Shown here one piece after another: positions 1 to 64,000 of a stretch of 64,000 bases of DNA. The notes under the pieces are model-generated. The model was not told where the DNA came from, did no database searches, and was given only the letters and a program-made list of their open reading frames with translations. How positions within the stretch are numbered: position 1 is the stretch's first letter; each line of letters starts with the position of its first letter. Both the position numbers and the translations under genes were made by a program. The DNA comes from Anaeromyxobacter diazotrophicus (GTDB lineage: Bacteria > Myxococcota > Myxococcia > Myxococcales > Anaeromyxobacteraceae). The DNA lies in NCBI RefSeq assembly GCF_013340205.1, contig NZ_BJTG01000003.1, positions 372,001 through 436,000 on the forward strand. Direction: 5' to 3'.

Positions 1-489
1 ATGCAGGGCGTGAACGCGCGCGGGACGTTCCTCTGCACCCAGACCTGCCTGCCCCACCTGCTGAAGGCGGAGAACCCGCACGTCCTCATGCTCTCGCCGC
101 CGCTCTCCCTCCGGCCGCGCTGGTTCGCGCCGCACGTCGCCTACACGATGGCGAAGTACGGCATGAGCATGTGCGTGCTCGGCATGGCCGAGGAGCTGAG
201 GGAGCGCGGCGTGGCCGTGAACGCGCTCTGGCCGCGCACGGTCATCGCCACCGCCGCCCTGAACCTGCTCGGCGGCGACGAGACCGCCCAGCACGGGCGC
301 ACCGCCGAGATCGTCGCCGACGCCGCCTGGGCGGTGCTGACGCGCCCGGCGCGGCAGTGCACCGGCAACTTCTTCATCGACGAGGACGTGCTGCGCGCCG
401 AGGGGATGCAGGACTTCGAGCGCTACGCGGTGAAGCCGGGCGAGCCGCTCATGCGCGACCTCTTCGTCGACGAGGCGCGGGAGGGGTGA
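1..489 (+). CDS. SDR-family oxidoreductase, C-terminal part (5' end outside window)
   Basis: C-terminal 162 residues of a short-chain dehydrogenase/reductase. The window begins inside the gene: the NAD(P)-binding TGxxxGxG segment of the family is missing and the visible part opens at the mid-protein Asn motif (GVNARGTF). The catalytic YxxxK is present (YTMAKYG), followed by the family helix and the VNALWPRT segment. The C-terminal FFIDEDVLR segment resembles the HSDL2/hydroxysteroid dehydrogenase-like branch (known family knowledge), without an SCP2 sterol-carrier domain. The substrate cannot be told. The next gene downstream runs on the other strand, so this gene ends its transcription unit here. 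Confidence 0.8.
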   Translation: MQGVNARGTFLCTQTCLPHLLKAENPHVLMLSPPLSLRPRWFAPHVAYTMAKYGMSMCVLGMAEELRERGVAVNALWPRTVIATAALNLLGGDETAQHGRTAEIVADAAWAVLTRPARQCTGNFFIDEDVLRAEGMQDFERYAVKPGEPLMRDLFVDEAREG

Positions 490-561
490 GCCGGCCGCGC
501 GCCGCCGGCGCCGGCGCGCGCCCGCCGGAGCGGGGTGCCGGCGCCGGCCCGCGCCCGGGAG

Positions 562-1230
562 CTACTTGCCGTACGTGAAGCTGGCGGCCGCGTCGCCGCT
601 CGCCGGCACCGTGACCTGCTGCGACTTCTCGCCGAGCTTCTCGTGCCAGGCGGTCACCGTGTAGGTGCCCGGCGGCACGTCCTTGATCGTGTAGGAGCCG
701 TCGTCGCCCACCTTCGCGTAGGGCGTGTCGGAGACCACGATCCAGCCGTTCATCCACTCGTGCACGTCGCACTTCACGTGGACGACGCCGGGCTTCGAGA
801 GCACGCGCGGGATCTTCTGGCCCTTGATCGGCATGGCGATGTTGAAGACGGTGGTCGTCCCCAGGTAGCCGTGGATGTTGTGGAGCATGGGGTCGCTGTT
901 CACGATCTCGACCGTCGCCCCCGGGCCGGTCGCCTGGACGTGCGGCTTGTAGTGGCACTTCTCCTGGTCGAGCACGATCTTCTCCGGCGGCGGCTTGGGG
1001 AGGCCGCTCCCCTTCACCATCACCACCACGTTCTCGAGGTGGCCGCCCGCCACCTCGATCGACTGGTCGGGGACGGTGGCCCCGCAGACGTTCTGGTTCT
1101 TCGTCACCTTGAGCGGTGCGAGCTGCGGCGGGGCGCCGGTGAAGCTCACCGTGCCCTTGATCTCGCCCGCGCCCGCCGGCGCGGCCACCGCCGCGAGCAC
1201 GAGCACCATCGTCCCCAGGACTGCTTTCAC
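562..1230 (-). CDS. Exported blue-copper (cupredoxin-like) protein with carboxypeptidase-regulatory-like fold
   Basis: 222 residues with a clear signal peptide (cut near residue 22, APAGAGE). Residues about 24-75 and 170-220 look like carboxypeptidase regulatory-like beta modules. The middle carries a type 1 copper site: H117/H120 (LHNIHGY) and C154-x2-H157-x2-M160 (KCDVHEWM). It should therefore be a periplasmic copper or electron-transfer protein. The GTG start is chosen because a perfect AAGGAGG Shine-Dalgarno lies six bases upstream. It is the second gene after SCO on the same strand (24-base gap), divergent from the oxidase operon, so a role in copper delivery or as electron donor to that oxidase is a reasonable inference. 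Confidence 0.75.
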   Translation of the reverse strand: MKAVLGTMVLVLAAVAAPAGAGEIKGTVSFTGAPPQLAPLKVTKNQNVCGATVPDQSIEVAGGHLENVVVMVKGSGLPKPPPEKIVLDQEKCHYKPHVQATGPGATVEIVNSDPMLHNIHGYLGTTTVFNIAMPIKGQKIPRVLSKPGVVHVKCDVHEWMNGWIVVSDTPYAKVGDDGSYTIKDVPPGTYTVTAWHEKLGEKSQQVTVPASGDAAASFTYGK

Positions 1231-1254
1231 GTTCGACCTCCTTGTGGGGAGCGC

Positions 1255-1920
1255 TCAGCTCCCACGGTTGACCAGCAAGGCTGCGTCCCGGACCACCCGC
1301 GTCACCGCGTCCGCGTCCCCCGAGTCGTAGTAGCCGCGGATCCGGCCGCGCGCGTCGACCAGGACGAGGTGGGTGTCGTGGAAGATGGCGGGCTCGGCGC
1401 CGGGCGGGGCGTCGTTCCCCATCGCCGCGTGCAGCCCGGAGACGACGGCGCGCTGCACCGCGTCGGCGGGGCCGGTGAGGAAGGTCCAGAGTCGGGGGCT
1501 CGCCCGGTAGCCGCGTGCGTAGGCGGCGAGCCGCGCCGGCGTGTCGTGCTCCGGGTCGACGGTGAAGGAGACGAGGTGGAGCGCGGGCTCGAGGTTGCGG
1601 GCGCGCGACTGCACGCGCGCCATCGTGCTCGTGATGGCGGGGCAGATCGTGTCGCAGCGCGTGAAGACGAAGCTCGCGATCCAGACGTGACCCTCGAGCT
1701 CGGGCGAGCCGAAGGCGCGGCCTTGCTCGCTCGTGAGCTCGAAGCGAGGGACCTCCCCGAGGACTGGCAGCGGCGGCGGGAGGGGCGTGCGCAGCGCCCA
1801 GACGAGCGGCCACGCCGCGGGGAGGGCGAGCGCGAGCAGCCAGAAGGTTGGGCGTGCCACCATGCGGGCCAGCAGCGAGGCCGGCGGCGCGGGCGGGGGG
1901 GCGGTCGGGCTCGGGGTCAT
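1255..1920 (-). CDS. SCO1/SenC/PrrC copper chaperone for CuA assembly
   Basis: 221-residue membrane-anchored thioredoxin-fold protein. There is one N-terminal transmembrane segment (residues about 25-44), then a SCO domain with the copper-binding CxxxC (C89-x3-C93, RCDTICP) and the distal His near residue 181 in IFHDTHLVLVD. Family role: inserts copper into the CuA centre of cytochrome oxidase subunit II, which is encoded just across the divergent promoter. The ATG at 1920 has AAGGAG nine bases upstream; the reading frame stays open further upstream but without family similarity. It is cotranscribed with the cupredoxin gene downstream and probably shares the FNR-type control region at 2038-2051. 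Confidence 0.88.
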   Translation of the reverse strand: MTPSPTAPPPAPPASLLARMVARPTFWLLALALPAAWPLVWALRTPLPPPLPVLGEVPRFELTSEQGRAFGSPELEGHVWIASFVFTRCDTICPAITSTMARVQSRARNLEPALHLVSFTVDPEHDTPARLAAYARGYRASPRLWTFLTGPADAVQRAVVSGLHAAMGNDAPPGAEPAIFHDTHLVLVDARGRIRGYYDSGDADAVTRVVRDAALLVNRGS

Positions 1921-2037
1921 CTCGGCGCTCTCCTTCCCCGGCGGACGCGCTGCGTCATGCGGCGGGTCGCCGGCGCGGGCGACCATCTTGGGCATGGGCG
2001 GGGCGGCTCCTTGCGCCGGGCTATCGACTGACAGTAA

Positions 2038-2051
2038 TTGATGTGCATCAA
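2038..2051. promoter_or_regulatory. FNR/DNR-type operator (TTGAT-N4-ATCAA)
   Basis: Perfect palindrome TTGATGTGCATCAA, an exact match to the FNR/ANR/DNR consensus TTGATnnnnATCAA. It is centred in the 162-base gap between the SCO gene (start 1920, minus) and the first oxidase gene (start 2083, plus). Such sites bind CRP/FNR-family regulators that respond to low oxygen or to NO. A weak TTGCGC-18-TAATTG element runs into the box on the plus strand, so activation or repression cannot be decided from sequence. Confidence 0.75.
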
Positions 2052-2082
2052 GTCGTCGAGCGCGTCGAGAGCAGAGGCCCGC

Positions 2083-2703
2083 ATGAGCCAAGGCATCGCG
2101 CACCACGCGCCGGCAGCTGCCTGGCCGCCGGACGCGCAGTACGGAGCCGCCACCCCCGGCAAGATCGGGATGTGGATCTTCCTCGTCTCCGACGCGTTCT
2201 CGTTCGGCGGGCTCCTGCTCGCCTACGGGATCCTGCGGACCTCGGCGCACGCGTGGCGCGCGCCGGGCGAGCCCGCGCTCGGCCTCTCGTTCACGGCCGG
2301 CCTCACCATCCTCCTCATCGCGACCAGCGTGACGAACGTCTTCGCGCACGCCGCGGCGGTGGAGGGGCGGCGGCGCGCGGCCGCGCTGCTCCTGGGGGTG
2401 ACGGCGCTGGGGGGCGCGCTCTTCCTCCTCGGCCAGTACCAGGAGTGGTTCGGGCTGTGGGGGCACGGGCTCGTGCGCGAGGGGCTCGTCTTCGGCCACT
2501 CCGCGCGGGCGAGCACCTTCTACATCATCACCGGCTACCACGGGCTGCACGTGCTCGTCGGCGTCGTCTACATGCTGGCCGTCCTCGGCCGGTACGTGCG
2601 CGGCGAGGCCGGCGCGCACGACGTCGAGATCCTCGGGCTGTACTGGTGCTTCGTCGACTTCGTCTGGGTGTTCGTCTTCTCGTTCCTCTACCTCTTCCCG
2701 TGA
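2083..2703 (+). CDS. Heme-copper oxidase subunit III (first copy, NorE-like position)
   Basis: 206 residues, five predicted membrane helices, cytochrome c oxidase subunit III family. Family hallmarks are the GxxxFLxSDAFxFGGLL helix, the FYIITGYHGLHVLVG helix and the closing LYWCFVDFVWVFVF segment. The ATG at 2083 is preferred over an in-frame TTG at 2038, which lies inside the regulator box and would add a non-conserved tail. It heads the oxidase operon and is followed closely by a subunit IV gene. This III+IV pair in front, with another subunit III after subunit I, resembles the arrangement of NorE/NorF accessory proteins of NO reductases; that comparison is inference. Confidence 0.85.
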   Translation: MSQGIAHHAPAAAWPPDAQYGAATPGKIGMWIFLVSDAFSFGGLLLAYGILRTSAHAWRAPGEPALGLSFTAGLTILLIATSVTNVFAHAAAVEGRRRAAALLLGVTALGGALFLLGQYQEWFGLWGHGLVREGLVFGHSARASTFYIITGYHGLHVLVGVVYMLAVLGRYVRGEAGAHDVEILGLYWCFVDFVWVFVFSFLYLFP

Positions 2704-2711
2704 GGTTCGGG

Positions 2712-3026
2712 ATGGAGCTCTCGAGCCAAGCCGCTGCCCCCCGCGCGCGCACGAGCCGCCGCGAGATCCTGGCCGTCTTCGCCGGGCTGGTGGTGATGAC
2801 CCTCGCCGAGGTGGCGGTGGCGAGCGCCTCCGGCGTGGCGCGCGGGCCGCGCATGGTGGCGCTCATCCTCCTCGCCGTCGCCAAGGCGGTGCTGGTCGGC
2901 CTCTTCTTCATGCACCTGCGGTACGAGACGCGCATCCTGCGCCTCACCGTCTTCGGCCCGCTCGTCGCGCCCGCCGCCTACGCGCTGGCGCTCGTGGCGG
3001 AGGCCGCCTGGGGGATCTCGCGATGA
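2712..3026 (+). CDS. Cytochrome c oxidase subunit IV-type small membrane protein
   Basis: 104 residues with three hydrophobic helices. The KAVLVGLFFMHLRYE segment is diagnostic of the prokaryotic subunit IV family (COX4_pro, CoxD/CtaF/NorF type). It stabilises the oxidase complex in the membrane. It starts eight bases after the first subunit III gene and its stop overlaps the next start (ATGA), so translation is coupled. No unusual features. Confidence 0.85.
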   Translation: MELSSQAAAPRARTSRREILAVFAGLVVMTLAEVAVASASGVARGPRMVALILLAVAKAVLVGLFFMHLRYETRILRLTVFGPLVAPAAYALALVAEAAWGISR

Positions 3027-3208
3027 AGCGGCTCGCCTCCGCCCTGGCCCTCGCCGCCGCGCCGGCCCTGGCCGCGGCCTGTCCCGCCTGCGCGCGGGAC
3101 GGCGCGCCCCACGCCTGGCTGCTGGTGGCGGCGCTCGTCGGCTTCCCGTACGCCGTCGCGGCGGTGGTGCTCCGCGCCGTCCGCCGCGGCGAGGAGGATC
3201 GCCCGTGA
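3023..3208 (+). CDS. 61-residue membrane protein with CPAC motif, unknown function
   Basis: A very small protein: a signal-like first helix (about residues 3-18), a CPAC pair (C20, C23) and a second helix (about 32-50), ending in a charged RRGEEDRP tail. It overlaps both neighbours by ATGA/GTGA junctions between subunit IV and CoxB, so it is very probably translated as part of the oxidase. I recognise no family. A CPxC placed at the outer membrane face could bind copper or act on disulfides, which would suit CuA assembly; that is inference only. Confidence 0.65.
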   Translation: MKRLASALALAAAPALAAACPACARDGAPHAWLLVAALVGFPYAVAAVVLRAVRRGEEDRP

Positions 3209-4029
3209 GGTCCCCGCGCCCCCTCGCCGCGGCCGCCGCCGCGGCCGCAGCGCTCGCCACCCGCGCCGCCGCCGCGCCCGCGCCGGAGCGCGGCTACGGC
3301 CTGCCGCGCGACGTCTCGCTCGACGGCGCGCGCGTGGACGAGCTCCTCCACTTCACGCTCCTCGCCACCGTCACGATCTTCGTCGTGGTGCTGGGCGCCA
3401 TGGCCTTCTCCTTCCTGCGCCACGGCCGGGCGCACCCCGCCCGCTACACGCACGGCTCGCGCCGCTCGGTCGGCGTGCTGGTGGCGACGGTGGCGGTGAT
3501 CGCGTTCGGGGTGGACGTGACGATGTTCGTCCGGACGCTCCTCGACCTCAACGGCCACTTCTGGAACTTCGCTCGGGCCGAGGAGCAGCCCGGGGCGGTG
3601 CGCATCGAGGTCAACGCGCACCAGTGGGCCTGGGCGGTGCGCTACCCGTCCGCACAGGGCGAGTTCAACTCCGCCGACGACGTGGTGACCTTGAACGACG
3701 TGCGGGTCCCCGCCGGCGTCCCGGTGGTCATCCAGCTCGCCTCGACGGACGTCATCCACAGCTTCTACCTGCCGAACTTCCGGGTGAAGCGCGACGCGGT
3801 GCCGGGGATGATCAACTCGATCACCTTCCAGGGCCGGGAGCCCGGCGAGTACGAGATCGCCTGCGCCCAGCACTGCGGGCCGAACCACTACAAGATGCGC
3901 GGGATCCTCACCGTGCTCGCGCCCGAGGACTACCGGCGCTGGCTCGAGACCGCCCGGGCCGACGCGCGCCGCGGGTACGACGCGACCGACAGCGAGGCGC
4001 ACTGGGGCTGGGCCTGGAGGAAGGAGTAG
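3205..4029 (+). CDS. coxB: Cytochrome c oxidase subunit II (CuA), K-channel entrance motif missing
   Basis: 274 residues: signal peptide, two membrane helices (about 48-70 and 85-110), then the periplasmic cupredoxin domain. The binuclear CuA site is complete: His in DVIHSFYLPNF, and CxxxCxxxHxxM in CAQHCGPNHYKM; the aromatic electron-entry patch HQWAW is present. There is no fused C-terminal cytochrome c, so this is not a caa3 subunit II; the separate dihaem proteins downstream could feed it. The conserved Glu-x2-Trp-Thr-x2-Pro at the start of helix 2, where the family carries the K-channel entrance glutamate, is absent (SRRSVGVLVATVAV instead). GTG start, coupled to the preceding gene by a GTGA overlap. 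Confidence 0.9.
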   Translation: MRSPRPLAAAAAAAAALATRAAAAPAPERGYGLPRDVSLDGARVDELLHFTLLATVTIFVVVLGAMAFSFLRHGRAHPARYTHGSRRSVGVLVATVAVIAFGVDVTMFVRTLLDLNGHFWNFARAEEQPGAVRIEVNAHQWAWAVRYPSAQGEFNSADDVVTLNDVRVPAGVPVVIQLASTDVIHSFYLPNFRVKRDAVPGMINSITFQGREPGEYEIACAQHCGPNHYKMRGILTVLAPEDYRRWLETARADARRGYDATDSEAHWGWAWRKE

Positions 4030-4031
4030 CC

Positions 4032-5822
4032 ATGGCGACGCCCGCGCAGGCGCTGTGGGAAGCGGCGCAGCCGATCCACCCGCAGCCGACGGCCTTCTGG
4101 CGCCGGTACGTCTTCTCCATCGACCACAAGGTCATCGGGAAGCAGTTCCTCTGGGCCGGGCTCCTCTTCATGCTGGTCGGCGGCGGGATGGCGATGCTCA
4201 TCCGCTGGCAGTGGGCGTTCCCGTATCGCCCGGTGCCGGTGGTCGGCCGCCTCCTCTTCCCGGCCAGCGGCGGCGTCATCGGCCCCGCCACGTACCAGAC
4301 GCTCTTCACCACCCACGGCCTCATCATGATCTTCTTCGCCGTGACGCCGGTGCTCATCGGCGCCTTCGGCAACTTCCTCATCCCGCTCATGATCGGCGCG
4401 CGGGACATGGCCTTCCCGCGCCTCAACATGTACTCGTTCTGGAGCTTCCTCCTGTCGCAGTTGCTCGTGCTCGCCTCGTTCGCGACCGACCTCGGCACCG
4501 CGGGCGCCGGGTGGACGACCTACGCGCCACTCTCGACCAACGTCGGCACCCCGGGGCTCGGCCAGACGCTGGTCATCCTCGCCATCTTCGTCACCGGCGT
4601 GTCGAGCACCATGGGCGCGGTCAACTACGTGACCACCGTCATCCGGCTGCGGGCGCCGGGCATGACCTGGATGCGGCTGCCGCTCACGATCTGGGGGCTG
4701 TGGCTCACGGCCGTGCTGAACGCGCTCTTCATCCCGGTGCTCGGCTCGGCGGCGCTGCTGCTCCTGTTCGACCGCAACTTCGGGACGCAGTTCTTCGTGG
4801 CGGGCGCCTCGAGCGTGGCGGGGGGCGGCGACCCCATCATCTACCAGCACCTGTTCTGGATCTTCGGGCACCCCGAGGTCTACATCATGATCCTCCCGGC
4901 CTGGGGGATCCTGGGCGACGTGCTGGCGGTCTTCTCGCGCAAGCCGCACCACTGGTACCGCGGGACGGTGGGCGCGCTGGTGGCGGTGACCGTCCTCTCC
5001 GCCCTGGTGTACGGGCACCACATGTTCCTCACCGGGATGAGCCCGCTCCTCGGCGAGGGGTTCATGCTGTTCACGCTCGTCATCAGCGTGCCCTCGATGA
5101 TCGTGGTGCTGAACTGGCTCTTCACGATCTGGGGCGGGTCGCTGCGCTTCGACACGCCGATGCTGTTCGCGCTCGGGACGATGGTGCTCTTCGGCGTGGG
5201 CGGGCTGACCGGGCTGTTCCTGGGCGACATCTCGATGGACCTCTACCTCCACGACACGCTCTTCGTGGTGGGCCACTTCCACTTCACGATGGCCGCCGGG
5301 TCGTTCATGGGGGCCATGACCGGCCTCTACTTCTGGTTCCCCAAGATGTTCGGGCGGCGCCTCGACGAGCGGCTCGGCAAGGCCCACTTCTGGTTCTCGT
5401 TCCTGGGCCTCGCCCTCGTCTTCGGCGGGCAGCTCCTCGCCGGCTGGGCCGGCCAGCAGCGGCGGCTCTTCGACCCCTTCCAGTACACGTTCATCCAGGG
5501 GCTCCGCGGCCTCAACCGCTGGACGAGCTACTTCGCCTTCGCGCTCTTCGCCGGCCAGCTCGCCTTCGTCGTGAACTTCTTCAAGACGGTCTTCGGCCGC
5601 GGGCAGCAGCAGGCCGGCGACAACCCCTGGCAGGCCACCACGCTCGAGTGGACCGCGACCCGCTCGCCGCCGCCCTTCCACAACTTCGACCACATCCCGC
5701 TCGTCGTGCGCGGGCCCTACGAGCTGTCGAGCCCGGAGGTGCAGCGGCTCACCGGGCGCGACTTCGCGGGGCAGGCCGAGGAGCTGCCCGTGAGGCCGGA
5801 CGCCGCGGCGGGAGGGGCCTGA
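4032..5822 (+). CDS. coxA: A-type heme-copper oxidase subunit I lacking the K-channel lysine
   Basis: 596 residues, 12+ membrane helices. Haem a ligands H95 and H417, haem a3 ligand H415, CuB ligands H280, H329, H330, and the cross-linked tyrosine Y284 (GHPEVY) are all present, so the catalytic site is that of an O2 reductase. D-channel D125, N114, N132 and E282 are kept, but the third D-channel asparagine position (IINM/ILNM in relatives) is R205. From HH to the following GG the protein aligns without gaps to mitochondrial COX1 (39 residues each), which puts V358 where the K-channel lysine (bovine K319, IPTGVK) belongs. Two bases after coxB's stop; SD AAGGAG. It is either an oxidase with rewired proton uptake or an A-type-derived NO reductase. 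Confidence 0.9.
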   Translation: MATPAQALWEAAQPIHPQPTAFWRRYVFSIDHKVIGKQFLWAGLLFMLVGGGMAMLIRWQWAFPYRPVPVVGRLLFPASGGVIGPATYQTLFTTHGLIMIFFAVTPVLIGAFGNFLIPLMIGARDMAFPRLNMYSFWSFLLSQLLVLASFATDLGTAGAGWTTYAPLSTNVGTPGLGQTLVILAIFVTGVSSTMGAVNYVTTVIRLRAPGMTWMRLPLTIWGLWLTAVLNALFIPVLGSAALLLLFDRNFGTQFFVAGASSVAGGGDPIIYQHLFWIFGHPEVYIMILPAWGILGDVLAVFSRKPHHWYRGTVGALVAVTVLSALVYGHHMFLTGMSPLLGEGFMLFTLVISVPSMIVVLNWLFTIWGGSLRFDTPMLFALGTMVLFGVGGLTGLFLGDISMDLYLHDTLFVVGHFHFTMAAGSFMGAMTGLYFWFPKMFGRRLDERLGKAHFWFSFLGLALVFGGQLLAGWAGQQRRLFDPFQYTFIQGLRGLNRWTSYFAFALFAGQLAFVVNFFKTVFGRGQQQAGDNPWQATTLEWTATRSPPPFHNFDHIPLVVRGPYELSSPEVQRLTGRDFAGQAEELPVRPDAAAGGA

Positions 5823-6452
5823 GTGCCTCCGGCCGCGCGCGCCATGACGAGCCCGCTCGACCGCGAGCCGGAGGTGGCGGACCTCGCGCGGCGGCGCCAG
5901 CGCCCCTCGCGCGAGGAGCAGACCGCCCATCTCGGGACGGTGGTGTTCCTCGGCTCCTGGGCCATGCTCTTCGCGAGCCTCTTCTTCGCGTACGGGCTCG
6001 TCCGCCTGCGCGCCCCGAGCTGGCCGCCGGCGGGTCAGCCCGAGCTGCCCCTCCTCCTGCCGGGGGTGAACACCCTCCTCGCCCTCGGCGCCAGCGTCGC
6101 CGTGGCCGCGGCCGTGCGCGCCTGGGGCTCGCGCGGAAGCCGGGTCGCGGCCGCGCTCGCGGCGGCCGCGGCGCTCGGGGCCGGGTTCCTGGCGGTGCAG
6201 GCGGCGGTGTGGACCCGCCTCCTCCGCGGCGGGCTCGCCCCCTCCGACGGCCCGTACGCCTCGGTGTTCTACGCCTTCACCGGCTTCCACGGGCTGCACG
6301 TGGCGGTGGGGGTGGTGGCGCTCGCCGCGCTCGCGGTCCGCGCGCTGCGGCCGGGCGGGGTGGGGCGCGCCGCCGTGCGCCTGTGGGCGCTCTACTGGCA
6401 CTTCGTCGGCGTCGTGTGGGCCGTGCTCTACGTGACCGTCTTCGTGCTGTGA
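5823..6452 (+). CDS. Cytochrome c oxidase subunit III (second copy)
   Basis: 209 residues, five helices, subunit III family: LGTVVFLGSWAMLFASLFFAYG helix, FYAFTGFHGLHVAVG helix and LYWHFVGVVWAVLY at the end. GTG at 5823 directly follows the coxA stop and has GGAGGGG five bases upstream, so I prefer it to the ATG at 5844, which has no Shine-Dalgarno. Its position after subunit I is the normal place for the structural subunit III. The other copy (2083-2703) is clearly divergent, sharing only the family motifs. Confidence 0.87.
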   Translation: MPPAARAMTSPLDREPEVADLARRRQRPSREEQTAHLGTVVFLGSWAMLFASLFFAYGLVRLRAPSWPPAGQPELPLLLPGVNTLLALGASVAVAAAVRAWGSRGSRVAAALAAAAALGAGFLAVQAAVWTRLLRGGLAPSDGPYASVFYAFTGFHGLHVAVGVVALAALAVRALRPGGVGRAAVRLWALYWHFVGVVWAVLYVTVFVL

Positions 6453-6466
6453 CCCGGGAGGCCGCC

Positions 6467-7387
6467 GTGAACCATGCGCTCGCCGTCGTGTCCGCCCTCG
6501 CCGTGCTCGGCGCGGGGGGGTGCAAGGGGTACCGGACGCAGGGCTTCCGCCAGCCGCAGACCCTGGGGGGGAAGACGATCCCGGCCTCGCTCCTCACCGA
6601 AGGCGAGCACGACTACGTCCTCTATTGCCGCGCCTGCCACGGGGACAAGGGCGACGGCAAGGGCCCGGCGTCGGCCGGGTTGCGCCCGCCGCCGCGCGAC
6701 TTCACGCTCGGCACCTTCAAGTTCGCCGCGGTGGCGGGCGGCGCCCTCCCCAACGACGACGACCTGGTGCGGATCGTCCGCAGCGGCCTGCACGGCACCG
6801 CCATGCTGGCCTGGGACGGCGTGCCGGACCGGAACCTCCAGGCCATCATCCAGTACCTGAAGACCTTCTCGCCGCGCTGGAAGGAGGAGGCGCCGGGAGA
6901 GCCCATCCAGCCGACGCCCGACCCCTGGCGGGGGCGCGAGCGCGACGGCGTCGCGTTCGGCAAGAAGGTCTACCACGGCCTCGCGCAGTGCATCGGCTGC
7001 CACCCCGCCTACGCCTCCAGGAGCTACATCTACGAGGCGTCGAAGGAGCTGACCGGCAACCCGACCACCGACTTCCGCGACGACCTGTACGGCTCGCAGC
7101 TCAAGGAGTCGGACTACGGCGTGAAGCTCCTGCCGCCCGACTTCACCCGCTCGGAGCTGCGCTCGATCCGCGATGACCACCGCCTCGAGGATCTGTACCG
7201 CGTCGTCGCCTCGGGCGTGGGCGGCACCGCCATGCCCACCTGGCGCGGCTCGCTCCCGGAGGAGGACCTCTGGGCGCTCGCCCACTACGTCGACTCGCTG
7301 GTCGCGCTGAAGGGGAGCGACGCCCCCCGCCAGCTCCTGCAGGCGAACGAGGCCGCCGACGCCAGCTGGCGGCCGCCCGCGCAGTGA
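6467..7387 (+). CDS. Dihaem cytochrome c lipoprotein
   Basis: 306 residues. Lipoprotein signal ending AGGC (lipid Cys19), two class I cytochrome c domains. Haem sites CRACH (C54, C57, H58) and CIGCH (C175, C178, H179), with likely distal Met in GTAML (M113) and GTAMP (M256). The first domain carries RDFTLGTFKF, shared with the second dihaem protein at 8797, so the two are paralogous. GTG start with GGGAGG six bases upstream. It is anchored in a membrane facing the periplasm and sits directly behind the oxidase genes, so it is a likely electron donor to CuA. Confidence 0.85.
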   Translation: MNHALAVVSALAVLGAGGCKGYRTQGFRQPQTLGGKTIPASLLTEGEHDYVLYCRACHGDKGDGKGPASAGLRPPPRDFTLGTFKFAAVAGGALPNDDDLVRIVRSGLHGTAMLAWDGVPDRNLQAIIQYLKTFSPRWKEEAPGEPIQPTPDPWRGRERDGVAFGKKVYHGLAQCIGCHPAYASRSYIYEASKELTGNPTTDFRDDLYGSQLKESDYGVKLLPPDFTRSELRSIRDDHRLEDLYRVVASGVGGTAMPTWRGSLPEEDLWALAHYVDSLVALKGSDAPRQLLQANEAADASWRPPAQ

Positions 7388-7425
7388 TTCACCTCCAAGC
7401 TCACCGGAAAGAGAGAGGGGCTCTC

Positions 7426-8787
7426 ATGAGGGTACGAATCCGCGTCCTGGTCGCGCTCACGGTCGCCTTCGCCGCCGCGCGCGCCGAGGCGATCCCCGCC
7501 TTCGCGCGCAAGTACGGCATGTCCTGCACCGCCTGCCACGTCGCCTGGCCCATCCTCAACCAGCAGGGCCAGAACTTCCGCGACAACGGCTACCGGTTCA
7601 AGCTCGGCAAGGACGACCCGGTCACCGTCTCGCCGGCGTACGTGCCGCTCTCGCTCCGCACCACCGCCGCCTACCAGTACACGCGCACCACCAACCAACC
7701 CTCCGACCAGGGCCCGATCACGACCCAGTCCGGCGGCGTGCCGCTGCCGCCCGGGGTCGACCTCCTGAGCGCTGGCACGATCTCGGACGACGTCTCGTAC
7801 CTCGTCGTGGTGACCGGCTTCAGCCCCTCGGACAACGCGGCCTTCGTCGAGTCGGCCTGGGCCAGGCTGGACGACCTGGGGGGGACCGGGTGGCTCAACG
7901 CCAAGATCGGCAAGTTCGAGCTCGATCAGCCCGCCTCCTCGCACCGCGGCATCACGTTGACCTCCGGCTACGCCGTCTACGGCGCCCACCCGGCGGGCAG
8001 CCTGGTCGGGTTCGACCTCGGGGAGAACCAGGTCGGCGTCGAGCTCGACGGCCACGACGCCCGGAGCCTCACGCGCTACTCCATTAGCCTCGTCTCGGCC
8101 AACGGCGCCGAGAGCGGCTCCACCTTCGCCTCGCGGAACGCCTGGTCGGCGCCGCTCCTCTATGCGCACGTGCAGAAGGCGTTCGAGCTCGACAGCGCCG
8201 TCCTGCCCTGGGTCCGGCTGGGGGCGCTCGGGGCGGTGGGCTGGTGGCCGACCTCGTTCTCGACGCTCACGCCGTCGCCGCCGCCGGGGGAGACCGTGCC
8301 CGAGCAGCCGCAGATCGTCCCCGGGACCGGCGCCGACCACAAGCGGTACTACCGCGCCGGCGCCGAGCTGTCCTGGATGCTGGGGTACCCGTCCACCCCG
8401 GCCTTCTTCACGGTCTCCTACATCAACGGGAGGGAGGAGGCGGGGCTCGCCCCCTCCGACCAGGGGAGCGGCGACGCCAACCACTTCAACGGAGGGTTCG
8501 CGGAGGTGGACTGGGTGCCGTTCACGAGCTCCTCCTACGACGCCACGCCCTGGGTGTTCTTCGCCCGCTACGACCTGGTGCGCTACGCGCGCGGGCCCGG
8601 CGACCTCGACGGCGGCACCTTCGGGATCCGCCGCTACCTCGCGCTCGGCCCGCGCGCCTCGGCGGCCGTCCACGCGGAGTTCCACGTCGACCGGGTGCGG
8701 GGCGTCGGCTGGGTCGACCCCGCCACGAACCAGGCCCTCGACGTCGTGACGCAGGCGGCGATGCTCGGCCTCGACTTCGACTTCTAG
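7426..8787 (+). CDS. Haem-tagged outer-membrane beta-barrel protein
   Basis: 453 residues. Signal peptide cut near residue 22, then one CxxCH haem c site right at the mature N-terminus (C34, C37, H38 in MSCTACH). The rest, about 390 residues, has the alternating, aromatic-rich pattern of an outer-membrane barrel and ends in LDFDF with terminal Phe, as barrels do. The N-terminal FARKYGMSCTACHxAWPxLN signature recurs in uncharacterised putative cytochrome/porin proteins of respiratory bacteria. The ATG at 7426 begins the signal peptide; the longer frame from 7384 adds a non-signal tail. It lies between two dihaem cytochromes, suggesting electron traffic to or across the outer membrane. Confidence 0.75.
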   Translation: MRVRIRVLVALTVAFAAARAEAIPAFARKYGMSCTACHVAWPILNQQGQNFRDNGYRFKLGKDDPVTVSPAYVPLSLRTTAAYQYTRTTNQPSDQGPITTQSGGVPLPPGVDLLSAGTISDDVSYLVVVTGFSPSDNAAFVESAWARLDDLGGTGWLNAKIGKFELDQPASSHRGITLTSGYAVYGAHPAGSLVGFDLGENQVGVELDGHDARSLTRYSISLVSANGAESGSTFASRNAWSAPLLYAHVQKAFELDSAVLPWVRLGALGAVGWWPTSFSTLTPSPPPGETVPEQPQIVPGTGADHKRYYRAGAELSWMLGYPSTPAFFTVSYINGREEAGLAPSDQGSGDANHFNGGFAEVDWVPFTSSSYDATPWVFFARYDLVRYARGPGDLDGGTFGIRRYLALGPRASAAVHAEFHVDRVRGVGWVDPATNQALDVVTQAAMLGLDFDF

Positions 8788-8796
8788 GGGGAAGCC

Positions 8797-9519
8797 ATGC
8801 ACACGAGACTCCTCGCCGCCGCCACCCTCCTCGCCGCCGTCGCGAGCGCCTCCGCCACCCCGCCCGATCCGGCCCGCGCCGGGCGCGGGCGGCACGCCTA
8901 CGACCGGTACTGCATCTCCTGCCACGGGGTCGACGGCGACGGCCGCGGCCCGAGCGCCGACTGGATCGACCCGCAGCCGCGCGACTTCACGAGCGGCACC
9001 TTCAAGTTCCGCTCCACGCCGAGCGGCACCCTCCCCACGGACGCCGACCTCTACCGCACGATCACGAACGGGCTCCATCGGACCTTCATGCCGCGCTGGG
9101 AGCCCATCACGGAGCTGGAGCGGCGCGACCTCGTGCAGGTGGTGAAGGCCTTCTCGCCGAAGTTCACGAGCGAGCCGCAGGGGACGCCCATCACCATCCC
9201 GCCGCGCCCCGCCTTCACGCCCGAGCTGGTCCAGAAGGGGAAGGGGGTGTGGGACAAGGTGCAGTGCGCCGCCTGTCACGGGGACACCGGCAAGGGCAAC
9301 GGCCCCTCCGCCTCGACGCTGCGCGACGACTGGGGGCGACCCATCGAGCCGCGCGACTTCACCCGCGGCTCGCTCAAGGTGGGCGACACGCCCGAGGACC
9401 TGTACCGGACCTTCATGACCGGCCTCAACGGCACGCCCATGCCCTCCTTCGCGGAGTCCATCAACGAGGAGGACGCCTGGGCGCTCGTCGCCTACGTGAA
9501 GTCGCTGCGGCGGGACTGA
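8797..9519 (+). CDS. Periplasmic dihaem cytochrome c
   Basis: 240 residues with a cleavable signal peptide (AVASASA, residue 20). Two cytochrome c domains: CISCH (C39, C42, H43) with distal M98 (RTFMPRW), and CAACH (C157, C160, H161) with distal M215 (NGTPMPSF). Both domains contain the RDFTxGxxK loop also seen in the lipoprotein at 6467, showing duplication. Nine bases after the barrel gene, SD GGGGAA. Last gene of the oxidase operon; a mobile carrier between the barrel, the lipoprotein cytochrome and CoxB is the simplest role. Confidence 0.85.
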   Translation: MHTRLLAAATLLAAVASASATPPDPARAGRGRHAYDRYCISCHGVDGDGRGPSADWIDPQPRDFTSGTFKFRSTPSGTLPTDADLYRTITNGLHRTFMPRWEPITELERRDLVQVVKAFSPKFTSEPQGTPITIPPRPAFTPELVQKGKGVWDKVQCAACHGDTGKGNGPSASTLRDDWGRPIEPRDFTRGSLKVGDTPEDLYRTFMTGLNGTPMPSFAESINEEDAWALVAYVKSLRRD

Positions 9520-9586
9520 CCACCGGCCGCGCCGCCCGGACGCCGACCGGCCACGCGCGGCGGCGCGCGGTCCGGCCGGTCCGGGG

Positions 9587-9592
9587 TAGACT
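9587..9592 (+). promoter_or_regulatory. Putative -10 element (TAGACT) of a leaderless promoter
   Basis: TAGACT lies six bases before the ATG at 9599, with no Shine-Dalgarno between, the geometry of a leaderless transcript. The -35 region is GC-only and unrecognisable. It separates the two small genes from the oxidase operon. Confidence 0.4.
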
Positions 9593-9598
9593 CGGCGC

Positions 9599-9841
9599 AT
9601 GAACTCCTCCGACGCGCCCGGCCGTCGCTTCCGGGCGGACGCCGAGACCCCCGAGGCGCTCGTGCTGGTGAAGTACGCGGCCGCCCTCCACGCCACGCGC
9701 CAGATCCTGACGCTGGCCGAGCGCGCGGAGGCGAGCGGGAAGAGGCTCGTGCTGCTCGTGCCGCGCGGCTTCCGGCCGGCGAGCACGCTGCGGCTCTTCA
9801 TGGCGAACCACCCCGACCTCGTCCGCCTGGAGGCGCGCTAG
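9599..9841 (+). CDS. Unknown small protein (80 residues)
   Basis: Not recognised. No signal or membrane helix; the middle LTLAERAEASGKRLVLLVPRGF has an alpha/beta look (helix then a hydrophobic strand). It lacks a Shine-Dalgarno and starts six bases after a -10-like TAGACT. The next gene begins at the very next base after its stop, so the two are translationally coupled and probably work together. Coding status rests on codon bias (G/C third positions) and this coupling. Confidence 0.6.
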   Translation: MNSSDAPGRRFRADAETPEALVLVKYAAALHATRQILTLAERAEASGKRLVLLVPRGFRPASTLRLFMANHPDLVRLEAR

Positions 9842-10252
9842 ATGGGCCTCTACCTGTGCGTGTTCCGGGACGACGAGGAGCTGTTCGGGATCGACGTCGG
9901 CAGCTACGACGACTGGGAGCGCTTCCGGGGCGAGGCGCGCGCCCGCGACGGCCGGATCTTCCGCCGCTACGGGGCGCTGCGCGTCCACGTGAGCCCGACC
10001 ACCCACTGGAGCCCGCGCGACGCGGCGCGGCTCGCCGGGGAGCTGGCCCACCTGCGCGAGGCGCTGCGGCGCGAGCCGCCGCGGCCGCTCCCCCCGGGCA
10101 GCTGGCAGGCCGAGCTCGCGGCCGAGCGCGGCCTCGCGCCGGCCACGCTCGCCGACTGCTTCTTCGACGTGGACGGCGTCCCGCTCTTCGACGGCCTCGC
10201 CGAGCTGTGCCGGCTGGCGGTGGAGACCCGGCAGCCCATCCTCTTCCAGTGA
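9842..10252 (+). CDS. Small conserved protein, tentatively Imm70-like
   Basis: 136 residues, cytoplasmic. The N-terminus MGLYLCVFRDDEELFGIDVG-SYDDW and the C-terminal DCFFDVDGxPLFDxLxxLCRLA...PILF recall, from memory, a family of single-domain proteins annotated as immunity protein 70 (polymorphic toxin antidotes). I could not check this. No toxin gene with an obvious secretion or RHS domain lies nearby; the only partner is the coupled 80-residue gene upstream. It may be an orphan immunity protein or a housekeeping member of the family. Confidence 0.55.
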   Translation: MGLYLCVFRDDEELFGIDVGSYDDWERFRGEARARDGRIFRRYGALRVHVSPTTHWSPRDAARLAGELAHLREALRREPPRPLPPGSWQAELAAERGLAPATLADCFFDVDGVPLFDGLAELCRLAVETRQPILFQ

Positions 10253-10261
10253 GGCGGGCCG

Positions 10262-10696
10262 CTAGCCGAGGTCGCCGCGGGCGAGCACCCGGCCGGCGCC
10301 GGTGACGAGCACCGTCCCGTCGCGGGCGTCCTCGATGGCCCCGGCGAGCGTGACGACGTCGCCGCGCAGCCGCTCGGAGCGCTCGACGGCGGTGACCTCC
10401 CAGCGCAGCCGGACCGGGGTGCCGGCGAGCGCGGCGCGGCGCAGCTCGTAGGAGAAGCCGAGCCCGACGCCCGGGCCGTAGCCGGTGGTGAAGGCGGCGC
10501 AGAAGCTGGTGAGGAGGCCGAGGAGGTGGCCGCCCGAGGCGATGAGGCCGCCGAAGCGGCTGGCGCGCGCCACCGCCTCGTCGTGGTGGAGCGGGTTCGG
10601 GTCGCCGAGCTCCGTGGCGAGCCGCACCACCTCGGCGCGATCGAGGACGAGCTCCTTCTCGGCGCGGTCGCCGACGCGCAGGGGCCGGGCCGCCAT
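10262..10696 (-). CDS. MaoC-like hot-dog fold protein
   Basis: 144 residues, single hot-dog domain of the MaoC/(R)-hydratase or FAS1-like dehydratase class. The hydratase signature is present: D-x-NPLHHDE (LGDPNPLHHDEAVA) followed by the FGGLIASGGHLLGLL helix. Members hydrate 2-enoyl-CoA/ACP thioesters, but many are uncharacterised. Last gene of a minus-strand unit, one base after the ABC ATPase stop, so cotranscribed with the transporter; the link suggests catabolism of an imported acid or a CoA ester. Confidence 0.75.
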   Translation of the reverse strand: MAARPLRVGDRAEKELVLDRAEVVRLATELGDPNPLHHDEAVARASRFGGLIASGGHLLGLLTSFCAAFTTGYGPGVGLGFSYELRRAALAGTPVRLRWEVTAVERSERLRGDVVTLAGAIEDARDGTVLVTGAGRVLARGDLG

Positions 10697-10697
10697 C

Positions 10698-11491
<794 letters not shown>

Positions 11492-11492
<1 letters not shown>

Positions 11493-12310
11493 CAGCTCTC
11501 CATCCCGCGGTGCCAGCGGAGCAGCCAGCGGTTGAGCCGGTTCATGAACACGTCGATCCCGAGGCCGCAGCAGCCGATCGTGATCATGCCGGCGATGATC
11601 TTGTCCGACCACATGAACTCGCGCGCCTCGAGGATCCGGTAGCCGAGCCCCTCGTTCACCGCCGTCATCTCCGCCACGATGACGACGATGAACGCCACCC
11701 CGATCCCGACGCGCACGCCGGTCAGGATGTAGGGCATGGCGGCGGGGAGGATGACGCGGCGGAAGAGCACGCCCTCGGTCGCCCCCAGGTTCTGCGCGGC
11801 GCGGATGTAGATGGCGTCGACGTTGCGCACGCCCGCCACCGTGTTCACCAGCACCGGGAAGAAGGCGCCCAGGGCGATGAGGAACAGGGCGGGCGGGTTC
11901 CCGAGCCCGAACCAGAGGATCGAGAGCGGGATGAAGGCGATGGGCGGGATGGGCCGGACGAGCTCCAGCGCCGGGGCGAGCAGGTCGTGGACGAGCGGCC
12001 GGCGGCCCATGAGGAGCCCGAGCGGCAGCGCCAGGCCGCCCCCGAGGAGGAAGCCCGCCACCACGCGGTAGAGGCTCCCCACCGCGTCGTGCGGCAGCTC
12101 GCCCGAGACGAGCCAGGCGAGGCGGCCGCCCTGCGCCGGGTCGTAGGGCGCCGTGGGCAGGAGGTACTGGAACCACCGCACGGCCACCGCCGAAGGCGCC
12201 GGCAGGATGGCGGCCGAGAAGGCGCCGGCCCGCGAGAGCCCCTCCCACGCCGCCAGCACCAGCACCGGGACGGCGAGGGACTTCGCCAGCTGGCCGAGGC
12301 CGAGGCGCAT
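11492..12310 (-). CDS. ABC transporter permease, SsuC/TauC family
   Basis: 272 residues, six predicted helices, BPD_transp_1 domain. The EAA loop that contacts the ATPase is visible around NLGATEGVLFRRVILPAAMPYILTG. Belongs with the ATPase and binding protein on either side (one-base overlap and one-base gap). Nothing unusual except the leading 80-residue periplasmic/loop segment between helix 1 and 2, typical of the family. Confidence 0.92.
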
Positions 12311-12311
12311 G

Positions 12312-13277
12312 CTAGCGGACGCCCAGCGCGGCCTTCGCCTTCTGGAGGAGCTCGAGCTTCACCCAGTCGGCGGCGCGGGGCGGCCGCTGCAGCTTGCCCA
12401 CGCCGTACTTCACCATGAGGTCGGTCGTGACCTGGATGTGCTCGGCGGTGAGGTCGTAGGTGAAGGCCGCGTTCGACATCGCGTCCTTGTACTCCTGCGC
12501 CGAGAGCTGCCCCTTGAACAGCTGCTCGCGCACGTACCGCTCCGCCAGCGCCGGGTCGTCGAGGAACTTCTTGGTCGCCTCGACGAAGCACTCGAGCACG
12601 CGCAGCGCGACCTCCGGCTTCTCCCGGATCAGCTTCTCGGTCATGACCATGACCCGCACCGGCTCGCCCATGGGCGTGTCGTACGGCTTCACGATCTCGG
12701 TGCCGATGCCCTTCGCGATGGCCTGGGTCGACTGCGGCTCGGACTGGCACATGGCGTCGATCTGCCGCTGCAGCAGCGCCTGGTTCAGGTCGGCGTAGGC
12801 GAGGTAGACGACGAGCACGTCCTTGCCCGGGTGGTCGCTCCAGGTCAGGCCGGCCTTGGCGAGCTCGGCGAAGAGCGCCAGCTCCTGGGCGCCGCCGCGC
12901 GGGACGCCGACCTTCTTCCCCTTGAGCTGGGCCACGCTGGTGAGCCCGAGGTCCTTGCGCCCCACGATGCGGACGCCGCCCTTGGCGAAGCCGGCCACCG
13001 CCACCACCGGCGCCCCGGCCGCCCGCCCGGCGATGGCCGCGTCGGCGGCGCTGGCGGCGATGTCGATCTCGCCCGCCACGATGGCGGGGATGATGTCGAG
13101 GCCCTTCGGGAAGACGCGCTCCTCGACGCGCAGCCCGTACTTGGGGCCGAGCTCCTTCATGTAGGAGACCGCGCCGTAGTGGGCGAACTTGAGGTTGCCG
13201 AGGCGGATCACGTCCTCCGCCGCCGCCGGGCCGGCGACGAGGAGCGCCAGGGCGAGCGCCGAGCCGAATCGCTTCAT
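12312..13277 (-). CDS. ABC transporter substrate-binding protein, NMT1/SsuA-like
   Basis: 321 residues with a signal peptide (cut after AAA, residue about 20). Periplasmic binding protein type II fold of the NMT1/SsuA/TauA group: mature start DVIRLGNLKFAHYG, GEIDIAAS loop and LKGKKVGVPRGGAQ hinge. ATG at 13277 is chosen because GGAGG lies five bases upstream and it opens the signal peptide; four more in-frame codons upstream are not convincing. Gap of 16 bases to the TrpB-like gene upstream, so probably the second gene of that operon. Ligand unknown. Confidence 0.88.
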   Translation of the reverse strand: MKRFGSALALALLVAGPAAAEDVIRLGNLKFAHYGAVSYMKELGPKYGLRVEERVFPKGLDIIPAIVAGEIDIAASAADAAIAGRAAGAPVVAVAGFAKGGVRIVGRKDLGLTSVAQLKGKKVGVPRGGAQELALFAELAKAGLTWSDHPGKDVLVVYLAYADLNQALLQRQIDAMCQSEPQSTQAIAKGIGTEIVKPYDTPMGEPVRVMVMTEKLIREKPEVALRVLECFVEATKKFLDDPALAERYVREQLFKGQLSAQEYKDAMSNAAFTYDLTAEHIQVTTDLMVKYGVGKLQRPPRAADWVKLELLQKAKAALGVR

Positions 13278-13293
13278 GCCATCCTCCACGCGT

Positions 13294-14649
13294 CTAGAGG
13301 GAGATCTTGGGGAGCCGCTCCAGCGAGGCGCGGAGCTTCTCCTCGGGGTAATGGAAGTCGTCGAGCCGGCCCGAGAGATAGGCGTCGTAGGCGGCCATGT
13401 CGAGCTGTCCGTGCCCGGAGAGCCCGAAGAGGATGACGCGCTCGCGACCCTCCTCCCTGGCCCGCTCCGCCTCCTCGATGGCGCCGCGGATGGCGTGCGA
13501 GGACTCCGGCGCCGGCACGATGCCCTCGGTGCGCGCGAAGGTGACCGCCGCCTCGAAGCAGGGCCGCTGCGGGAACGCGCGCGCCTCGAGCTGCCCGGCC
13601 GCGAGGAGCTGGGACACGAGCGGCGACGCGCCGTGGTAGCGCAGCCCGCCGGCGTGGATGCCGGGGGGCATGAAGTCGTGACCCAGCGTGTACATCTTGA
13701 CGATGGGCGCCATCCTGGCGGTGTCGCCGTAGTCGAAGGCGTAGACGCCCTTCGTCAGGGTCGGGCAGCTCGACGGCTCGCAGGCGACGAGGCGCACCTG
13801 CCGGCCCGCGGCCCGGTCGGCCACGAAGGGCAGCGCCAGGCCGCCGAAGTTGGAGCCGCCGCCGTGGCAGGCGAGCACGACGTCGGGGTAGTCGCCGGCG
13901 GCGCGCAGTTGCTCCTTCGCCTCCAGGCCGACCACCGTCTGGTGCAGCAGCACGTGGTTCAGCACCGAGCCGAGCGCGTAGTGGGTGTCCTCGTGGGCCA
14001 GCGCGTCCTCGACCGCCTCCGAGATGGCGAGGCCGAGCGAGCCGGGGTTGCCGGGGTCCGCCGCCAGGGCGGCGCGGCCGGCCTCGGTCTCGGCCGAGGG
14101 GGAGGCGAAGACCTGGGCGCCCCACAGCTGCATCATGCTCTTCCGGTAGGGCTTCTGCTGGTACGAGACCTTCACCATGTAGACGGTGCAGGCGAGCCCG
14201 AACATCTGGCAGGCGAGGGCGAGCGAGCTGCCCCACTGGCCGGCGCCGGTCTCGGTGGCCAGCCGCCGGATGCCGGCCAGCTTGTTGTAGTAGGCCTGCG
14301 GGACGGCGCTGTTGGGCTTGTGCGAGCCCGCCGGCGAGACCCCCTCGTACTTGTAGTAGATCCGGGCCGGGGTCCCGAGCGCCTGCTCCAGCCGGCGCGC
14401 GCGGTAGAGCGGCGTCGGGCGCCACAGCCGGTAGATCTCGCGCACCGGCTCCGGGATCGGGATCCAGCGCTCGGTCGACATCTCCTGCTCGACGAGCGGC
14501 GCCGGGAAGAGCGGCGCCAGGTCCTGCGGGGTGAGCGGCTTCAAGGTCCCCGGGTGGAGCACCGGCGCGAGCGGCCCAGGCAGGTCCGGGATGACGTTGT
14601 ACCAGTGGGTCGGGATCTGCTTCTCGCCGAGCAGCACCTTCGTGTCCAT
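13294..14649 (-). CDS. TrpB2-type tryptophan synthase beta-like PLP enzyme
   Basis: 451 residues, longer than TrpB1 (about 400), as typical of TrpB2. PLP lysine in GSHKPNSA, phosphate-binding GGGSNFGG and the C-terminal GLSGHGQLD serine loop. TrpB2 enzymes condense serine with indole (or salvage indole), often without TrpA. Here it stands alone, not in a trp operon, and heads a unit with an SsuABC-like importer and a MaoC-fold protein. That could mean uptake and use of indole or an indole-like or phosphorylated serine-type substrate; the real substrate is open. The start ATG at 14649 gives the family N-terminus. Confidence 0.88.
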
Positions 14650-14796
14650 CCGCGCCTCTCGCCTGGGGGGAGGTTCGATGGAACCAAGCGGCGGCGGGCG
14701 CGTCAAGCGCGAGAGCGCCCGGCCGCCAGCCCGGACCACGGGCGCCCGCCTCCGCGGCGCCTCGCGAAGGACGCGCCAGCGCCCGGCGGTCGGTCC

Positions 14797-14802
14797 TAGG
14801 TT
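14797..14802 (+). promoter_or_regulatory. Putative -10 element (TAGGTT)
   Basis: TAGGTT ten bases before the GTG at 14813; no Shine-Dalgarno between them. Likely promoter of the osmotic-stress cluster giving a leaderless or near-leaderless mRNA. The -35 is not recognisable. Confidence 0.35.
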
Positions 14803-14812
14803 GTGACCCGAG

Positions 14813-16042
14813 GTGCTCGCGCCCGCCGAACAGCTGCCCCCCGCCCTGGCGGAGCCTCGCCGCGCGGAGCTCGTCGTCGCGGTCCACGGCGGACCGGCGA
14901 TCGACGCGGGCGACGCCATGCGGGCGGGGCATCGGGTCGGCCACGACCTGGGCGTCACGTACCCGGGGCGGCGGGCGGTGGTCCTGCTGCTCTCCGAGGC
15001 CGAGCGCGCCCCCCTCGTCCCCGCGGACCCGCGCCTCCCGCCGCCGGAGGTGCCGCTCCTCCCGTGGAGCCACCCCGGCCAGAGCGCGCTCGAGGCCACC
15101 CTGCGAGCGGGGGAGCTGTTCGACGCCGCCGCGGTGGCGCTGGTCGTCGCCGGCGGCGAGGAGGAGCTCGGCGGCGGCGCGCGCCACCTCCTCGGGCCGG
15201 TCGTCGCGGACGGCTTCGACCTCGCCTGCCCGTGCTACGCGACCCAGCGCTACGAGGGCGTCCTCGCCACCGGGCTCGTCTACCCGTTCACCCGGGCGCT
15301 GTTCGGCCGCCGGCTGCGCCAGCCGCTCGGGTACGAGCTGGCGCTGTCGCGCCGGGCGGTGAGCCACCTGCTCGGGGAGGCGTGGCAGGCCGATCCGGCG
15401 CACGCCGGCGAGCGCCTCTGGCTGGTGAGCGCCCTGCTGTCGGGCGACTTCCGGGTGGCCCAGGCCTGCCTCGCCGTGCGCCCGCCGCGCCTCGGGGAGG
15501 CGGGCGCCGATCTGGCCGCCTCGCTGGCGCAGGTGGTGGGGTTGCTCTTCCACGAGGCGCGCCTCCACGCCGCCACCTGGCAGCGGGTGAAGGGTTCGCG
15601 CCCGGTGAAGACCTACGGCGAGCCGGCGCTGCCGTCGGGCGAGGCGGGGCCGCCCCAGCTCGAGCCCATGCGCTCCGCCTTCCAGCTCGGCCACCAGGAG
15701 CTGCAGCGGGTGTGGAGCGCGGTCCTGCCCCCGCAGACCATGCTGGCGCTGAAGCGGCTCGCGCGCGAGCCCGAGGAGCGGTTCGCGGTGGACGACGCGC
15801 TCTGGGCTCGCGTCGTCTACGACTTCGCGGTCGGCTACCACCTCGCCCTCATGGACCGGGCGCTCCTCCTGCGCTCGATGACGCCGCTCTACCTCGGCTG
15901 GGCGGCGGGGTTCGTGCGCGAGCTGTCGGCGCTCCCGCCCGAGGCGGTCGATCCGCGGGTCGAGCGCCTGGCCCATGCCTTCGAGCTGGCGAAGCCCTAC
16001 CTCATCTCGCGCTGGCGCTGGCCGGACCGCTTCACCCCCTAG
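14813..16042 (+). CDS. GT-A-type glycosyltransferase-like protein (mannosyl-/glucosylglycerate synthase-like)
   Basis: 409 residues, cytoplasmic. Residues about 18-200 look like a nucleotide-diphospho-sugar transferase domain. The segment [31 protein letters not shown] followed by [13 protein letters not shown] matches the acceptor region of retaining GT-A enzymes such as mannosylglycerate synthase and glucosyl-3-phosphoglycerate synthase (YDGTxTxxxVYPLTRALYG, RQPIGG). The usual DxD metal motif is replaced by AGGEEE, so activity is uncertain. The GTG start has no clear SD. Its neighbours (MscS-type protein, trehalose synthase) fit a compatible-solute role. C-terminal half has no recognised domain. 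Confidence 0.6.
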
Positions 16043-16052
16043 GAGAGCGACC

Positions 16053-16775
16053 ATGTGGACCGACGTGGAGCTGGCGTTCCAGGACGGGCTGCACCGGGTC
16101 GCGCTGGCGGTGGCCGGCTTCCTGCCCGGCGTGCTCACCATGCTGCTCGTCCTCGCCTTCGCGCTCGGCCTGGCGTACCTCATCCGCTTCGGGCTGCGCC
16201 GCTCGCTGGCGGGCATCGACTTCGACCGGCGGGTGCACCGCTGGGGCCTCACCAGCACCGGCGAGTGGATGCCGCGCAACGCGCCCACCGAGGTGGCGGC
16301 GCACGCCGGCTTCTGGTTCGTCCTCCTGGTCGGCTTCCTGGCCGGGCTGCGCGTGCTCGGGACTTCCGTCACCGACGCGCTCTCGGCGCGGATCCTCGAC
16401 TACATCCCGAACCTGCTCGCGGCCGGGCTCATCTTCGCGGTCGGCCTGGCCGCGGCGCGCTTCCTGGAGCGCGCGACCCTCGTCAACGCGGTCAACATGC
16501 AGCTCCGCTCGGCGCGCCTGGTCAGCCTGGGGGTGAAGTGGCTGGTGGTGGTGTTCACGGTGGCGCTGGCGCTGCAGGAGCTGCGCGTCGGGGGCCCCAT
16601 CCTGACCGTCTCCTTCGTGGTCGTCTTCGCCGGCATGGTGCTGGCGGTGGCGCTGGCGGTGGGGCTCGGCGCGCGCTCCGCCGCGCGGCCCGTCGAGGGG
16701 CGGGCCGATGAAGACGACGACGACCTGGGCGCCGCCCCGGCCGACACCGGCGAGCAGCCGGTGCAGCACATGTGA
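16053..16775 (+). CDS. MscS-type TM-helix protein (CmpX-like)
   Basis: 240 residues with five predicted membrane helices and two copies of the conserved TM-helix repeat of mechanosensitive-channel relatives (DYIPNLLAAGLIFAVGLAAARFLERATL and the final helix ending AVALAVGLGARSAARP). The MscS beta-domain is absent, so it is of the short CmpX-like type rather than a full channel. The C-terminal tail is acidic (DEDDDDLG). SD AGGAG; ten bases after the transferase gene and eight before the next, hence one operon. A role in the membrane response to osmotic change is inferred. Confidence 0.75.
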   Translation: MWTDVELAFQDGLHRVALAVAGFLPGVLTMLLVLAFALGLAYLIRFGLRRSLAGIDFDRRVHRWGLTSTGEWMPRNAPTEVAAHAGFWFVLLVGFLAGLRVLGTSVTDALSARILDYIPNLLAAGLIFAVGLAAARFLERATLVNAVNMQLRSARLVSLGVKWLVVVFTVALALQELRVGGPILTVSFVVVFAGMVLAVALAVGLGARSAARPVEGRADEDDDDLGAAPADTGEQPVQHM

Positions 16776-16782
16776 GGGCGCG

Positions 16783-17883
16783 GTGCGGCGCGGCGCCGGC
16801 CTGGCGGTGGGGGTGGCGCTCCTGGGCGCGGCGGCCCTCGCCGGCTGCGGCGCGTCCCGCAAGCTGGCCTACCGCCCGGACGAGCTGCGCGCGCTGGTGA
16901 GCGCGCGCGCCCCCGACCTCGCGCCCGGAGACGTCACGGTGCCGTTCGAGCTCGGCCCGGAGCGCGCCGCCTGGGCGCGCCGCCTGGTGCGGGACGCGCA
17001 GTCCGACGCGGAGGAGGTGGAGCGCCTGGCGGGGGCGATGCTCGACCCGGCCCAGCTCGGCCTGCGCTACGTGTCGTCGGTCACCACCGGCGCGGAGGAG
17101 ACGCTGCGCCGGTCGGAGGGCAACTGCCTGGCGCTCGCCTCGGTGTTCATCGGGCTCGCCCGCGCCGCCGGGCTGCAGGCGTACTACATCGACGCGTCCA
17201 TCCGCGTGCACGCGACGCGGGTCGCGGACGACGGCACGGCCGTCAACGAGGGGCACGTCTCGGCGCTGGTGAAGACCGCCTCCGGCAACTTCGGCCTCGA
17301 CTTCACCCGCCTCGGCACCATCGAGTGGTACCGCGTGCTCGACGACGTGGAGGCGCTGGCGAACTACTACAACAACCGCGGCTTCGAGATGATGGACCGC
17401 GCCGAGGTGGAGCGCGCCCCGGTGGACTGGCCGGCGGTCGAGCGCGAGTTCCGGCTGGCGGTGAAGGTGCTGCCCTCGTTCGCCAGGGCCTGGAACAACC
17501 TGGGCGTGGCCGCCGCCCGCCAGGGGCGCCTGGCGGAGGCGGCGGCGAGCTACCGCGCCGCCGCCGCGCACGACCCGAAGCTGGCCGCGCCCCACAACAA
17601 CCTGGGGGAGCTCCACCTGGCCGGCGGCGAGCTCGCCGACGCGGTGCGGGAGCTGGAGACCGCCGCCGCGCTCGACCCCGCCGCGCCGCACGTGCAGTAC
17701 CACCTCGCGCTGGCGCGGCTGCGCGGCGGCGACCGCGACGGCGCGCGGCGGGCGCTGCGCCGCGCGCTCGAGCTGCGCGCCGGCTACCCGGAGGCGCGGG
17801 CGCTCCTGGAGGAGCTCGGGCCGCGCGCCCGTCAGGGGAGCTCGGGCGGCACGTCGGCGGGCTCCGTCAGCTCGAACCAGTAG
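16783..17883 (+). CDS. Lipoprotein with transglutaminase-like and TPR domains
   Basis: 366 residues. Lipobox LAGC (Cys22). Residues about 95-185 are a transglutaminase-like cysteine peptidase fold with a plausible triad C115 (EGNCLALAS), H158 (NEGHVSAL) and D173 (LDFTR). Residues about 210-350 hold three to four TPR repeats ([22 protein letters not shown] and successors). GTG start. The last 17 codons, serine/glycine-rich, are read from DNA that also encodes the end of trehalose synthase on the other strand (52-base tail-to-tail overlap). Function is unknown; the fold suggests a periplasmic protein-processing or scaffold role. Confidence 0.75.
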
Positions 17884-19502
17884 AAGCCGTAGGCGGAGAG
17901 GGTGAGGGGGTAGTCGGCCTCGCCCACCCGCGGGAACTCGGTGTAGCCGAACATCTCGATGGGCGTGTAGCCGCGGAAGCGCTGCAGGGGGAGCTGGGCC
18001 GGCTGGGCGAAGCGCGAGAAGTTCGCGACGCACAGGATGACGTCGCCCTGGTACCGGCGCAGGTAGGCGAGCACGGCGCGGTTCTGGACCGGCAGGAACT
18101 CGATCGCGCCGCGCCCGAACACCTTGAACAGCTTCCGCAGCCCGATCATGTTCCGCATCCACATGAGGAGCGAGGACGGGTTCTCGAGCTGCGCCTCGAC
18201 GTTCACCGTCTGGTACCCGTAGACCGGGTCCATGATGGGCGGGCTGTAGAGCGCGGCCGGGTTCGCGCGCGAGAAGCCGCCGTTGCGATCGGCGCTCCAT
18301 TGCATGGGCGTGCGCACGCCGTTGCGGTCGCCCAGGAAGACGTTGTCCCCCATCCCGATCTCGTCGCCGTAGTACAGGATGGGCGTGCCCGGGAAGCTGA
18401 AGAGCAGGCTGTTGAGGAGCTCGATGCGCCGGCGCGAGTTCTCCATGAGCGGCGCCAGCCGCCGCCGGATGCCGAGGTTGAGCCGCATGCGCGGGTCGGC
18501 GCTGTAGGCGAGGTACATGTAGTCGCGCTCGTCGTGGGTCACCATCTCGAGCGTCAGCTCGTCGTGGTTGCGCAGGAACAGCCCCCACTGGCACGACTCG
18601 GGGATGGCCGGCGTCTGCGCCATGATGTCGAGGATCGGCTTCGTGTCCTCCAGCCGGAGCGCCATGAAGATGCGAGGCATGAGCGGGAAGTGGAACGCCA
18701 TGTGGCACTCGTCGCCCTCGCCGAAGTAGGGGCGGACGTCGGCCGGCCACTGGTTCGCCTCGGCGAGCAGCATGCAGCCCGGGAAGTCGCGCTGCAGCTC
18801 GGCGCGCACCCGCTTGATCACGGCGTGCGTCTCGGGGAGGTTCTCGCAGTTCGTCCCGTCGCGCTCCACCAGGTAGGGGATGGCGTCGAGCCGGAACCCG
18901 TCCACCTGCATCCCGGCCCAGAACCGCATCACGTCGAGCATCTCGGCGAGCGCGCGGGGGTTGTCGAAGTTGAGGTCGGGCTGGTGGTGGAAGAAGCGGT
19001 GCCAGTAGTACGCCTTCGCCTCGTCGTCCCAGGTCCAGTTCGACTTCTCGGTGTCGGTGAAGATGATGCGCGCGTCCTGGTACCTCTGGTTGGTCTCGCT
19101 CCAGACGTACATGTCGCGCTCGGGCGTCCCCGGGGGCGCCCGGCGCGCGGCCTGGAACCAGGGGTGCTGGTCGGAGGTGTGGTTCACCACCAGCTCCACC
19201 AGCACGCGGATCCCCCGCTCGTGCGCGGCCGCCAGCAGCCGCCGGAAGTCGTCGAGCGTGCCGTACTGTGGGTTCACGCCGCGGTAGTCGGCGATGTCGT
19301 ACCCGTCGTCGCGGCCGGGGGAGGGGAAGAAGGGGAGGAGCCAGAGGCAGGTGATGCCGAGCTCCTGGAGGTAGTCGAGCTTGTCGATGAGCCCCGGGAA
19401 GTCACCCACCCCGTCGTTGTTCTTGTCGGCGAAGGCGCGGACGTGCGTCTCGTAGACGATGGCGTCCTTGAACCAGAGGGGGTCGCTCGGGCGGCGGGCC
19501 AT
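17832..19502 (-). CDS. treS: Trehalose synthase (maltose alpha-D-glucosyltransferase)
   Basis: 556 residues, GH13 TIM barrel. Catalytic set visible: nucleophile Asp in [11 protein letters not shown], acid Glu in LLAEANQWP, stabilising Asp in [11 protein letters not shown]; the N-terminal [18 protein letters not shown] and WTWD segment are typical of TreS. It interconverts maltose and trehalose in the cytoplasm, linking glycogen to the osmolyte trehalose. No maltokinase fusion. A perfect 18-base palindrome (19511-19528) lies in its 5' leader, and a TACCTT element at 19541-19546 may be the -10. Its 3' end overlaps the convergent TPR gene. Confidence 0.93.
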
Positions 19503-19654
19503 GGCGAGGTCCGGCCGCGCGCGGCCGGAGGCACGCGCTCAAGGTAGCCGGCGCCGGAGCGCGCGCAACGCGCGGCGGCCGCCCGCCCCGCGAGGGCTCC
19601 ACCGCCCGGCGGCCCGGGGGGCCTTCGGGCCGGGCGCACCCCCGCCGGCGCGCG

Positions 19655-21217
19655 CTAGCCGGGGCGGATCGCGCTCGCGACGTGGTCGGCGGCCCAGTGC
19701 GCCAGCGCGAAGATGGTGAGCTGCGGGTTCACGCCGAGCGAGGTGGGCAGGACCGAGCCGTCCACCACGAAGGCGTTCTCGTGCGCCTCGAGCCGGAGCT
19801 CCGGCGTGGTGACGGCGTTCTCCGGATCGCGGCTCATCCGGCAGCCGCCCATCTGGTGGGCGGTGAAGAGCTGCACCCGGCCGGCCTCCCAGGGCGCCCG
19901 GTCCAGCTTCGCGACGTCGAGCTCGCCGCGGATCTCGACCGGCTCGTCGTGCAGCGAGTAGACCACCTCGGCCCCGGCCGCGAGGTGGATACGCGCCAGC
20001 GCCTTGCACCCCTCGCGCAGCGCCTCCCAGATCTCGGGGCGGAGCGGGTAGTCGAGCCGCACGCGGCCGTCGGAGCGGAGCGACACCGTCCCGCCCTCCT
20101 CGCCGGGGAGGAAGCCGTCGATGCTGAGCGCGATGAGCGCCGAGGCGTGCGGCAGGGCCGCCATGAGCTCCTCGTGCCGGGCGCCGAAGCCGCCGAGGGC
20201 GGTGGCCGCCAGCATGGGGTGGACCGGCGCTGCCTCGAGGAAGAAGCCCACCTTGCCCGCCCCGCGGTCCGCGAAGTGGTGGGACGAGACGGACTGCGGC
20301 GCGCCGTAGTAGCCCTCCACCAGGCCGGGGTGGCGCCCGAACATGGCGGCCACCGGGTGGAGGAAGGTGCGCGTCCCCACCTTGCCCGCGAGGTCGATGC
20401 CGCTGCGCAGGAGGAGCGCCGGCGTGTTGATGGCGCCGCCGGCCAGGACCACCAGCTTGGGCCGGACGCGCAGCCACTTGCCGGTGGGTCGGTCGGTCTC
20501 GGGGTCGAGCACCTCCGCCACCACCTCGGTGAAGCGGCGGCGCTCGCGGACGAGCTGCACGGCGCGGGCGTTCGCGTACAGGCGCGCGCCGCGGGCGAGC
20601 GCGTCCTTCACGTAGCTCTGGTCGGCCGAGAGGCGCGCGCCCAGCGGGCAGCCGAAGCCGCAGTAGCCGAGGTTCTGGCAGCCGTCGACGTTGCGCCGCG
20701 TGCGCGCCCGCTCCCACCCGAGCCGCTCGGCGCCGTCGTAGAGCACGCGGTTGTTCGCGTTCACCTCGTCGGCCGGCTGCTCGTGGACGTTGAGCCGCGC
20801 CTCCACCGCCTCGAAGTGCGGGGCGAGGGCGGCGGGGGTGAGCGCGCCGAGCCCGTAGGCGCTCCGCCAGTGGGCGAGGACGCGCTCGGGGGTGCGGAAG
20901 CTCGTGGTCCAGTTCACCGCCGTGGACCCGCCCACCATGCGCCCCTGCAGCACGGTGATGGCGAGGTCGGCGGTGGCCCGCTGCCCGTGCTCCTGGTACA
21001 GGCGCGGGTAGACGACGGCCTCGGAGAGCGGGAGCGAGCCGGGGGGATGGAAGCCCCCCTCCTCCAGGATGACGACGCGGGCGCCGCGCTCGGCGAGCCG
21101 CGCCGCCACGACCGACCCGCCGGCCCCGGAGCCGATCACGCACACGTCCGCGGTCAGCTCGAGGTCGCTCGTCACGTCGCGGCCGGTGAAGATCCGGCCC
21201 GCCTCGCGGTCGGCCAT
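19655..21217 (-). CDS. GMC-family FAD dehydrogenase with Cys-rich insertion
   Basis: 520 residues. FAD-binding GSGAGGSVVAARLAERG with acidic EEGG strand end, GGSTAVNW GMC signature 1, GGAINTPALLLRSG signature 2, and the active-site segment HQMGGCRM...VNPQLTI near the C-terminus. A cluster CQNLGYCGFGCP (about residues 168-179) is unusual for alcohol oxidases but seen in GMC dehydrogenases that pass electrons to partner subunits. No signal peptide of its own; it probably leaves the cell with the Tat-exported subunit encoded 6 bases upstream. Substrate (alcohol, sugar or sterol type) unknown. Confidence 0.85.
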   Translation of the reverse strand: MADREAGRIFTGRDVTSDLELTADVCVIGSGAGGSVVAARLAERGARVVILEEGGFHPPGSLPLSEAVVYPRLYQEHGQRATADLAITVLQGRMVGGSTAVNWTTSFRTPERVLAHWRSAYGLGALTPAALAPHFEAVEARLNVHEQPADEVNANNRVLYDGAERLGWERARTRRNVDGCQNLGYCGFGCPLGARLSADQSYVKDALARGARLYANARAVQLVRERRRFTEVVAEVLDPETDRPTGKWLRVRPKLVVLAGGAINTPALLLRSGIDLAGKVGTRTFLHPVAAMFGRHPGLVEGYYGAPQSVSSHHFADRGAGKVGFFLEAAPVHPMLAATALGGFGARHEELMAALPHASALIALSIDGFLPGEEGGTVSLRSDGRVRLDYPLRPEIWEALREGCKALARIHLAAGAEVVYSLHDEPVEIRGELDVAKLDRAPWEAGRVQLFTAHQMGGCRMSRDPENAVTTPELRLEAHENAFVVDGSVLPTSLGVNPQLTIFALAHWAADHVASAIRPG

Positions 21218-21223
21218 GTCAGG

Positions 21224-21814
21224 TCACCTCGCGCGCTCGCCGGCGAGCCCGGCGCGGATGGGAGGGCCGGGATAGCCCACCGCGGCCCAGGTCTCGGGGG
21301 AGGCGTAGTAGCTGGCGTGGACCAGGCGCTTCAGCGCGTGGAACCCGGTGCGGCGCAGCGCGAAGCGGCTCTTCGCCCAGGCGTCGAGGCGGAGGTCCTG
21401 CTCGGCGGCGCTGGACGCGGTGAAGGTCCGCGGCTGCCGGTCGAGGAGCAGGCCGGCCGCCGCGCTCTCGAAGAGGCGCACGAGGCGCTTCAGCTCCAGC
21501 TGCGTGGCGGGGTGGGCCATCGCCACCACGGCGTCCATCCGGGCGGCGAGACCGAGCGCGCGCGGCCGCGGGAAGCCGGGCCGCTCGGGGACGAGCCGGT
21601 CCGCGACCGCGAGCAGCACCGACGCCTCCTCGGGCGAGAGCACCTCGAGCCCGCTCGTCCCCTCGGCGGCGAGCCGGGTCTTGCGCGTGGCGAAGAAGCC
21701 GGCGCTGCCGAGGGCGAGCAGCGCGGCGCCGAACAGGCCGCGCCGGAGAAAGCTGCGCCGGCTCTGCGGCTCGCCGGGCAGGGCGAGAGAGGGAGGCGGG
21801 CGGCGCCGGGACAT
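21224..21814 (-). CDS. Gluconate 2-dehydrogenase subunit 3-like Tat-exported protein
   Basis: 196 residues. Twin-arginine signal RRSFLRRGLFGAALLALG near residue 19, then a small helical domain of the gluconate 2-dehydrogenase gamma-subunit family (LSPEEASVLLAVADRLVPE is the usual opening). Partners of this family escort a GMC flavoprotein through Tat. It precedes the GMC gene by six bases in the same operon. A TACGCT element (21824-21829) nine bases before the ATG with no Shine-Dalgarno suggests a leaderless promoter. Confidence 0.82.
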   Translation of the reverse strand: MSRRRPPPSLALPGEPQSRRSFLRRGLFGAALLALGSAGFFATRKTRLAAEGTSGLEVLSPEEASVLLAVADRLVPERPGFPRPRALGLAARMDAVVAMAHPATQLELKRLVRLFESAAAGLLLDRQPRTFTASSAAEQDLRLDAWAKSRFALRRTGFHALKRLVHASYYASPETWAAVGYPGPPIRAGLAGERAR

Positions 21815-21893
21815 GAGGGGCGGAGCGTACCGCAAACCGCGGGAGCCGTCCGCACCTGTACCCGCCGATACGCCGGTACCCGCCGGTACGAAT

Positions 21894-21919
21894 GAAGGGT
21901 CCGCCGAGGCGGACCCTTC
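21894..21919. other. Perfect 12-base stem-loop
   Basis: GAAGGGTCCGCC and its exact complement GGCGGACCCTTC are separated by two bases, giving a very stable hairpin. No T-run follows on either strand, so it is not a canonical terminator; it may be a Rho-independent-like end for upstream-reading transcripts or an RNA-stabilising element. Just before it are short tandem repeats of a TACCCGCCGGTAC type (about 21859-21889). Confidence 0.5.
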
Positions 21920-22066
21920 GTCGAGCGCGGGGCCTGCGCTGCTTGCCCCATCTGCCAGCGGAAAGCCGGCACGCTTGCTGACCGCGATTAAGAACCTCGC
22001 CGCGGGCGAACGCAAGACCGGGCAGGCTGACGCCTCAACAGGGAGCGCACCCCACCACGGCGGGGG

Positions 22067-22094
22067 CCCCGGCCGTGAATTCATGCGGCCGGGG
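22067..22094. other. Imperfect palindrome centred on TGAATTCA
   Basis: CCCCGGCCG, TGAATTCA, TG, CGGCCGGGG in a row: nine-base GC arms flank an eight-base perfect palindrome. It lies in a 564-base gene-free stretch (21815-22378) that otherwise contains the stem-loop and a dispersed repeat. Could be a protein-binding site; no known operator matches. Confidence 0.4.
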
Positions 22095-22178
22095 CGAGCC
22101 CACGAACGGAAGCGGCCCGCTGCGCGGCCCGCGTTACTGCGGGGGCTCGTGCGCCGAGGGGCGGAGGGGTGGCCTCAC

Positions 22179-22296
22179 GCGCCTCCGCGGCGCGGCACGT
22201 TGCGGTGCAAGCCGGCGAGCGTTTCTGCACCGGCCGCCGTGGCAATCCGGCAGGTCGTCGGCCGAGCACCGCCGGAGGGCCCCCCCCCGCAGCCCC
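22179..22296 (-). repeat. Dispersed intergenic repeat, copy A
   Basis: About 118 bases nearly identical (roughly 8-10 differences) to 62901-63016, and related in reverse complement to 26881-27130. Shared cores include GCGGCGCGGCACGTTGCGGT, GCGTTTCTGCACCG and CCGAGCACCGCCGGAGGGC. It has no coding potential of its own and lies between the GMC cluster and the enoyl-CoA hydratase promoter. Confidence 0.75.
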
Positions 22297-22329
22297 TCGG
22301 CGCATGGCGTTCCTCCTGCGCTGCTCTCA

Positions 22330-22359
22330 TTGCCCGGCTCGCGAGGGGCGGGGTAGTTT
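22330..22359 (+). promoter_or_regulatory. Sigma70-like promoter (TTGCCC-18-TAGTTT)
   Basis: TTGCCC (22330-22335) and TAGTTT (22354-22359) with 18-base spacing; predicted start near 22366, just before the Shine-Dalgarno of the 16-codon leader ORF. It drives the leader ORF and the enoyl-CoA hydratase gene. Confidence 0.5.
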
Positions 22360-22378
22360 CGCCCGAACGGAGGATCGG

Positions 22379-22429
22379 ATGGCGAACGCACGCGGCGCTG
22401 CGGGGCATTGTGACGGGAGCTGCGCGTGA
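22379..22429 (+). CDS. 16-codon upstream ORF (leader peptide) coupled to enoyl-CoA hydratase
   Basis: Encodes MANARGAAGHCDGSCA. It has an excellent Shine-Dalgarno (GGAGG, five bases before ATG) directly behind a plausible promoter, and its TGA overlaps the GTG of the next gene (GTGA). The peptide itself resembles nothing I know; two cysteines are its only feature. It could regulate translation of the hydratase or simply load ribosomes. No attenuator hairpin is evident. Whether it is translated needs ribosome profiling. Confidence 0.45.
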   Translation: MANARGAAGHCDGSCA

Positions 22430-23214
22430 GCGCCCGCCGGCTCTCCACCGAAGACCGCGGGGCGATCCGCGTCCTCACCCTCTCGAACCCGGACAAGCGC
22501 AACGCGCTCGACTTCGCGAGCCTGGTCGAGCTCGAGGAGGCCTGCGCGGCGGCGGCGCGGGATGGGGTGCGCTGCCTCGTCTTCCGCGGCGCGGGCGACA
22601 AGGCGTTCTGCTCGGGGTTCGACATCGCGGCCATCCCGACGGGCCCACAGGAGGGCGACCGGCCGGACCTGGCGGTGGAGCGCGCCATGGAGGCGGTGGA
22701 GGCGGTGCCGTGTCCGACCATCGCCTTCCTGAACGGCGGCGCGTTCGGGGCGGGGGCGGAGCTGGCGGCGACCTGCGACCTGCGGGTGGCACGGCCGGGG
22801 GTGCAGCTCGGGATGCCGCCGGCCAAGCTGGGCGTGGTCTACGCGCCGGCGGGGCTGCGGCGCTTCCTCCACCTGGTCGGCCCCGCGCGGGTGCGCGAGC
22901 TCTTCTTCACCGGCCGGCCGGTGGAGGCGGAGGAGGCGCTGGCGATGGGCCTCATCGACCGCCTGGTGCCGGGCGACGGCGCCGCGCCGGCCGCGCTGGC
23001 GCTGGCCGAGGAGATCGCCCGCAACGCGCCGCTGGCGGTGCAAGGGATGAAGCGGACGCTGCGCCTGCTCGAGGCCGCCGCCGAGCGCGGCTTCACCGAC
23101 GCCGAGCGGACCGAGATCGCCGAGCTGCGCCGGCGCGCCTTCGAGAGCGACGACGTGCGCGAGGGGCGGGCGGCCTTCCTGGAGAAGCGGCCGCCGCGCT
23201 TCGGCGGCCGCTGA
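22426..23214 (+). CDS. Enoyl-CoA hydratase/isomerase (crotonase) family protein
   Basis: 262 residues, crotonase fold. CoA-binding NPDKRNALDF, oxyanion-hole segments FCSGFDIAAI and NGGAFGAGAELAATCDLRVA, then PPAKLGVVYAPAGLRRFLHLVG. In the second segment the usual catalytic Glu positions of hydratases read GAGAE (second Glu region kept) while the other Glu site reads PPAKLGV, so isomerase, hydrolase or decarboxylase activity is equally possible. GTG start with GGGAG seven bases upstream. Its stop abuts the stop of the convergent kinase gene with no gap. Confidence 0.85.
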   Translation: MSARRLSTEDRGAIRVLTLSNPDKRNALDFASLVELEEACAAAARDGVRCLVFRGAGDKAFCSGFDIAAIPTGPQEGDRPDLAVERAMEAVEAVPCPTIAFLNGGAFGAGAELAATCDLRVARPGVQLGMPPAKLGVVYAPAGLRRFLHLVGPARVRELFFTGRPVEAEEALAMGLIDRLVPGDGAAPAALALAEEIARNAPLAVQGMKRTLRLLEAAAERGFTDAERTEIAELRRRAFESDDVREGRAAFLEKRPPRFGGR

Positions 23215-24909
23215 TCAGGGCCGGCCGCGGCGCTCCGGCGCGAGCGTGCGGAAGAACCGCTGCCCGTCCTGCTCCGGAAGCACCACGAACTGGTCGAGCT
23301 CGTGGCCGGGCAAGGAGAGGTCCAGCCGGTGGCGCTCGTCGAGCCGGACCTTCTCGATGGTGACCGGCGTGACGCCGACCACCCGGTCGTCGAGCAGGAC
23401 GCGCGCCCCCGACGGCGCGCTCTCCACCACCACCGCGCCGAGCGCGGCGCGGAGCTCCGCGTGCACGCGCCGCACGAGCTGGCGCGGCGCGGGCGCGAGC
23501 GCGTAGCTGGCGGTCTTGCGGTCGGGCGCGGACACCACCACCGTCACCGGCGCGGTGGGCCGCAGGCCCTCGACCACCGCGGGGGTGCCGCCCGGCACGG
23601 GCTCGCCGTCGACGGTCACCTGCGCGCCCGGGGGATCGGAGGTCACCACCACCAGGCCGGGCTGGAGCCAGAGCGCGAGCGACCAGGCGCCGGCGGCGGC
23701 GAGCCCGGCCGCGAGGAGGCCGAGCACGGCGGCGCGGCCGCGGTCGACCAGCCGGCGCACCGGGCGCGGCGGGCGGGCGGCGGCGCGCGCGGCGACCGGC
23801 TGCACCACGGTGGGATCGCGCAGGTCGTCGTCGTCGAAGGCGGGCAGCTGCGGCTCCTCCACCTCGCCGCCGGCCTGGCGCTGCTCGAGCACGTGCTGCA
23901 GCACCTTCATGACGAGCGCGTCGTGGGCGCGGGCGGCGCGCTGGCGCGCGATGCGGTCCGAGAAGACCTGCCGCATCTGCTGCCCGAGCAGCTCCTGGAC
24001 CGCGCTCTGGGGCGTGGGGAAGAGCACGTCCACCAGCGCGTCGGCGAAGGCGTGCGCGCTCGGGTAGCGATCCTCCGGGTCGTAGGCGAGCGCGCGCGCC
24101 ACGATGGCGTCGAGCTCCTTCGGGATGCGCTCGTCCAGCGCGGAGGGCGGGATGGCCTGCACCTTGCGCGAGGCGATGAGCGACTCGACGTCGGTGGCGC
24201 GCGGGAACGGCTTCTGCTTCGTGAGCAGCTCGTACAGGATGATGCCGGCGGCGAAGACGTCGACCCGGTGGTCCCAGGTCTTCTCGATCGAGGCCTGCTC
24301 GGGCGCGACGTACCCGAGCTTCCCCATCAGCATCCCCTCCTTGTAGTTGGAGAGGCCGGTGGCGGCGCGGGCGATGCCGAAGTCGAGGAGCTTCACCTCG
24401 CCTTCCCACGAGACGAGGGCGTTGTCGGGCGAGACGTCGCAGTGGACGATGTGGAGCGGCTCGCCGTCGGCGCCGGTCTTGCGGTGGGCGTAGTCGAGGC
24501 CGTGCAGGAGCTGCAGCACGACGAAGATGGCCTGCTCGGGGGTGAGGTTGACGTTGGCCCGCGCGAAGGCGGCCATCATGTCCTTCATCGACACGCCGTG
24601 GACCAGCTCCATGGCGATGAAGTAGGCGCCCTCCACCGCGCCGCACTCGTGGATCTGGGCGATGTTCGAGTGGGTGAGCTGGGCGGTCAGCTTCGCCTCG
24701 TTCACCAGCATCTTGATGAAGCCCTTGTCCTTCGCCCGCGAGGCGAGGACGCGCTTCAGCGCCAGCTCCTTCTCGAAGCCGGCCGCGCCCATGATCTTGG
24801 CGCGGTAGATCTCGGCCATCCCCCCCACGGCGAGCCGCTGGAGGACGAAGAACTTGCCGAACAGGTGGGGCTTGAAGTCCGGCTGCGCTGCGCGAGCGGG
24901 CTCGACCAC
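23215..24909 (-). CDS. Membrane Ser/Thr protein kinase with PEGA repeats
   Basis: 564 residues. Kinase domain 15-295: P-loop VGGMAEIYRAK, K52, catalytic loop HCDVSPDN (D158, N163), DFG D176, APE in GYVAPEQ. The Arg of HRD is Cys and the catalytic-loop Lys is Ser, both as often seen in myxobacterial kinases (HxDVSPxN). A Pro/Arg linker leads to one membrane helix (about 393-415) and two PEGA beta-domains outside (about 418-485, 487-555). GTG at 24909 is chosen because kinase homology starts soon after it and TACAGT lies six bases upstream (leaderless); the frame runs open much further upstream without similarity. Substrates unknown. Confidence 0.87.
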   Translation of the reverse strand: MVEPARAAQPDFKPHLFGKFFVLQRLAVGGMAEIYRAKIMGAAGFEKELALKRVLASRAKDKGFIKMLVNEAKLTAQLTHSNIAQIHECGAVEGAYFIAMELVHGVSMKDMMAAFARANVNLTPEQAIFVVLQLLHGLDYAHRKTGADGEPLHIVHCDVSPDNALVSWEGEVKLLDFGIARAATGLSNYKEGMLMGKLGYVAPEQASIEKTWDHRVDVFAAGIILYELLTKQKPFPRATDVESLIASRKVQAIPPSALDERIPKELDAIVARALAYDPEDRYPSAHAFADALVDVLFPTPQSAVQELLGQQMRQVFSDRIARQRAARAHDALVMKVLQHVLEQRQAGGEVEEPQLPAFDDDDLRDPTVVQPVAARAAARPPRPVRRLVDRGRAAVLGLLAAGLAAAGAWSLALWLQPGLVVVTSDPPGAQVTVDGEPVPGGTPAVVEGLRPTAPVTVVVSAPDRKTASYALAPAPRQLVRRVHAELRAALGAVVVESAPSGARVLLDDRVVGVTPVTIEKVRLDERHRLDLSLPGHELDQFVVLPEQDGQRFFRTLAPERRGRP

Positions 24910-24915
24910 GCGCGG

Positions 24916-24994
24916 ACTGTACCGTGCCCGGGCGGGGCAGGCCAACCTGCGCCCGCGGCGCTCGCTGGCGCGCTCGCCCACCTCGGCGTAACTT
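24916..24994. promoter_or_regulatory. Divergent leaderless promoter pair
   Basis: Minus strand: TTGGCC-18-TACAGT with TACAGT at 24916-24921, six bases before the kinase GTG. Plus strand: TAACTT at 24989-24994, eight bases before the glycosyltransferase ATG. Neither gene has a Shine-Dalgarno. The 93-base gap therefore seems to hold two promoters firing outward. Confidence 0.45.
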
Positions 24995-25002
24995 CCCCCA
25001 CC

Positions 25003-26847
25003 ATGTCGCCTGCCCCGCGCGCCGCCGCGCTCCTCGACCGGTGGCGCGCGCTGCCCGAGGAGCCGCGCGGGGTGGCGCTCGCCGCGGCGCTGGCGGCGCT
25101 GGTGTTCCTGCCCTGGCTGGGCGCGGCCGGCCTGTGGGATCCCTGGGAGCCGCACTACGCCGAGGTGGCGCGGCAGATGATCGTCCGCGACGACTTCGTC
25201 CATCCCTACTGGGAGAGCGCCTACTTCTTCTCGAAGCCGGTGCTGCTCATGTGGCTCTCCGCCCTCGGCCTCCTGGCCGTGGGCGCGCAGGGGCACGCGC
25301 TCCCGCCCGGCGCCGACCCCACGCCGCCCACGCCGAGCGGGCTCTCCGCCTTCACCGAGTGGGCGGTGCGGCTGCCGGTGGCGCTGCTGGCCGTCGTCGC
25401 CTGCGCCCTGGTCTTCGTGGCGGTGAAGCGGCTCGTCTCGCGGCGGGCCGGCTACCTCGCCGCCGGCGTGCTCGCCACCTCGCCCTTCTACTTCCTGATG
25501 GCGCGGCAGGCGATCACGGACATGCCGTTCGTGGCGCTCCTGACCTCCGGCGCGATGTGCTTCGCCGTCGCGCTGTGGGACGAGGGCGCCCACCGCAGCG
25601 CCTGGGCCTACGCCGGGTACGCGTTCCTCGCCTTCGCCACCCTGGCGAAGGGGCTGCTCGGGTTCGGGCTGGCCGGGGCGGCCTTCCTGGCCTGGTTCGC
25701 GCTCACCGGCGAGTGGCGGCTCCTCGCCCGGGTCCGCCTGTGGGAGCGCGTGCGCGGGGTCCCCTTGCCGCTCGGGCCCGCCCTCTTCCTCGCCATCGCC
25801 GCGCCCTGGTACGTCGCGCTCTCGCTCTTCGCCGGGGTGGACGACGAGGGGAAGGGCTTCGCCTACCGCTTCTTCATCCACGATCACCTGAAGCGGCTCG
25901 GCGAGGGCGTGCACACCACCACCCCCGGCGGCACCTTCGACTACTTCGTCCAGGAGCTGGGGTTCGGCCTCTTCCCCTGGGTGGCCGCGCTGCCCGGCGC
26001 CCTGGGCGAGCTCGCGCGGGTGCGGCTGCGTAGGCGGACGCGCCGCGACGACCTGGTGCTGTTCGCGGGCCTGTGGGCGGTGCTCGCCTACGTGCTCATG
26101 AGCCTCTCCGCGACCAAGTTCCACCACTACATCTTCCCGGCCGTGCCGGCGCTCGCCATCCTGTGCGCGGTCTTCCTCGATCGCCTGCTGGACGAGGGGC
26201 TGGAGGCGCACCTCGGCGCGCTCGTGCTCGGGCTGGCCGCGTTCGCGGTGGTCGGCCACAGCCTCTGGGAGACGCCCAAGGCGCTGCCCGACCTCTACGT
26301 CTACAACTATGACCGGCCCTACCCCGAGGCGGAGCTGGCGGCGCTCCACCCCGGCCACCGGTTCGGGCCCTTCCTGTTCTCGCTCGGCCCGCGCCCCGTG
26401 TTCTCGGCGCTCTTCGCCGCCGGAGGCGTCTTCCTGGCGGCGGCCTGGCTCTGGCGCTCGCGCCGCGCGGCGGTCGCGGCGCTCTCGGGCGTCGCGCTCG
26501 CCTTCGCGCTCTACGTCTCCTGGTACCACTGGCGCGAGCTCTCGCCGCACTGGACGCAGCGGCAGATCTTCCGCACCTACCTCGCCGGCCGCGGCTCGCC
26601 GGACGAGCCGATCGTCGCCTACTTCATGAACTGGCGCGGCGAGACGTTCTACTCGCGCAACCTGGTCCGCCAGGTCGCGAACGACGTCCGCATGAAGGAG
26701 GTCGCGGCCCGGCCTGGCCGGAAGTGGGTGATCGTGGAGCGCGCCCGCTACGGCGCGCTCGAGAAGGCGGTGGGGCCCGGCGCCCGGTTGCGCATCGCGG
26801 ATCGCTCGAGCGACAAGTTCTTCCTGGTGTCGCTCGAGGGGAGCTGA
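25003..26847 (+). CDS. ArnT/PMT-like membrane glycosyltransferase (GT83/GT39 type)
   Basis: 614 residues with about 12 helices. The first periplasmic loop has the GT-C catalytic and substrate signature: acidic WDPWEPHYAEVARQM, then PYWESAYFFSKPVLLMWLSALG, and ARQAITDMPFVA further on, as in ArnT (aminoarabinose transferase) and related polyprenyl-phosphate-sugar transferases. The soluble C-terminal part starts near residue 520. It moves a sugar from a lipid carrier onto lipid A or another envelope acceptor. ATG at 25003; no Shine-Dalgarno, TAACTT eight bases before. Followed by a 463-base repeat-rich gap. Confidence 0.83.
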   Translation: MSPAPRAAALLDRWRALPEEPRGVALAAALAALVFLPWLGAAGLWDPWEPHYAEVARQMIVRDDFVHPYWESAYFFSKPVLLMWLSALGLLAVGAQGHALPPGADPTPPTPSGLSAFTEWAVRLPVALLAVVACALVFVAVKRLVSRRAGYLAAGVLATSPFYFLMARQAITDMPFVALLTSGAMCFAVALWDEGAHRSAWAYAGYAFLAFATLAKGLLGFGLAGAAFLAWFALTGEWRLLARVRLWERVRGVPLPLGPALFLAIAAPWYVALSLFAGVDDEGKGFAYRFFIHDHLKRLGEGVHTTTPGGTFDYFVQELGFGLFPWVAALPGALGELARVRLRRRTRRDDLVLFAGLWAVLAYVLMSLSATKFHHYIFPAVPALAILCAVFLDRLLDEGLEAHLGALVLGLAAFAVVGHSLWETPKALPDLYVYNYDRPYPEAELAALHPGHRFGPFLFSLGPRPVFSALFAAGGVFLAAAWLWRSRRAAVAALSGVALAFALYVSWYHWRELSPHWTQRQIFRTYLAGRGSPDEPIVAYFMNWRGETFYSRNLVRQVANDVRMKEVAARPGRKWVIVERARYGALEKAVGPGARLRIADRSSDKFFLVSLEGS

Positions 26848-26880
26848 CGGCGGCGTGGGACCGCCGGGCCCTGCGAAGCG

Positions 26881-27060
26881 CTGGCAGCGGTTCCGCGCGG
26901 GCGGCGGGGTGGCCCTCCTGCGTCGCTCCGGACGACCTACCGGGTTGGTACGGCGGCCGGAGCAGAAACGCTGGCGGCGGTTCCGAGCGGGCGGAGGGGT
27001 GGCCCTCCTGCGTCGCTCCGGACGACCTACCGGATAGGTACGGCGGCCGGAGCAGAAACG
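26881..27060 (+). repeat. Two exact-period 90-base tandem copies of the dispersed repeat
   Basis: 26881-26970 and 26971-27060 differ at only about five or six positions. Each contains GGTGGCCCTCCTGCGTCGCT, CCGGACGACCTACCGG and GGCGGCCGGAGCAGAAACG. The continuation to about 27130 (GCAACGCAACGTGCCGCGCC) matches the far half of copies A and B. No gene is seen between 26848 and 27310. Confidence 0.85.
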
Positions 27061-27159
27061 CGCGAACGCCGGGCAACGCAACGTGCCGCGCCGACACGGC
27101 GCACGAGGTCCGCGCGCCGGCGCGGCACCGGCGTTGCTGGCGGCAGTAGGGCGAGCGCG

Positions 27160-27215
27160 GTCTCACGCAGGTCGACCTCCGCTCCTTCGGAGGGCCACCC
27201 CGCCGCCCGCTGGCG
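27160..27215 (-). repeat. Inverted partial copy of the dispersed repeat
   Basis: Read on the minus strand this segment gives GGCGGGGTGGCCCTCC followed by a GTCGACCTGC core, matching the opening of the tandem copies at 26881. With those copies it can form a long hairpin. Confidence 0.55.
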
Positions 27216-27232
27216 TGCGTTGCCGTCCGCAG

Positions 27233-27286
27233 GTCGGGGTCGCGGCCGCGGTCGAGGTCGCAGTCGCGGTCGAGGTCGAGGCCGGG
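27233..27286 (+). repeat. Nine-unit hexanucleotide array (GTCGNG)
   Basis: Nine consecutive six-base units: GTCGGG, GTCGCG, GCCGCG, GTCGAG, GTCGCA, GTCGCG, GTCGAG, GTCGAG, GCCGGG. It lies 25 bases beyond the stop of the HNH gene, outside any convincing coding region. Confidence 0.7.
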
Positions 27287-27310
27287 CCCTGCTCGCCTCG
27301 CCCCGCGGAC

Positions 27311-29026
27311 TCACGCCGCCGAAATCTCCACGCCCCCGCCGGACCGCCTCGCGGGCTCCGGCCCGCTCCACGCCTTCCCGCCGAGGAACCACCGCAGCGC
27401 CTCAGGCGCCCGGCCCACCACGCGCAGGTGGCCGGCGTGGATGCACCGGAGGTGGTGGAACGCGCAGAGGCCGAGCTGGTTGTCGAGCTCGTCCCCGCCG
27501 CCGTGCGAGCGGAAGAGGACGTGGTGGGCGTGGGTCGCGCGGCGGCTGCAGCCGGGGACCTGGCAATGCCCCGCGTCCCGGTCCCGCACCTTCCGCGAGC
27601 GGCTCCGGGCGCGCTTCCCGCCCTTCCAGGTGTCGAGGAAGTGCTGCGCGAGCACGGCGAGGCAGGTCCCGAGCGGCAGCGGCCTCCCGGTCCGGTCGCG
27701 GACGGCTTGCACCGCGGCGGCGAGCACCGCCGCCATCCGGAGCGCCAGCGGGACGGCCAGCTTCCCCTGCGCACGCATCCGCCGCTCGGCCTCGGCCTCG
27801 AGCTCGCGCCGGAGCGCGACGCAGGTGAGGCCCTTCGCCCGCGGGGTCCAGCGGGCGATCTCCGTCTCGGGCAGCTTCGCGAGGAGCCGCAGCTTCTCGA
27901 ACGCCAGCCCCTCGCGCTTCGCCTCCTGGAGCGCCGGCGAGGCCCAGCGCCGCTCCTCGACCTTGGCCCGCTCCTCGACCGAGCGCGCGGAGAGCCCCAG
28001 CCGCTCCTCGCAGTACTGGCGGAAGCTCGCGAACCCGAGGAGCCGGTACAGCTGGCTCTTCCGGACCGCCAGGGCGCAGTAGCCGACGAGGTCCTCCCAC
28101 TCCGCCCGCAGGGCGGCGAGCTCCCGCAGTCGGCCGTCCACCTCCTGGGCGGTGGCGGTCTCGTAGAAGCGGACGTCCGGGGCCGCGATGTCCGGCAGGG
28201 CGCGAAGCGCGGCCCAGCGCTCCGTCTCCTCCTCGAGCGCTGCGGCGCGCGCGTCCCCGGTGCGCGCACCGGACGGCCGGACCGCGGCGCCGAGCACGCG
28301 CGCCGCGTCCGGGTCTCCCTCGCCCGCGTACTCGCCCGCGAACTCCTGGGCGATCGCCTCGAGCCGCTCGGCGCGCGTCGCGCTGGGCATGAGCTCGCCC
28401 GCGAGCGCCAGCGCTTCGTCGAGCACCTCGCGCTCCTCCGGCTCGAGGCGCGCGCCGAGGCGCAGCCACGGCTCCTCCTCGTCGCCCGGCGCCGTCCGCG
28501 CCCGGCGGACCTCGGCCTCGAGCGCGCGGACGGTCATCCGCGCCGCGCGCTCCACCCAGGCCGCCTCGTCCTCGCCCACCGCCACCTTCAGCACCGTCTG
28601 CGCCGCACGGAGCTTCACCCGACCCGAGGTGAGCGCCTCGCGCAGGAGCGGACGCGTCCGCAGCTCCCGGCCGAGCAGGGCCAGCCCCTCGGCGGCGCGC
28701 TTGCCGAGGTCGAGCACCTCCCGCGCGTAGTCGTCGAGGTGGCACGCGAGCTCGGCCAGCCGATCGCCCCGCCGGAGCGCGTCGAGCCCCTCCGCGATGG
28801 CCACGTCGAGCGCGCCCCGCGCCCTGGCCGCCCAGGTGAGCAGCGCCTCGCACGCGTCGGCCTCCGGCTCTCCGCCGCGGAACCAGGCGTCGAGCTCGCG
28901 CCCGGTGAGCGGCGCGGGCTCGACGGCCGGCGGCGCGAAGCGCGTCCTCCAGGCCTCGGAGGGCGAGCGCGCAGCGAGGTCGGGTGCCGCGTCCATGGGA
29001 GAGATCATCGCACGGAGGTCTGACAC
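27311..29026 (-). CDS. HNH endonuclease-domain protein (first copy)
   Basis: 571 residues from a GTG; ATG at 29008 or 28996 are equally possible starts. The N-terminal about 460 residues are helical (DUF222-like region of HNH proteins) and contain LYRLLGFASFRQYCEERLGLSARSV, shared in kind with the second copy. The C-terminal HNH site: CQVPGCSRRATHAHHVLFRSHGGGDELDNQLGLC...FHH, with paired His, Asn and final His and the zinc cysteines. Such proteins are multicopy in actinobacteria and myxobacteria and their role is unknown. It sits in repeat-rich DNA and its upstream region is related to that of the HNH gene at 48939. Confidence 0.8.
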   Translation of the reverse strand: MSDLRAMISPMDAAPDLAARSPSEAWRTRFAPPAVEPAPLTGRELDAWFRGGEPEADACEALLTWAARARGALDVAIAEGLDALRRGDRLAELACHLDDYAREVLDLGKRAAEGLALLGRELRTRPLLREALTSGRVKLRAAQTVLKVAVGEDEAAWVERAARMTVRALEAEVRRARTAPGDEEEPWLRLGARLEPEEREVLDEALALAGELMPSATRAERLEAIAQEFAGEYAGEGDPDAARVLGAAVRPSGARTGDARAAALEEETERWAALRALPDIAAPDVRFYETATAQEVDGRLRELAALRAEWEDLVGYCALAVRKSQLYRLLGFASFRQYCEERLGLSARSVEERAKVEERRWASPALQEAKREGLAFEKLRLLAKLPETEIARWTPRAKGLTCVALRRELEAEAERRMRAQGKLAVPLALRMAAVLAAAVQAVRDRTGRPLPLGTCLAVLAQHFLDTWKGGKRARSRSRKVRDRDAGHCQVPGCSRRATHAHHVLFRSHGGGDELDNQLGLCAFHHLRCIHAGHLRVVGRAPEALRWFLGGKAWSGPEPARRSGGGVEISAA

Positions 29027-29129
29027 GGATAGTCAACGGCACCCCACGCGCGGTAGACCCGATCGCGGGCAGCGCACCGAGGCCCATCAGCTCCGTCGCC
29101 GCCGCCTGCCCGCACCCGCGCCCCTTCGT

Positions 29130-29358
29130 CCCCGTGAGCCGGGCAACGCCTTGTCGTCGCGGACGCGCAGGCACGCCCCGCGCTCGACGCCCCGGCTTCG
29201 GCGGCGCTCGCCACCGCGGCGCCGCCTGCCCGCCTGCCGCGCCCCCTCTTTGCCCGAAGTCCGCCGACGTCGCGGAGGCAGTCGCTCCATGCTGCGAGGC
29301 CGATCGGTGTCTGGCGGCCCCTCTCCCCGGCCCTCTCCCCGCTCCGCGGGCGAGGGAG
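29130..29358. repeat. HNH-upstream module, copy 1
   Basis: Related to 50342-50557 in the same order: CCCCGTRAGCCGG, a GACGCCCC-N2-CTTC core, CCTGCCGCGCCC, and at the end CCCTCTCCCCGCTSCGCGGG followed by CGAGGGAG. Both copies lie upstream of minus-strand HNH genes. The terminal segment can fold as a hairpin. No gene is seen between 29027 and 29486. Confidence 0.6.
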
Positions 29359-29387
29359 ATGAGAACACGGTGCTGCGACTTCGCGGG

Positions 29388-29445
29388 GCGAGGGGATGAG
29401 ATCAGGGTGCGGCTCCCCGGCTCGCGGCGCGAGGGGATGGGATCA
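29388..29445 (+). repeat. Short direct repeat GCGAGGGGATGRGATCA
   Basis: Two 17-base copies at 29388-29404 and 29429-29445, differing at one base, with a 24-base spacer. Lies at the 3' side of bioC in the same gene-free stretch. Confidence 0.6.
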
Positions 29446-29486
29446 CCGAGCCGCCGGCCACCGCGCCGCGGCCATGAAGGATGAGT

Positions 29487-30305
29487 TCACGGCTCCCGCA
29501 GACTCGCCCGCGCCACCGTGTACAGCACGTCCCACGTGGCCGGCACGCCGCCGGCGCTCCCGTGGCGCGCCTCGTAATGCCTCGCCATCCGCGCGAGCGC
29601 CCCGCGCGCGGCGAGCCCCCCGCTGCGGTCCGGCGCGGCGTTGCCGGCGCCGATCCGCCGCAGCGCGCGCACGAGCTCCAGCGGGTCCGCGTGCCGCTCC
29701 ACCCGCCGCTCCGAGGTGAGCACCTCCGGCACGAGGCCGGCCTCCTCGAGGGCGGCCGCCAGCTCGGCCTCGCCGTGGAACCGGTGAGTCCGGTCGGGCG
29801 CGCCGGCCGGCAGCGCCGCGCGCCAAGCCTCACGCAGCTCGTGCAGCGTCTCGCCGCCGAAGAAGGCCACCGCCACCGCGCCCCCCGGCGCGAGCACCCG
29901 CCGCATCTCCGCCAGCGCCGGCCCGAGCCGCGGGAGCCACTGCAGGGCCGAGCTGGAGAGGACCAGGTCGAACCGCCCGGCCCGGAACGGGAGCGCCTCG
30001 GCGTCGCCGGCCACCGCGGGCGCGCCGCGCTCCCGGGCGGCGAGCGCCATCCCGTGCGCCAGGTCCGTCGCCACGCCCAGCGCGCCCGGCGCGCGGGCCC
30101 GCAGCGCGGCCAGGAGCGCCCCCGTCCCGGCGCCGACGTCGAGGACGCGCCTCGGCGCCGGCGCGGCGCCGAGCGCCAGCGCGAGCAGCCGGGCGCGCAC
30201 CTCCTCCTGCACCGGGGTGTGCGCGTCGTAGGCGCCGGCGGCGCGGCCGAAGGCGCGGCGCACCCGCAGCTTGTCCACCGCGTTCGCGGCGCCGGGCCGC
30301 GTCAC
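29487..30305 (-). CDS. bioC: Malonyl-ACP O-methyltransferase
   Basis: 272 residues, class I SAM methyltransferase. Motif I VLDVGAGTGALLAAL, post-I acidic loop ATDLAHGM, motif VVAGDAEALPF, then FDLVLSSSALQWLP, the BioC-typical Trp-containing segment. BioC methylates malonyl-ACP to disguise it for fatty acid synthesis and so starts the pimeloyl chain of biotin. GTG start overlaps the bioH stop (GTGA). The pairing with bioH and the BirA-type operator upstream make the assignment strong. Confidence 0.88.
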   Translation of the reverse strand: MTRPGAANAVDKLRVRRAFGRAAGAYDAHTPVQEEVRARLLALALGAAPAPRRVLDVGAGTGALLAALRARAPGALGVATDLAHGMALAARERGAPAVAGDAEALPFRAGRFDLVLSSSALQWLPRLGPALAEMRRVLAPGGAVAVAFFGGETLHELREAWRAALPAGAPDRTHRFHGEAELAAALEEAGLVPEVLTSERRVERHADPLELVRALRRIGAGNAAPDRSGGLAARGALARMARHYEARHGSAGGVPATWDVLYTVARASLREP

Positions 30306-31108
30306 GCGAGCTCCGCCAGGTGCCGCGCCAGGAGCTCCGCCACCAGCGCCGGCCGCGAGAGCTGCGGCGCGTGGCCGACGCCCGGCAGGAGCCAGCGGCG
30401 CGCGCCCGGGATCGCCTCGGCCGCGAAGGCGGAGGCGGCGGGGAGGCAGATGGGGTCGCGCTCGCCGTGGACGAGCAGCGCCGGGACGCGCACGCCGGCG
30501 AGCCGCGGGCGCTGGTCGGCGGCGAGGAGGTCGTCGAGCTCCTCCAGCGCGGTCGCGGGCGCGAAAGGCGCCGCCAGGACCGCCGCCGCCAGCGCCTCGC
30601 GCTCCGCGTCCGGCAGCTCGTCGGGCGCGAACATCCCGTCGAAGAAGCGGCGCAGCGCGGCGGCGGGGCGGTGGCGCACCCGGGCGGCCAGCGCCTGGAC
30701 GCTCGTGGCCGGCGTGCCGTGCGGCCAGTCCTCGCGGGCCGCGAAGCAGGGGGTGGCGGAGAGGAGCGCCAGCCCGGCGACGCGGCCGCCGAGGGCGGGC
30801 AGCGCCTCGAGCGCCACCTGCGCTCCCATCGACCAGCCGACGAGGAGCGCACCCTCGAGGCCGCGAGCGTCGAAGAGCGCCACCAGGTCGCGCGCGTGGC
30901 CGGCGACGCCGTGGCCCGGCGGCGCCGGCGGCGCCTCGCCGTGGCCGCGCAGGTCGAGCGCGAGCACGCGCCCGGCGCGGGCGAGCGGCGCCACCAGTGG
31001 GTCGAGCGCCCGGGCCGAGAACGCCCACCCGTGCACGAGCACCACCGGGCGGCCAGTCCCCTCCTCGCGCCAGACGGCGGGCAGGGCGGCGGAGTCGGGG
31101 GAGGGCAT
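30302..31108 (-). CDS. bioH: Pimeloyl-ACP methyl ester esterase
   Basis: 268-residue alpha/beta hydrolase: HG oxyanion segment VVLVHGWAF, nucleophile Ser in GWSMG, Asp in VHGERDPICLP and His in GVGHAPQLS. BioH removes the methyl group placed by BioC. It is the first gene of the bioH-bioC operon. No Shine-Dalgarno precedes the ATG; a promoter ends nine bases upstream, so translation may be leaderless. The promoter overlaps a BirA-like operator, hence biotin repression is expected. Confidence 0.85.
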   Translation of the reverse strand: MPSPDSAALPAVWREEGTGRPVVLVHGWAFSARALDPLVAPLARAGRVLALDLRGHGEAPPAPPGHGVAGHARDLVALFDARGLEGALLVGWSMGAQVALEALPALGGRVAGLALLSATPCFAAREDWPHGTPATSVQALAARVRHRPAAALRRFFDGMFAPDELPDAEREALAAAVLAAPFAPATALEELDDLLAADQRPRLAGVRVPALLVHGERDPICLPAASAFAAEAIPGARRWLLPGVGHAPQLSRPALVAELLARHLAELA

Positions 31109-31117
31109 GCGCGGGCG

Positions 31118-31145
31118 AGCCTAGCAGCGCCCCGGCCATCGTCAA
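31118..31145 (-). promoter_or_regulatory. bioHC promoter (TTGACG-16-TAGGCT)
   Basis: On the minus strand, TTGACG at 31145-31140 and TAGGCT at 31123-31118, spacer 16. The -35 lies inside the left arm of the BirA-type operator, so bound BirA would block RNA polymerase. The -10 is only nine bases from the bioH ATG. Confidence 0.6.
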
Positions 31146-31170
31146 CCGTGCCGGGAGACGCGGTTGACAA
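31139..31170. promoter_or_regulatory. BirA-type biotin operator
   Basis: TCGTCAACC-N14-GGTTGACAA. The right arm matches the bacterial BirA consensus GGTTKACAA exactly; the left arm has one mismatch to TTGTMAACC; the 14-base spacing is the canonical one. The symmetry extends outward (CCAT on the left, ATGG on the right), 13-base arms with one mismatch. It lies upstream of bioH-bioC, exactly where biotin repression is expected. Confidence 0.8.
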
Positions 31171-31345
31171 TGGGTGGTTCCCCAGCGGATTCGGTCGCCT
31201 CGGAGCCGAGCCGGAATGGCGCATTTTGCCGCGCCCCAAAAATCGACCGAACCGGGTCAGTACCCTCGCCCGGGGGGCCACACATCGGCTATCCTCCCGC
31301 GCCGATCAGCCGGCGGCGAGCGCCGCGGCGACGCGCGAGGCTTCC

Positions 31346-32779
31346 ATGGTGAACGACTACCGCTACGACGATCGGACCGTGCTCGGGTTCATCCTGTCGT
31401 CGATGTTCTGGGGCGTGGTGGGCATCCTCATCGGCCTGCTCATCGCCACCCAGATGTTCGCGCCGGGGCTGAACTTCGCGCCCTACCTGACCTTCGGGCG
31501 GCTCAGGCCGGTGCACACGAACGGCCTCGCCTTCGGCCTGGGCGTCGGGGCCATCTTCGGCCTCAGCTACTACATCGTGATGCGGCTCTGCCGCCGGCCG
31601 CTCGTCTTCCCGCGGCTGGCGCGGCTGCAGCTGTGGCTCTTCAACCTGGGCATCGCCGCGGCGGCGGTGACGCTCATGATGGGCTACACGCAGTCGCTCG
31701 AGTACGCCGAGCTGGAGTGGCCCCTCGACATCGCCATCGTGGTGCTGTGGGTGATGTTCGCGGTGAACGTCTTCGCGACGGTGGTGAAGCGGCGCGAGGA
31801 GGAGATGTACGTCGCGCTCTGGTACGTGCTCGCGACCGTGCTCGCCATCGCGGTGCTCTACATCGTGAACAACCTGTCGATCCCGGCCGGCGCCTGGAAG
31901 AGCTACCACCTGTTCGCGGGCGTGAACTCCGCCAACGTCGAGTGGTGGTACGGGCACAACGCGGTGGGCTTCGTCTTCACGACGCCCATCCTGGCCATGT
32001 TCTACTACTTCCTCCCCAAGACCACCGGGCTCCCCATCTTCAGCCACCGGCTGTCGATCGTGGCCTTCTGGTCGCTCGTGTTCGGCTACCTGTGGACCGG
32101 CGCGCACCACCTCGTCTACACGCCGCTCCCCACCTGGCTGCAGACGCTCGGCATCTGCTTCACGCTCTTCCTCATCGCGCCGTCGTGGGGCTCGGTGGTG
32201 AACGGCTACTACACGGTCGGCCAGGACTGGGACCGGATGCGGACGAACTACCTGACCAAGTTCTTCGTCCTCGGCATCACCTTCTACGGCCTGCAGACGG
32301 TGCAGGGGCCGACGCAGTCGCTGCGCGCCGTGTCCCAGCTCATCCACTACACCGACTGGGTCCCGGGCCACGTGCACATGGGCACCATGGGATGGGTGAC
32401 GATGACCATCGCCGCCTCGATCTACTACGTGGTGCCGAAGATCTACGGGACGGCGATCTACAGCGAGAAGCTCGCGAACGTGCACTTCTGGCTGGTGCTG
32501 GTCGGGCAGCTCATCTTCTCGGTGACGATGTGGATCACCGGCATCCAGCAGGGCGCGATGTGGAAGGCGATGGAGCACGGGAAGCTCAAGTACACCTTCG
32601 TCGAGGGGCTCGCCCGTAACTATCCGTACTACCACCTGCGCGCGCTGGGCGGGGTCGTGTTCACCGCCGGCATGCTGTGCTTCGTCTGGAACGTGCTCAA
32701 GACCATCCAGCAGGGCCGCGCCCTCGAGGCGTCCGCCGCCACCCCGGAGCCGAAGCCGCTGACGGCGGCGCAGGCGTAG
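31346..32779 (+). CDS. ccoN: cbb3-type cytochrome oxidase subunit I
   Basis: 477 residues, 12 helices. Low-spin haem b His in RPVHTNGLAFG, CuB ligands in WWYGHNAVGF and GAHHLVY, haem b3/b ligands in PGHVHMGTMGW, active-site Tyr region VVNGYYTV. This is the catalytic subunit of the high-affinity oxidase. First gene of the cco operon; the 5' region (31171-31345) has a possible -10 TATCCT at 31290-31295 but no FNR box, which is unusual since cbb3 is normally anaerobically induced. Ten bases before the next gene. Confidence 0.95.
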   Translation: MVNDYRYDDRTVLGFILSSMFWGVVGILIGLLIATQMFAPGLNFAPYLTFGRLRPVHTNGLAFGLGVGAIFGLSYYIVMRLCRRPLVFPRLARLQLWLFNLGIAAAAVTLMMGYTQSLEYAELEWPLDIAIVVLWVMFAVNVFATVVKRREEEMYVALWYVLATVLAIAVLYIVNNLSIPAGAWKSYHLFAGVNSANVEWWYGHNAVGFVFTTPILAMFYYFLPKTTGLPIFSHRLSIVAFWSLVFGYLWTGAHHLVYTPLPTWLQTLGICFTLFLIAPSWGSVVNGYYTVGQDWDRMRTNYLTKFFVLGITFYGLQTVQGPTQSLRAVSQLIHYTDWVPGHVHMGTMGWVTMTIAASIYYVVPKIYGTAIYSEKLANVHFWLVLVGQLIFSVTMWITGIQQGAMWKAMEHGKLKYTFVEGLARNYPYYHLRALGGVVFTAGMLCFVWNVLKTIQQGRALEASAATPEPKPLTAAQA

Positions 32780-32789
32780 GGAGGATCCC

Positions 32790-33755
32790 ATGGCCGGAAC
32801 CATCTACCGCAAGCCGATCCTGTTCTCGGTGGTGGCGCTCGTCGTCATCCTGGCGGGCACCGTCGCGACCATGTTCTACCCGATGCTCCGCAAGGACATG
32901 CACCCGCGGCTCGAGGCGCTGCGCGCCTACACGCCGCTCGAGCTGGCGGGCCGCGACGTCTACCAGCGCGAGGGGTGCATGGGCTGCCACACGCAGACCG
33001 TGCGGCCGCTCGCGAGCGAGGTGGCGCGCTACGGCGACTACTCGAAGGCGGGCGAGTTCGCCTACGACCGCCCGCACCTGTGGGGCTCGAAGCGGACCGG
33101 TCCGGACCTGGCGCGCGAGGGGGGCCTGCGGCCCGACGACTGGCACGTGCGCCACTTCCGCCACCCGCAGGCGCTGGTGCCGCGCTCGAACATGCCGGCC
33201 TACGCCTTCCTGGAGCAGGCGAAGCTCGACCCCGGGAGCGTGAAGGCGCACTACCGCGCGCTCGCGAGCCTGTACGCGCCGGCCGAGTTCGCGGCCCAGG
33301 ACGGCGACTTCGCCGCGCTCGCGGACAAGACCGAGCTGGACGCGCTCGTCGCGTACATGCAGTGGCTCGGCCACGCCGTCCCGCGAGAGTGCCAGGTGGG
33401 CGACCTCGCCGCGGTGAACCCGCTCGCCGGCCGCCGCGAGGCGGTGCAGCGCGGCATGGCGGTGTACGCGAACAACTGCGCGCAGTGCCACGGCGACCAC
33501 GGCGAGGGCATGGCGGGCGCGGTCCCGAGCCTCATCGACGAGGAGTTCCTGGCGCAGCAGGGCGACGTGCCCGACGGCACGTACTTCGGCCTCATCTCCT
33601 GCGGCAGCGACGCCAAGAAGAAGATCGGCCGCCCCGGCGATCCGGGCGGCGGCATGACCGCCTTCGGCGGGCAGCTCGCCGACGAGGACATCTGGTCCGT
33701 CATCAGCTTCATCCGCTCGCAGCAGGAGCACGAGCGCACCGAGTCGCACCACTGA
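32790..33755 (+). CDS. ccoO: CcoO fused to a CcoP-like single-haem cytochrome c domain
   Basis: 321 residues, about 100 longer than normal CcoO. Membrane anchor residues 10-31. CcoO domain with CMGCH (C63, C66, H67) and distal Met in RSNMPAYAFL (M135), ending near 195. A second cytochrome c domain follows (about 215-312): CAQCH (C230, C233, H234), PSLIDEEFL and distal-Met segment GGGMTAFGG (M289), the pattern of the C-terminal CcoP haem. So the electron-entry haem of CcoP has been joined to CcoO, and one of the usual two CcoP haems is missing. SD GGAGG; follows ccoN. Confidence 0.9.
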   Translation: MAGTIYRKPILFSVVALVVILAGTVATMFYPMLRKDMHPRLEALRAYTPLELAGRDVYQREGCMGCHTQTVRPLASEVARYGDYSKAGEFAYDRPHLWGSKRTGPDLAREGGLRPDDWHVRHFRHPQALVPRSNMPAYAFLEQAKLDPGSVKAHYRALASLYAPAEFAAQDGDFAALADKTELDALVAYMQWLGHAVPRECQVGDLAAVNPLAGRREAVQRGMAVYANNCAQCHGDHGEGMAGAVPSLIDEEFLAQQGDVPDGTYFGLISCGSDAKKKIGRPGDPGGGMTAFGGQLADEDIWSVISFIRSQQEHERTESHH

Positions 33756-33766
33756 GGAGCCGAGCC

Positions 33767-34057
33767 ATGGCCAACCCGATCGAGCTGGACGACGGCGTGG
33801 AGCAGCTCCAGGCGAAGGAGACCGCGCACGCGGTGCCGGTGGGCATCTGGGCGCTCTTCGGCGGCCTCGTCGCCTGGGGCGTCTACTACTTCATCGCGTT
33901 CATCGGCTGGGACCAGACGGGCGAGCTGTCGGGGCAGTCCACCGCGCTCGGCACCAACGTCGCCCACACGGTCGCGTACACCGCCATCCCGGCGGCGGCC
34001 ATCGTGGCGCTGGCGGTGGGGATGGCGCGCCGGAGCGCCCGCGGCAAGAGGAAGTAG
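33767..34057 (+). CDS. Orphan CcoP N-terminal membrane domain (no haem)
   Basis: 96 residues. The segment VPVGIWALFGGLVAWGVYYF matches the FixP/CcoP N-terminal domain, which normally leads into two cytochrome c domains. Here the protein ends after a second helix (about 68-86) and a basic tail, with no CxxCH. SD GAGGAG. Placed directly after the CcoO fusion, it looks like the anchor half of a split CcoP. Annotated without a gene symbol because the function of the separate anchor is unknown. Confidence 0.8.
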   Translation: MANPIELDDGVEQLQAKETAHAVPVGIWALFGGLVAWGVYYFIAFIGWDQTGELSGQSTALGTNVAHTVAYTAIPAAAIVALAVGMARRSARGKRK

Positions 34058-34198
34058 ATGAACACCGGCGAGCTCGGGTACCTGGCGTTCGGGGCGGCGC
34101 TGGTGGCGCTCTTCGGCGCCATCGTCCGCCACTACTACGCGCGGGGCCGGCGGGCGAAGGTGGAGCGCGCGAAGTACAAGATGCTCGATGAGGATTAG
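34058..34198 (+). CDS. ccoQ: CcoQ/FixQ-like small subunit
   Basis: 46 residues: one membrane helix (residues 7-24), then a basic stretch YYARGRRAKVERAKYK and an acidic end MLDED, the FixQ/CcoQ layout. Starts at the base after the preceding stop and overlaps the start of ccoG by 11 bases. CcoQ stabilises the cbb3 complex. Assignment rests on size, topology and position rather than strong sequence identity. Confidence 0.65.
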   Translation: MNTGELGYLAFGAALVALFGAIVRHYYARGRRAKVERAKYKMLDED

Positions 34199-35429
34199 GT
34201 GGGATCGCCTGCGGACCTGGCGCCGCCTCGCCGAGGTGGTCCAGGCCGCGGCCGTGCTCGGCCTGCCGTTCGTGAGGATCCGGGGGGAGAGCGCGCTGCG
34301 CCTCGACGTCCCGAGCCTGACCCTGCTCGCCTTCGGCGCCCGGATCGGGCTCGACGAGCTCCTGGTGGTGCTGGCGGCCGCGCTGTTCCTGCTCTTCGGC
34401 TTCCTCCTCGCGACGCTGCTCTTCGGCCGCCTCTGGTGCGGCTGGGCCTGCCCGCAGACGGCGCTGCTCGACCTCACCGGGCTCCTCGACCGCGCCCGGC
34501 GGCGGGGCGGCTGGCGCGCCGTCGCGGCGCTCCTCGCCCTCGCCGCCGCGTCCGCGCTGGTGGGCGCGAACCTGCTCTGGTACTTCGTCCCGCCGGGCGA
34601 CTTCCTGGCGCGGCTCGGCGCCTTCGCCCTGGGGCCGGTGCTCGGCCCGGCCTGGCTCGTGCTCTCCGGCGTCGTGTTCGCGGACCTCGCGCTCTGGCGG
34701 CACGGGTTCTGCGCCACCACCTGCCCCTACGCCAAGCTGCAGGGCGCGCTGCTCGACCGCCACTCGCTCGCCATCGCCTACGACCGCCGCCGCGCCGCCG
34801 ACTGCGTGGACTGCGGGGCCTGCGTCCGCGTCTGCCCGGTCGGCATCGACATCCGCGACGGCCTCCAGGCGGCCTGCGTCGCGTGCGGGGCCTGCGTCGA
34901 CGCCTGCGCCCCCATCATGAAGAAGCTCGGGCGCCCGGCGCGGCTCGTCGGGCACTTCTTCGGCGTGCCCGGGACCGGAGCCCGGCCCCTCCGCCCGGCG
35001 GCGGTCGCGCTCGGGGTGCTCACCGCCGGCGCCCTGGCCTTCACGGCGGCGGTGGCGGCCGAGCGGAGCCCGCTCGAGGTGACCGTCACGGGCGGCGGCG
35101 AGCGCGCGCCGCGCCGCGAGGCGACCGGCGAGCTGACGAGCGGCTTCACGCTGGCGCTCGAGAACCGGGGCCGCGCGCCGCTCGCGCTGCGGCTCGCCGC
35201 GACAGCGCCCGGCGTCGAGCTGGCGCTCCGGCCCGAGGCCGTGCAGCTCGCGCCGGGGGAGCACCAGCGGGTGCGGGTGCGGGTCGTCGCGCGCGGGCTC
35301 GGGCCCGAGGCGCGGCAGCTCCGCGCCGAGCTGTCGGTGTCGCCGGCGGTTGGGCCGGGCGGCGCGGAGGCGCACGCGCCGCCCGTCACCCGGGCGCTCC
35401 TCGTGGACGTCCCCGGGGCGCGGCGATGA
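34188..35429 (+). CDS. ccoG: cbb3 assembly cytochrome c oxidase accessory protein CcoG (FixG/RdxA)
   Basis: 413 residues, polyferredoxin-type membrane protein. Helices near the N-terminus, the conserved CGWACPQT loop, HGFCATTCPYAK, then two 4Fe-4S clusters (CVDCGACVRVCPVGIDI and CVACGACVDACAPIM), one more helix and a C-terminal immunoglobulin-like FixG domain (residues about 300-410). CcoG reduces Cu(II) to Cu(I) for cbb3 assembly. Overlaps ccoQ and the next gene (ATGA). Confidence 0.92.
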   Translation: MRIRWDRLRTWRRLAEVVQAAAVLGLPFVRIRGESALRLDVPSLTLLAFGARIGLDELLVVLAAALFLLFGFLLATLLFGRLWCGWACPQTALLDLTGLLDRARRRGGWRAVAALLALAAASALVGANLLWYFVPPGDFLARLGAFALGPVLGPAWLVLSGVVFADLALWRHGFCATTCPYAKLQGALLDRHSLAIAYDRRRAADCVDCGACVRVCPVGIDIRDGLQAACVACGACVDACAPIMKKLGRPARLVGHFFGVPGTGARPLRPAAVALGVLTAGALAFTAAVAAERSPLEVTVTGGGERAPRREATGELTSGFTLALENRGRAPLALRLAATAPGVELALRPEAVQLAPGEHQRVRVRVVARGLGPEARQLRAELSVSPAVGPGGAEAHAPPVTRALLVDVPGARR

Positions 35430-35965
35430 GGGCGCTCCTGGCGGTGGGCGCGCTGGCCGCCCTGCTGGCGGTGGGGGCGGTGGTCGCGGCGATCGTCCTC
35501 GGCCACCGCACCGCCGAGCCGACGGTGGTGGCGGATCCCTACGAGGCGGGGCTGCACTACGACGAGGCGCACCACCAGCACGACGCCGCCGCGGTCGGCC
35601 CGCGCGCCGCCCCGCGCTGCGACCCCGCCCGCGCGCCCTGCGCGCAGCGGGTGGCCGGCGCGACGGTCGCGCTCGCCGTGGCCCCCGCCCCGGTCCTCAT
35701 GAAGGACCTCGCCTTCACGGTGGAGGTGACGCCGCCTGCCGCCGCCGGCGCCGGCGCGGGGCGCCTCGCGCTCTCGATGCCGGGCATGTACATGGGCGAG
35801 CACCCGGTGGCGCTCGCGGCGGACGGGCCGGGCCGCTGGCGCGGGACCGGGGTGCTCGTGCGCTGCCCGAGCGGGCGGCGCGGCTGGGCGGCGGACGTGG
35901 AGGTCCCTTCCGCCGGCGGCGCGCCGCTGCGCGCCACCTTCACCTTCGAGGCGGCCGAGCGATGA
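35426..35965 (+). CDS. ccoH: CcoH/FixH-like assembly protein
   Basis: 179 residues. N-terminal membrane helix (about 4-25), then the FixH opening DPYEAGLHYDEA and a periplasmic beta domain ending in FTFEAAER. It contains a MPGMYMGEHPV segment rich in Met and His that could bind copper, unusual compared with standard FixH but close to YtkA-like/copper-chaperone domains. Coupled by ATGA overlaps on both sides. FixH is needed for stable cbb3 assembly. Confidence 0.8.
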   Translation: MRALLAVGALAALLAVGAVVAAIVLGHRTAEPTVVADPYEAGLHYDEAHHQHDAAAVGPRAAPRCDPARAPCAQRVAGATVALAVAPAPVLMKDLAFTVEVTPPAAAGAGAGRLALSMPGMYMGEHPVALAADGPGRWRGTGVLVRCPSGRRGWAADVEVPSAGGAPLRATFTFEAAER

Positions 35966-36636
35966 GGGAGGCGCTCCTCCTCGCCGCCACCACCGGGCTC
36001 CTCGGCGGCCTCGGCCACTGCACCGCCATGTGCGGGCCGCTCGTCGCCTCGCTCGGCCTCGCCGCGCCGGAGGCCGGCCTGCGGCGCGCGCTCGCCGGCC
36101 AGGCGCTCTACCACGCGGGCCGCGTCACCACCTACGCGTGCATCGGCGCGGCCATGGGGCTCACCGGCTCCTTCGTCAACACCGCCGGCCGGCTGGCGGG
36201 GCTGCAGGACGCGGTGGCGGTCGGGGCGGGCCTCCTCATGGTGCTCATGGGGTTGGGGGCGGCCGGGGTCCTGCCAGCCGCCCGGCGCACCGAGGAGCGG
36301 CTCGCCGGGAAGGTGTTCCGGGCGGTGCGGGCGGTGGTGGAGGGCGGCGGGCCAGGCCGCACCTACGCGCTCGGCCTCACCCTGGGCTTCCTCCCCTGCG
36401 GCCTGTCGTACTCCGCGTTCGTGGGGGCCGCCGCCACCGGCGGGCTGCCGCAGGGGCTGCTCTTCGCGCTCGTCTTCGCGCTCGGGACGGTCCCGGCGCT
36501 CCTCGCCGTGGGCGGCGCGGCGGCGGCGCTCTCGCCCCGCCTGCGCGGGGCGCTGCGTCGGGCCGGCGGCGTCGCGGTGGCCGCGGCGGGCGTGCTCTTC
36601 GCGCTGCGCGGGCTCGGGATCCATGCTCCGCTGTGA
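35962..36636 (+). CDS. SafE/TauE-like permease, copper-handling CcoS/CcoI partner type
   Basis: 224 residues, six to seven helices, UreH/DsbD-like 'sulfite exporter TauE/SafE' family. Conserved GHCTAMCGP in helix 1 and GFLPCGLSYSAF in helix 4, the paired Cys motifs of the subfamily found in cbb3 operons next to CcoI. Overlaps ccoH by ATGA and ccoI by 14 bases. Probably moves copper or reducing power for oxidase assembly. Confidence 0.82.
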   Translation: MREALLLAATTGLLGGLGHCTAMCGPLVASLGLAAPEAGLRRALAGQALYHAGRVTTYACIGAAMGLTGSFVNTAGRLAGLQDAVAVGAGLLMVLMGLGAAGVLPAARRTEERLAGKVFRAVRAVVEGGGPGRTYALGLTLGFLPCGLSYSAFVGAAATGGLPQGLLFALVFALGTVPALLAVGGAAAALSPRLRGALRRAGGVAVAAAGVLFALRGLGIHAPL

Positions 36637-39070
36637 CCACTGCCTGCTCGCGTTCCCCGAGCGCGAGGCGGTGCGGGCGGAGGTGGGCGGCGCCGCGCGC
36701 GTGTTCTGCTGCACCGGCTGCCGCGGCGTGGCGGAGCTCATCGCCGCCGAGGGGCTGTCCGGGTTCTACGCCGGGCGGCGCTGGGACGAGCCGGGCCTCT
36801 TCGCCGATCCGGAGCGGCCGGTGGACGCGGGCGCGTTCCGCGACGCGGTCCGCCGGGCGGACGGGCTCGCCGAGCTCGACGTCTACATCGACGGCATCCG
36901 CTGCGCCTCCTGCGTGTGGCTCAACGAGCGGCTCCTCGCCAGGCTCCCCGGCGTCGCCTCGGCGCGGGTGAACTACGCCACCCACCGGGCGCGGGTGCGG
37001 TGGGATCCGGCGGTCGCCTCGCTGGAGGGGGTGCTGGGGCGGATCCGGGCCGCCGGCTACGAGCCCAAGCCCTACACCGAGAGCGAGCGGCAGCGGGCGC
37101 AGGACGCCGAGACGAAGGACCTGCTCATCCGGCTCGGCACCGCCTTCTTCCTCTCCACCCAGCTCATGATCTACGCGGCCGCCCTCTACGCCGGGTACTT
37201 CCAGGGGATGGAGCCCGGCCTGCGCCGGCTGATGGAGGTCATCGCCCTCGGCCTCACCCTGCCGGTGTTCCTCTACTCCGGGGCGCCCTTCCTGCGCTCC
37301 GCCTGGCGCGGCCTCCGCGCCGGCCGCTTCAACATGGACGTGCTCATCGCGCTCGGGTCGGGCGCGGCGCTCGCCTACAGCGTCTACCAGATGGCGCGCG
37401 GCGGGGAGGTGTACTTCGACACCGCCGCCATGATCGTCACGCTCGTGCTGGCGGGGCGGTACGTCGAGGCGCGGGCGCGCGGGCGCGCCTCGGAGGCGGT
37501 GGCCCGGCTGTCGCGGCTCCTGCCCCGGGAGGCGCGGCTGGCGGGGCGCGGGCTGGTCCCGCTCGCGGCGGTGGCGGTGGGCGACCTCGTCGAGGTGGTG
37601 CCGGGCGAGCGGGTGCCGCTCGACGGTCAGGTGGTGGAGGGGGCCTCGGAGGTGGACGAGGCGCTCCTCACCGGCGAGGCGCGCCCGGTCCCCAAGGCGC
37701 CCGGCGCCGCGGTCATCGGCGGCACGGTCAACCAGCACGGAGCGTTCACGTTCCGGGTCACGCGGGTCGGCGAGGACACCGTGCTGTCCGGGATCGCCAG
37801 GGCCGTGGAGTCGGCCCAGGCGGAGAAGCCGCGGCTGCAGGCGCTGGCCGACCGGGTGACGGGCTGGTTCGTCCCGGCGGTGCTGGTGCTGGCGGTGGCC
37901 ACGGTGGCGCTGGACCTCGCGCGCGGCGGGCCGGCGCACCAGGCGCTCATGACCGGGGTCGCGGTGCTCGTCATCGCCTGCCCGTGCAGCCTCGGGCTCG
38001 CCACCCCCATCGCCGTGCTGCTCGCCAGCGGCGAGGCGAGCCGGCGGGGGCTCCTCGCGCGCAACGGCGACGTCCTGGAGCGCGCCGCCGGCGCCACCGT
38101 GGTCGTGCTCGACAAGACCGGCACGCTCACCCGCGGCCGGCCGGTGCTGCGCGAGGTGGTGCTCCTCGGCCGGAACCCGGCCGGCTCGCGCGACGCCCTG
38201 GTGCGGGTCGTCGCCGCCGTCGAGCGCCGCTCCGAGCACAGCCTCGGCCGCGCCGTGGTGGAGGCGGCCCGGGCGCTCCCGGGGCCGGAGCCGAAGGTGG
38301 AGGGCTTCCGCGCCGTCCCGGGGCGCGGGGTGGCGGGCGTGGTGGTGGACCCCGGCGCGGCGACCGGCGCGGGGCTCCGGGTCGAGGTCGGCAACCGCGC
38401 GTTCCTGAGCGAGGCCGGCGTCGCGCTGCCCGCGGAGGCGGACCGCGCGGCGGAGCCGCACGCCGCCGCCGGCGAGACGGTGCTGTGGGTCGCGGTGGAC
38501 GGCGCCCTGGCCGCCCTGCTGGTCGTCTCCGACGTGCTGCGCGAGGAGGCGCCGGAGGCGCTGCGGGAGCTGCGCGCGCTCGGGCTCGAGATCGCCATCG
38601 TGAGCGGGGACGCCGCGGGGACGACGCGCGCGGTGGCGGCCCGGGCCGGGATCGACCGGGTCCTCGCCGAGGCGAGCCCGCTCGACAAGGAGCGGGAGCT
38701 GGCGCGCCTGCAGGCCGCGGGGGCCCGGGTCCTCATGGCCGGCGACGGCGTCAACGACGCGCCGGCGCTCACGCGCGCGGACGTCGGGGTGGCCATGGGC
38801 CGGGGCACCGACGTGACCCTGGAGAGCGCCGACGCGGTGCTGGTGCGGGACGACCTGCGGCTGCTCCCGGCGCTGGTGCGCCTCGGGCGCCGCACCACCC
38901 GCGTCATCCGCCAGAACGTGTTCTGGGCCTTCTTCTACAACGTGGTGGCGATCCCGCTCGCGATCGCGGGGACCCTCCACCCCATCGTGGCCGCCGCGGC
39001 GATGGCGGCCTCCTCGCTGTTCGTGGTGGGCAACTCGCTCAGGGTGCGGACGTGGACCTCGGCTTCCTAA
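36623..39070 (+). CDS. ccoI: Copper-exporting P1B-type ATPase for cbb3 assembly
   Basis: 815 residues. N-terminal YHS-like/zinc-ribbon-like metal segment (CDHCLLAFPE, CCTGCRG), heavy-metal domain with CASC (GIRCASCVW), eight helices, A-domain TGE in LLTGEARPV, CPC in ACPCSLGLATP, phosphorylation site DKTGTLT, GDGVNDAPAL hinge. CcoI/CopA2 supplies periplasmic copper to the oxidase. Start overlaps the permease gene; end overlaps ccoS by 19 bases. Confidence 0.93.
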   Translation: MLRCDHCLLAFPEREAVRAEVGGAARVFCCTGCRGVAELIAAEGLSGFYAGRRWDEPGLFADPERPVDAGAFRDAVRRADGLAELDVYIDGIRCASCVWLNERLLARLPGVASARVNYATHRARVRWDPAVASLEGVLGRIRAAGYEPKPYTESERQRAQDAETKDLLIRLGTAFFLSTQLMIYAAALYAGYFQGMEPGLRRLMEVIALGLTLPVFLYSGAPFLRSAWRGLRAGRFNMDVLIALGSGAALAYSVYQMARGGEVYFDTAAMIVTLVLAGRYVEARARGRASEAVARLSRLLPREARLAGRGLVPLAAVAVGDLVEVVPGERVPLDGQVVEGASEVDEALLTGEARPVPKAPGAAVIGGTVNQHGAFTFRVTRVGEDTVLSGIARAVESAQAEKPRLQALADRVTGWFVPAVLVLAVATVALDLARGGPAHQALMTGVAVLVIACPCSLGLATPIAVLLASGEASRRGLLARNGDVLERAAGATVVVLDKTGTLTRGRPVLREVVLLGRNPAGSRDALVRVVAAVERRSEHSLGRAVVEAARALPGPEPKVEGFRAVPGRGVAGVVVDPGAATGAGLRVEVGNRAFLSEAGVALPAEADRAAEPHAAAGETVLWVAVDGALAALLVVSDVLREEAPEALRELRALGLEIAIVSGDAAGTTRAVAARAGIDRVLAEASPLDKERELARLQAAGARVLMAGDGVNDAPALTRADVGVAMGRGTDVTLESADAVLVRDDLRLLPALVRLGRRTTRVIRQNVFWAFFYNVVAIPLAIAGTLHPIVAAAAMAASSLFVVGNSLRVRTWTSAS

Positions 39071-39267
39071 TCGGCCTCTCGCTCGCGCTCGGGCTGGCGG
39101 CCTGGCTCTTCTTCCTCTGGTCCGTGAAGAGCGGGCAGTACGAGGATCCCGAGGGGCCGAAGTACCGCATGCTGGAGGACGATCCCGAGGAGGCGCCGGG
39201 GCGGGCGAAGCAGGACGCCGAGTCCTCGGAGAGGGCTAGCGGACCGCCGCCGCGCGCTCGGCGCTGA
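39052..39267 (+). CDS. ccoS: cbb3 maturation protein CcoS
   Basis: 71 residues. One N-terminal helix, FFLWSVKSGQYEDPEGPKYRML and an acidic DD end, the CcoS signature, followed by a 25-residue extra charged tail. GTG start inside the end of ccoI. The 3' end overlaps the convergent gene at 39236-40864 by 32 bases. CcoS is required for haem and copper insertion into CcoN. Confidence 0.85.
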   Translation: MDLGFLIGLSLALGLAAWLFFLWSVKSGQYEDPEGPKYRMLEDDPEEAPGRAKQDAESSERASGPPPRARR

Positions 39268-40864
39268 CGGCCGCGAGGGCGGCGCCGTCGAGCGCCTCGG
39301 CGCCGAGCGCGCGCGAGAGCTCCGAGGGCTCGAGCCGGGAGCCGTCGGCGAACGCGGCGGCGAGCACCCGGCCGGCCTCCGCCGACCGCCACCAGGCCGC
39401 ACCGGCGCGCGCGGCCAGGTGCCGCTCGGCCTGGGCCGCCAGGAGGACCGCCCGCAGCGCGTCGGCGGACTCGAGCAGGGGGTCGCGTTCGGCCAGGAAG
39501 AGGTCGAGCTCGTCGGCCTCGACCGGCCTCGCCATCGCGCGCTCCAGCACGGCCCGGCCGGCCTCGCGCGCGCCGGCCGGGTCGCGCTGCCGGGCGAGCT
39601 CGCCGAGGAGCCGCGCCGCGAGCACGCGGGCCAGGTGCAGGCGGCGGGCGGCGGCGGCCCGCACGACCGGCGCGAGGTGGCCCGCGGCGACCCCGGTCCG
39701 CTCCGCCAGCCAGGCCGGGTCGCCGTGGAGCGCCTCGAACAGATACCCCCAGGCCTCGGCGGTGACGGAGCCGAGCCGCCGGAACTCCAGCACCGGCGAC
39801 CGCACGCGGGCGTAGAACGTGGCCGCGCCCAGCTCGTGCAGCAGCGCGCGCAGCTCGCTCGCGCCGGCCGCCGGGGCGTACGAGACGCGCACGTCCGCGG
39901 GCACCTCCACCGGCAGCACCAGCGCCCGCGGGTCCTTGCCCGCGCGCGCCTCGGCGTCGACGATGAGCGCCGGTGGCCCCTCGGCGGCCAGCCCCGCCGA
40001 CGCGAACGGCGCGGCGGCATCGGGGCCGAGCCGCGCGGCCGGGAAGGTGCGCCCGTCCTCGCCCGCCCGGAAGAGCCGCGGCAGGTCGCGCCCGCGGAGC
40101 TCGGCGAGGCTCTTGCCCATCTCCACCCGGCCGAGCGTGGCGAGGAGCGTCCGGTAGGTCCCGTCGGTGGTGGTGAGCACGTCCTCCGCCAGGGCGGCCA
40201 GCGCCTCCGCCGGCGCGCCGCGAAGGTCGGCCGCGAGCGCCAGCAAGGACCCGTAGCCGAGGCTCTTCGCCGCGTCCGCGAGCGCCTTCCAGCGCGCCTC
40301 GGCCCGGGGCGCCTCGCGCCGCTCCGCCGCGGCCCAGGCGTGCTCCAGGGCGGCGCGGCGGGCGGGGTCGGGCTCCGCGGCGAGCAGCGAGCGCACCCGG
40401 CTCGACGGGTAGGCCCGCCCGTCCCAGGTGACGACCGGCGCAGGCGCGGGCAGGTTCGCCGGCAGGGCGCGGGCGAGCTGTTCACCGAGCACGTAGGCGC
40501 GCAGGAGGGTCAGCGCGCGCCGCTCGTCGCCCTCGGCCGCCGCGCGCGCCTCCGCCAGGAAGCCGAGCGCGTCCGGCGCGAACAGGGCCGAGCAGCTCCC
40601 GGCGCTCGCGTCCAGCTCGGGGGTGCCGCCCTTCGTCCACGCGGCCCAGAGCGCCCGGGCCTGCGAGGTGAGGAGCGCGTCCACCTGGGAGCGGAGGAGC
40701 GCGAGCCGCTCGGCGCGGCTCGGCGGCTCCGGCGCGGCCGGAGCGTCGCCGCGCGGCGCCGGGGCGACCGGGCCGCCGGCGGGCGTCGCCGGCGCGGGCG
40801 CGTGCGCGCAGCCGGAGGCGAGGGCGAGCAGGGCGAGGGCGGCGGCGGCGCGGACGTGGGTCAC
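39236..40864 (-). CDS. Lipoprotein resembling M3-type metallopeptidases, zinc site broken
   Basis: 542 residues. Lipobox LASGC (Cys19), Pro/Ala linker, then a helical domain whose layout is that of oligopeptidase M3/M2 zincins. Where the zinc motif HEXXH is expected it reads H343-E-L-G-A347 (LLHELGAATFY), so the second zinc His is Ala; the later AEAWGYLFE Glu segment is kept. It is therefore probably a catalytically dead relative. The GTG start has TAACAT nine bases upstream and no Shine-Dalgarno. Compare the intact HELGH protein at 50650-52704. Confidence 0.65.
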   Translation of the reverse strand: MTHVRAAAALALLALASGCAHAPAPATPAGGPVAPAPRGDAPAAPEPPSRAERLALLRSQVDALLTSQARALWAAWTKGGTPELDASAGSCSALFAPDALGFLAEARAAAEGDERRALTLLRAYVLGEQLARALPANLPAPAPVVTWDGRAYPSSRVRSLLAAEPDPARRAALEHAWAAAERREAPRAEARWKALADAAKSLGYGSLLALAADLRGAPAEALAALAEDVLTTTDGTYRTLLATLGRVEMGKSLAELRGRDLPRLFRAGEDGRTFPAARLGPDAAAPFASAGLAAEGPPALIVDAEARAGKDPRALVLPVEVPADVRVSYAPAAGASELRALLHELGAATFYARVRSPVLEFRRLGSVTAEAWGYLFEALHGDPAWLAERTGVAAGHLAPVVRAAAARRLHLARVLAARLLGELARQRDPAGAREAGRAVLERAMARPVEADELDLFLAERDPLLESADALRAVLLAAQAERHLAARAGAAWWRSAEAGRVLAAAFADGSRLEPSELSRALGAEALDGAALAAVSAERAAAVR

Positions 40865-40873
40865 GTGGGGCGC

Positions 40874-40908
40874 ATGTTAGCCCATGGAAGGCGTCCAGCC
40901 GTTAAGCT
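40874..40908. promoter_or_regulatory. Divergent -10 elements TAACAT (minus) and TAAGCT (plus)
   Basis: TAACAT at 40879-40874 on the minus strand is nine bases from the GTG at 40864; TAAGCT at 40903-40908 on the plus strand is seven bases from the ATG at 40916. Neither start has a Shine-Dalgarno. The 51-base gap thus appears to hold two back-to-back leaderless promoters. Confidence 0.45.
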
Positions 40909-40915
40909 CTCCCCC

Positions 40916-41929
40916 ATGGATCGACGCGAGGTGGCGCGGGCGCGGGCGCGCATGCAGGCGGCGGTGCGCGAGTTCCTCACCCGGCGCGAGTTCGACGAGG
41001 TGGAGACCCCGTGCCTCGTGCCCGAGCCGGCCATGGAGCCGCACATCGACGCCTTCCGCGCGCCCTTCGTGCCGGAGGGGGGCGGCGCGGCGCGCCCGCT
41101 GTGGCTCCACTCGAGCCCCGAGTACGCGATGAAGCGGCTCCTGGCGGAGGGGTTCCCGCGCATCTTCCAGCTGGCGCGGGTCTTCCGGAACGGCGAGGTC
41201 TCGGACACGCACAACCCCGAGTTCACGCTGCTGGAGATGTACCGGGCGCACACGGACTACCGGGGCATCATGGAGGACCTTGAGGAGACGGTGGCGGCGT
41301 GCGCGCGCGCGGTGACCGGGGGGACGCGGATCTCCGTCGGGGGCCGCCCGCTGGAGCTCGCGCCGCCGTTCGAGCGCCTCACCGCCCAGGAGGCCTTCCA
41401 GACGCGCGCCGGCGTGGATCTCGCCGCGTGCGACGGCCGCGCGGACCGGCTCCGCGCGGCGCTCCGGGAGCGGGGCCTCGGGGTCGCCGGCGACGGAGAC
41501 TCGTTCGACGACCTCTACTTCCGCGTCTTCCTCGAGGTCGTCGAGCCGACCCTCGGGCTCGGGCGGCCGACCTACCTCGTCGACTGGCCCGCGCCGATGG
41601 CGGCCCTCTCGCGGCTCAAGCCCGGCGATCCGCGCGTGGCGGAGCGCTTCGAGCTCTACGCCGGCGGCCTCGAGCTCGCGAACGGGTTCTCGGAGCTGAC
41701 CGACGCGGCGGAGCAGCGCCGGCGGCTCATGGAGGAGCAGGGGCTGCGGGCGCGGCTCGGGCGCCCGGTGTACCCGCTCGACGAGCGGTTCCTGGCCGCG
41801 CTGCCGCGCATGCCGGAGGCCGGGGGGGTCGCGCTCGGCCTCGACCGGCTGCTCATGCTGCTCGTGGGCGCGCGGACGATCGACGAGGTGCTGCTCTTCC
41901 CGGCGCGGGAATTCCTCGCGCCGCGGTGA
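40916..41929 (+). CDS. epmA: EF-P lysine ligase EpmA (PoxA/GenX, LysRS paralogue)
   Basis: 337 residues, class II aminoacyl-tRNA synthetase core without the anticodon-binding domain. Motif 2 RVFRNGEVSDTHNPEF, TLLEMYRAHTDY and motif 3 GGVALGLDRLLMLL are typical of EpmA. It attaches (beta-)lysine to translation factor EF-P, easing polyproline synthesis. No epmB (lysine 2,3-aminomutase) or efp is in the window. Likely leaderless (TAAGCT seven bases before the ATG). Confidence 0.88.
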   Translation: MDRREVARARARMQAAVREFLTRREFDEVETPCLVPEPAMEPHIDAFRAPFVPEGGGAARPLWLHSSPEYAMKRLLAEGFPRIFQLARVFRNGEVSDTHNPEFTLLEMYRAHTDYRGIMEDLEETVAACARAVTGGTRISVGGRPLELAPPFERLTAQEAFQTRAGVDLAACDGRADRLRAALRERGLGVAGDGDSFDDLYFRVFLEVVEPTLGLGRPTYLVDWPAPMAALSRLKPGDPRVAERFELYAGGLELANGFSELTDAAEQRRRLMEEQGLRARLGRPVYPLDERFLAALPRMPEAGGVALGLDRLLMLLVGARTIDEVLLFPAREFLAPR

Positions 41930-41935
41930 GCGCCG

Positions 41936-43102
41936 TCAGGGCAGCCGGACCACGAAGCACTTGAGGTAGTGCGTCTCCGGCACGCCCATGAGCACGGGGT
42001 GGTCGCGCCCGGCCCCGCGCTTCTCGAGGAGCTGCGCCGGGCGGCCGGCGTCGCGCGCGGCGTCGAGGACGACCTCCTCCAGCAGCGCCTCCGACATGTG
42101 GTAGCTGCACGAGGCCGTGACGAGGATCCCGCCGGGCTTCAGGATCTGCATCGCGCGGAGGTTGATCTCCTTGTAGCCGCGCCGGGCCGCCGGGAGCGCG
42201 TCCTTGTTCTTGGCGAACGCGGGCGGGTCGAGCACGACCAGGTCGTACTCCGGCTCGCGCTCCGAGGCGTCGCGCAGGAAGTCGAAGGCGTTGGCCTCGG
42301 CCACCTCCACGTTCTGGAGGCCGTTCAGGGCCACGTTGTCGCGGAGCTGCGCCGCCGCGGGCGCCTGCAGCTCGACGGCCGTGACGTGCTCGGCGCGGCC
42401 CGCGAGCTGCAGCGCGAAGGCCCCGGCGTAGCTGAAGCAGTCCAGGCACTTGCCGCGCGCGTAGGCGCCGGCCCGAAGGCGGTTCTCGCGCTGGTCGAGG
42501 AAGGCGCCGGTCTTCTGGCCCCCCAGCACGTCGAGGCGCATCCGCGCCGCGCCCTCGCGGTACTCGAGCGCCCCCGGCTCCTCGCCGCGCAGGACGCCCT
42601 TCACCTGCGGCAGCCCCTCGAGCTCCCGGACGCGGACGTCGTTGCGCTCGACGACCGAGCGGAGCCGCAGCCGGTCCCAGAGGAGATCGACCAGCAGCTG
42701 CTTGCGCGTCTCGGTGCCCGGCACCAGGGTCTGGAGCACCGCGACGTCGCCGAAGCGATCGATCACCAGCCCGGGGAGGAGGTCGGCCTCGCCGTGGACG
42801 AGGCGCACCGAGGGCTCGCCCGGGAAGGCCGCCTCGCGGAGCGCCACCGCGGAGGCGAGCCGCTCCGCGAAGAACTCCTCGTCGACCGGCACGTCCTCGC
42901 GGGTGAGGGTGCGGAGCGCGATCTTCGACCGCGCGGACCAGAAGGCCTTGCCGAGGAACCGGCCGCGGCCGTCCTTCATCGCGACCACTTCCCCCCCTCG
43001 CAGCCCGGCGGGCGCGCGATCGACGTCGCCCCGGTAGATCCAGGGGTGCCCGGCGGCGAGGCGATCGGCGCCGCGCCGGGTGATGGTGACGGTGGGTTCC
43101 AT
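41936..43102 (-). CDS. rlmI: RlmI-like 23S rRNA cytosine-C5 methyltransferase
   Basis: 388 residues. N-terminal PUA domain (TITRRGADRLAAGHPWIYRGDV), middle EEHEH-like region, C-terminal Rossmann methyltransferase with LDCFSYAGAFAL (motif I), DLVVLDPPAFAK (motif IV) and VTASCSY (motif VI with catalytic Cys). RlmI methylates C1962 of 23S rRNA in E. coli. Convergent with epmA (six-base gap) and divergent from norZ across 211 bases. A TAGGTT element at 43142-43147 may be its -10. Confidence 0.85.
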   Translation of the reverse strand: MEPTVTITRRGADRLAAGHPWIYRGDVDRAPAGLRGGEVVAMKDGRGRFLGKAFWSARSKIALRTLTREDVPVDEEFFAERLASAVALREAAFPGEPSVRLVHGEADLLPGLVIDRFGDVAVLQTLVPGTETRKQLLVDLLWDRLRLRSVVERNDVRVRELEGLPQVKGVLRGEEPGALEYREGAARMRLDVLGGQKTGAFLDQRENRLRAGAYARGKCLDCFSYAGAFALQLAGRAEHVTAVELQAPAAAQLRDNVALNGLQNVEVAEANAFDFLRDASEREPEYDLVVLDPPAFAKNKDALPAARRGYKEINLRAMQILKPGGILVTASCSYHMSEALLEEVVLDAARDAGRPAQLLEKRGAGRDHPVLMGVPETHYLKCFVVRLP

Positions 43103-43313
43103 GGGAGCAGGGCCTGGGGGCGAAGGGTCGGAGACCTGCGGAACCTAGACCAGCGGCGCGCAGGCACGCAACCGACCCGTGCCCGGGGAGGCGGACGCCC
43201 GGGCGCCGGGAGGGGAGGCGGCGCGCGGCGAGCGGTCGTGTCGTCCCCCGGTGTGCGCGCCGGAGGAGGCACCCTAGATTTGCACCGCCGCCCACCCGAC
43301 CCGGGAGAAGCGC

Positions 43314-45707
43314 ATGCTCCACGCCTATCGAGCTCACTGGATCGCCCTGCTCGCGGTCACCGCCGGCGGGCTGGCCGTGATCGCCGCCTACGCGCCGCGG
43401 ATCGAGGCGACCGCGCCGCCGATCCCGGAGCAGGTGGTCGGCCCGCGCGGCGAGGTGGTGCTCGACGGCGCGGCCATCCGGCGCGGGCAGAACGCCTGGC
43501 AGTCGATCGGCGGGGAGGAGGTGGGGTCGGTCTGGGGGCACGGCGCCTACGTCGCGCCCGACTGGAGCGCCGACTGGCTGCACCGCGAGAGCGTCTTCGT
43601 CCTCGACGGCTGGGCGCGGGCGGCGGGGGCGAAGAGCTACGAGGCGCTGGCGCCCGAGCGGCGCGCGGCGCTGCGCGAGCGCCTGCGGGAGCAGATGCGG
43701 ACGAACACCTACGACGCGAGCACGGGGAAGGTGACGCTCGGCGCCGAGCGGGCGGAGGCCTTCTCCGCCAACGCCGCGCACTACGCGCGGGTGTTCCGCG
43801 ACGGCCAGGACGCCTACGCGATCCCGCGGGGCGCCCTCTCGGACCCGGGCAAGCTGCGGGATCTCGCCGCGTTCTTCTGGTGGACGAGCTGGGCGGCGGG
43901 GACCCAGCGCCCGGGCGAGGAGGTGACCTACACCCAGAACTGGCCGCACGAGCCGCTCATCGGGAACCGGCCCACGGGCGAGGCGCTGGTGTGGAGCGTG
44001 GTGTCGTTCGTGCTGCTGCTGGCCGGGATCGGCGCGCTCGTCTGGTACCAGGGCGGGCGGGAGGAGCACGGCCAGCTGGCCAGCGCGCTGCCCGAGCGCG
44101 ATCCGCTCTTCGGGCTCGAGCCGACGCCCTCGCAGCGCGCGACCGTGAAGTACTTCTGGGTGGTGGCGGCGCTGTTCGTGGTGCAGATCGCGCTCGGCGC
44201 GGTGACCGCCCACTACGGGGTGGAAGGGGCGGGGTTCTACGGCTTCCCGCTCGCGGACGTTCTCCCGTACTCGGTCGCGCGGACCTGGCACACCCAGCTC
44301 GGGATCTTCTGGATCGCGACCGCGTGGCTGGCGACGGGCCTCTACGTCGGCCCGGCCGTGAGCGGGTTCGAGCCCAAGGGGCAGCGCGCGCTGGTCAACG
44401 TGCTGTTCGCGTGCCTGCTCGTCATCGTCGTCGGATCGCTCGCGGGGGAGTGGCTCTCGGTGAAGCAGCGGCTCGGCGGCGACTCCTGGTACTGGTTCGG
44501 ACACCAGGGCTACGAGTACGTGGACCTCGGCCGGTTCTGGCAGATCTTCCTCTTCGCGGGCCTGTTCATCTGGCTCTTCCTCATGGCGCGGGCGCTGTGG
44601 CCGGTGCTGCGGCGGGGCGCGGACTCGATGGACTCGGACCAGGCCGCCCCCGCCGCGGCGGTGGCCCGCGCGCCGCTGGGGCCCGGCGCCGACACCCGGC
44701 CGCTGCTCGGCCTCTTCCTCCTGTCGGCGGTCGCCATCGCGCTGTTCTACGGGGCCGGGCTCATGTACGGGCAGCACAGCCACCTGGCCATGGTCGAGTA
44801 CTGGCGCTGGTGGGTGGTGCACCTGTGGGTCGAGGGGTTCTTCGAGGTCTTCGCGACGGTCGTGATCGCGTTCCTGTTCGTGCGGCTCAAGCTGCTCGAG
44901 GTGCACAAGGCCACCACCGCCGTCTTCTTCTCGACCGCCATCTTCCTCGCCGGCGGCATCATCGGGACCTTCCACCACCTGTACTTCTCCGGGACGCCCT
45001 CCGGCGTGCTGGCGCTGGGCGCCGTCTTCAGCGCGTTCGAGGTGGTCCCGCTCGTGCTGGTGGGCCTCGAGGTGTGGCAGAACGTGCGGCTGGCGCGCGC
45101 CAAGGACTGGCTGGCCGCATACCGCTGGCCCATCTACTACTTCGTCGCCGTCGCCTTCTGGAACCTGGTCGGCGCCGGGCTGTTCGGCTTCTTCATCAAC
45201 CCGCCCATCGCGCTCTATTACATGCAGGGGCTCAACACGACCCCCGTGCACGGGCACACCGCGCTCTTCGGCGTGTACGGCATGCTCGGCATCGGGCTCA
45301 TGCTCTTCTGCCTGCGCGCGCTGCGCCCCGGGGCGGCCTGGAAGAGCTGGCCGCTGGCGCTCTCGTTCTGGCTCATCAACGGCGGCCTGGCGCTGATGGT
45401 GCTGCTGTCGGTGCTGCCGGTCGGGCTCATGCAGGCGTGGGCCTCGGTCGAGGTCGGGACCTGGTGGGCGCGGTCGGCCGAGTTCATGAAGACCCCGCTC
45501 ATGGACACGCTCCGCTGGCTGCGCGTGCCGGGCGACACGATCTTCGCGGTGGGCGCGCTCGTCCTCGGCTGGTTCGTGCTGGGCCTCGCCACCGGCTGGT
45601 CGCTGGAGCGCGGCGGGTCCGTCGAGGCCGGCTCGACCGAGGTGAAGCTCGGCGGTGGCTCGGTGCCGGGCGCGGCGCGCGCGGCGCCGGAGGACGGGCG
45701 CCGTTAG
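43314..45707 (+). CDS. norZ: Quinol-dependent nitric oxide reductase (qNOR)
   Basis: 797 residues, 14 helices, fused NorC-like N-terminus without CxxC haem and NorB-like core. N-terminal periplasmic domain has GQNAWQSIGGEEVGSVWGHGAYVAPDWSADWLHRE. Metal ligands: haem His in ARTWHTQLG, FeB His and Glu in HLWVEGFFEVFA, paired His in GTFHHLYF, His pair in PVHGHTALFG. It reduces NO to N2O with quinol. SD GGGAG. A TAGATT at 43275-43280 may be the -10. No nitrite reductase or NO sensor gene adjoins it, so it is probably a detoxification enzyme. Confidence 0.95.
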   Translation: MLHAYRAHWIALLAVTAGGLAVIAAYAPRIEATAPPIPEQVVGPRGEVVLDGAAIRRGQNAWQSIGGEEVGSVWGHGAYVAPDWSADWLHRESVFVLDGWARAAGAKSYEALAPERRAALRERLREQMRTNTYDASTGKVTLGAERAEAFSANAAHYARVFRDGQDAYAIPRGALSDPGKLRDLAAFFWWTSWAAGTQRPGEEVTYTQNWPHEPLIGNRPTGEALVWSVVSFVLLLAGIGALVWYQGGREEHGQLASALPERDPLFGLEPTPSQRATVKYFWVVAALFVVQIALGAVTAHYGVEGAGFYGFPLADVLPYSVARTWHTQLGIFWIATAWLATGLYVGPAVSGFEPKGQRALVNVLFACLLVIVVGSLAGEWLSVKQRLGGDSWYWFGHQGYEYVDLGRFWQIFLFAGLFIWLFLMARALWPVLRRGADSMDSDQAAPAAAVARAPLGPGADTRPLLGLFLLSAVAIALFYGAGLMYGQHSHLAMVEYWRWWVVHLWVEGFFEVFATVVIAFLFVRLKLLEVHKATTAVFFSTAIFLAGGIIGTFHHLYFSGTPSGVLALGAVFSAFEVVPLVLVGLEVWQNVRLARAKDWLAAYRWPIYYFVAVAFWNLVGAGLFGFFINPPIALYYMQGLNTTPVHGHTALFGVYGMLGIGLMLFCLRALRPGAAWKSWPLALSFWLINGGLALMVLLSVLPVGLMQAWASVEVGTWWARSAEFMKTPLMDTLRWLRVPGDTIFAVGALVLGWFVLGLATGWSLERGGSVEAGSTEVKLGGGSVPGAARAAPEDGRR

Positions 45708-45748
45708 CGGCCCCGCAAAAGGAGCAGCCGGCGGACGCCCCGTCCGGG

Positions 45749-45754
45749 TATGAT
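45749..45754 (+). promoter_or_regulatory. -10 element TATGAT of the outer-membrane barrel gene
   Basis: TATGAT, near-consensus, 65 bases before the ATG at 45820; no convincing -35 partner. The 5' leader is about 60 bases with a weak GGGGAA Shine-Dalgarno. Confidence 0.45.
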
Positions 45755-45819
45755 GCGCGCCGCGCCGCCCAGGCGAGCGCTGCGGCGACAGGCTCGCGCC
45801 GCACACCACGGGGAACCGC

Positions 45820-46437
45820 ATGCGAAACCTCTCGAAGGCCCTCGTCGCGCTCGCGCTCGCGCTCGGCGCGGCAGGCGCGCAGGCCCAGGTGCAGTCGCCG
45901 ACGTCCCACCGGCACGACGGCTTCTACCTAAGGCTCGACCTGGGCCTCGGCTACATGCACCAGAAGGAGCCTCAGACCGGCGGAGACCTCGAGATCTCCG
46001 GTGCGGCGGGCGAGTTCGGCGTGGCCGTCGGCGGGGCGCTCCAGGACAACCTCATCCTGGCCGGTCACCTGTTCGGCATGTCCATCAGCGACCCGAAGGT
46101 CTCGGTGGGCGGCGTCCAGCAGGCGTCCAGCCTGTCGAGCTCGACGCTCGTCGGGATCGGCCCCCAGCTCACCTACTACTTCATGCCGGCCAACGTGTAC
46201 GTGTCCGGCACGCTCGCCTTGACCCGCCTCTCGACGCGCAACAGCGGCGTCGACGGCAACTCGGAGTGGGGCGGCGGGCTGCAGCTCGCGGTCGGCAAGG
46301 AGTGGTGGGTGAGCGACGACTGGGGCCTCGGCGTCGCGGCCCAGCTCTTCGGGTCGTCGAACAAGGACCAGGGCACGAACGCCCCGACCATCTCGACCTG
46401 GGGCGCCGCGGTCGCCTTCTCGGCCACCTACAACTAG
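45820..46437 (+). CDS. Small outer-membrane beta-barrel protein
   Basis: 205 residues. Signal peptide cut at AQA (residue 22), then an eight-to-ten-strand barrel pattern: FYLRLDLGLGYMHQKE, EFGVAVGGALQDNLILAGHLFG, TLVGIGPQLTYYFMPANVYVSG, and a final strand AVAFSATYN. Resembles the OmpA/OmpW-like 'outer membrane beta-barrel' group. Function unknown. Convergent with the Old Yellow Enzyme gene, five bases apart. Confidence 0.75.
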   Translation: MRNLSKALVALALALGAAGAQAQVQSPTSHRHDGFYLRLDLGLGYMHQKEPQTGGDLEISGAAGEFGVAVGGALQDNLILAGHLFGMSISDPKVSVGGVQQASSLSSSTLVGIGPQLTYYFMPANVYVSGTLALTRLSTRNSGVDGNSEWGGGLQLAVGKEWWVSDDWGLGVAAQLFGSSNKDQGTNAPTISTWGAAVAFSATYN

Positions 46438-46442
46438 CGCTC

Positions 46443-47501
46443 CTACTTCGCGCGCTCGTACTGGACCGGCCACGCCGGCTGCGCCCGCAGGCGCGGCGCG
46501 GCGTGGAGCGGCCAGTACGGGTCGCGCAGGAGCTCGCGGGCGAGCAGCACCAGATCGGCCTGACCGGTGCGCAGCACGTGCTCCGCCTGCTCCGGGGCGG
46601 TGATCATCCCGACCGCCCCGGTGGCCACGCCCGCCTCCCGCCGGATCTTCTCCGCGAACTGCGCCTGGTAGCCGGGGCCGGCCGGCACCTGGGCGGTCGC
46701 GACCAGGCCGCCGGAGGAGGTGTCGACGAGGTCCACCCCGAGCTCCTTCACGGCGCGCGCCAGGCCCACCGTCTCGTCGGGGCTCCAGCCGCCCTCGGCC
46801 CAGTCGGTGGCGGAGACGCGGAGGAGGAGCGGCAGCCGCTCCGGCCAGACCCGACGCACGGCGGTCACCAGCTCGCGGGTGAGGCGGGTCCGGTGCTCGA
46901 ACGAGCCGCCCCACCGGTCCTCCCGCCGGTTCGAGAGCGGCGAGAGGAACTGGTGGGCCAGGTAGCCGTGCGCCGCGTGCAGCTCGAGGGCGCGGAACCC
47001 GGCCTCGCGCGCGCGGCGCGCGGCCGCCGCGAACGCCTCGACGACGCCGGCGATGCCCGCCTCGTCGAGCGCCCGCGGCACGGCGTACCCCGGCGCGAAG
47101 GGCAGCGCGCTCGGCGCGACCACCTCCCAGCCGCCCTGGCCCACCGGGAGCGGCGCGCCGCCCGCCTCCCAGGGCGGCCGCACGCTCGCCTTGCGCCCGG
47201 CGTGGGCGAGCTGCAGGCACGCCACCGCGCCGTGCTGCTCGACGAAGCGGACGATCCGGGCGAGCGGCGCGATCTGCTCGTCGTTCCACAGGCCCAGGTC
47301 GCCCGGCGAGATGCGCCCGCGCGCCTCGACCGCCGTCGCCTCGAAGATCACCAGCCCCGCGCCGCCGACGGCCCGGCTCCCCAGGTGGACGAGGTGCCAG
47401 TCGTTCGCCACGCCCTCCTGCGCCGAGTACTGGCACATGGGAGAGACTGCGATGCGGTTCCTGAGCGTGACGTCGCGGAGGGCGAGCGGGTCGAAGAGCA
47501 T
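46443..47501 (-). CDS. NADH:flavin oxidoreductase, Old Yellow Enzyme (YqjM-like)
   Basis: 352 residues, FMN TIM barrel. LRNRIAVSPMCQYSA (with YqjM-type Cys), LQLAHAGRKAS, substrate-binding HAAHGYLAHQFLSPLSNRRxDRWGGS and RVSATDW. Reduces activated C=C bonds of enones and nitro-olefins with NAD(P)H. ATG at 47501 gives the family N-terminus MLFDPLALRDVTLRNR; 13 upstream codons are not conserved. Divergent from the amine oxidase gene across 50 bases, which contain TTGCGC-17-TCAGAT on this strand. Confidence 0.92.
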   Translation of the reverse strand: MLFDPLALRDVTLRNRIAVSPMCQYSAQEGVANDWHLVHLGSRAVGGAGLVIFEATAVEARGRISPGDLGLWNDEQIAPLARIVRFVEQHGAVACLQLAHAGRKASVRPPWEAGGAPLPVGQGGWEVVAPSALPFAPGYAVPRALDEAGIAGVVEAFAAAARRAREAGFRALELHAAHGYLAHQFLSPLSNRREDRWGGSFEHRTRLTRELVTAVRRVWPERLPLLLRVSATDWAEGGWSPDETVGLARAVKELGVDLVDTSSGGLVATAQVPAGPGYQAQFAEKIRREAGVATGAVGMITAPEQAEHVLRTGQADLVLLARELLRDPYWPLHAAPRLRAQPAWPVQYERAK

Positions 47502-47551
47502 CCCCCGATCTGACGGCTGCCCCGGCCCGCGCGCAAGCACAAGTTGTCCGC

Positions 47552-48859
47552 ATGCGCTCCTCCTCGCGCGCCGTCCTCGTGCTGGGCGCCGGCGCGGCCG
47601 GGCTCGCGGCGGGGCGGGCGCTCGCCCGCGCCGGGCTGCGCGTCACCGTGGTCGAGGCGCGCCCGCGCTGGGGCGGGCGCGTCGACACCCGGCGCGACGC
47701 CCGCCTCGGCGTGGCCGTGGAGGGCGGGGCGGAGTTCGTACACGGCCGGCCGCGGCCGATCGCGCGGCTGGCGCGCGAGGGGCGGGTCGCCCTGCGCGAG
47801 ATCGACGGGCGGGTGGTGGCGCTCGACCGCGGGCGGCTCCGCCCCGCGGACCGCGCCTTCGCGCGGATGGAGCGGCTGCTCGAGCTGGGCGACGGGGAGG
47901 GGCCGTTCTCGGAGGTGCTGGCCCGGCCGGAGGCGCGGCGCGCCCCGCGGCTCGTGCGCGAGCTCGCCCGCGGCTTCGTGACCGGCTACTACCTCGCCGA
48001 TCCGCGGCGCCAGAGCCGGGCCGCGCTGCGCGCCATGACCGCCGCCGAGGAGGCGATCGAGGCCGATCGCGCGTTCCGCGCCGTGGAGGGGCAGGCCGCG
48101 CTGCTGGCCCCGCTGGCGCGCGCGGTCGAGCGCGGCGCCGAGCTGCGCCTCGCCACGCGCGCGGTCGAGGTGCGCTGGCGCCCGGGCGCGGTCGAGCTCC
48201 GCGCGCGCGGCCCGGCGGGTGCGCCGGTGGCGCTCCGCGCCGAGCGCCTCGTCTGCACCCTGCCGGCGGGGCTCCTCGCCGCCGGCGCGGTCCGGTTCCT
48301 CCCCGACCTGCGCGCCGCTCGCCGCGCGGCGGCGCGGCTCGAGATGGGGCCGGTGGTGAAGATCCTGCTGCGGTTCCGCCGCCGGTTCTGGGCGGAGCGG
48401 GGCGGCGCCACGCCTCCCTGGCCCGACCTCGCCTTCGCGCTCGGCCCGTCCCTCCCGGTGCAGACCTTCTGGACGCTCCAGCCGCTCGAGGCGCCGGTGC
48501 TCGTCGGCTGGGCGGGAGGGCCGAACGCGGCGCGGCTCACCGGGCGCCCGGCGCGGGCGATCCTCGGCGCCGCGCTCGCCTCGCTGGCGCGCGGCTTCGG
48601 CCGGCCGCGGGCGGCGCTCGAGGACCTGCTCGACGGCGCCGAGGTCGTCGACTGGCCCCAGGACCCGCTCGCCGGGGGCGGCTACGCCGTCTTCCCACCC
48701 GGCACGAGCGCGGTGCCGGAGGAGCTCGCGCGCCCGATCGACGGCACGATCTTCCTGGCCGGCGAGGCGACGGTGCTCGGCGCGGCGGGCACCGTCCACG
48801 GCGCGATCGAGAGCGGCGAGCGCGCGGCGCGGCAGGTGCTCGCGACGTTCGTGGGGTGA
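47552..48859 (+). CDS. FAD-dependent amine oxidase-type oxidoreductase
   Basis: 435 residues. Dinucleotide motif VLVLGAGAAGLAAGRALARAG with acidic VVEARPRWGGR, the amine oxidase family extension, substrate domain in the middle and the C-terminal FAD contact GTIFLAGEATVLGAAGTVHGAIESG. Similar to polyamine/monoamine oxidases and to flavoproteins of unknown substrate. No signal peptide, so cytoplasmic. Starts without Shine-Dalgarno. Confidence 0.85.
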   Translation: MRSSSRAVLVLGAGAAGLAAGRALARAGLRVTVVEARPRWGGRVDTRRDARLGVAVEGGAEFVHGRPRPIARLAREGRVALREIDGRVVALDRGRLRPADRAFARMERLLELGDGEGPFSEVLARPEARRAPRLVRELARGFVTGYYLADPRRQSRAALRAMTAAEEAIEADRAFRAVEGQAALLAPLARAVERGAELRLATRAVEVRWRPGAVELRARGPAGAPVALRAERLVCTLPAGLLAAGAVRFLPDLRAARRAAARLEMGPVVKILLRFRRRFWAERGGATPPWPDLAFALGPSLPVQTFWTLQPLEAPVLVGWAGGPNAARLTGRPARAILGAALASLARGFGRPRAALEDLLDGAEVVDWPQDPLAGGGYAVFPPGTSAVPEELARPIDGTIFLAGEATVLGAAGTVHGAIESGERAARQVLATFVG

Positions 48860-48910
48860 GGGCGGCCGGGCGCCCCGAGGACGGCCGCGGTGCGATCCCC
48901 CGCCTCGGGT

Positions 48911-50290
48911 TCACGCTTAGCGGACCCAGCGCTCATCCTCAGGCCGAGTCGCCGGCCTCGCGACCCCCACCGCCGCCGGCGCAGGCCGGCGCCGAGGCGT
49001 GAGGAGGCGCCTTCGCAGCGAACCGCGCCATCCGGGCGACTCCGAAGAACTCGCGCGCCGCGAGCTGGTTGTGAACCCGGCAAACGACCCGAAGGTTCTC
49101 GACCGTCGACTCCCCGCCGCGCGCGACCGGCAGGACGTGGTCGAGCTCGAGCCGCGTCGTCGAGCCGCAAACCCCGCCCGATGCGACGGGCCACTGGCAG
49201 CAACCGCCGTCGCGCGCCCATACCGCGCGCTTCACCGCGGCCGGGGTGTGCCGCGGACGGGAGGAGAGGCGCGGGGCCGTCTCCCGCGGCTTTGCCACGA
49301 GCCCCTTCCGCTTCGCCTTCGCGGCGAGGAGGAGGTCGAGGCCCGCCTCCAGCACCGCCTCGGTGCTCGCCCCCGGGTGGCTGTGTGAGAGGGCGTCGCG
49401 CGCCGCGGCGAGCTTTGCGAGGAAGCGCTTCGAGACGGTGAAGTGGAGGCGGCGCAGCTCGGCGGTGAGCGGTTCGATCTCGTCGGGCGACGGCGCGGCG
49501 ACCCGTTCGGGTTGGTTTTCCGGATGAACTGCTTGAGCGAAATCAACGGCCTTGGCCTGCGGAGCCGCCGGCGCGGAGGCGGGCGCCGCCACCGCCGCCG
49601 AGACCAGCTCCGGAGCGGCCCGCGCCGCCGAGCAGCGCACCGCCGTCACGACCTCCCGCCGCGGCGCGACCTCGGCCGGGCGCAGCTCCGCCGCCACCTC
49701 CTTCGCCTCCTGCTTCGAGGCGTGGAAGAAGCGCGGCACGACCTCGGCCCGGTTCTCCGGCGTGATGACCTTCGCCAGCTCGGCCACGTTCGAGAGACAC
49801 AGCCGGCCATCGCGGAGGGGCTCGATGAGCTCCGGGTAGCTCTGGAGCAGTTCGGCTGCGGTCTTGCGGTAGAACGCGGCGCCCTTGGAGAGCCCCAGCT
49901 CGCGGTGGAGGAAGTAGAAGCAGCTCGTGTACCCGAGCTCGAGCCACCGCCGCTCGCGGTCAAACGCCGAGAGGGCGACGAGGAAGTCGGCCAGGGCGTG
50001 CTGCTCGCGGCGGAGAAGGTCGGCGAGGAGGCGGGAGAGGTCTTTCGCGTCGGTCATACCGACAGTGTCTCACGCGTCTTCGCGACCTCCCCAGGCGCAC
50101 GCGGTAGCGCCGTGGCGCGGGGAAGTGGTGGTCGGGTCGAGAACGGGTTCATCGGGCGCGTGCGTGGCTGGGTGGGCGCCTGGCGCTGCGAGAGAGGCCT
50201 TCGCGCGAGGGGCGCGCCCGCGGAGCGCGCCGAGCGCGCATTCGCGTCAAGCGCGGCTTATCGTGAACCCCAACTGGTAGTCACGCTTAG
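48911..50290 (+). repeat. 10-base direct repeats TCACGCTTAG flanking the second HNH gene
   Basis: Identical TCACGCTTAG at 48911-48920 and 50281-50290, bracketing 1.36 kb that contains only the HNH gene and its promoter region. The sequence is AT-rich compared with its surroundings. It could be a target-site duplication; the coordinates span both copies. Confidence 0.4.
48939..50057 (-). CDS. HNH endonuclease-domain protein (second copy)
   Basis: 372 residues. Helical N-terminal region beginning MTDAKDLSRLLADLLRREQHALADFLVALSAFD with LGYTSCFYFLHRELGLSKGAAFYRKTAAELL, an Ala-rich linker (150-190), then the HNH site: CQWPV...CGSTTRLELDHVLPVARGGESTVENLRVVCRVHNQL (Asp-His, Asn, His). TCGGTATGACCGA, a perfect inverted repeat, spans the start codon, and no Shine-Dalgarno is present. 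Shares an upstream module with the HNH gene at 27311. Role unknown. Confidence 0.8.
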   Translation of the reverse strand: MTDAKDLSRLLADLLRREQHALADFLVALSAFDRERRWLELGYTSCFYFLHRELGLSKGAAFYRKTAAELLQSYPELIEPLRDGRLCLSNVAELAKVITPENRAEVVPRFFHASKQEAKEVAAELRPAEVAPRREVVTAVRCSAARAAPELVSAAVAAPASAPAAPQAKAVDFAQAVHPENQPERVAAPSPDEIEPLTAELRRLHFTVSKRFLAKLAAARDALSHSHPGASTEAVLEAGLDLLLAAKAKRKGLVAKPRETAPRLSSRPRHTPAAVKRAVWARDGGCCQWPVASGGVCGSTTRLELDHVLPVARGGESTVENLRVVCRVHNQLAAREFFGVARMARFAAKAPPHASAPACAGGGGGREAGDSA

Positions 50291-50341
50291 TGCGTTTGCG
50301 TTGCGTCCGGGACGCCTCGCCCACCACCGTGCGCCGCGAGT

Positions 50342-50557
50342 CCCCGTAAGCCGGACCACGCCCCGCCGTCTCGCACGCGCGGCCCCGCCTCGCGTGCGAC
50401 GCCCCAACTTCCAGGAGCGCCAGTCCACCGCGGCCCCGCCCGCCCACCTGCCGCGCCCCTCTCTGCCGAACACCGACTGCCCGCGCGCAACCGCTCCGAA
50501 CATCGGACGGGGTTGCGCGGGCCCCCAGCCCTCTCCCCGCTGCGCGGGGCGAGGGAG
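50342..50557. repeat. HNH-upstream module, copy 2
   Basis: Counterpart of 29130-29358, with CCCCGTAAGCCGG, GACGCCCC-N2-CTTC, CCTGCCGCGCCC and the closing CCCTCTCCCCGC...GCGGGGCGAGGGAG. It lies 285 bases upstream of the second HNH gene. The whole stretch 50058-50649 contains no gene I can support. Confidence 0.6.
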
Positions 50558-50632
50558 GATGTCCGCGAACATCGAACGGGGTTGCGCAGCCCCCCGGCCG
50601 TCTCCCCGCGACGAGGGAGAAGAGAGGAGACC
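50498..50632 (+). repeat. Tandem duplication, 69-base period
   Basis: GAACATCGGACGGGGTTGCG at 50498 is repeated as GAACATCGAACGGGGTTGCG at 50567, each followed by a CCCCC, then a TCTCCCCGC...CGAGGGAG hairpin segment. The second copy is slightly shortened. The right end is 17 bases from the stop of the peptidase gene, so it could act as its terminator. Confidence 0.7.
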
Positions 50633-50649
50633 CGCGGGAGGCGGCGCCC

Positions 50650-52704
50650 TCAGCTCTTGTCCGGCCCGAGCGCCCGCGCGGCGGCGCCGAGCAGGGCTGC
50701 CGTGCCCACCGGCTTCCCGGTGGCGTGCACCATCCACAGGTCGGGCGTGACCGAGCCGAAGCTCGCCATGCGCTCGAACTCGGGGCCGAGCGCCTTCGCG
50801 CCGGCGAGGTGCTCCTCGATCTGCGCCGCGATGAGGTGGCCGATCGGATAGTCGGGCAGGTAGAGGAAGCTCGAGATCATGTGCGAGTAGATCGCGAGCA
50901 GCGGCACGTCGCGCACCCCGAACACCGGCGCGTACCAGCGATTCCACAGGTCCTTGGCGAGCCCGAGCGTGGCCTCGCGCAGCTCGGCGGGCGTCGTCTG
51001 GGGGTGGGCGTACATCCAGCGCCAGACGGCGGTGTCGAGGAGCGCCACGCCGGCGATCTCGTAGGTCATCCACAGGTCGTTCACCGCCAGCAGCCGCCGC
51101 GCCTCGGCGTCGGGGGGCGGCAGGCCCAGCACCTCGAGGTCGCGCGCCTGGAAGACGAAGGCGAGCGCCTCGGTGAAGGCGGTGTTCGGCACGCCCTGGA
51201 GCAGCGTGTGGTCGACCTCGTACAGGGAGAACACCTGCTCCACGTTGTGGCCGAGCTCGTGGACGGCGATGTTGAAGCCCTTGTAGTCCATCCCGTCTTT
51301 GCCCACCCGGGTGCGCAGGTGCGGGAGGTCGTTCCGCTTGGCCGCGCCGAGCGCGTGCCCGGAGCCGCGGGCCGGCTCCACCACCACGTGCTCCGCCAGG
51401 AAGCGCGCCTTGTCGGGCGCGAAGCCGAGCTTCGCCAGGATGGCCGGCAGGTCCTGCTGGAACGCCGCCACCGTCGGGTAGCGCTGCTTCGTCATCCGGT
51501 CGAGCTCCGCCTCGCTGAAGCGCGCCCGCGGCCGGAAGCCGTCGTACCAGACGTCGAACGGCTCGAGCTTGCGCCCGAGGCGCTGCTCGACGAGCTTCGC
51601 CGCGCGCGGCACGAGCGGCGAGGAGAGCACCTCCTCCAGCAGCGCCGTGACGCGCGCCTCGGGGAGCTCGCGCTCCAGCTCGAACTTGCGCGCGATGTGG
51701 GTGGGGGCGATGGGCGAGTACGGGTCGGCCGCCCGGGCTGCCCGGAAGGTCTCGAGCAGCCGCGCGTAGCGCGTGTCGGGCTCGCGGCCGGCGGCGGCGG
51801 TGGCCGGCGGGGCCGCGCCGGTCTCGATGGTGTCGCGCGGGGCGGGCGCGACCGCGTTGGTGTACGGGTCCCAGTCGAGGAGCGGCGAGTTCACCACCGC
51901 CGCCGGGATGGTCTGGGTGACGATGCGCTCCATCACCTTCTGGATCGCGCGCTGCCGCGCCAGCCCGTCCTGCGTGGCGTAGTCGGCCTTGATCTGGTCG
52001 CGCAGGTTCCAATGGCTGAGGAGGCGCATGCCCTTCGGGAAGAGGCGCTTCCCCCCCACCAGCACGTGGTGCATGTAGACGTTGTCGTCCGCGATGTAGA
52101 TCTCGGCGTCGGCCGAGGCCTGGGCGAGCTGCTGGTTCACCGCCGCCGGCACCCGCCGCGCGAAGCGGCCGGCGAGGCGCACCTCGGCCCACTCCCGGCG
52201 GCTCCAGCGCGCGCCGTCGCGGAGGCGCTCGTCGAGCGTGGTGAGCGGGAAGTTGAGGAGCGCCACGAAGGCGAGCTTCGCGTCGAAGAGGTCGTCCACG
52301 AGGTGCGCGCCGGCGTCGAACGCCTGCAGGAGGGGATCGACCCGCTGCATCGGCCCGACGTCGAGGACCGCCCAGCGCGAGAGGGTCCGGTTCTGCTCCA
52401 CGAAGCCGCCGTCGAGCGCCTCGAGCGACTGCTCGAAGCGGGCGAGGAGCGCCTCGAGCGCCGCCGGCTCGGAGACGAACTGCGCCTCCAGGAACGCCTG
52501 CAGGGCGGCGGCGTCGCCGTCGGACGGCCGCCAGGCCGCGAGCACCTGGGCCACGCCGCGCTCGACGCGGGCGCGCTGCCCGGGGCCGTGCCTCGCGACG
52601 AGCGCCGCGGTGGCCTGGGCGGCCGCCTTGGCGGCGGCGGGATCGGCCGGGGTCATGGGAGCGGGGGCAGCGGCGAGCGTGAGCGCGACGAGGGCGGTGA
52701 GCAT
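50650..52704 (-). CDS. Secreted M3-like zinc metallopeptidase
   Basis: 684 residues. Signal peptide (about residues 1-15), long helical domain, zinc motif H482-E-L-G-H486 (VHELGHNVEQ) and third ligand Glu about residue 512 (NTAFTEALAFVFQ), typical of thimet-type M3 peptidases. Probably degrades peptides outside the cytoplasm. It is intact, unlike the HELGA protein at 39236. TAGAGT at 52720-52715 is ten bases before the ATG with no Shine-Dalgarno, so a leaderless start is likely. Divergent from the MFS gene. Confidence 0.8.
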   Translation of the reverse strand: MLTALVALTLAAAPAPMTPADPAAAKAAAQATAALVARHGPGQRARVERGVAQVLAAWRPSDGDAAALQAFLEAQFVSEPAALEALLARFEQSLEALDGGFVEQNRTLSRWAVLDVGPMQRVDPLLQAFDAGAHLVDDLFDAKLAFVALLNFPLTTLDERLRDGARWSRREWAEVRLAGRFARRVPAAVNQQLAQASADAEIYIADDNVYMHHVLVGGKRLFPKGMRLLSHWNLRDQIKADYATQDGLARQRAIQKVMERIVTQTIPAAVVNSPLLDWDPYTNAVAPAPRDTIETGAAPPATAAAGREPDTRYARLLETFRAARAADPYSPIAPTHIARKFELERELPEARVTALLEEVLSSPLVPRAAKLVEQRLGRKLEPFDVWYDGFRPRARFSEAELDRMTKQRYPTVAAFQQDLPAILAKLGFAPDKARFLAEHVVVEPARGSGHALGAAKRNDLPHLRTRVGKDGMDYKGFNIAVHELGHNVEQVFSLYEVDHTLLQGVPNTAFTEALAFVFQARDLEVLGLPPPDAEARRLLAVNDLWMTYEIAGVALLDTAVWRWMYAHPQTTPAELREATLGLAKDLWNRWYAPVFGVRDVPLLAIYSHMISSFLYLPDYPIGHLIAAQIEEHLAGAKALGPEFERMASFGSVTPDLWMVHATGKPVGTAALLGAAARALGPDKS

Positions 52705-52714
52705 GCGGCCCTGA

Positions 52715-52720
52715 ACTCTA
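52715..52720 (-). promoter_or_regulatory. Putative -10 element TAGAGT
   Basis: TAGAGT on the minus strand, ten bases before the peptidase ATG; no Shine-Dalgarno follows. Confidence 0.35.
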
Positions 52721-52790
52721 ATGCGCCGGACCGGGCCTGTCGCGAGGCTTGACGCCGGGGCGGCGCGCGCGCCATGAGGACGCCCGCCCC

Positions 52791-54269
52791 ATGAAGACCA
52801 CCCACCGCCGCCTCACGGTCGTCGCGCTCCTGCTCGGCATGTTCCTCGCCGCCATGGAGATGACGGTGGTCTCGACGGCCATGCCGACCGCCATCGGCGA
52901 TCTGGGCGGCCTGCACCTCTACGCCTGGGCCTTCGCCGCCTACATGCTCACCGCCACGGTGACGGTGCCCATCTACGGCAAGCTGGCCGATCTGCGGGGC
53001 CGCAAGCCCGTCATGCTGGTGGGCCTGGCGCTCTTCCTCGCCGGCTCCCTGGCGTGCGGCCAGGCGCGGTCGATGGAGCTCCTCATCGCCTTCCGCGCGG
53101 TGCAGGGCCTCGGCGCCGGCGCCATCCAGCCCATCGGCCTCACCATCGTCGGCGACCTCTTCACGGTCCGCGAGCGCGCCCGCTGGCAGGGCATCTTCGG
53201 GGCGGTGTGGGGGCTGGCCGGCCTGCTCGGCCCGCTCCTCGGCGGCGCGCTCGTGCACTACCTGTCCTGGCGCTGGGTCTTCTACGTGAACCTGCCGCTC
53301 GGGCTCGCCAGCGCCGCCGTGCTGACCGTCGCCTACCACGAGCGGGTCGAGCGCCACGAGCACCGGCTCGACCTGGCCGGCGCGGCGCTCCTCACCGCCG
53401 CCGTGCTGGGGGCGCTCGCCGCGGCGCGCTCGCGCGAGGCCGCCCTGGTGGCGGTCCCGTCGGCGGCCGTGGCGCTCGGGCTCTTCCTCTTCGTGGAGCG
53501 GCGCGCGAAGGAGCCGCTCCTCCCGCTCGACCTCTTCGCCGAGCGCATCCTGGCGGTCGCGTCGGCGAGCGGCGCGCTGGTGGGGGCGGCCATGATCGCG
53601 ATGGTCACCTACGTGCCGCTCTACGTGCAGAGCGTGCTCGGGGCCTCCCCCACCGCCGCCGGCAGCGCCATCGCCCCCATGGCCATCGGCTGGCCCATCG
53701 CCTCGGCGCTCTCCGGGCGCCTCCTGCCGCGCCTCGGCTACCGGGTCCTCATCCGCGGCGGGCTCCTGCTCACCGCGCTCTCCGCGACCGCCCTGGCGCT
53801 CCTCCTCCGGCCGGGGGCGGAGGTCGGCGCGCTGCGGGCCGTCACCGCCGCCTACGGGCTCGGGCTCGGCTTCGCCAACACGCCGCTCGTCATCGCGGTC
53901 CAGTCGAGCGTGCCCTGGAACCGGCGCGGCGTCGCGACCGCCAGCACGATGTTCTTCCGCACCATCGGCGGGACCCTGGCGGTGGGGCTGCTCGGCGGGG
54001 TGCTGGCGGCGACGCTGGCCCGCAGCGGCGCGCCGGCGGCCGAGGTCGAGCGGCTCCTCGGCCCCGAGCGGGCGGTGCTGGATCCGGCGCTGGCGCGCGG
54101 CCTCGCCGCCGCGCTGCAGGCGGGGATGGGGCACATCTTCTGGACCATCTGCGCGGTCGCCTTCGCCGCCTTCGGGGTCAGCCTGGCGTTCCCCGGCCTG
54201 CGGCTCCAGCCGGCCGAGCCCTCCACCTCCAACGAAAGTGCCGCCGCGGGCCGACCTCGGTTATCCTGA
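52791..54269 (+). CDS. MFS drug/H+ antiporter (DHA2, 14-TMS type)
   Basis: 492 residues, 14 helices. Motif for DHA2 pumps: LDxTVV-type opening is here AAMEMTVVSTAMPTA; motif A GKLADLRGRKPVMLVG; motif C AVWGLAGLLGPLLGGALV; WRWVFYVNLPLG. Probably exports drugs or small metabolites. ATG at 52791 follows a TTGACG (52749-52754). Four bases from the next small gene. Confidence 0.88.
   Translation: MKTTHRRLTVVALLLGMFLAAMEMTVVSTAMPTAIGDLGGLHLYAWAFAAYMLTATVTVPIYGKLADLRGRKPVMLVGLALFLAGSLACGQARSMELLIAFRAVQGLGAGAIQPIGLTIVGDLFTVRERARWQGIFGAVWGLAGLLGPLLGGALVHYLSWRWVFYVNLPLGLASAAVLTVAYHERVERHEHRLDLAGAALLTAAVLGALAAARSREAALVAVPSAAVALGLFLFVERRAKEPLLPLDLFAERILAVASASGALVGAAMIAMVTYVPLYVQSVLGASPTAAGSAIAPMAIGWPIASALSGRLLPRLGYRVLIRGGLLLTALSATALALLLRPGAEVGALRAVTAAYGLGLGFANTPLVIAVQSSVPWNRRGVATASTMFFRTIGGTLAVGLLGGVLAATLARSGAPAAEVERLLGPERAVLDPALARGLAAALQAGMGHIFWTICAVAFAAFGVSLAFPGLRLQPAEPSTSNESAAAGRPRLS
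54262..54267 (+). promoter_or_regulatory. Putative -10 element TATCCT
   Basis: TATCCT sits inside the last codons of the MFS gene, six bases before the ATG at 54274, which has no Shine-Dalgarno. Confidence 0.35.
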
Positions 54270-54273
54270 AGCG

Positions 54274-54465
54274 ATGCCACCTCGGAATCCAGGCTCGCTC
54301 AAGCGACAGAAGGAGCTGGCTCGCCAGCAGAAGCAGCGCGAGAAGCGCGACGAGCGCAACGCGCGCAAGGACGCTGCGAAGGACCGGCCCAAGCCGCCGC
54401 CCGGCGTCGACCCCGACATCGCGGATATCATCCCCGGCCCGCAGCCGAAGCTGGACGAGGAGTAG
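54274..54465 (+). CDS. 63-residue highly charged protein
   Basis: MPPRNPGSLKRQKELARQQK followed by more Lys/Arg/Glu helix, then KPPPGVDPDIADIIPGPQP and an acidic end. A coiled, very basic N-terminal helix with an acidic C-terminus, no membrane segment. Small proteins of this shape are common and uncharacterised in delta-proteobacteria; it may bind nucleic acid. Own leaderless promoter (TATCCT) and a terminator follow, so it is a separate unit. Confidence 0.65.
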   Translation: MPPRNPGSLKRQKELARQQKQREKRDERNARKDAAKDRPKPPPGVDPDIADIIPGPQPKLDEE

Positions 54466-54505
54466 CGCGCCGCCCTCCGGGAGCCCACGCGCAGCCGGAG
54501 AAGAC

Positions 54506-54551
54506 GGCGCCCGCCGCGCATCCTGGGATGCGGGCGGGCGCGCCGTTTCGT
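54506..54551. terminator. Bidirectional hairpin terminator
   Basis: A long GC stem (GGCGCCCGCCGCGCATCC pairing with GGATGCGGGCGGGCGCGCC, small bulges, TG loop) ends near 54544 and is followed by GTTTCGT on the plus strand; on the minus strand it is followed by GTCTTCTCC. It lies between convergent genes and can end both. Confidence 0.7.
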
Positions 54552-54569
54552 GCGTCCGGGATCGCCGGT

Positions 54570-55739
<1,170 letters not shown>

Positions 55740-55746
55740 GGGGCCT

Positions 55747-57129
55747 CTACCGGAGCTTCTCGCCGAGGAACTCGATGAGGTCGATCTTGGTGACGATGCC
55801 GGTCACCCGATCGCCCTCCTTCACCACCGCCACGTGGTCGTCGTTGAAGATGTCGCGCAGCCGGCCGACCGCGGTGTCCGGGCCGACCACGCCCTCGAGC
55901 GGCTGCACCAGGGGCTCGACCACCTCGGAGAGCCGGTGCTTGCCCTCGATGAGGAAGTTGAGCAGGTCGTACTCGTGGATCATCCCGATGCAGCGGCCCT
56001 CGGGGTCGACCACCGGCATCTGGGAGATGTCGTGGTCCTTCATCTTCTTCACCACCGCCTCGACCTTGTCGGTCTTGCGCGCGCTGATGACCTCGCCGCG
56101 GCGGCCGCCCAGCACGTCGCGCACGGTGGCGGTGCCGACCCCCTCGCCGCCGTTCCCGACCGGGAAGCCGTTGTCGCGCATCCACTCGTCCGAGTAGAAC
56201 TTGGAGATGTAGGCGCGCCCGCCGTCCGGCAGCGGCACCACGATCACCTTGCCCTTGCCGAGCTCGCGCGCCAGCTGCAGCGCCACGTGCACCGCCGCGC
56301 CGGAGCTGCCGCCCGCGAAGAGCCCCTCCTCGCGCGCCAGCCGCCGGGCCATGGCGAAGGCCTGCCGGTCGTCGAACTGGCGGACGTCGTCCATGACGGC
56401 GAGATCCATCGCGCCGCACATCATGTCCTCGCCGACCCCCTCCACCTTGTAGCCGTGGGGCTCGGAGAGCTTGCCGGTCTTGAACATGGAGTAGTAGACG
56501 GAGCCCACCGGGTCGGCGCCCACGTTCAGGATCTTGGGGTTCTGCTCCTTGAAGAAGCGGCCGCAGCCGCTCATCGTGCCGCCGGTGCCGATGCCGGCCA
56601 CGAAGGCGTCGAACCGCCCGCCCGTCTGCTCCCAGATCTCCGGGCCGGTGAGCCGGTAGTGCGCCTCGACGTTGTCCCGGTTGTGGTACTGGTTCAGGTA
56701 GAAGCTGTTGGGCGTCTCGGCGGCGATGCGCTTCGCGACCGAGTAGTAGCTCTCCGGCGAGTCGGCCGGGACGCTCGTGGGCGTGACCACCACCTGCGCG
56801 CCGAACGCCTTGAGGGTGTCCTGCTTCTCCTTCGACATCTTGTCCGGCATGGTGAAGATGCAGCGGTACCCCTTCACCGCCGCCGCCAGCGCCACCCCCA
56901 CCCCGGTGTTGCCGCTCGTGTTCTCGACGATGGTGCTGCCCTTCTTGAGCAACCCCTCGCGCTCGGCCTTCTCGATGATGTGGACCGCCATCCGGTCCTT
57001 GATGGAGCCGCCCGGGTTCAGGTACTCGAGCTTGACCAGCACGGTCGCGTCGTCGGGGCCGACCACCTTGTTGAGGCGGACGAGCGGGGTGTGGCCGATC
57101 GCGGAGAGGACGTTCTCGTGGTAGGGCAT
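55747..57129 (-). CDS. cbs: Cystathionine beta-synthase with C-terminal CBS pair
   Basis: 460 residues. PLP lysine in NPGGSIKDRMA (K in SIKDR), TSGNTGVG phosphate loop, GTGGTMSG; then a tandem CBS domain (about 335-455, VISARKTDKVEAVVKKMKDHDISQMPVVD and GVVGPDTAVGRLRDIFNDDHVAVV) that in relatives binds adenosyl ligands. Makes cystathionine from homocysteine and serine (or cysteine/H2S variants). A strong promoter TTGACA-18-TATACG ends eight bases from its ATG. First gene of the cbs-cgl operon. Confidence 0.92.
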   Translation of the reverse strand: MPYHENVLSAIGHTPLVRLNKVVGPDDATVLVKLEYLNPGGSIKDRMAVHIIEKAEREGLLKKGSTIVENTSGNTGVGVALAAAVKGYRCIFTMPDKMSKEKQDTLKAFGAQVVVTPTSVPADSPESYYSVAKRIAAETPNSFYLNQYHNRDNVEAHYRLTGPEIWEQTGGRFDAFVAGIGTGGTMSGCGRFFKEQNPKILNVGADPVGSVYYSMFKTGKLSEPHGYKVEGVGEDMMCGAMDLAVMDDVRQFDDRQAFAMARRLAREEGLFAGGSSGAAVHVALQLARELGKGKVIVVPLPDGGRAYISKFYSDEWMRDNGFPVGNGGEGVGTATVRDVLGGRRGEVISARKTDKVEAVVKKMKDHDISQMPVVDPEGRCIGMIHEYDLLNFLIEGKHRLSEVVEPLVQPLEGVVGPDTAVGRLRDIFNDDHVAVVKEGDRVTGIVTKIDLIEFLGEKLR

Positions 57130-57137
57130 GCGCCGTC

Positions 57138-57167
57138 CGTATAGGCGTGCGCGGAACGGAGTGTCAA
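57138..57167 (-). promoter_or_regulatory. cbs promoter (TTGACA-18-TATACG), overlapping a divergent promoter
   Basis: TTGACA at 57167-57162 and TATACG at 57143-57138 on the minus strand. On the plus strand TATAGG (57140-57145) overlaps the same bases and can serve as -10 for the kinase gene, whose ATG at 57168 touches the -35. The whole intergenic gap is 38 bases, so the two transcription units compete for one site. Confidence 0.65.
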
Positions 57168-58238
57168 ATGAACGATCCGGTCATCGAGGAACGCGTCCGG
57201 CGGGCGGTCTCCCGCGCCACCGGCGAGGACGTGGCCGCGGCCCCGGTGCGGCGCCTGGCGGGGCACGCCTCCGCCCGCAGCTACTGGCGCGTGGGCGCGT
57301 ACGCGCCCGGCGGGGGGCGGCCGGCGTCGCACGTCGTCATGGTGATGCCGCCCGACGCCAGGCCGGAGGAGGTGACGGAGGGCGGCCGGCCGGCGGTCGA
57401 GCCGTTCGTGGACGTGCAGCGGTACCTCGCCGGCCTGGGCGTGCGGGTGCCCGCCGTCGTGGCGTTCTACGAGGACGACCCGCGCGGCGGCCTCATGGTG
57501 CTCGAGGACCTCGGGGACGAGATGCTCGAGACGCGGCTCCTCGCCGGGGACGCCCCGCGCCCCCTGTACGAGGCCGCCATCGACCAGCTGGCCCGCCTGC
57601 GCGCCGCCGCCGAGCGCGCCCCGGGCGGCTCGGTCGCGTTCACCCGCGGCTTCGAGCAGGACCTCTACCGCTGGGAGCTGGACCACTTCCGCGAGTGGCT
57701 GCTCGAGGCCTGGAAGGGGGCGCGGCTCTCCCCCGCCGAGCGGGAGCTCGTCGACCGCGAGTTCGACCGGATCTCCGCGGCCCTGGCGGCGGAGCCGAAG
57801 GGCTTCACCCACCGCGACTACCAGTCCCGGAACCTCATGGTGCTGCCCGGCGGCGCGCAGGCGGTCATCGACTTCCAGGACGCGCTGCTCGGCCCCCGCC
57901 AGTACGACCTGGTGGCGCTGCTCCGCGACAGCTACGTCGAGCTGCCGGACGCGCTGGTGGAGGCGATGCTGCGCCGCTACCTCGACCAGCTCGCCGCCCA
58001 CGGCGGCCCGCGCCTCGCGTACGGTCCGTTCCGCGAGGTCTTCGACCTCCTCACCGTGCAGCGCAAGCTCAAGGACGCGGGGCGCTTCGTCTTCATCGAC
58101 CGCGTGAAGAAGAACCCCGGGTTCCTGGTCTCCATCCCCGCCTCGCTGCGCTACGTGCGGGACGCCTTCGCGCGCCGCCCCGACCTGGCGCCGCTGCAGG
58201 AGGTGCTGGCGCGCCACGTGCCGGAGCTCGCCCCCTGA
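57168..58238 (+). CDS. APH-fold phosphotransferase (AmgK/aminoglycoside-kinase-like)
   Basis: 356 residues, choline/aminoglycoside kinase fold. ATP-side AAPVRRLAGHASARSYWRV, LMVLEDLGDEML, catalytic HRDYQSRNLMV (Brenner motif) and metal Asp in VIDFQDALLGPRQYDLVALLRD. Closest in type to AmgK-like sugar kinases (anomeric MurNAc/GlcNAc kinase) rather than resistance enzymes; no nucleotidyltransferase (murU) adjoins it. SD GGAG six bases before the ATG. Confidence 0.8.
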   Translation: MNDPVIEERVRRAVSRATGEDVAAAPVRRLAGHASARSYWRVGAYAPGGGRPASHVVMVMPPDARPEEVTEGGRPAVEPFVDVQRYLAGLGVRVPAVVAFYEDDPRGGLMVLEDLGDEMLETRLLAGDAPRPLYEAAIDQLARLRAAAERAPGGSVAFTRGFEQDLYRWELDHFREWLLEAWKGARLSPAERELVDREFDRISAALAAEPKGFTHRDYQSRNLMVLPGGAQAVIDFQDALLGPRQYDLVALLRDSYVELPDALVEAMLRRYLDQLAAHGGPRLAYGPFREVFDLLTVQRKLKDAGRFVFIDRVKKNPGFLVSIPASLRYVRDAFARRPDLAPLQEVLARHVPELAP

Positions 58239-58244
58239 AAAGGA

Positions 58245-58283
58245 CCGCGGGGAGGCGGGGCGCGCGGCCCCACCTCCCCGCGG
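58245..58283 (-). terminator. Terminator of the actP operon
   Basis: CCGCGGGGAGGCGGGG and CCCCACCTCCCCGCGG form a 15-base-pair stem with a seven-base loop. On the minus strand it is followed by TCCTTTTC, the U-tract of an intrinsic terminator; on the plus strand no U-tract follows. It therefore ends transcripts of the minus-strand acetate carrier genes and may also slow the kinase transcript. Confidence 0.75.
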
Positions 58284-58301
58284 GAGACCTCGTGCGGAGG
58301 G

Positions 58302-59888
58302 CTACTCGGCGCCGACGCCGAGGTAGGTCCGCAGCTTCTCGTCCTCGAACTTGGCCTGGGCCAGCGGGTCCGGGGAGAGGAGCGAGACGACGATGCCCAC
58401 GATGAACGAGGCGGTCATCGAGATGACGCACGGGTTCTTGAGCGGGATGATCGCCGAGGCGTTGTGGAAGACGTCGACCCACACCGTCGGGCTGAGCAGG
58501 ATCATGCCGACCGAGAGGAACGCGCCGGTCAGCATGGCCGCCACCGCGCCCTGGGTGGAGAAGCGCTTCCACACGATCGACATGAAGAGCGCCGGGAAGT
58601 TGGCGCTGGCCGCGATCGAGAAGGCGAGGCCCACCATGAACGCGACGTTCTGGCCCTTGAAGAGGATGCCGAGGCCCACCGCGAAGATGCCGAAGACGAT
58701 GGTGGCACGCTTGGCGGCGTGCATCTGCTCCTCCTCCGTCGCCTTGCCCTTCTTGATCACGTTCACGTAGATGTCGTGCGAGTAGGCGGACGCGCCGGCG
58801 AGCGTGAGGCCGGCGACCACGGCCAGGATGGTGGCGAACGCGACCGCGGCGATGAAGCCGAGGAAGGGCGTGCCGCCGAGCGTGAGGGCCAGCACCGGCG
58901 CCGCCATGTTGCCGCCGGCGTCGATGGCCTTGATGGCGGCCTGGCCGCCCGGGATCAGCACCGCCGCGCCGAAGCCGACGATCGGGATGATGATGTAGAA
59001 GTAGCCGATGAGGCCGGTCGCGTAGAGCACGCTCTTCCGGGCCGCCTTCGCGTCCGGCACCGTGTAGAAGCGCATCAGGATGTGCGGCAGGCCGAGGAGG
59101 CCCAGCATGAGGGCGAGGCCGAGCGAGACCGCCTCCAGCGGGTTCTTCGCCAGCGCGCCCGGCTCCAGCATCTTCTGGCCGTACTCGTGCGCCACCTTGG
59201 CGTAGAGGTCGGTCGGGGCGCCCACCTTCACCAGCACCAGCACGGTGAGGAGGCTGACGCCGAAGAGGAGGAGGCAGGCCTTGATGATCTGCACCCAGGT
59301 GGTGGCGAGCATGCCGCCGAAGAGCACGTAGGCGAGCATGACCACGCCGACGATGATCTCGGCCCACAGGTACGGGATGCCGAACATGAGCTTGATGAGG
59401 TTACCGGAGCCGACCATCTGGGCGATCGTGTAGAAGAGCACGGTCAGGATGCCGCCGATGGCGGAGGCGATGCGCACCGGCGTCTGGCGGAGGCGGAACG
59501 CCACCACGTCGGCGAAGGTGAACTTGCCGAGGTTCCGGAGCGGCTCGGCGACGAGGAACATGAGCGCGGGCCAGCCGACGAGCCAGCCGGTGGCGTACAC
59601 CATGCCGTCGTAGCCCTTCATCGCCACCATGCCGGAGATGCCGAGGAAGCTGGCGGCGGACATGTAGTCGCCGGCCAGGGCGAGGCCGTTCTGCGCCGCG
59701 GACACGCTGCGGCCGGCCGCGTAGAACTCGCTCGAGGTCTTGGTCTTCTTGGCGGCCCAGTAGGTGATGACGAGGGTGATGGCGACGATGATGAAGAAGA
59801 AGAGGAGGGCGGTGTTGTTGCGCTCGCCGAGCTTGTAGTCGGCGGCCTGGGCGGCGAGATCGAGGAGCTGCCGTGCGGAAGTCAGCAT
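58302..59888 (-). CDS. actP: Cation/acetate symporter
   Basis: 528 residues, 13-14 helices, sodium:solute symporter family. Family core GDYMSAASFLGISGMVAMKGYDG, the SSF signature region LGLLGLPHILMRFYTVPDAKAARKS, and SANFPALFMSIVWKRFS. ActP takes up acetate and related monocarboxylates. Second gene after a DUF485 protein, 39 bases downstream, the normal pairing. Confidence 0.92.
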   Translation of the reverse strand: MLTSARQLLDLAAQAADYKLGERNNTALLFFFIIVAITLVITYWAAKKTKTSSEFYAAGRSVSAAQNGLALAGDYMSAASFLGISGMVAMKGYDGMVYATGWLVGWPALMFLVAEPLRNLGKFTFADVVAFRLRQTPVRIASAIGGILTVLFYTIAQMVGSGNLIKLMFGIPYLWAEIIVGVVMLAYVLFGGMLATTWVQIIKACLLLFGVSLLTVLVLVKVGAPTDLYAKVAHEYGQKMLEPGALAKNPLEAVSLGLALMLGLLGLPHILMRFYTVPDAKAARKSVLYATGLIGYFYIIIPIVGFGAAVLIPGGQAAIKAIDAGGNMAAPVLALTLGGTPFLGFIAAVAFATILAVVAGLTLAGASAYSHDIYVNVIKKGKATEEEQMHAAKRATIVFGIFAVGLGILFKGQNVAFMVGLAFSIAASANFPALFMSIVWKRFSTQGAVAAMLTGAFLSVGMILLSPTVWVDVFHNASAIIPLKNPCVISMTASFIVGIVVSLLSPDPLAQAKFEDEKLRTYLGVGAE

Positions 59889-59927
59889 CGTGGGAGACCT
59901 CTCTAGGTACGAGGGGGTGAGCGGTGA

Positions 59928-60272
59928 CTACTTCCGGAGGGTGTTCTTGAGCCGCTCGACCTCGGGGTCGTAGCTCTTGTTGGCCCAGCCGACGTAGAAG
60001 GCGGTGAGGACGAAGGCGACGACGATGACCCCGACGCCGATCGGGATCGCGGCGGTGGTCACCTCGCCGATCTTGGTCGTCATGAACTCGGGCGCGTACG
60101 GGATGAGCAGGATGTACCCGTAGTACGTGACGAACAGCAGGGCGAGCAGCACCATGCTGACCGTCCAGCGCAGCGAGACCAGCCGCTTGAAGTCGGCCGA
60201 CTCGATCACCTGGGTCGCCGACTGGTTGATCTTGGGCTCGGCCCTCGAGATGTTGGATGCCGTGTACGCCAT
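59928..60272 (-). CDS. DUF485 (YjcH-like) protein partner of ActP
   Basis: 114 residues with two membrane helices and the family RLVSLRWTVSMVLLALLFVTYYGYILLIPYAPEFM segment; charged C-terminal tail with YDPEVERLKNTLRK. In many proteobacteria this protein is cotranscribed with actP and is needed for acetate transport by an unknown mechanism. The 5' region contains an FNR-like box at 60396-60409. Confidence 0.9.
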   Translation of the reverse strand: MAYTASNISRAEPKINQSATQVIESADFKRLVSLRWTVSMVLLALLFVTYYGYILLIPYAPEFMTTKIGEVTTAAIPIGVGVIVVAFVLTAFYVGWANKSYDPEVERLKNTLRK

Positions 60273-60395
60273 GCCTCGTCTCCTCCGGTCTGGAGCGGCC
60301 CCTGGGCCGCTCGGAAGCGCTGAATGGACCTACTTGACTGCAGGCCTCGCTGCTGGTCCGGCTGCGGACACCACCCGCTTGCCTAAGATCTTGAT

Positions 60396-60409
60396 TTGAC
60401 GTTGATCAA
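60396..60409. promoter_or_regulatory. FNR-like box (TTGAC-N4-ATCAA)
   Basis: TTGACGTTGATCAA, one base from the perfect FNR/DNR consensus, about 125 bases upstream of the DUF485 start and about 210 upstream of the metallophosphoesterase. The same regulator class as at 2038-2051 could control acetate uptake under low oxygen. The 340-base gap (60273-60612) holds no gene. Confidence 0.55.
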
Positions 60410-60612
60410 GACGCATTTGCTGTGGGTGAGACACTCATGCCATGGCTGCGGCATTCCGTCATGACGCGGCGAGTCGAAACGCAATATTTGTCGTCTCGAT
60501 CGCGCAAATTGCGGCGCGGCGCGCAGGGGGTTGCGCAAGAACGTCCTCGCGGCTGCGTGGCCGGCGACGCAGCGGCGAGCGGCTCCCCCACCTCGCGCCG
60601 CGGTCCGCGCTC

Positions 60613-61356
60613 ATGAGGCTCGCGCTCCTCGCCGATCTGCACGCGAACCTCGCCGCGGTGGAGGCGTGCCTGGCGCACGCCGCGGCCCGCGGGGCCGAGG
60701 GGCACGCGTTCCTGGGGGACCTCGTCGGCTACGGGCCGGAGCCGGCGGAGGTGCTCGAGCTCGTCGCCGCCCACGCGGCGCGCGGCGCGGTGGTGGTGGG
60801 CGGCAACCACGACGCGGCGGTGGTGGACGGTCGGACGGAGACGATGGATCCCGCCGCCGCCGAGGCGGTGGCGTGGACGCGCGCGCGGCTGCCCGAGCCC
60901 GCGCGCCGGTTCCTCGCCGAGCTGCCGCTCGTGGCGCGGCGCGAGGGCGCGCTGTTCGTGCACGCCAGCGCGGACGCCCCGCGGGCCTGGACCTACGTCT
61001 CCGATCCCCTCCGCGCCGCCCAGAGCCTGGCCGCCGCCGAGGCGACCTGGGTCTTCTGCGGCCACGTGCACGTGCCGGCGCTCTACCACCTCACCGCCGC
61101 CGGCCGGGCGGCGCACTTCGCGCCGGTGCCGGGCGTCGCGGTCCCGGTCCCGCCGCACCGGCGCTGGCTGGCCGTGGTCGGGTCGGCGGGCCAGCCGCGC
61201 GACGGCAACCCCGCCGCGTGCTACGCCTTGTTCGACGCGGCGGCCGGCACGCTCACCTTCCACCGGGTGCCGTACGACGTCCGCGGCGCGGCGGCCCGGG
61301 TGCGCGCCGCGGGCCTCCCGGAGCGGCTGGCGCGCCGCCTCGAGCACGGAAAGTGA
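60613..61356 (+). CDS. Metallophosphoesterase, calcineurin-like
   Basis: 247 residues. Dinuclear metal motifs: DLHANL (DxH), GDLVGYG (GDxxG), GNHDA (GNHD) and C-terminal FCGHVHVP (GHxH). Members hydrolyse phosphodiesters or phosphoproteins; bacterial PP2A/Apa-type members can act on proteins. The gene directly precedes a Ser/Thr kinase (seven-base gap), so a phosphatase partner role is attractive. Soluble. Confidence 0.85.
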   Translation: MRLALLADLHANLAAVEACLAHAAARGAEGHAFLGDLVGYGPEPAEVLELVAAHAARGAVVVGGNHDAAVVDGRTETMDPAAAEAVAWTRARLPEPARRFLAELPLVARREGALFVHASADAPRAWTYVSDPLRAAQSLAAAEATWVFCGHVHVPALYHLTAAGRAAHFAPVPGVAVPVPPHRRWLAVVGSAGQPRDGNPAACYALFDAAAGTLTFHRVPYDVRGAAARVRAAGLPERLARRLEHGK

Positions 61357-61363
61357 GCGGCGC

Positions 61364-62764
61364 ATGAGCGAGCTGCCGGAGCCGGGCGACGTGCTGGACG
61401 GGTTCCGGATCGACGCGCGGCTGCACGCCGGCGGGATGGGCGTCGTCTACGCCGTGAGCGGCCGCGAGACCGGGTTCCCGCTCGTCATGAAGGTGCCGCG
61501 GCTCGGGCACGGCGAGCCGGGCGAGGCGGTGGTCACCTACGAGGTGGAGCAGACGGTGCTCGGCGCGCTGCGCGGTCCGCACGTGCCGCGCCTGGTGGCC
61601 GCTGGCGACGTCACGCGGCAGCCCTACCTCGTCATGGAGCGGGTGGAGGGCGAGCCGCTCAAGGCGTGGGCGGAGCGGGCGCCGCTCCCCGCCGCCGAGG
61701 TGGCGCGGCTCGGCGCGGCGGTCGCGACGGCGCTGCACGCGCTCCACCAGCAGGAGGCGATCCACCTCGACCTCAAGCCCTCCAACGTCCTCATCCGCCC
61801 CTCCGGCCAGGCGGTGCTCATCGACCTCGGGCTCGCCGCCCACGCCCACTACCCGGACCTCCTGGCGGAGGAGCTGCGGCGGCCCATCGGCTCGGGGCCG
61901 TACATCTCCCCGGAGCAGGTGCTGCGCGTCCGCAGCGACCCGCGCTCGGACCTGTTCGCGCTGGGCGTCATCCTCTACGAGCTCGCCACCGGCCGCCTGC
62001 CCTTCGGCGCCCCCACCACCCCGGCCGGCCTGCGCAAGCGGCTCTTCCGCGATCCGATCCCGCCCCGCGCCCTCGAGCCCTCGGTGCCGCCGTGGCTGCA
62101 GGAGATCGTGCTGCGCTGCCTCGAGCCCGACGCCCGCCAGCGCCACGCGTCCGCGGCGCAGGTCGCGTTCGACCTCACCCACCCGGACCAGGTCGCGCTC
62201 GGCGAGCGGGCGGCGCGCCTGCGCCGCCGCGCCGGGCTGCGGGCCCTGCTCCGCTGGCTCCGCGCCGCCGGGCTGGAGCCTGCGCCCCCCGCCCGCCCCA
62301 GCGCCCAGCTCTCGACCGCCCCCATCGTCGTGGCCGCCGTCGCCACCAGCCACGGCAACGAGGCGCAGTTCGAGGCGCTGCGCGAGGTGGTGGCGCGCCT
62401 CCTCGCGCCCCGCGGCGAGACGCGCCTCGCCTGCGTCACCGTCGTCCGCCCCGCGCCGGAGCTGGGGGGCGCGACGCCCGACGACGCCGCCAGCCGGCAG
62501 CGCATCAAGCACCTCGTGCTCCTGCGGCACTGGGCCGAGCCGCTCCACCTCCCGCCCGGCCGCGTCTCCTTCCACGTGCTCGAGTCCGCCGACCCCGCCG
62601 CGGCGCTCGTCGACTACGCCCGCGTGAACCAGGTCGACCACGTGGTCCTGGGCGCCCCGCCGCCGGACCTGCCGTTCAAGGGGCTGCTCGGGACCATCCC
62701 GACGCGGGTGGCCCTCGAGGCGCCCTGCACCGTGAGCATCGTGCGCCCGCGCGCGGAGCGGTGA
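61364..62764 (+). CDS. Ser/Thr protein kinase fused to a universal stress (Usp) domain
   Basis: 466 residues. Kinase domain about 14-275: P-loop GGMGVVYAV, K43, catalytic HLDLKPSN (D136, K138, N141), metal D154 in a DLG (not DFG) and SPE in place of APE (PYISPEQ). A linker follows, then a Usp-like alpha/beta domain (about 310-462: VVAAVATSHGNEAQFEALREVV, DHVVLGAPP, and CTVSIVRPRA end, with the VLGAPPPDLP ATP-loop). No membrane helix, unlike the PEGA kinase at 23215. Probably a cytoplasmic stress switch. Confidence 0.85.
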   Translation: MSELPEPGDVLDGFRIDARLHAGGMGVVYAVSGRETGFPLVMKVPRLGHGEPGEAVVTYEVEQTVLGALRGPHVPRLVAAGDVTRQPYLVMERVEGEPLKAWAERAPLPAAEVARLGAAVATALHALHQQEAIHLDLKPSNVLIRPSGQAVLIDLGLAAHAHYPDLLAEELRRPIGSGPYISPEQVLRVRSDPRSDLFALGVILYELATGRLPFGAPTTPAGLRKRLFRDPIPPRALEPSVPPWLQEIVLRCLEPDARQRHASAAQVAFDLTHPDQVALGERAARLRRRAGLRALLRWLRAAGLEPAPPARPSAQLSTAPIVVAAVATSHGNEAQFEALREVVARLLAPRGETRLACVTVVRPAPELGGATPDDAASRQRIKHLVLLRHWAEPLHLPPGRVSFHVLESADPAAALVDYARVNQVDHVVLGAPPPDLPFKGLLGTIPTRVALEAPCTVSIVRPRAER

Positions 62765-62796
62765 AGTCCGCTCTCGGGCAGGGGTTCCGGGCGGGG

Positions 62797-63016
62797 CGGA
62801 GGGGTGGCCCTCCGCCGGAGCGCAGGCCGACCTGCGGAAGTTTGCCGTCCGCTGAACGGTGCGCTGCACCGCCGGTGCCGCGCCGGCGCGTGAGCCACGA
62901 GCGCCTCCGCGGCGCGGCACGTTGCGGTGCAAGCCGCGGAGCGTTTCTGCACCGCCCGCCGTAGCAACCCGGCAGGTCGTTTGCCGAGCACCGCCGGAGG
63001 GCTACCCCGCAGCCCC
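62797..63016. repeat. Long inverted repeat built of two dispersed-repeat copies (copy B)
   Basis: 62901-63016 is about 118 bases nearly identical to 22179-22296. The left half (62797-62895) carries the same family in opposite orientation (GAGGGGTGGCCCTCC, then GACCTGC), so the 220-base element can fold on itself. It lies in the 341-base gap 62765-63105, which contains no gene, between convergent transcription units. Confidence 0.75.
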
Positions 63017-63105
63017 GCCCGGAACCCCACCTGCGTGAACCCCGCCTGCGTGAAGCCGACCCGCGCGGAGGGGGACCCGGAGCCCCCTCCGCGCTCCCAT
63101 CGGCT

Positions 63106-64000
63106 CTACGCGTGGTGGATCTCGCGGTCCTTCGTCTCCGGCAGGAACAAGGTCCCGATCACCGCCGTCATGACCGCGATGACGATCGGGTACCAGAGCC
63201 CGTAGTAGATGTCGCCGGTGGCGGCCACCATGGCGAAGGCGATGGTCGGCAGGAACCCGCCGAACCAACCGTTGCCGATGTGGTACGGCAGCGACATCGA
63301 GGTGTAGCGGATGCGCGCCGGGAAGAGCTCGACCAGCCAGGCCGCGATGGGCGCGTAGACGAGCGTCACGTAGATGGCGAGCAGCCAGAGCAGGAAGATC
63401 ACCATCGGCCGGTTGATCTTGTTCGGGTCGGCCTTGGTCGGGTACCCGGCGGCGTTCACCGCGTCGGTCATCTGCTTCTGGAACGCGGCGTTCTGCGTCT
63501 TGAACTCGGCCGGCGCGAGCTGCCGCCCCGGGAAGCTCGAGATGGTGGCGCCGCCGCCGATCTTGGCGCTCGCGATCGTCCCCGCGGGCGCCTCCTCGTT
63601 CGTGTAGGGGATGGCCCGCTTGGCGAGGAAGCTCTTCACGAGGTCACAGGAGGTCGTGAACTGAGTCTTGCCGATGGGGTCGAACTGGACGCTGCAGTCC
63701 TTCGGGTCGGCGACCACGGTGACCGGGTGCGCGGCCTCCGCGGCGGCGATGTCGGGGTTGGCGGCGCGGGTGAGCGCCTTGAACACGGGGAAGTAGGTGA
63801 GGGCCGCGATCACGCAGCCCGCCATGATGATCCGCTTCCGGCCGATCTTGTCCGAGAGCGCCCCGAACACGATGAAGAACGGCGTGGCCAGCACGAGCGC
63901 GATGGCGACCAGGATGTTGGCGGTGGAGGGGTCGACCTTGAGCGTCTGCTGCAGGAAGAACAGCTCGTAGAACATGCCGGTGTACCAGACGACGCCCTGC
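63106..64000 (-). CDS. MFS transporter of the MHS family, C-terminal part (5' end outside window)
   Basis: The frame runs off the right edge. About 297 residues are visible, opening with QGVVWYTGMFYELFFL (middle of the protein), MFS motif-A-like GALSDKIGRKRIIMAG, a long 130-residue periplasmic/cytoplasmic insert (ANPDIAAAEAAHPV to NKINRP), then the final helices and a short C-terminus FLPETKDREIHHA. Metabolite:H+ symporters of this type (sialic acid, ketoglutarate, proline and others) are the closest group; the substrate cannot be told. Confidence 0.8.
   Translation of the reverse strand, partial: QGVVWYTGMFYELFFLQQTLKVDPSTANILVAIALVLATPFFIVFGALSDKIGRKRIIMAGCVIAALTYFPVFKALTRAANPDIAAAEAAHPVTVVADPKDCSVQFDPIGKTQFTTSCDLVKSFLAKRAIPYTNEEAPAGTIASAKIGGGATISSFPGRQLAPAEFKTQNAAFQKQMTDAVNAAGYPTKADPNKINRPMVIFLLWLLAIYVTLVYAPIAAWLVELFPARIRYTSMSLPYHIGNGWFGGFLPTIAFAMVAATGDIYYGLWYPIVIAVMTAVIGTLFLPETKDREIHHA

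Follow-up and report, generated by a model that had tools for sequence, protein, structure and literature searches.

The cbb3-type oxidases respire oxygen with high affinity. In their canonical forms electrons pass from the haems of CcoP to the haem of CcoO, from there to haem b, and finally to the b3-CuB centre (PMC7876108). Very small subunits are known in this family, and CcoM of Pseudomonas stutzeri, with 36 amino acids, is one of them (PMC10433244). Two further cbb3 operons are relevant here. The accessible part of a report on Anaeromyxobacter dehalogenans 2CP-C describes a cbb3 cluster that is homologous and syntenic with that of Chlorobi, and proposes a horizontal origin for it (PMC2330069); the accessible part of another describes a Prosthecochloris cbb3 operon in which tauE is present and CcoP is short, with 138 amino acids and one haem (PMC10158934).

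We analysed a 64,000-nucleotide stretch of Anaeromyxobacter diazotrophicus DNA (hereafter the window), which corresponds to positions 372001–436000 of contig 3 of a 4.83-Mb, 100%-complete assembly. The window very probably encodes a complete cbb3-type (C-family) oxidase, one of a separate branch whose CcoP has been dismantled, with a haem domain carried by CcoO and the anchor persisting as a haem-free "mini-CcoP" that in Anaeromyxobacteraceae is mostly fused to a second small peptide. All the genes lie on the + strand. The catalytic subunit CcoN (477 amino acids; PF00115, E 2.8e-108; TIGR00780, 533 bits) is encoded at 31346–32779, and is followed by the ccoO-cytochrome c fusion gene (32790–33755), the gene for a 96-residue, two-helix, haem-free protein (33767–34057) and ccoQ (34058–34198). 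The 46-residue CcoQ matches FixQ (PF05545) with E 2.3e-5, at 24.7 bits against a gathering score of 29, and one relative reaches 37 bits (E 3.2e-9). Its gene overlaps by 11 nucleotides the start of ccoG (34188–35429), which encodes a FixG/RdxA-like maturation ferredoxin (TIGR02745, 229.7 bits, under the cut-off of 316.7). Next are ccoH (fixH; 35426–35965; PF05751, E 2.5e-5, over the gathering score) and a gene for a SafE/TauE-like membrane protein (35966–36636), which has no Pfam match and was recognised by inspection and by synteny with tauE of the green sulfur bacterial cco operons. The last two are ccoI (36623–39070), for a copper P-type ATPase with E1-E2_ATPase, HMA and ATPase-cat_bd domains, and a ccoS-like gene for a small protein (39067–39267), identified in the ORF list by position and sequence inspection. 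With CcoQ and the ccoG, ccoH, safE, ccoI and ccoS-like genes all in the operon, the assembly set is therefore full. The initial annotation of this locus had the fusion and the anchor right and overlooked CcoQ. Elsewhere in the window, the exact FNR/CRP-type palindrome TTGATGTGCATCAA occurs at 2038–2051 as its only perfect copy, and precedes genes of an aa3-type oxidase, not the cbb3 operon.

The CcoO-cytochrome c fusion proposed in that annotation is confirmed. The frame at 32790–33755 is uninterrupted over its 321 codons, and its product matches FixO over residues 5–164 (E 1.9e-65) and then a class-I cytochrome c over residues 218–311 (PF00034/PF13442; Cytochrom_C, E 1.2e-13), with exactly two CXXCH motifs and thus two c haems. 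It also matches the CcoO chains in the PDB (E about 1e-47). The CcoO-haem CXXCH is at residues 63–67 (32976–32990), with Met135 (33192–33194) as its likely axial ligand. The fused domain, including an NPLAG linker, spans residues 206–321 (33405–33752) and has its CXXCH at residues 230–234 (33477–33491) and its likely axial ligand at Met289 (33654–33656). In an alignment of 46 fusions from several phyla, C63/C66/H67 and M135, as well as C230/C233/H234 and M289, are invariant, and because both sites are so strictly kept both haems of the fusion are almost certainly in use. An AlphaFold2 model of the fusion, built without haem (pLDDT 79, with low confidence at residues 63–105, the CcoO haem loop), resembles the 3MK7 CcoO and, weakly, cytochromes of the c6/c552 type; the model supports a CcoO fold and a c-type cytochrome fold, not their mutual placement. 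The fusion as such is already catalogued as NCBIfam PRK14486 (NF011054), to positions 2–294 of which residues 2–315 of the window protein align at 405 bits; the curated cut-off of 447 is reached by six of its Anaeromyxobacteraceae relatives.

In the CcoN tree a 100/100 branch separates all fusion operons from the operons with dihaem CcoP or CcoNO; thus, the Anaeromyxobacteraceae oxidase is unlike that of the other sampled Myxococcota. The window CcoN aligns to chain A of 3MK7 with E 2.1e-140, and P. stutzeri residues H60, H207, H257, H258, H345, H347 and Y251 are kept at window positions 57, 204, 254, 255, 342, 344 and 248, so that all the histidines that ligate CuB, haem b3 and the low-spin haem are conserved, as is the cross-linked tyrosine. 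P. stutzeri Glu323, on the other hand, is Gln320 in the window protein. This site, which we take to be residue 323 in P. stutzeri CcoN numbering and which presumably has its role near the proximal histidine, carries Gln in every one of the 51 clade members and Glu in all 33 of the comparison sequences (canonical and CcoNO). With 17 further positions it makes 18 at which CcoN is diagnostic of the clade. On the Glu323 point the oxidase is therefore a variant branch of the C-family and not a textbook member, and, judged by these diagnostic positions, the clade is more than a rearrangement of subunits.

Two Caldimicrobium loci (L091/L092) are nested within the fusion clade in this tree, beside a fused member (100/99), and a tree in which the fused rows are monophyletic without them is rejected (p-AU 0.0013). 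In both, CcoO is unfused, and CcoP consists of a mini-CcoP joined to the haem domain that the window has on CcoO, NPLAG linker included. At least one transfer of the haem domain between the C-terminal ends of CcoO and the anchor has thus taken place inside the clade. The initial annotation took the fused domain for one of the haem domains of CcoP, and this is not demonstrable, since profile comparison favours small soluble cytochromes. It is a serious possibility, which we would put just short of even, that a soluble cytochrome c serving as electron donor was captured by CcoO, the haem domains of CcoP being lost independently. A profile of the Nitrospirota fused domains gives 64–82 bits with small secreted cytochromes of the same cco clusters, more than with any CcoP domain outside the clade, and about 52 bits with monohaem CcoP, 40 with domain 1 of canonical CcoP and 30 with domain 2; in the haem-domain tree, too, the fused domains stand apart, with the soluble domains and those of CcoP together across a 99/91 branch. 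Against capture, Caldimicrobium bears this very domain, linker included, on an anchor of the FixP_N type, although its lineage is nested and the arrangement may be a return, and the haem-domain tree, at about 109 columns, cannot root the question of origin. Capture and the splitting of a CcoP would lead to the same working end product by different histories. The small secreted one-haem cytochromes lie 2–3 kb downstream in the Nitrospirota cco clusters (L056:11069, L057:11086, L058:11087, L060:11091, L064:6301 and 6648, and L075:11277); after the Caldimicrobium CcoP they are the nearest non-fused relatives of the fused domain, and they are candidate electron donors.

A normal dihaem CcoP elsewhere in the genome was the finding on which the initial annotation had staked its interpretation; a search of the whole 100%-complete assembly gave no further FixP_N protein and no match to the CcoP model above its cut-off, and the interpretation is not refuted. 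The genome likewise holds no second FixO over cut-off, and none of four other PF00115 proteins (L002, L004, L005 and L006) matches the CcoN model. They were rejected as candidates for a second cbb3 oxidase: L002 is CtaD, and the remaining three of these have a NOR-like look. A further protein, L001, has an A-family-like PF00115 score. One NOR-like PF00115 protein is encoded in the window at 44139–45542, and the other two of the three in the genome are on contigs 4 and 5. A secreted dihaem cytochrome c at 8797–9519, which matches the CcoP model twice, weakly, was considered as a hidden CcoP and set aside: it has no FixP_N and lies within the aa3-type oxidase cluster.

Since the genome has no other FixP_N protein and no CcoP above cut-off, two c haems are the best reading of the gene content for this oxidase. 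We think it improbable that some other cytochrome binds to the complex and contributes a third in trans, which would make the path functionally a three-haem one. Other small cytochromes are encoded in the genome, the most CcoP-like of them (53.8 bits) being a secreted, 104-residue monohaem protein adjoining an NrfD-like gene (G000:C3:476626-476907), and one or two small secreted cytochromes occur within the Nitrospirota cco clusters; but the window operon contains no such gene, and the candidates have no FixP_N and look like diffusible donors. The suggestion that the oxidase has two haems instead of three holds as to the number and not as to its being a peculiarity of this operon. In most of the other Myxococcota whose CcoO match is strong, the match lies in a frame of about 700–900 residues, which means that CcoO is fused to CcoN, and the loci inspected encode CcoNO with a one-haem CcoP and so also two c haems, a number that is therefore ordinary in the phylum.

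The first part of the 96-residue protein (residues 1–58; 33767–33940) contains the FixP_N helix and no haem site. The whole protein matches FixP_N with E 0.018 and the mini-CcoP part with E 0.0035, at 15–17 bits against the PF14715 gathering score of 24.9. It is a divergent copy, in which GWDQ replaces the GW(S/T)Q of its relatives and which is four residues shorter past the helix. Those relatives are clearer: 12 of 12 match FixP_N at E<1, the best at 1.4e-9, and one from Nitrospirota scores 33.5 bits (E 3.5e-8). Because the relatives match up to 1.4e-9, we regard the protein as a FixP_N-type anchor. Outside Anaeromyxobacteraceae mini-CcoP has about 60–65 residues and one helix, with the consensus DNIxxFEAKETxxKLPxGWLILFWGLIxWGxYYFxxYTPxxSGWSQ. 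Its profile finds segment 49–103 of CcoP in 3MK7 (E 0.013), including the GW(S/T)QEK that follows the helix, and also recovers the N-termini of haem-bearing CcoPs elsewhere (E 2e-4 to 4e-4). By these homologies mini-CcoP is a CcoP truncated right behind its helix. That the 96-residue protein is instead an unrelated small membrane protein, CcoP having simply been lost, is highly unlikely: the window anchor on its own does stay under the Pfam gathering score, but FixP_N is matched by every one of its 12 relatives, and their profile finds both haem-bearing CcoPs and the CcoP of 3MK7. The free, CcoP-type anchor of the initial annotation is thereby borne out. Among the 48 loci with room downstream of the fusion, 47 have a haem-free mini-CcoP after it, in 45 of them no more than 60 nt from the stop codon. 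The sole exception is a Nitrospira sp. locus (L078:7950-8891) with no mini-CcoP within 8 kb downstream; there, mini-CcoP may not be needed, or its gene may lie elsewhere.

The second part of the protein has its own counterpart. Nitrospirota encode, between mini-CcoP and CcoQ, a conserved 30-residue, one-helix peptide (MDISIxATIxFT...), and a profile built solely from free copies of the Nitrospirota type locates a separate gene for it in Caldimicrobium, a Spirochaetota MAG and one Anaeromyxobacteraceae genus. In other Anaeromyxobacteraceae the same profile meets the C-terminal half of the 96-residue protein, with best values of 2.5e-6 to 1e-5; its match to the window copy is weak (0.16, where chance matches begin near 1), and the part concerned, residues 61–96 (33947–34054), carries the motif T-x-x-(F/Y)-T. 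The 96-residue protein is therefore two micro-subunits fused in frame, so that the single, separate anchor described earlier is CcoP-type in its first part only. The peptide does not turn up in the canonical and CcoNO operons searched. The free peptide is under purifying selection, with nonsynonymous below synonymous change in 122 of 122 informative pairs, and conservation is confined to the named frame. It has no Pfam match, and a PDB search to E 10 finds no chain, and for want of a PDB match its identification as CcoM or another solved subunit was rejected. From its position and from the fusion we infer that the peptide is an oxidase subunit.

This architecture is not confined to the window. 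Comparison of cco operons across Myxococcota places the fusion in 20 of 24 Anaeromyxobacteraceae genomes, that of the window included (in one it is split over two contigs), with a mostly CcoN-fused CcoO in the others of the phylum that have a strong CcoO match. The best 80 loci from a scan of 84,980 species genomes include the fusion in many Nitrospirota, in Deferribacterota, in one Spirochaetota MAG and in one Rokubacteria MAG, with no Chlorobi among those 80. The Deferribacterota loci (L088-L090 and L093) have the fusion and a mini-CcoP of 62–65 residues, and in two of them (L088 and L090) a CcoQ of 48–51 residues is visible. Thus, what had been taken for a local rearrangement is a character of a multi-phylum clade, whose fusion PRK14486 already covers. 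A decayed or mis-assembled operon, in which ccoO and ccoP had become joined through a change of the stop or frame between them, can practically be dismissed, because the fusion is seen in 19 further Anaeromyxobacteraceae genomes and in dozens of Nitrospirota and Deferribacterota and its haem ligands are invariant. By these comparisons the locus is real, conserved and functional-looking. Longer forms also occur: a Nitrospirota MAG (L087:292-1716) has a CcoO with three consecutive cytochrome c domains and four CXXCH motifs, followed by mini-CcoP, the 30-residue peptide and CcoQ, and a Rokubacteria MAG (L085:2087-3265) has a CcoO with two fused cytochrome c domains. A longer fusion upstream of CcoO in the latter is a wrong-frame artefact, only CcoO and the two haem domains being real, and an apparent CcoN-CcoO-cytochrome triple fusion (L019/L020) was rejected since its ccoN stretch is open only in the wrong, high-GC frame.

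We propose that the oxidase works as follows. A soluble or membrane cytochrome c would reduce the fused haem, which would stand in for the haem pair of CcoP, and electrons would then pass to the CcoO haem, to haem b, and to haem b3-CuB in CcoN. Assembly factors and CcoQ reportedly contact CcoP. It is probably for this reason that the anchor has been retained without its haem domain: through its helix, mini-CcoP would go on making those contacts to CcoN, CcoQ and CcoH on which assembly depends. More tentatively, and with rather less confidence than we give to capture, the clade may be a horizontally spread C-family branch with a rebuilt electron entry, a CcoP reduced to an anchor, a mobile haem domain, a new 30-residue subunit and an altered active site, with Gln for Glu323 throughout; its substrate preference, or its chemistry at haem b3, may then differ from that of the cbb3 enzymes characterised to date. 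In the searchable open-access literature there is apparently no description of a split-CcoP clade that has both a second micro-subunit and a replaced active-site residue.

Recognising the split form may make "partial" oxidases complete in Nitrospirota, Deferribacterota and Anaeromyxobacteraceae. Such enzymes are described as incomplete in genome papers. For Deferribacter, a study from 2026 lists ccoN and ccoO as present and ccoP and ccoQ as "not evidenced" (PMC13186404); the other genera of the phylum suggest that this partial cbb3 oxidase is an annotation miss. The clade is also a natural experiment in three respects: on the role of the CcoP helix once its haems are gone, on the number of c haems that a cbb3 oxidase requires (one MAG locus has three domains fused to CcoO), and on the purpose of Glu323 in CcoN, given that the whole clade has Gln.

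Compared with the canonical ccoNOQP oxidases (P. stutzeri, 3MK7; Rhodobacter capsulatus, 6XKW), the window oxidase shares the CcoN ligands and cross-linked Tyr, the CcoO haem domain, CcoQ, the CcoGHIS maturation set and the FixP_N helix; its relatives also have the GW(S/T)Q motif. The window oxidase differs in having no haem-bearing, FixP_N-anchored dihaem CcoP, and instead a haem domain on CcoO, a bare anchor, and Gln in place of E323. The NF011054/PRK14486 model, a "putative bifunctional cbb3-type cytochrome c oxidase subunit II/cytochrome c", has the architecture of the fusion over its full length and is silent on mini-CcoP and the 30-residue peptide. That peptide is like CcoM in being very small and tied to a cbb3 oxidase, and unlike it in that the two have no detectable homology. 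With the green sulfur bacterial and A. dehalogenans operons, compared by description, there is synteny and a short CcoP, and the accessible parts of those reports describe no CcoO fusion with a separate anchor; a distinct oxidase in Anaeromyxobacteraceae is in line with the horizontal origin proposed there for the A. dehalogenans cluster. The oxidases of other Myxococcota and of Bacteroidota that combine CcoNO with a monohaem CcoP resemble this one in having two core c-type haems; they differ in that CcoN and CcoO are fused, the haem is on the FixP_N anchor and E323 is kept, and they lie across the 100/100 branch.
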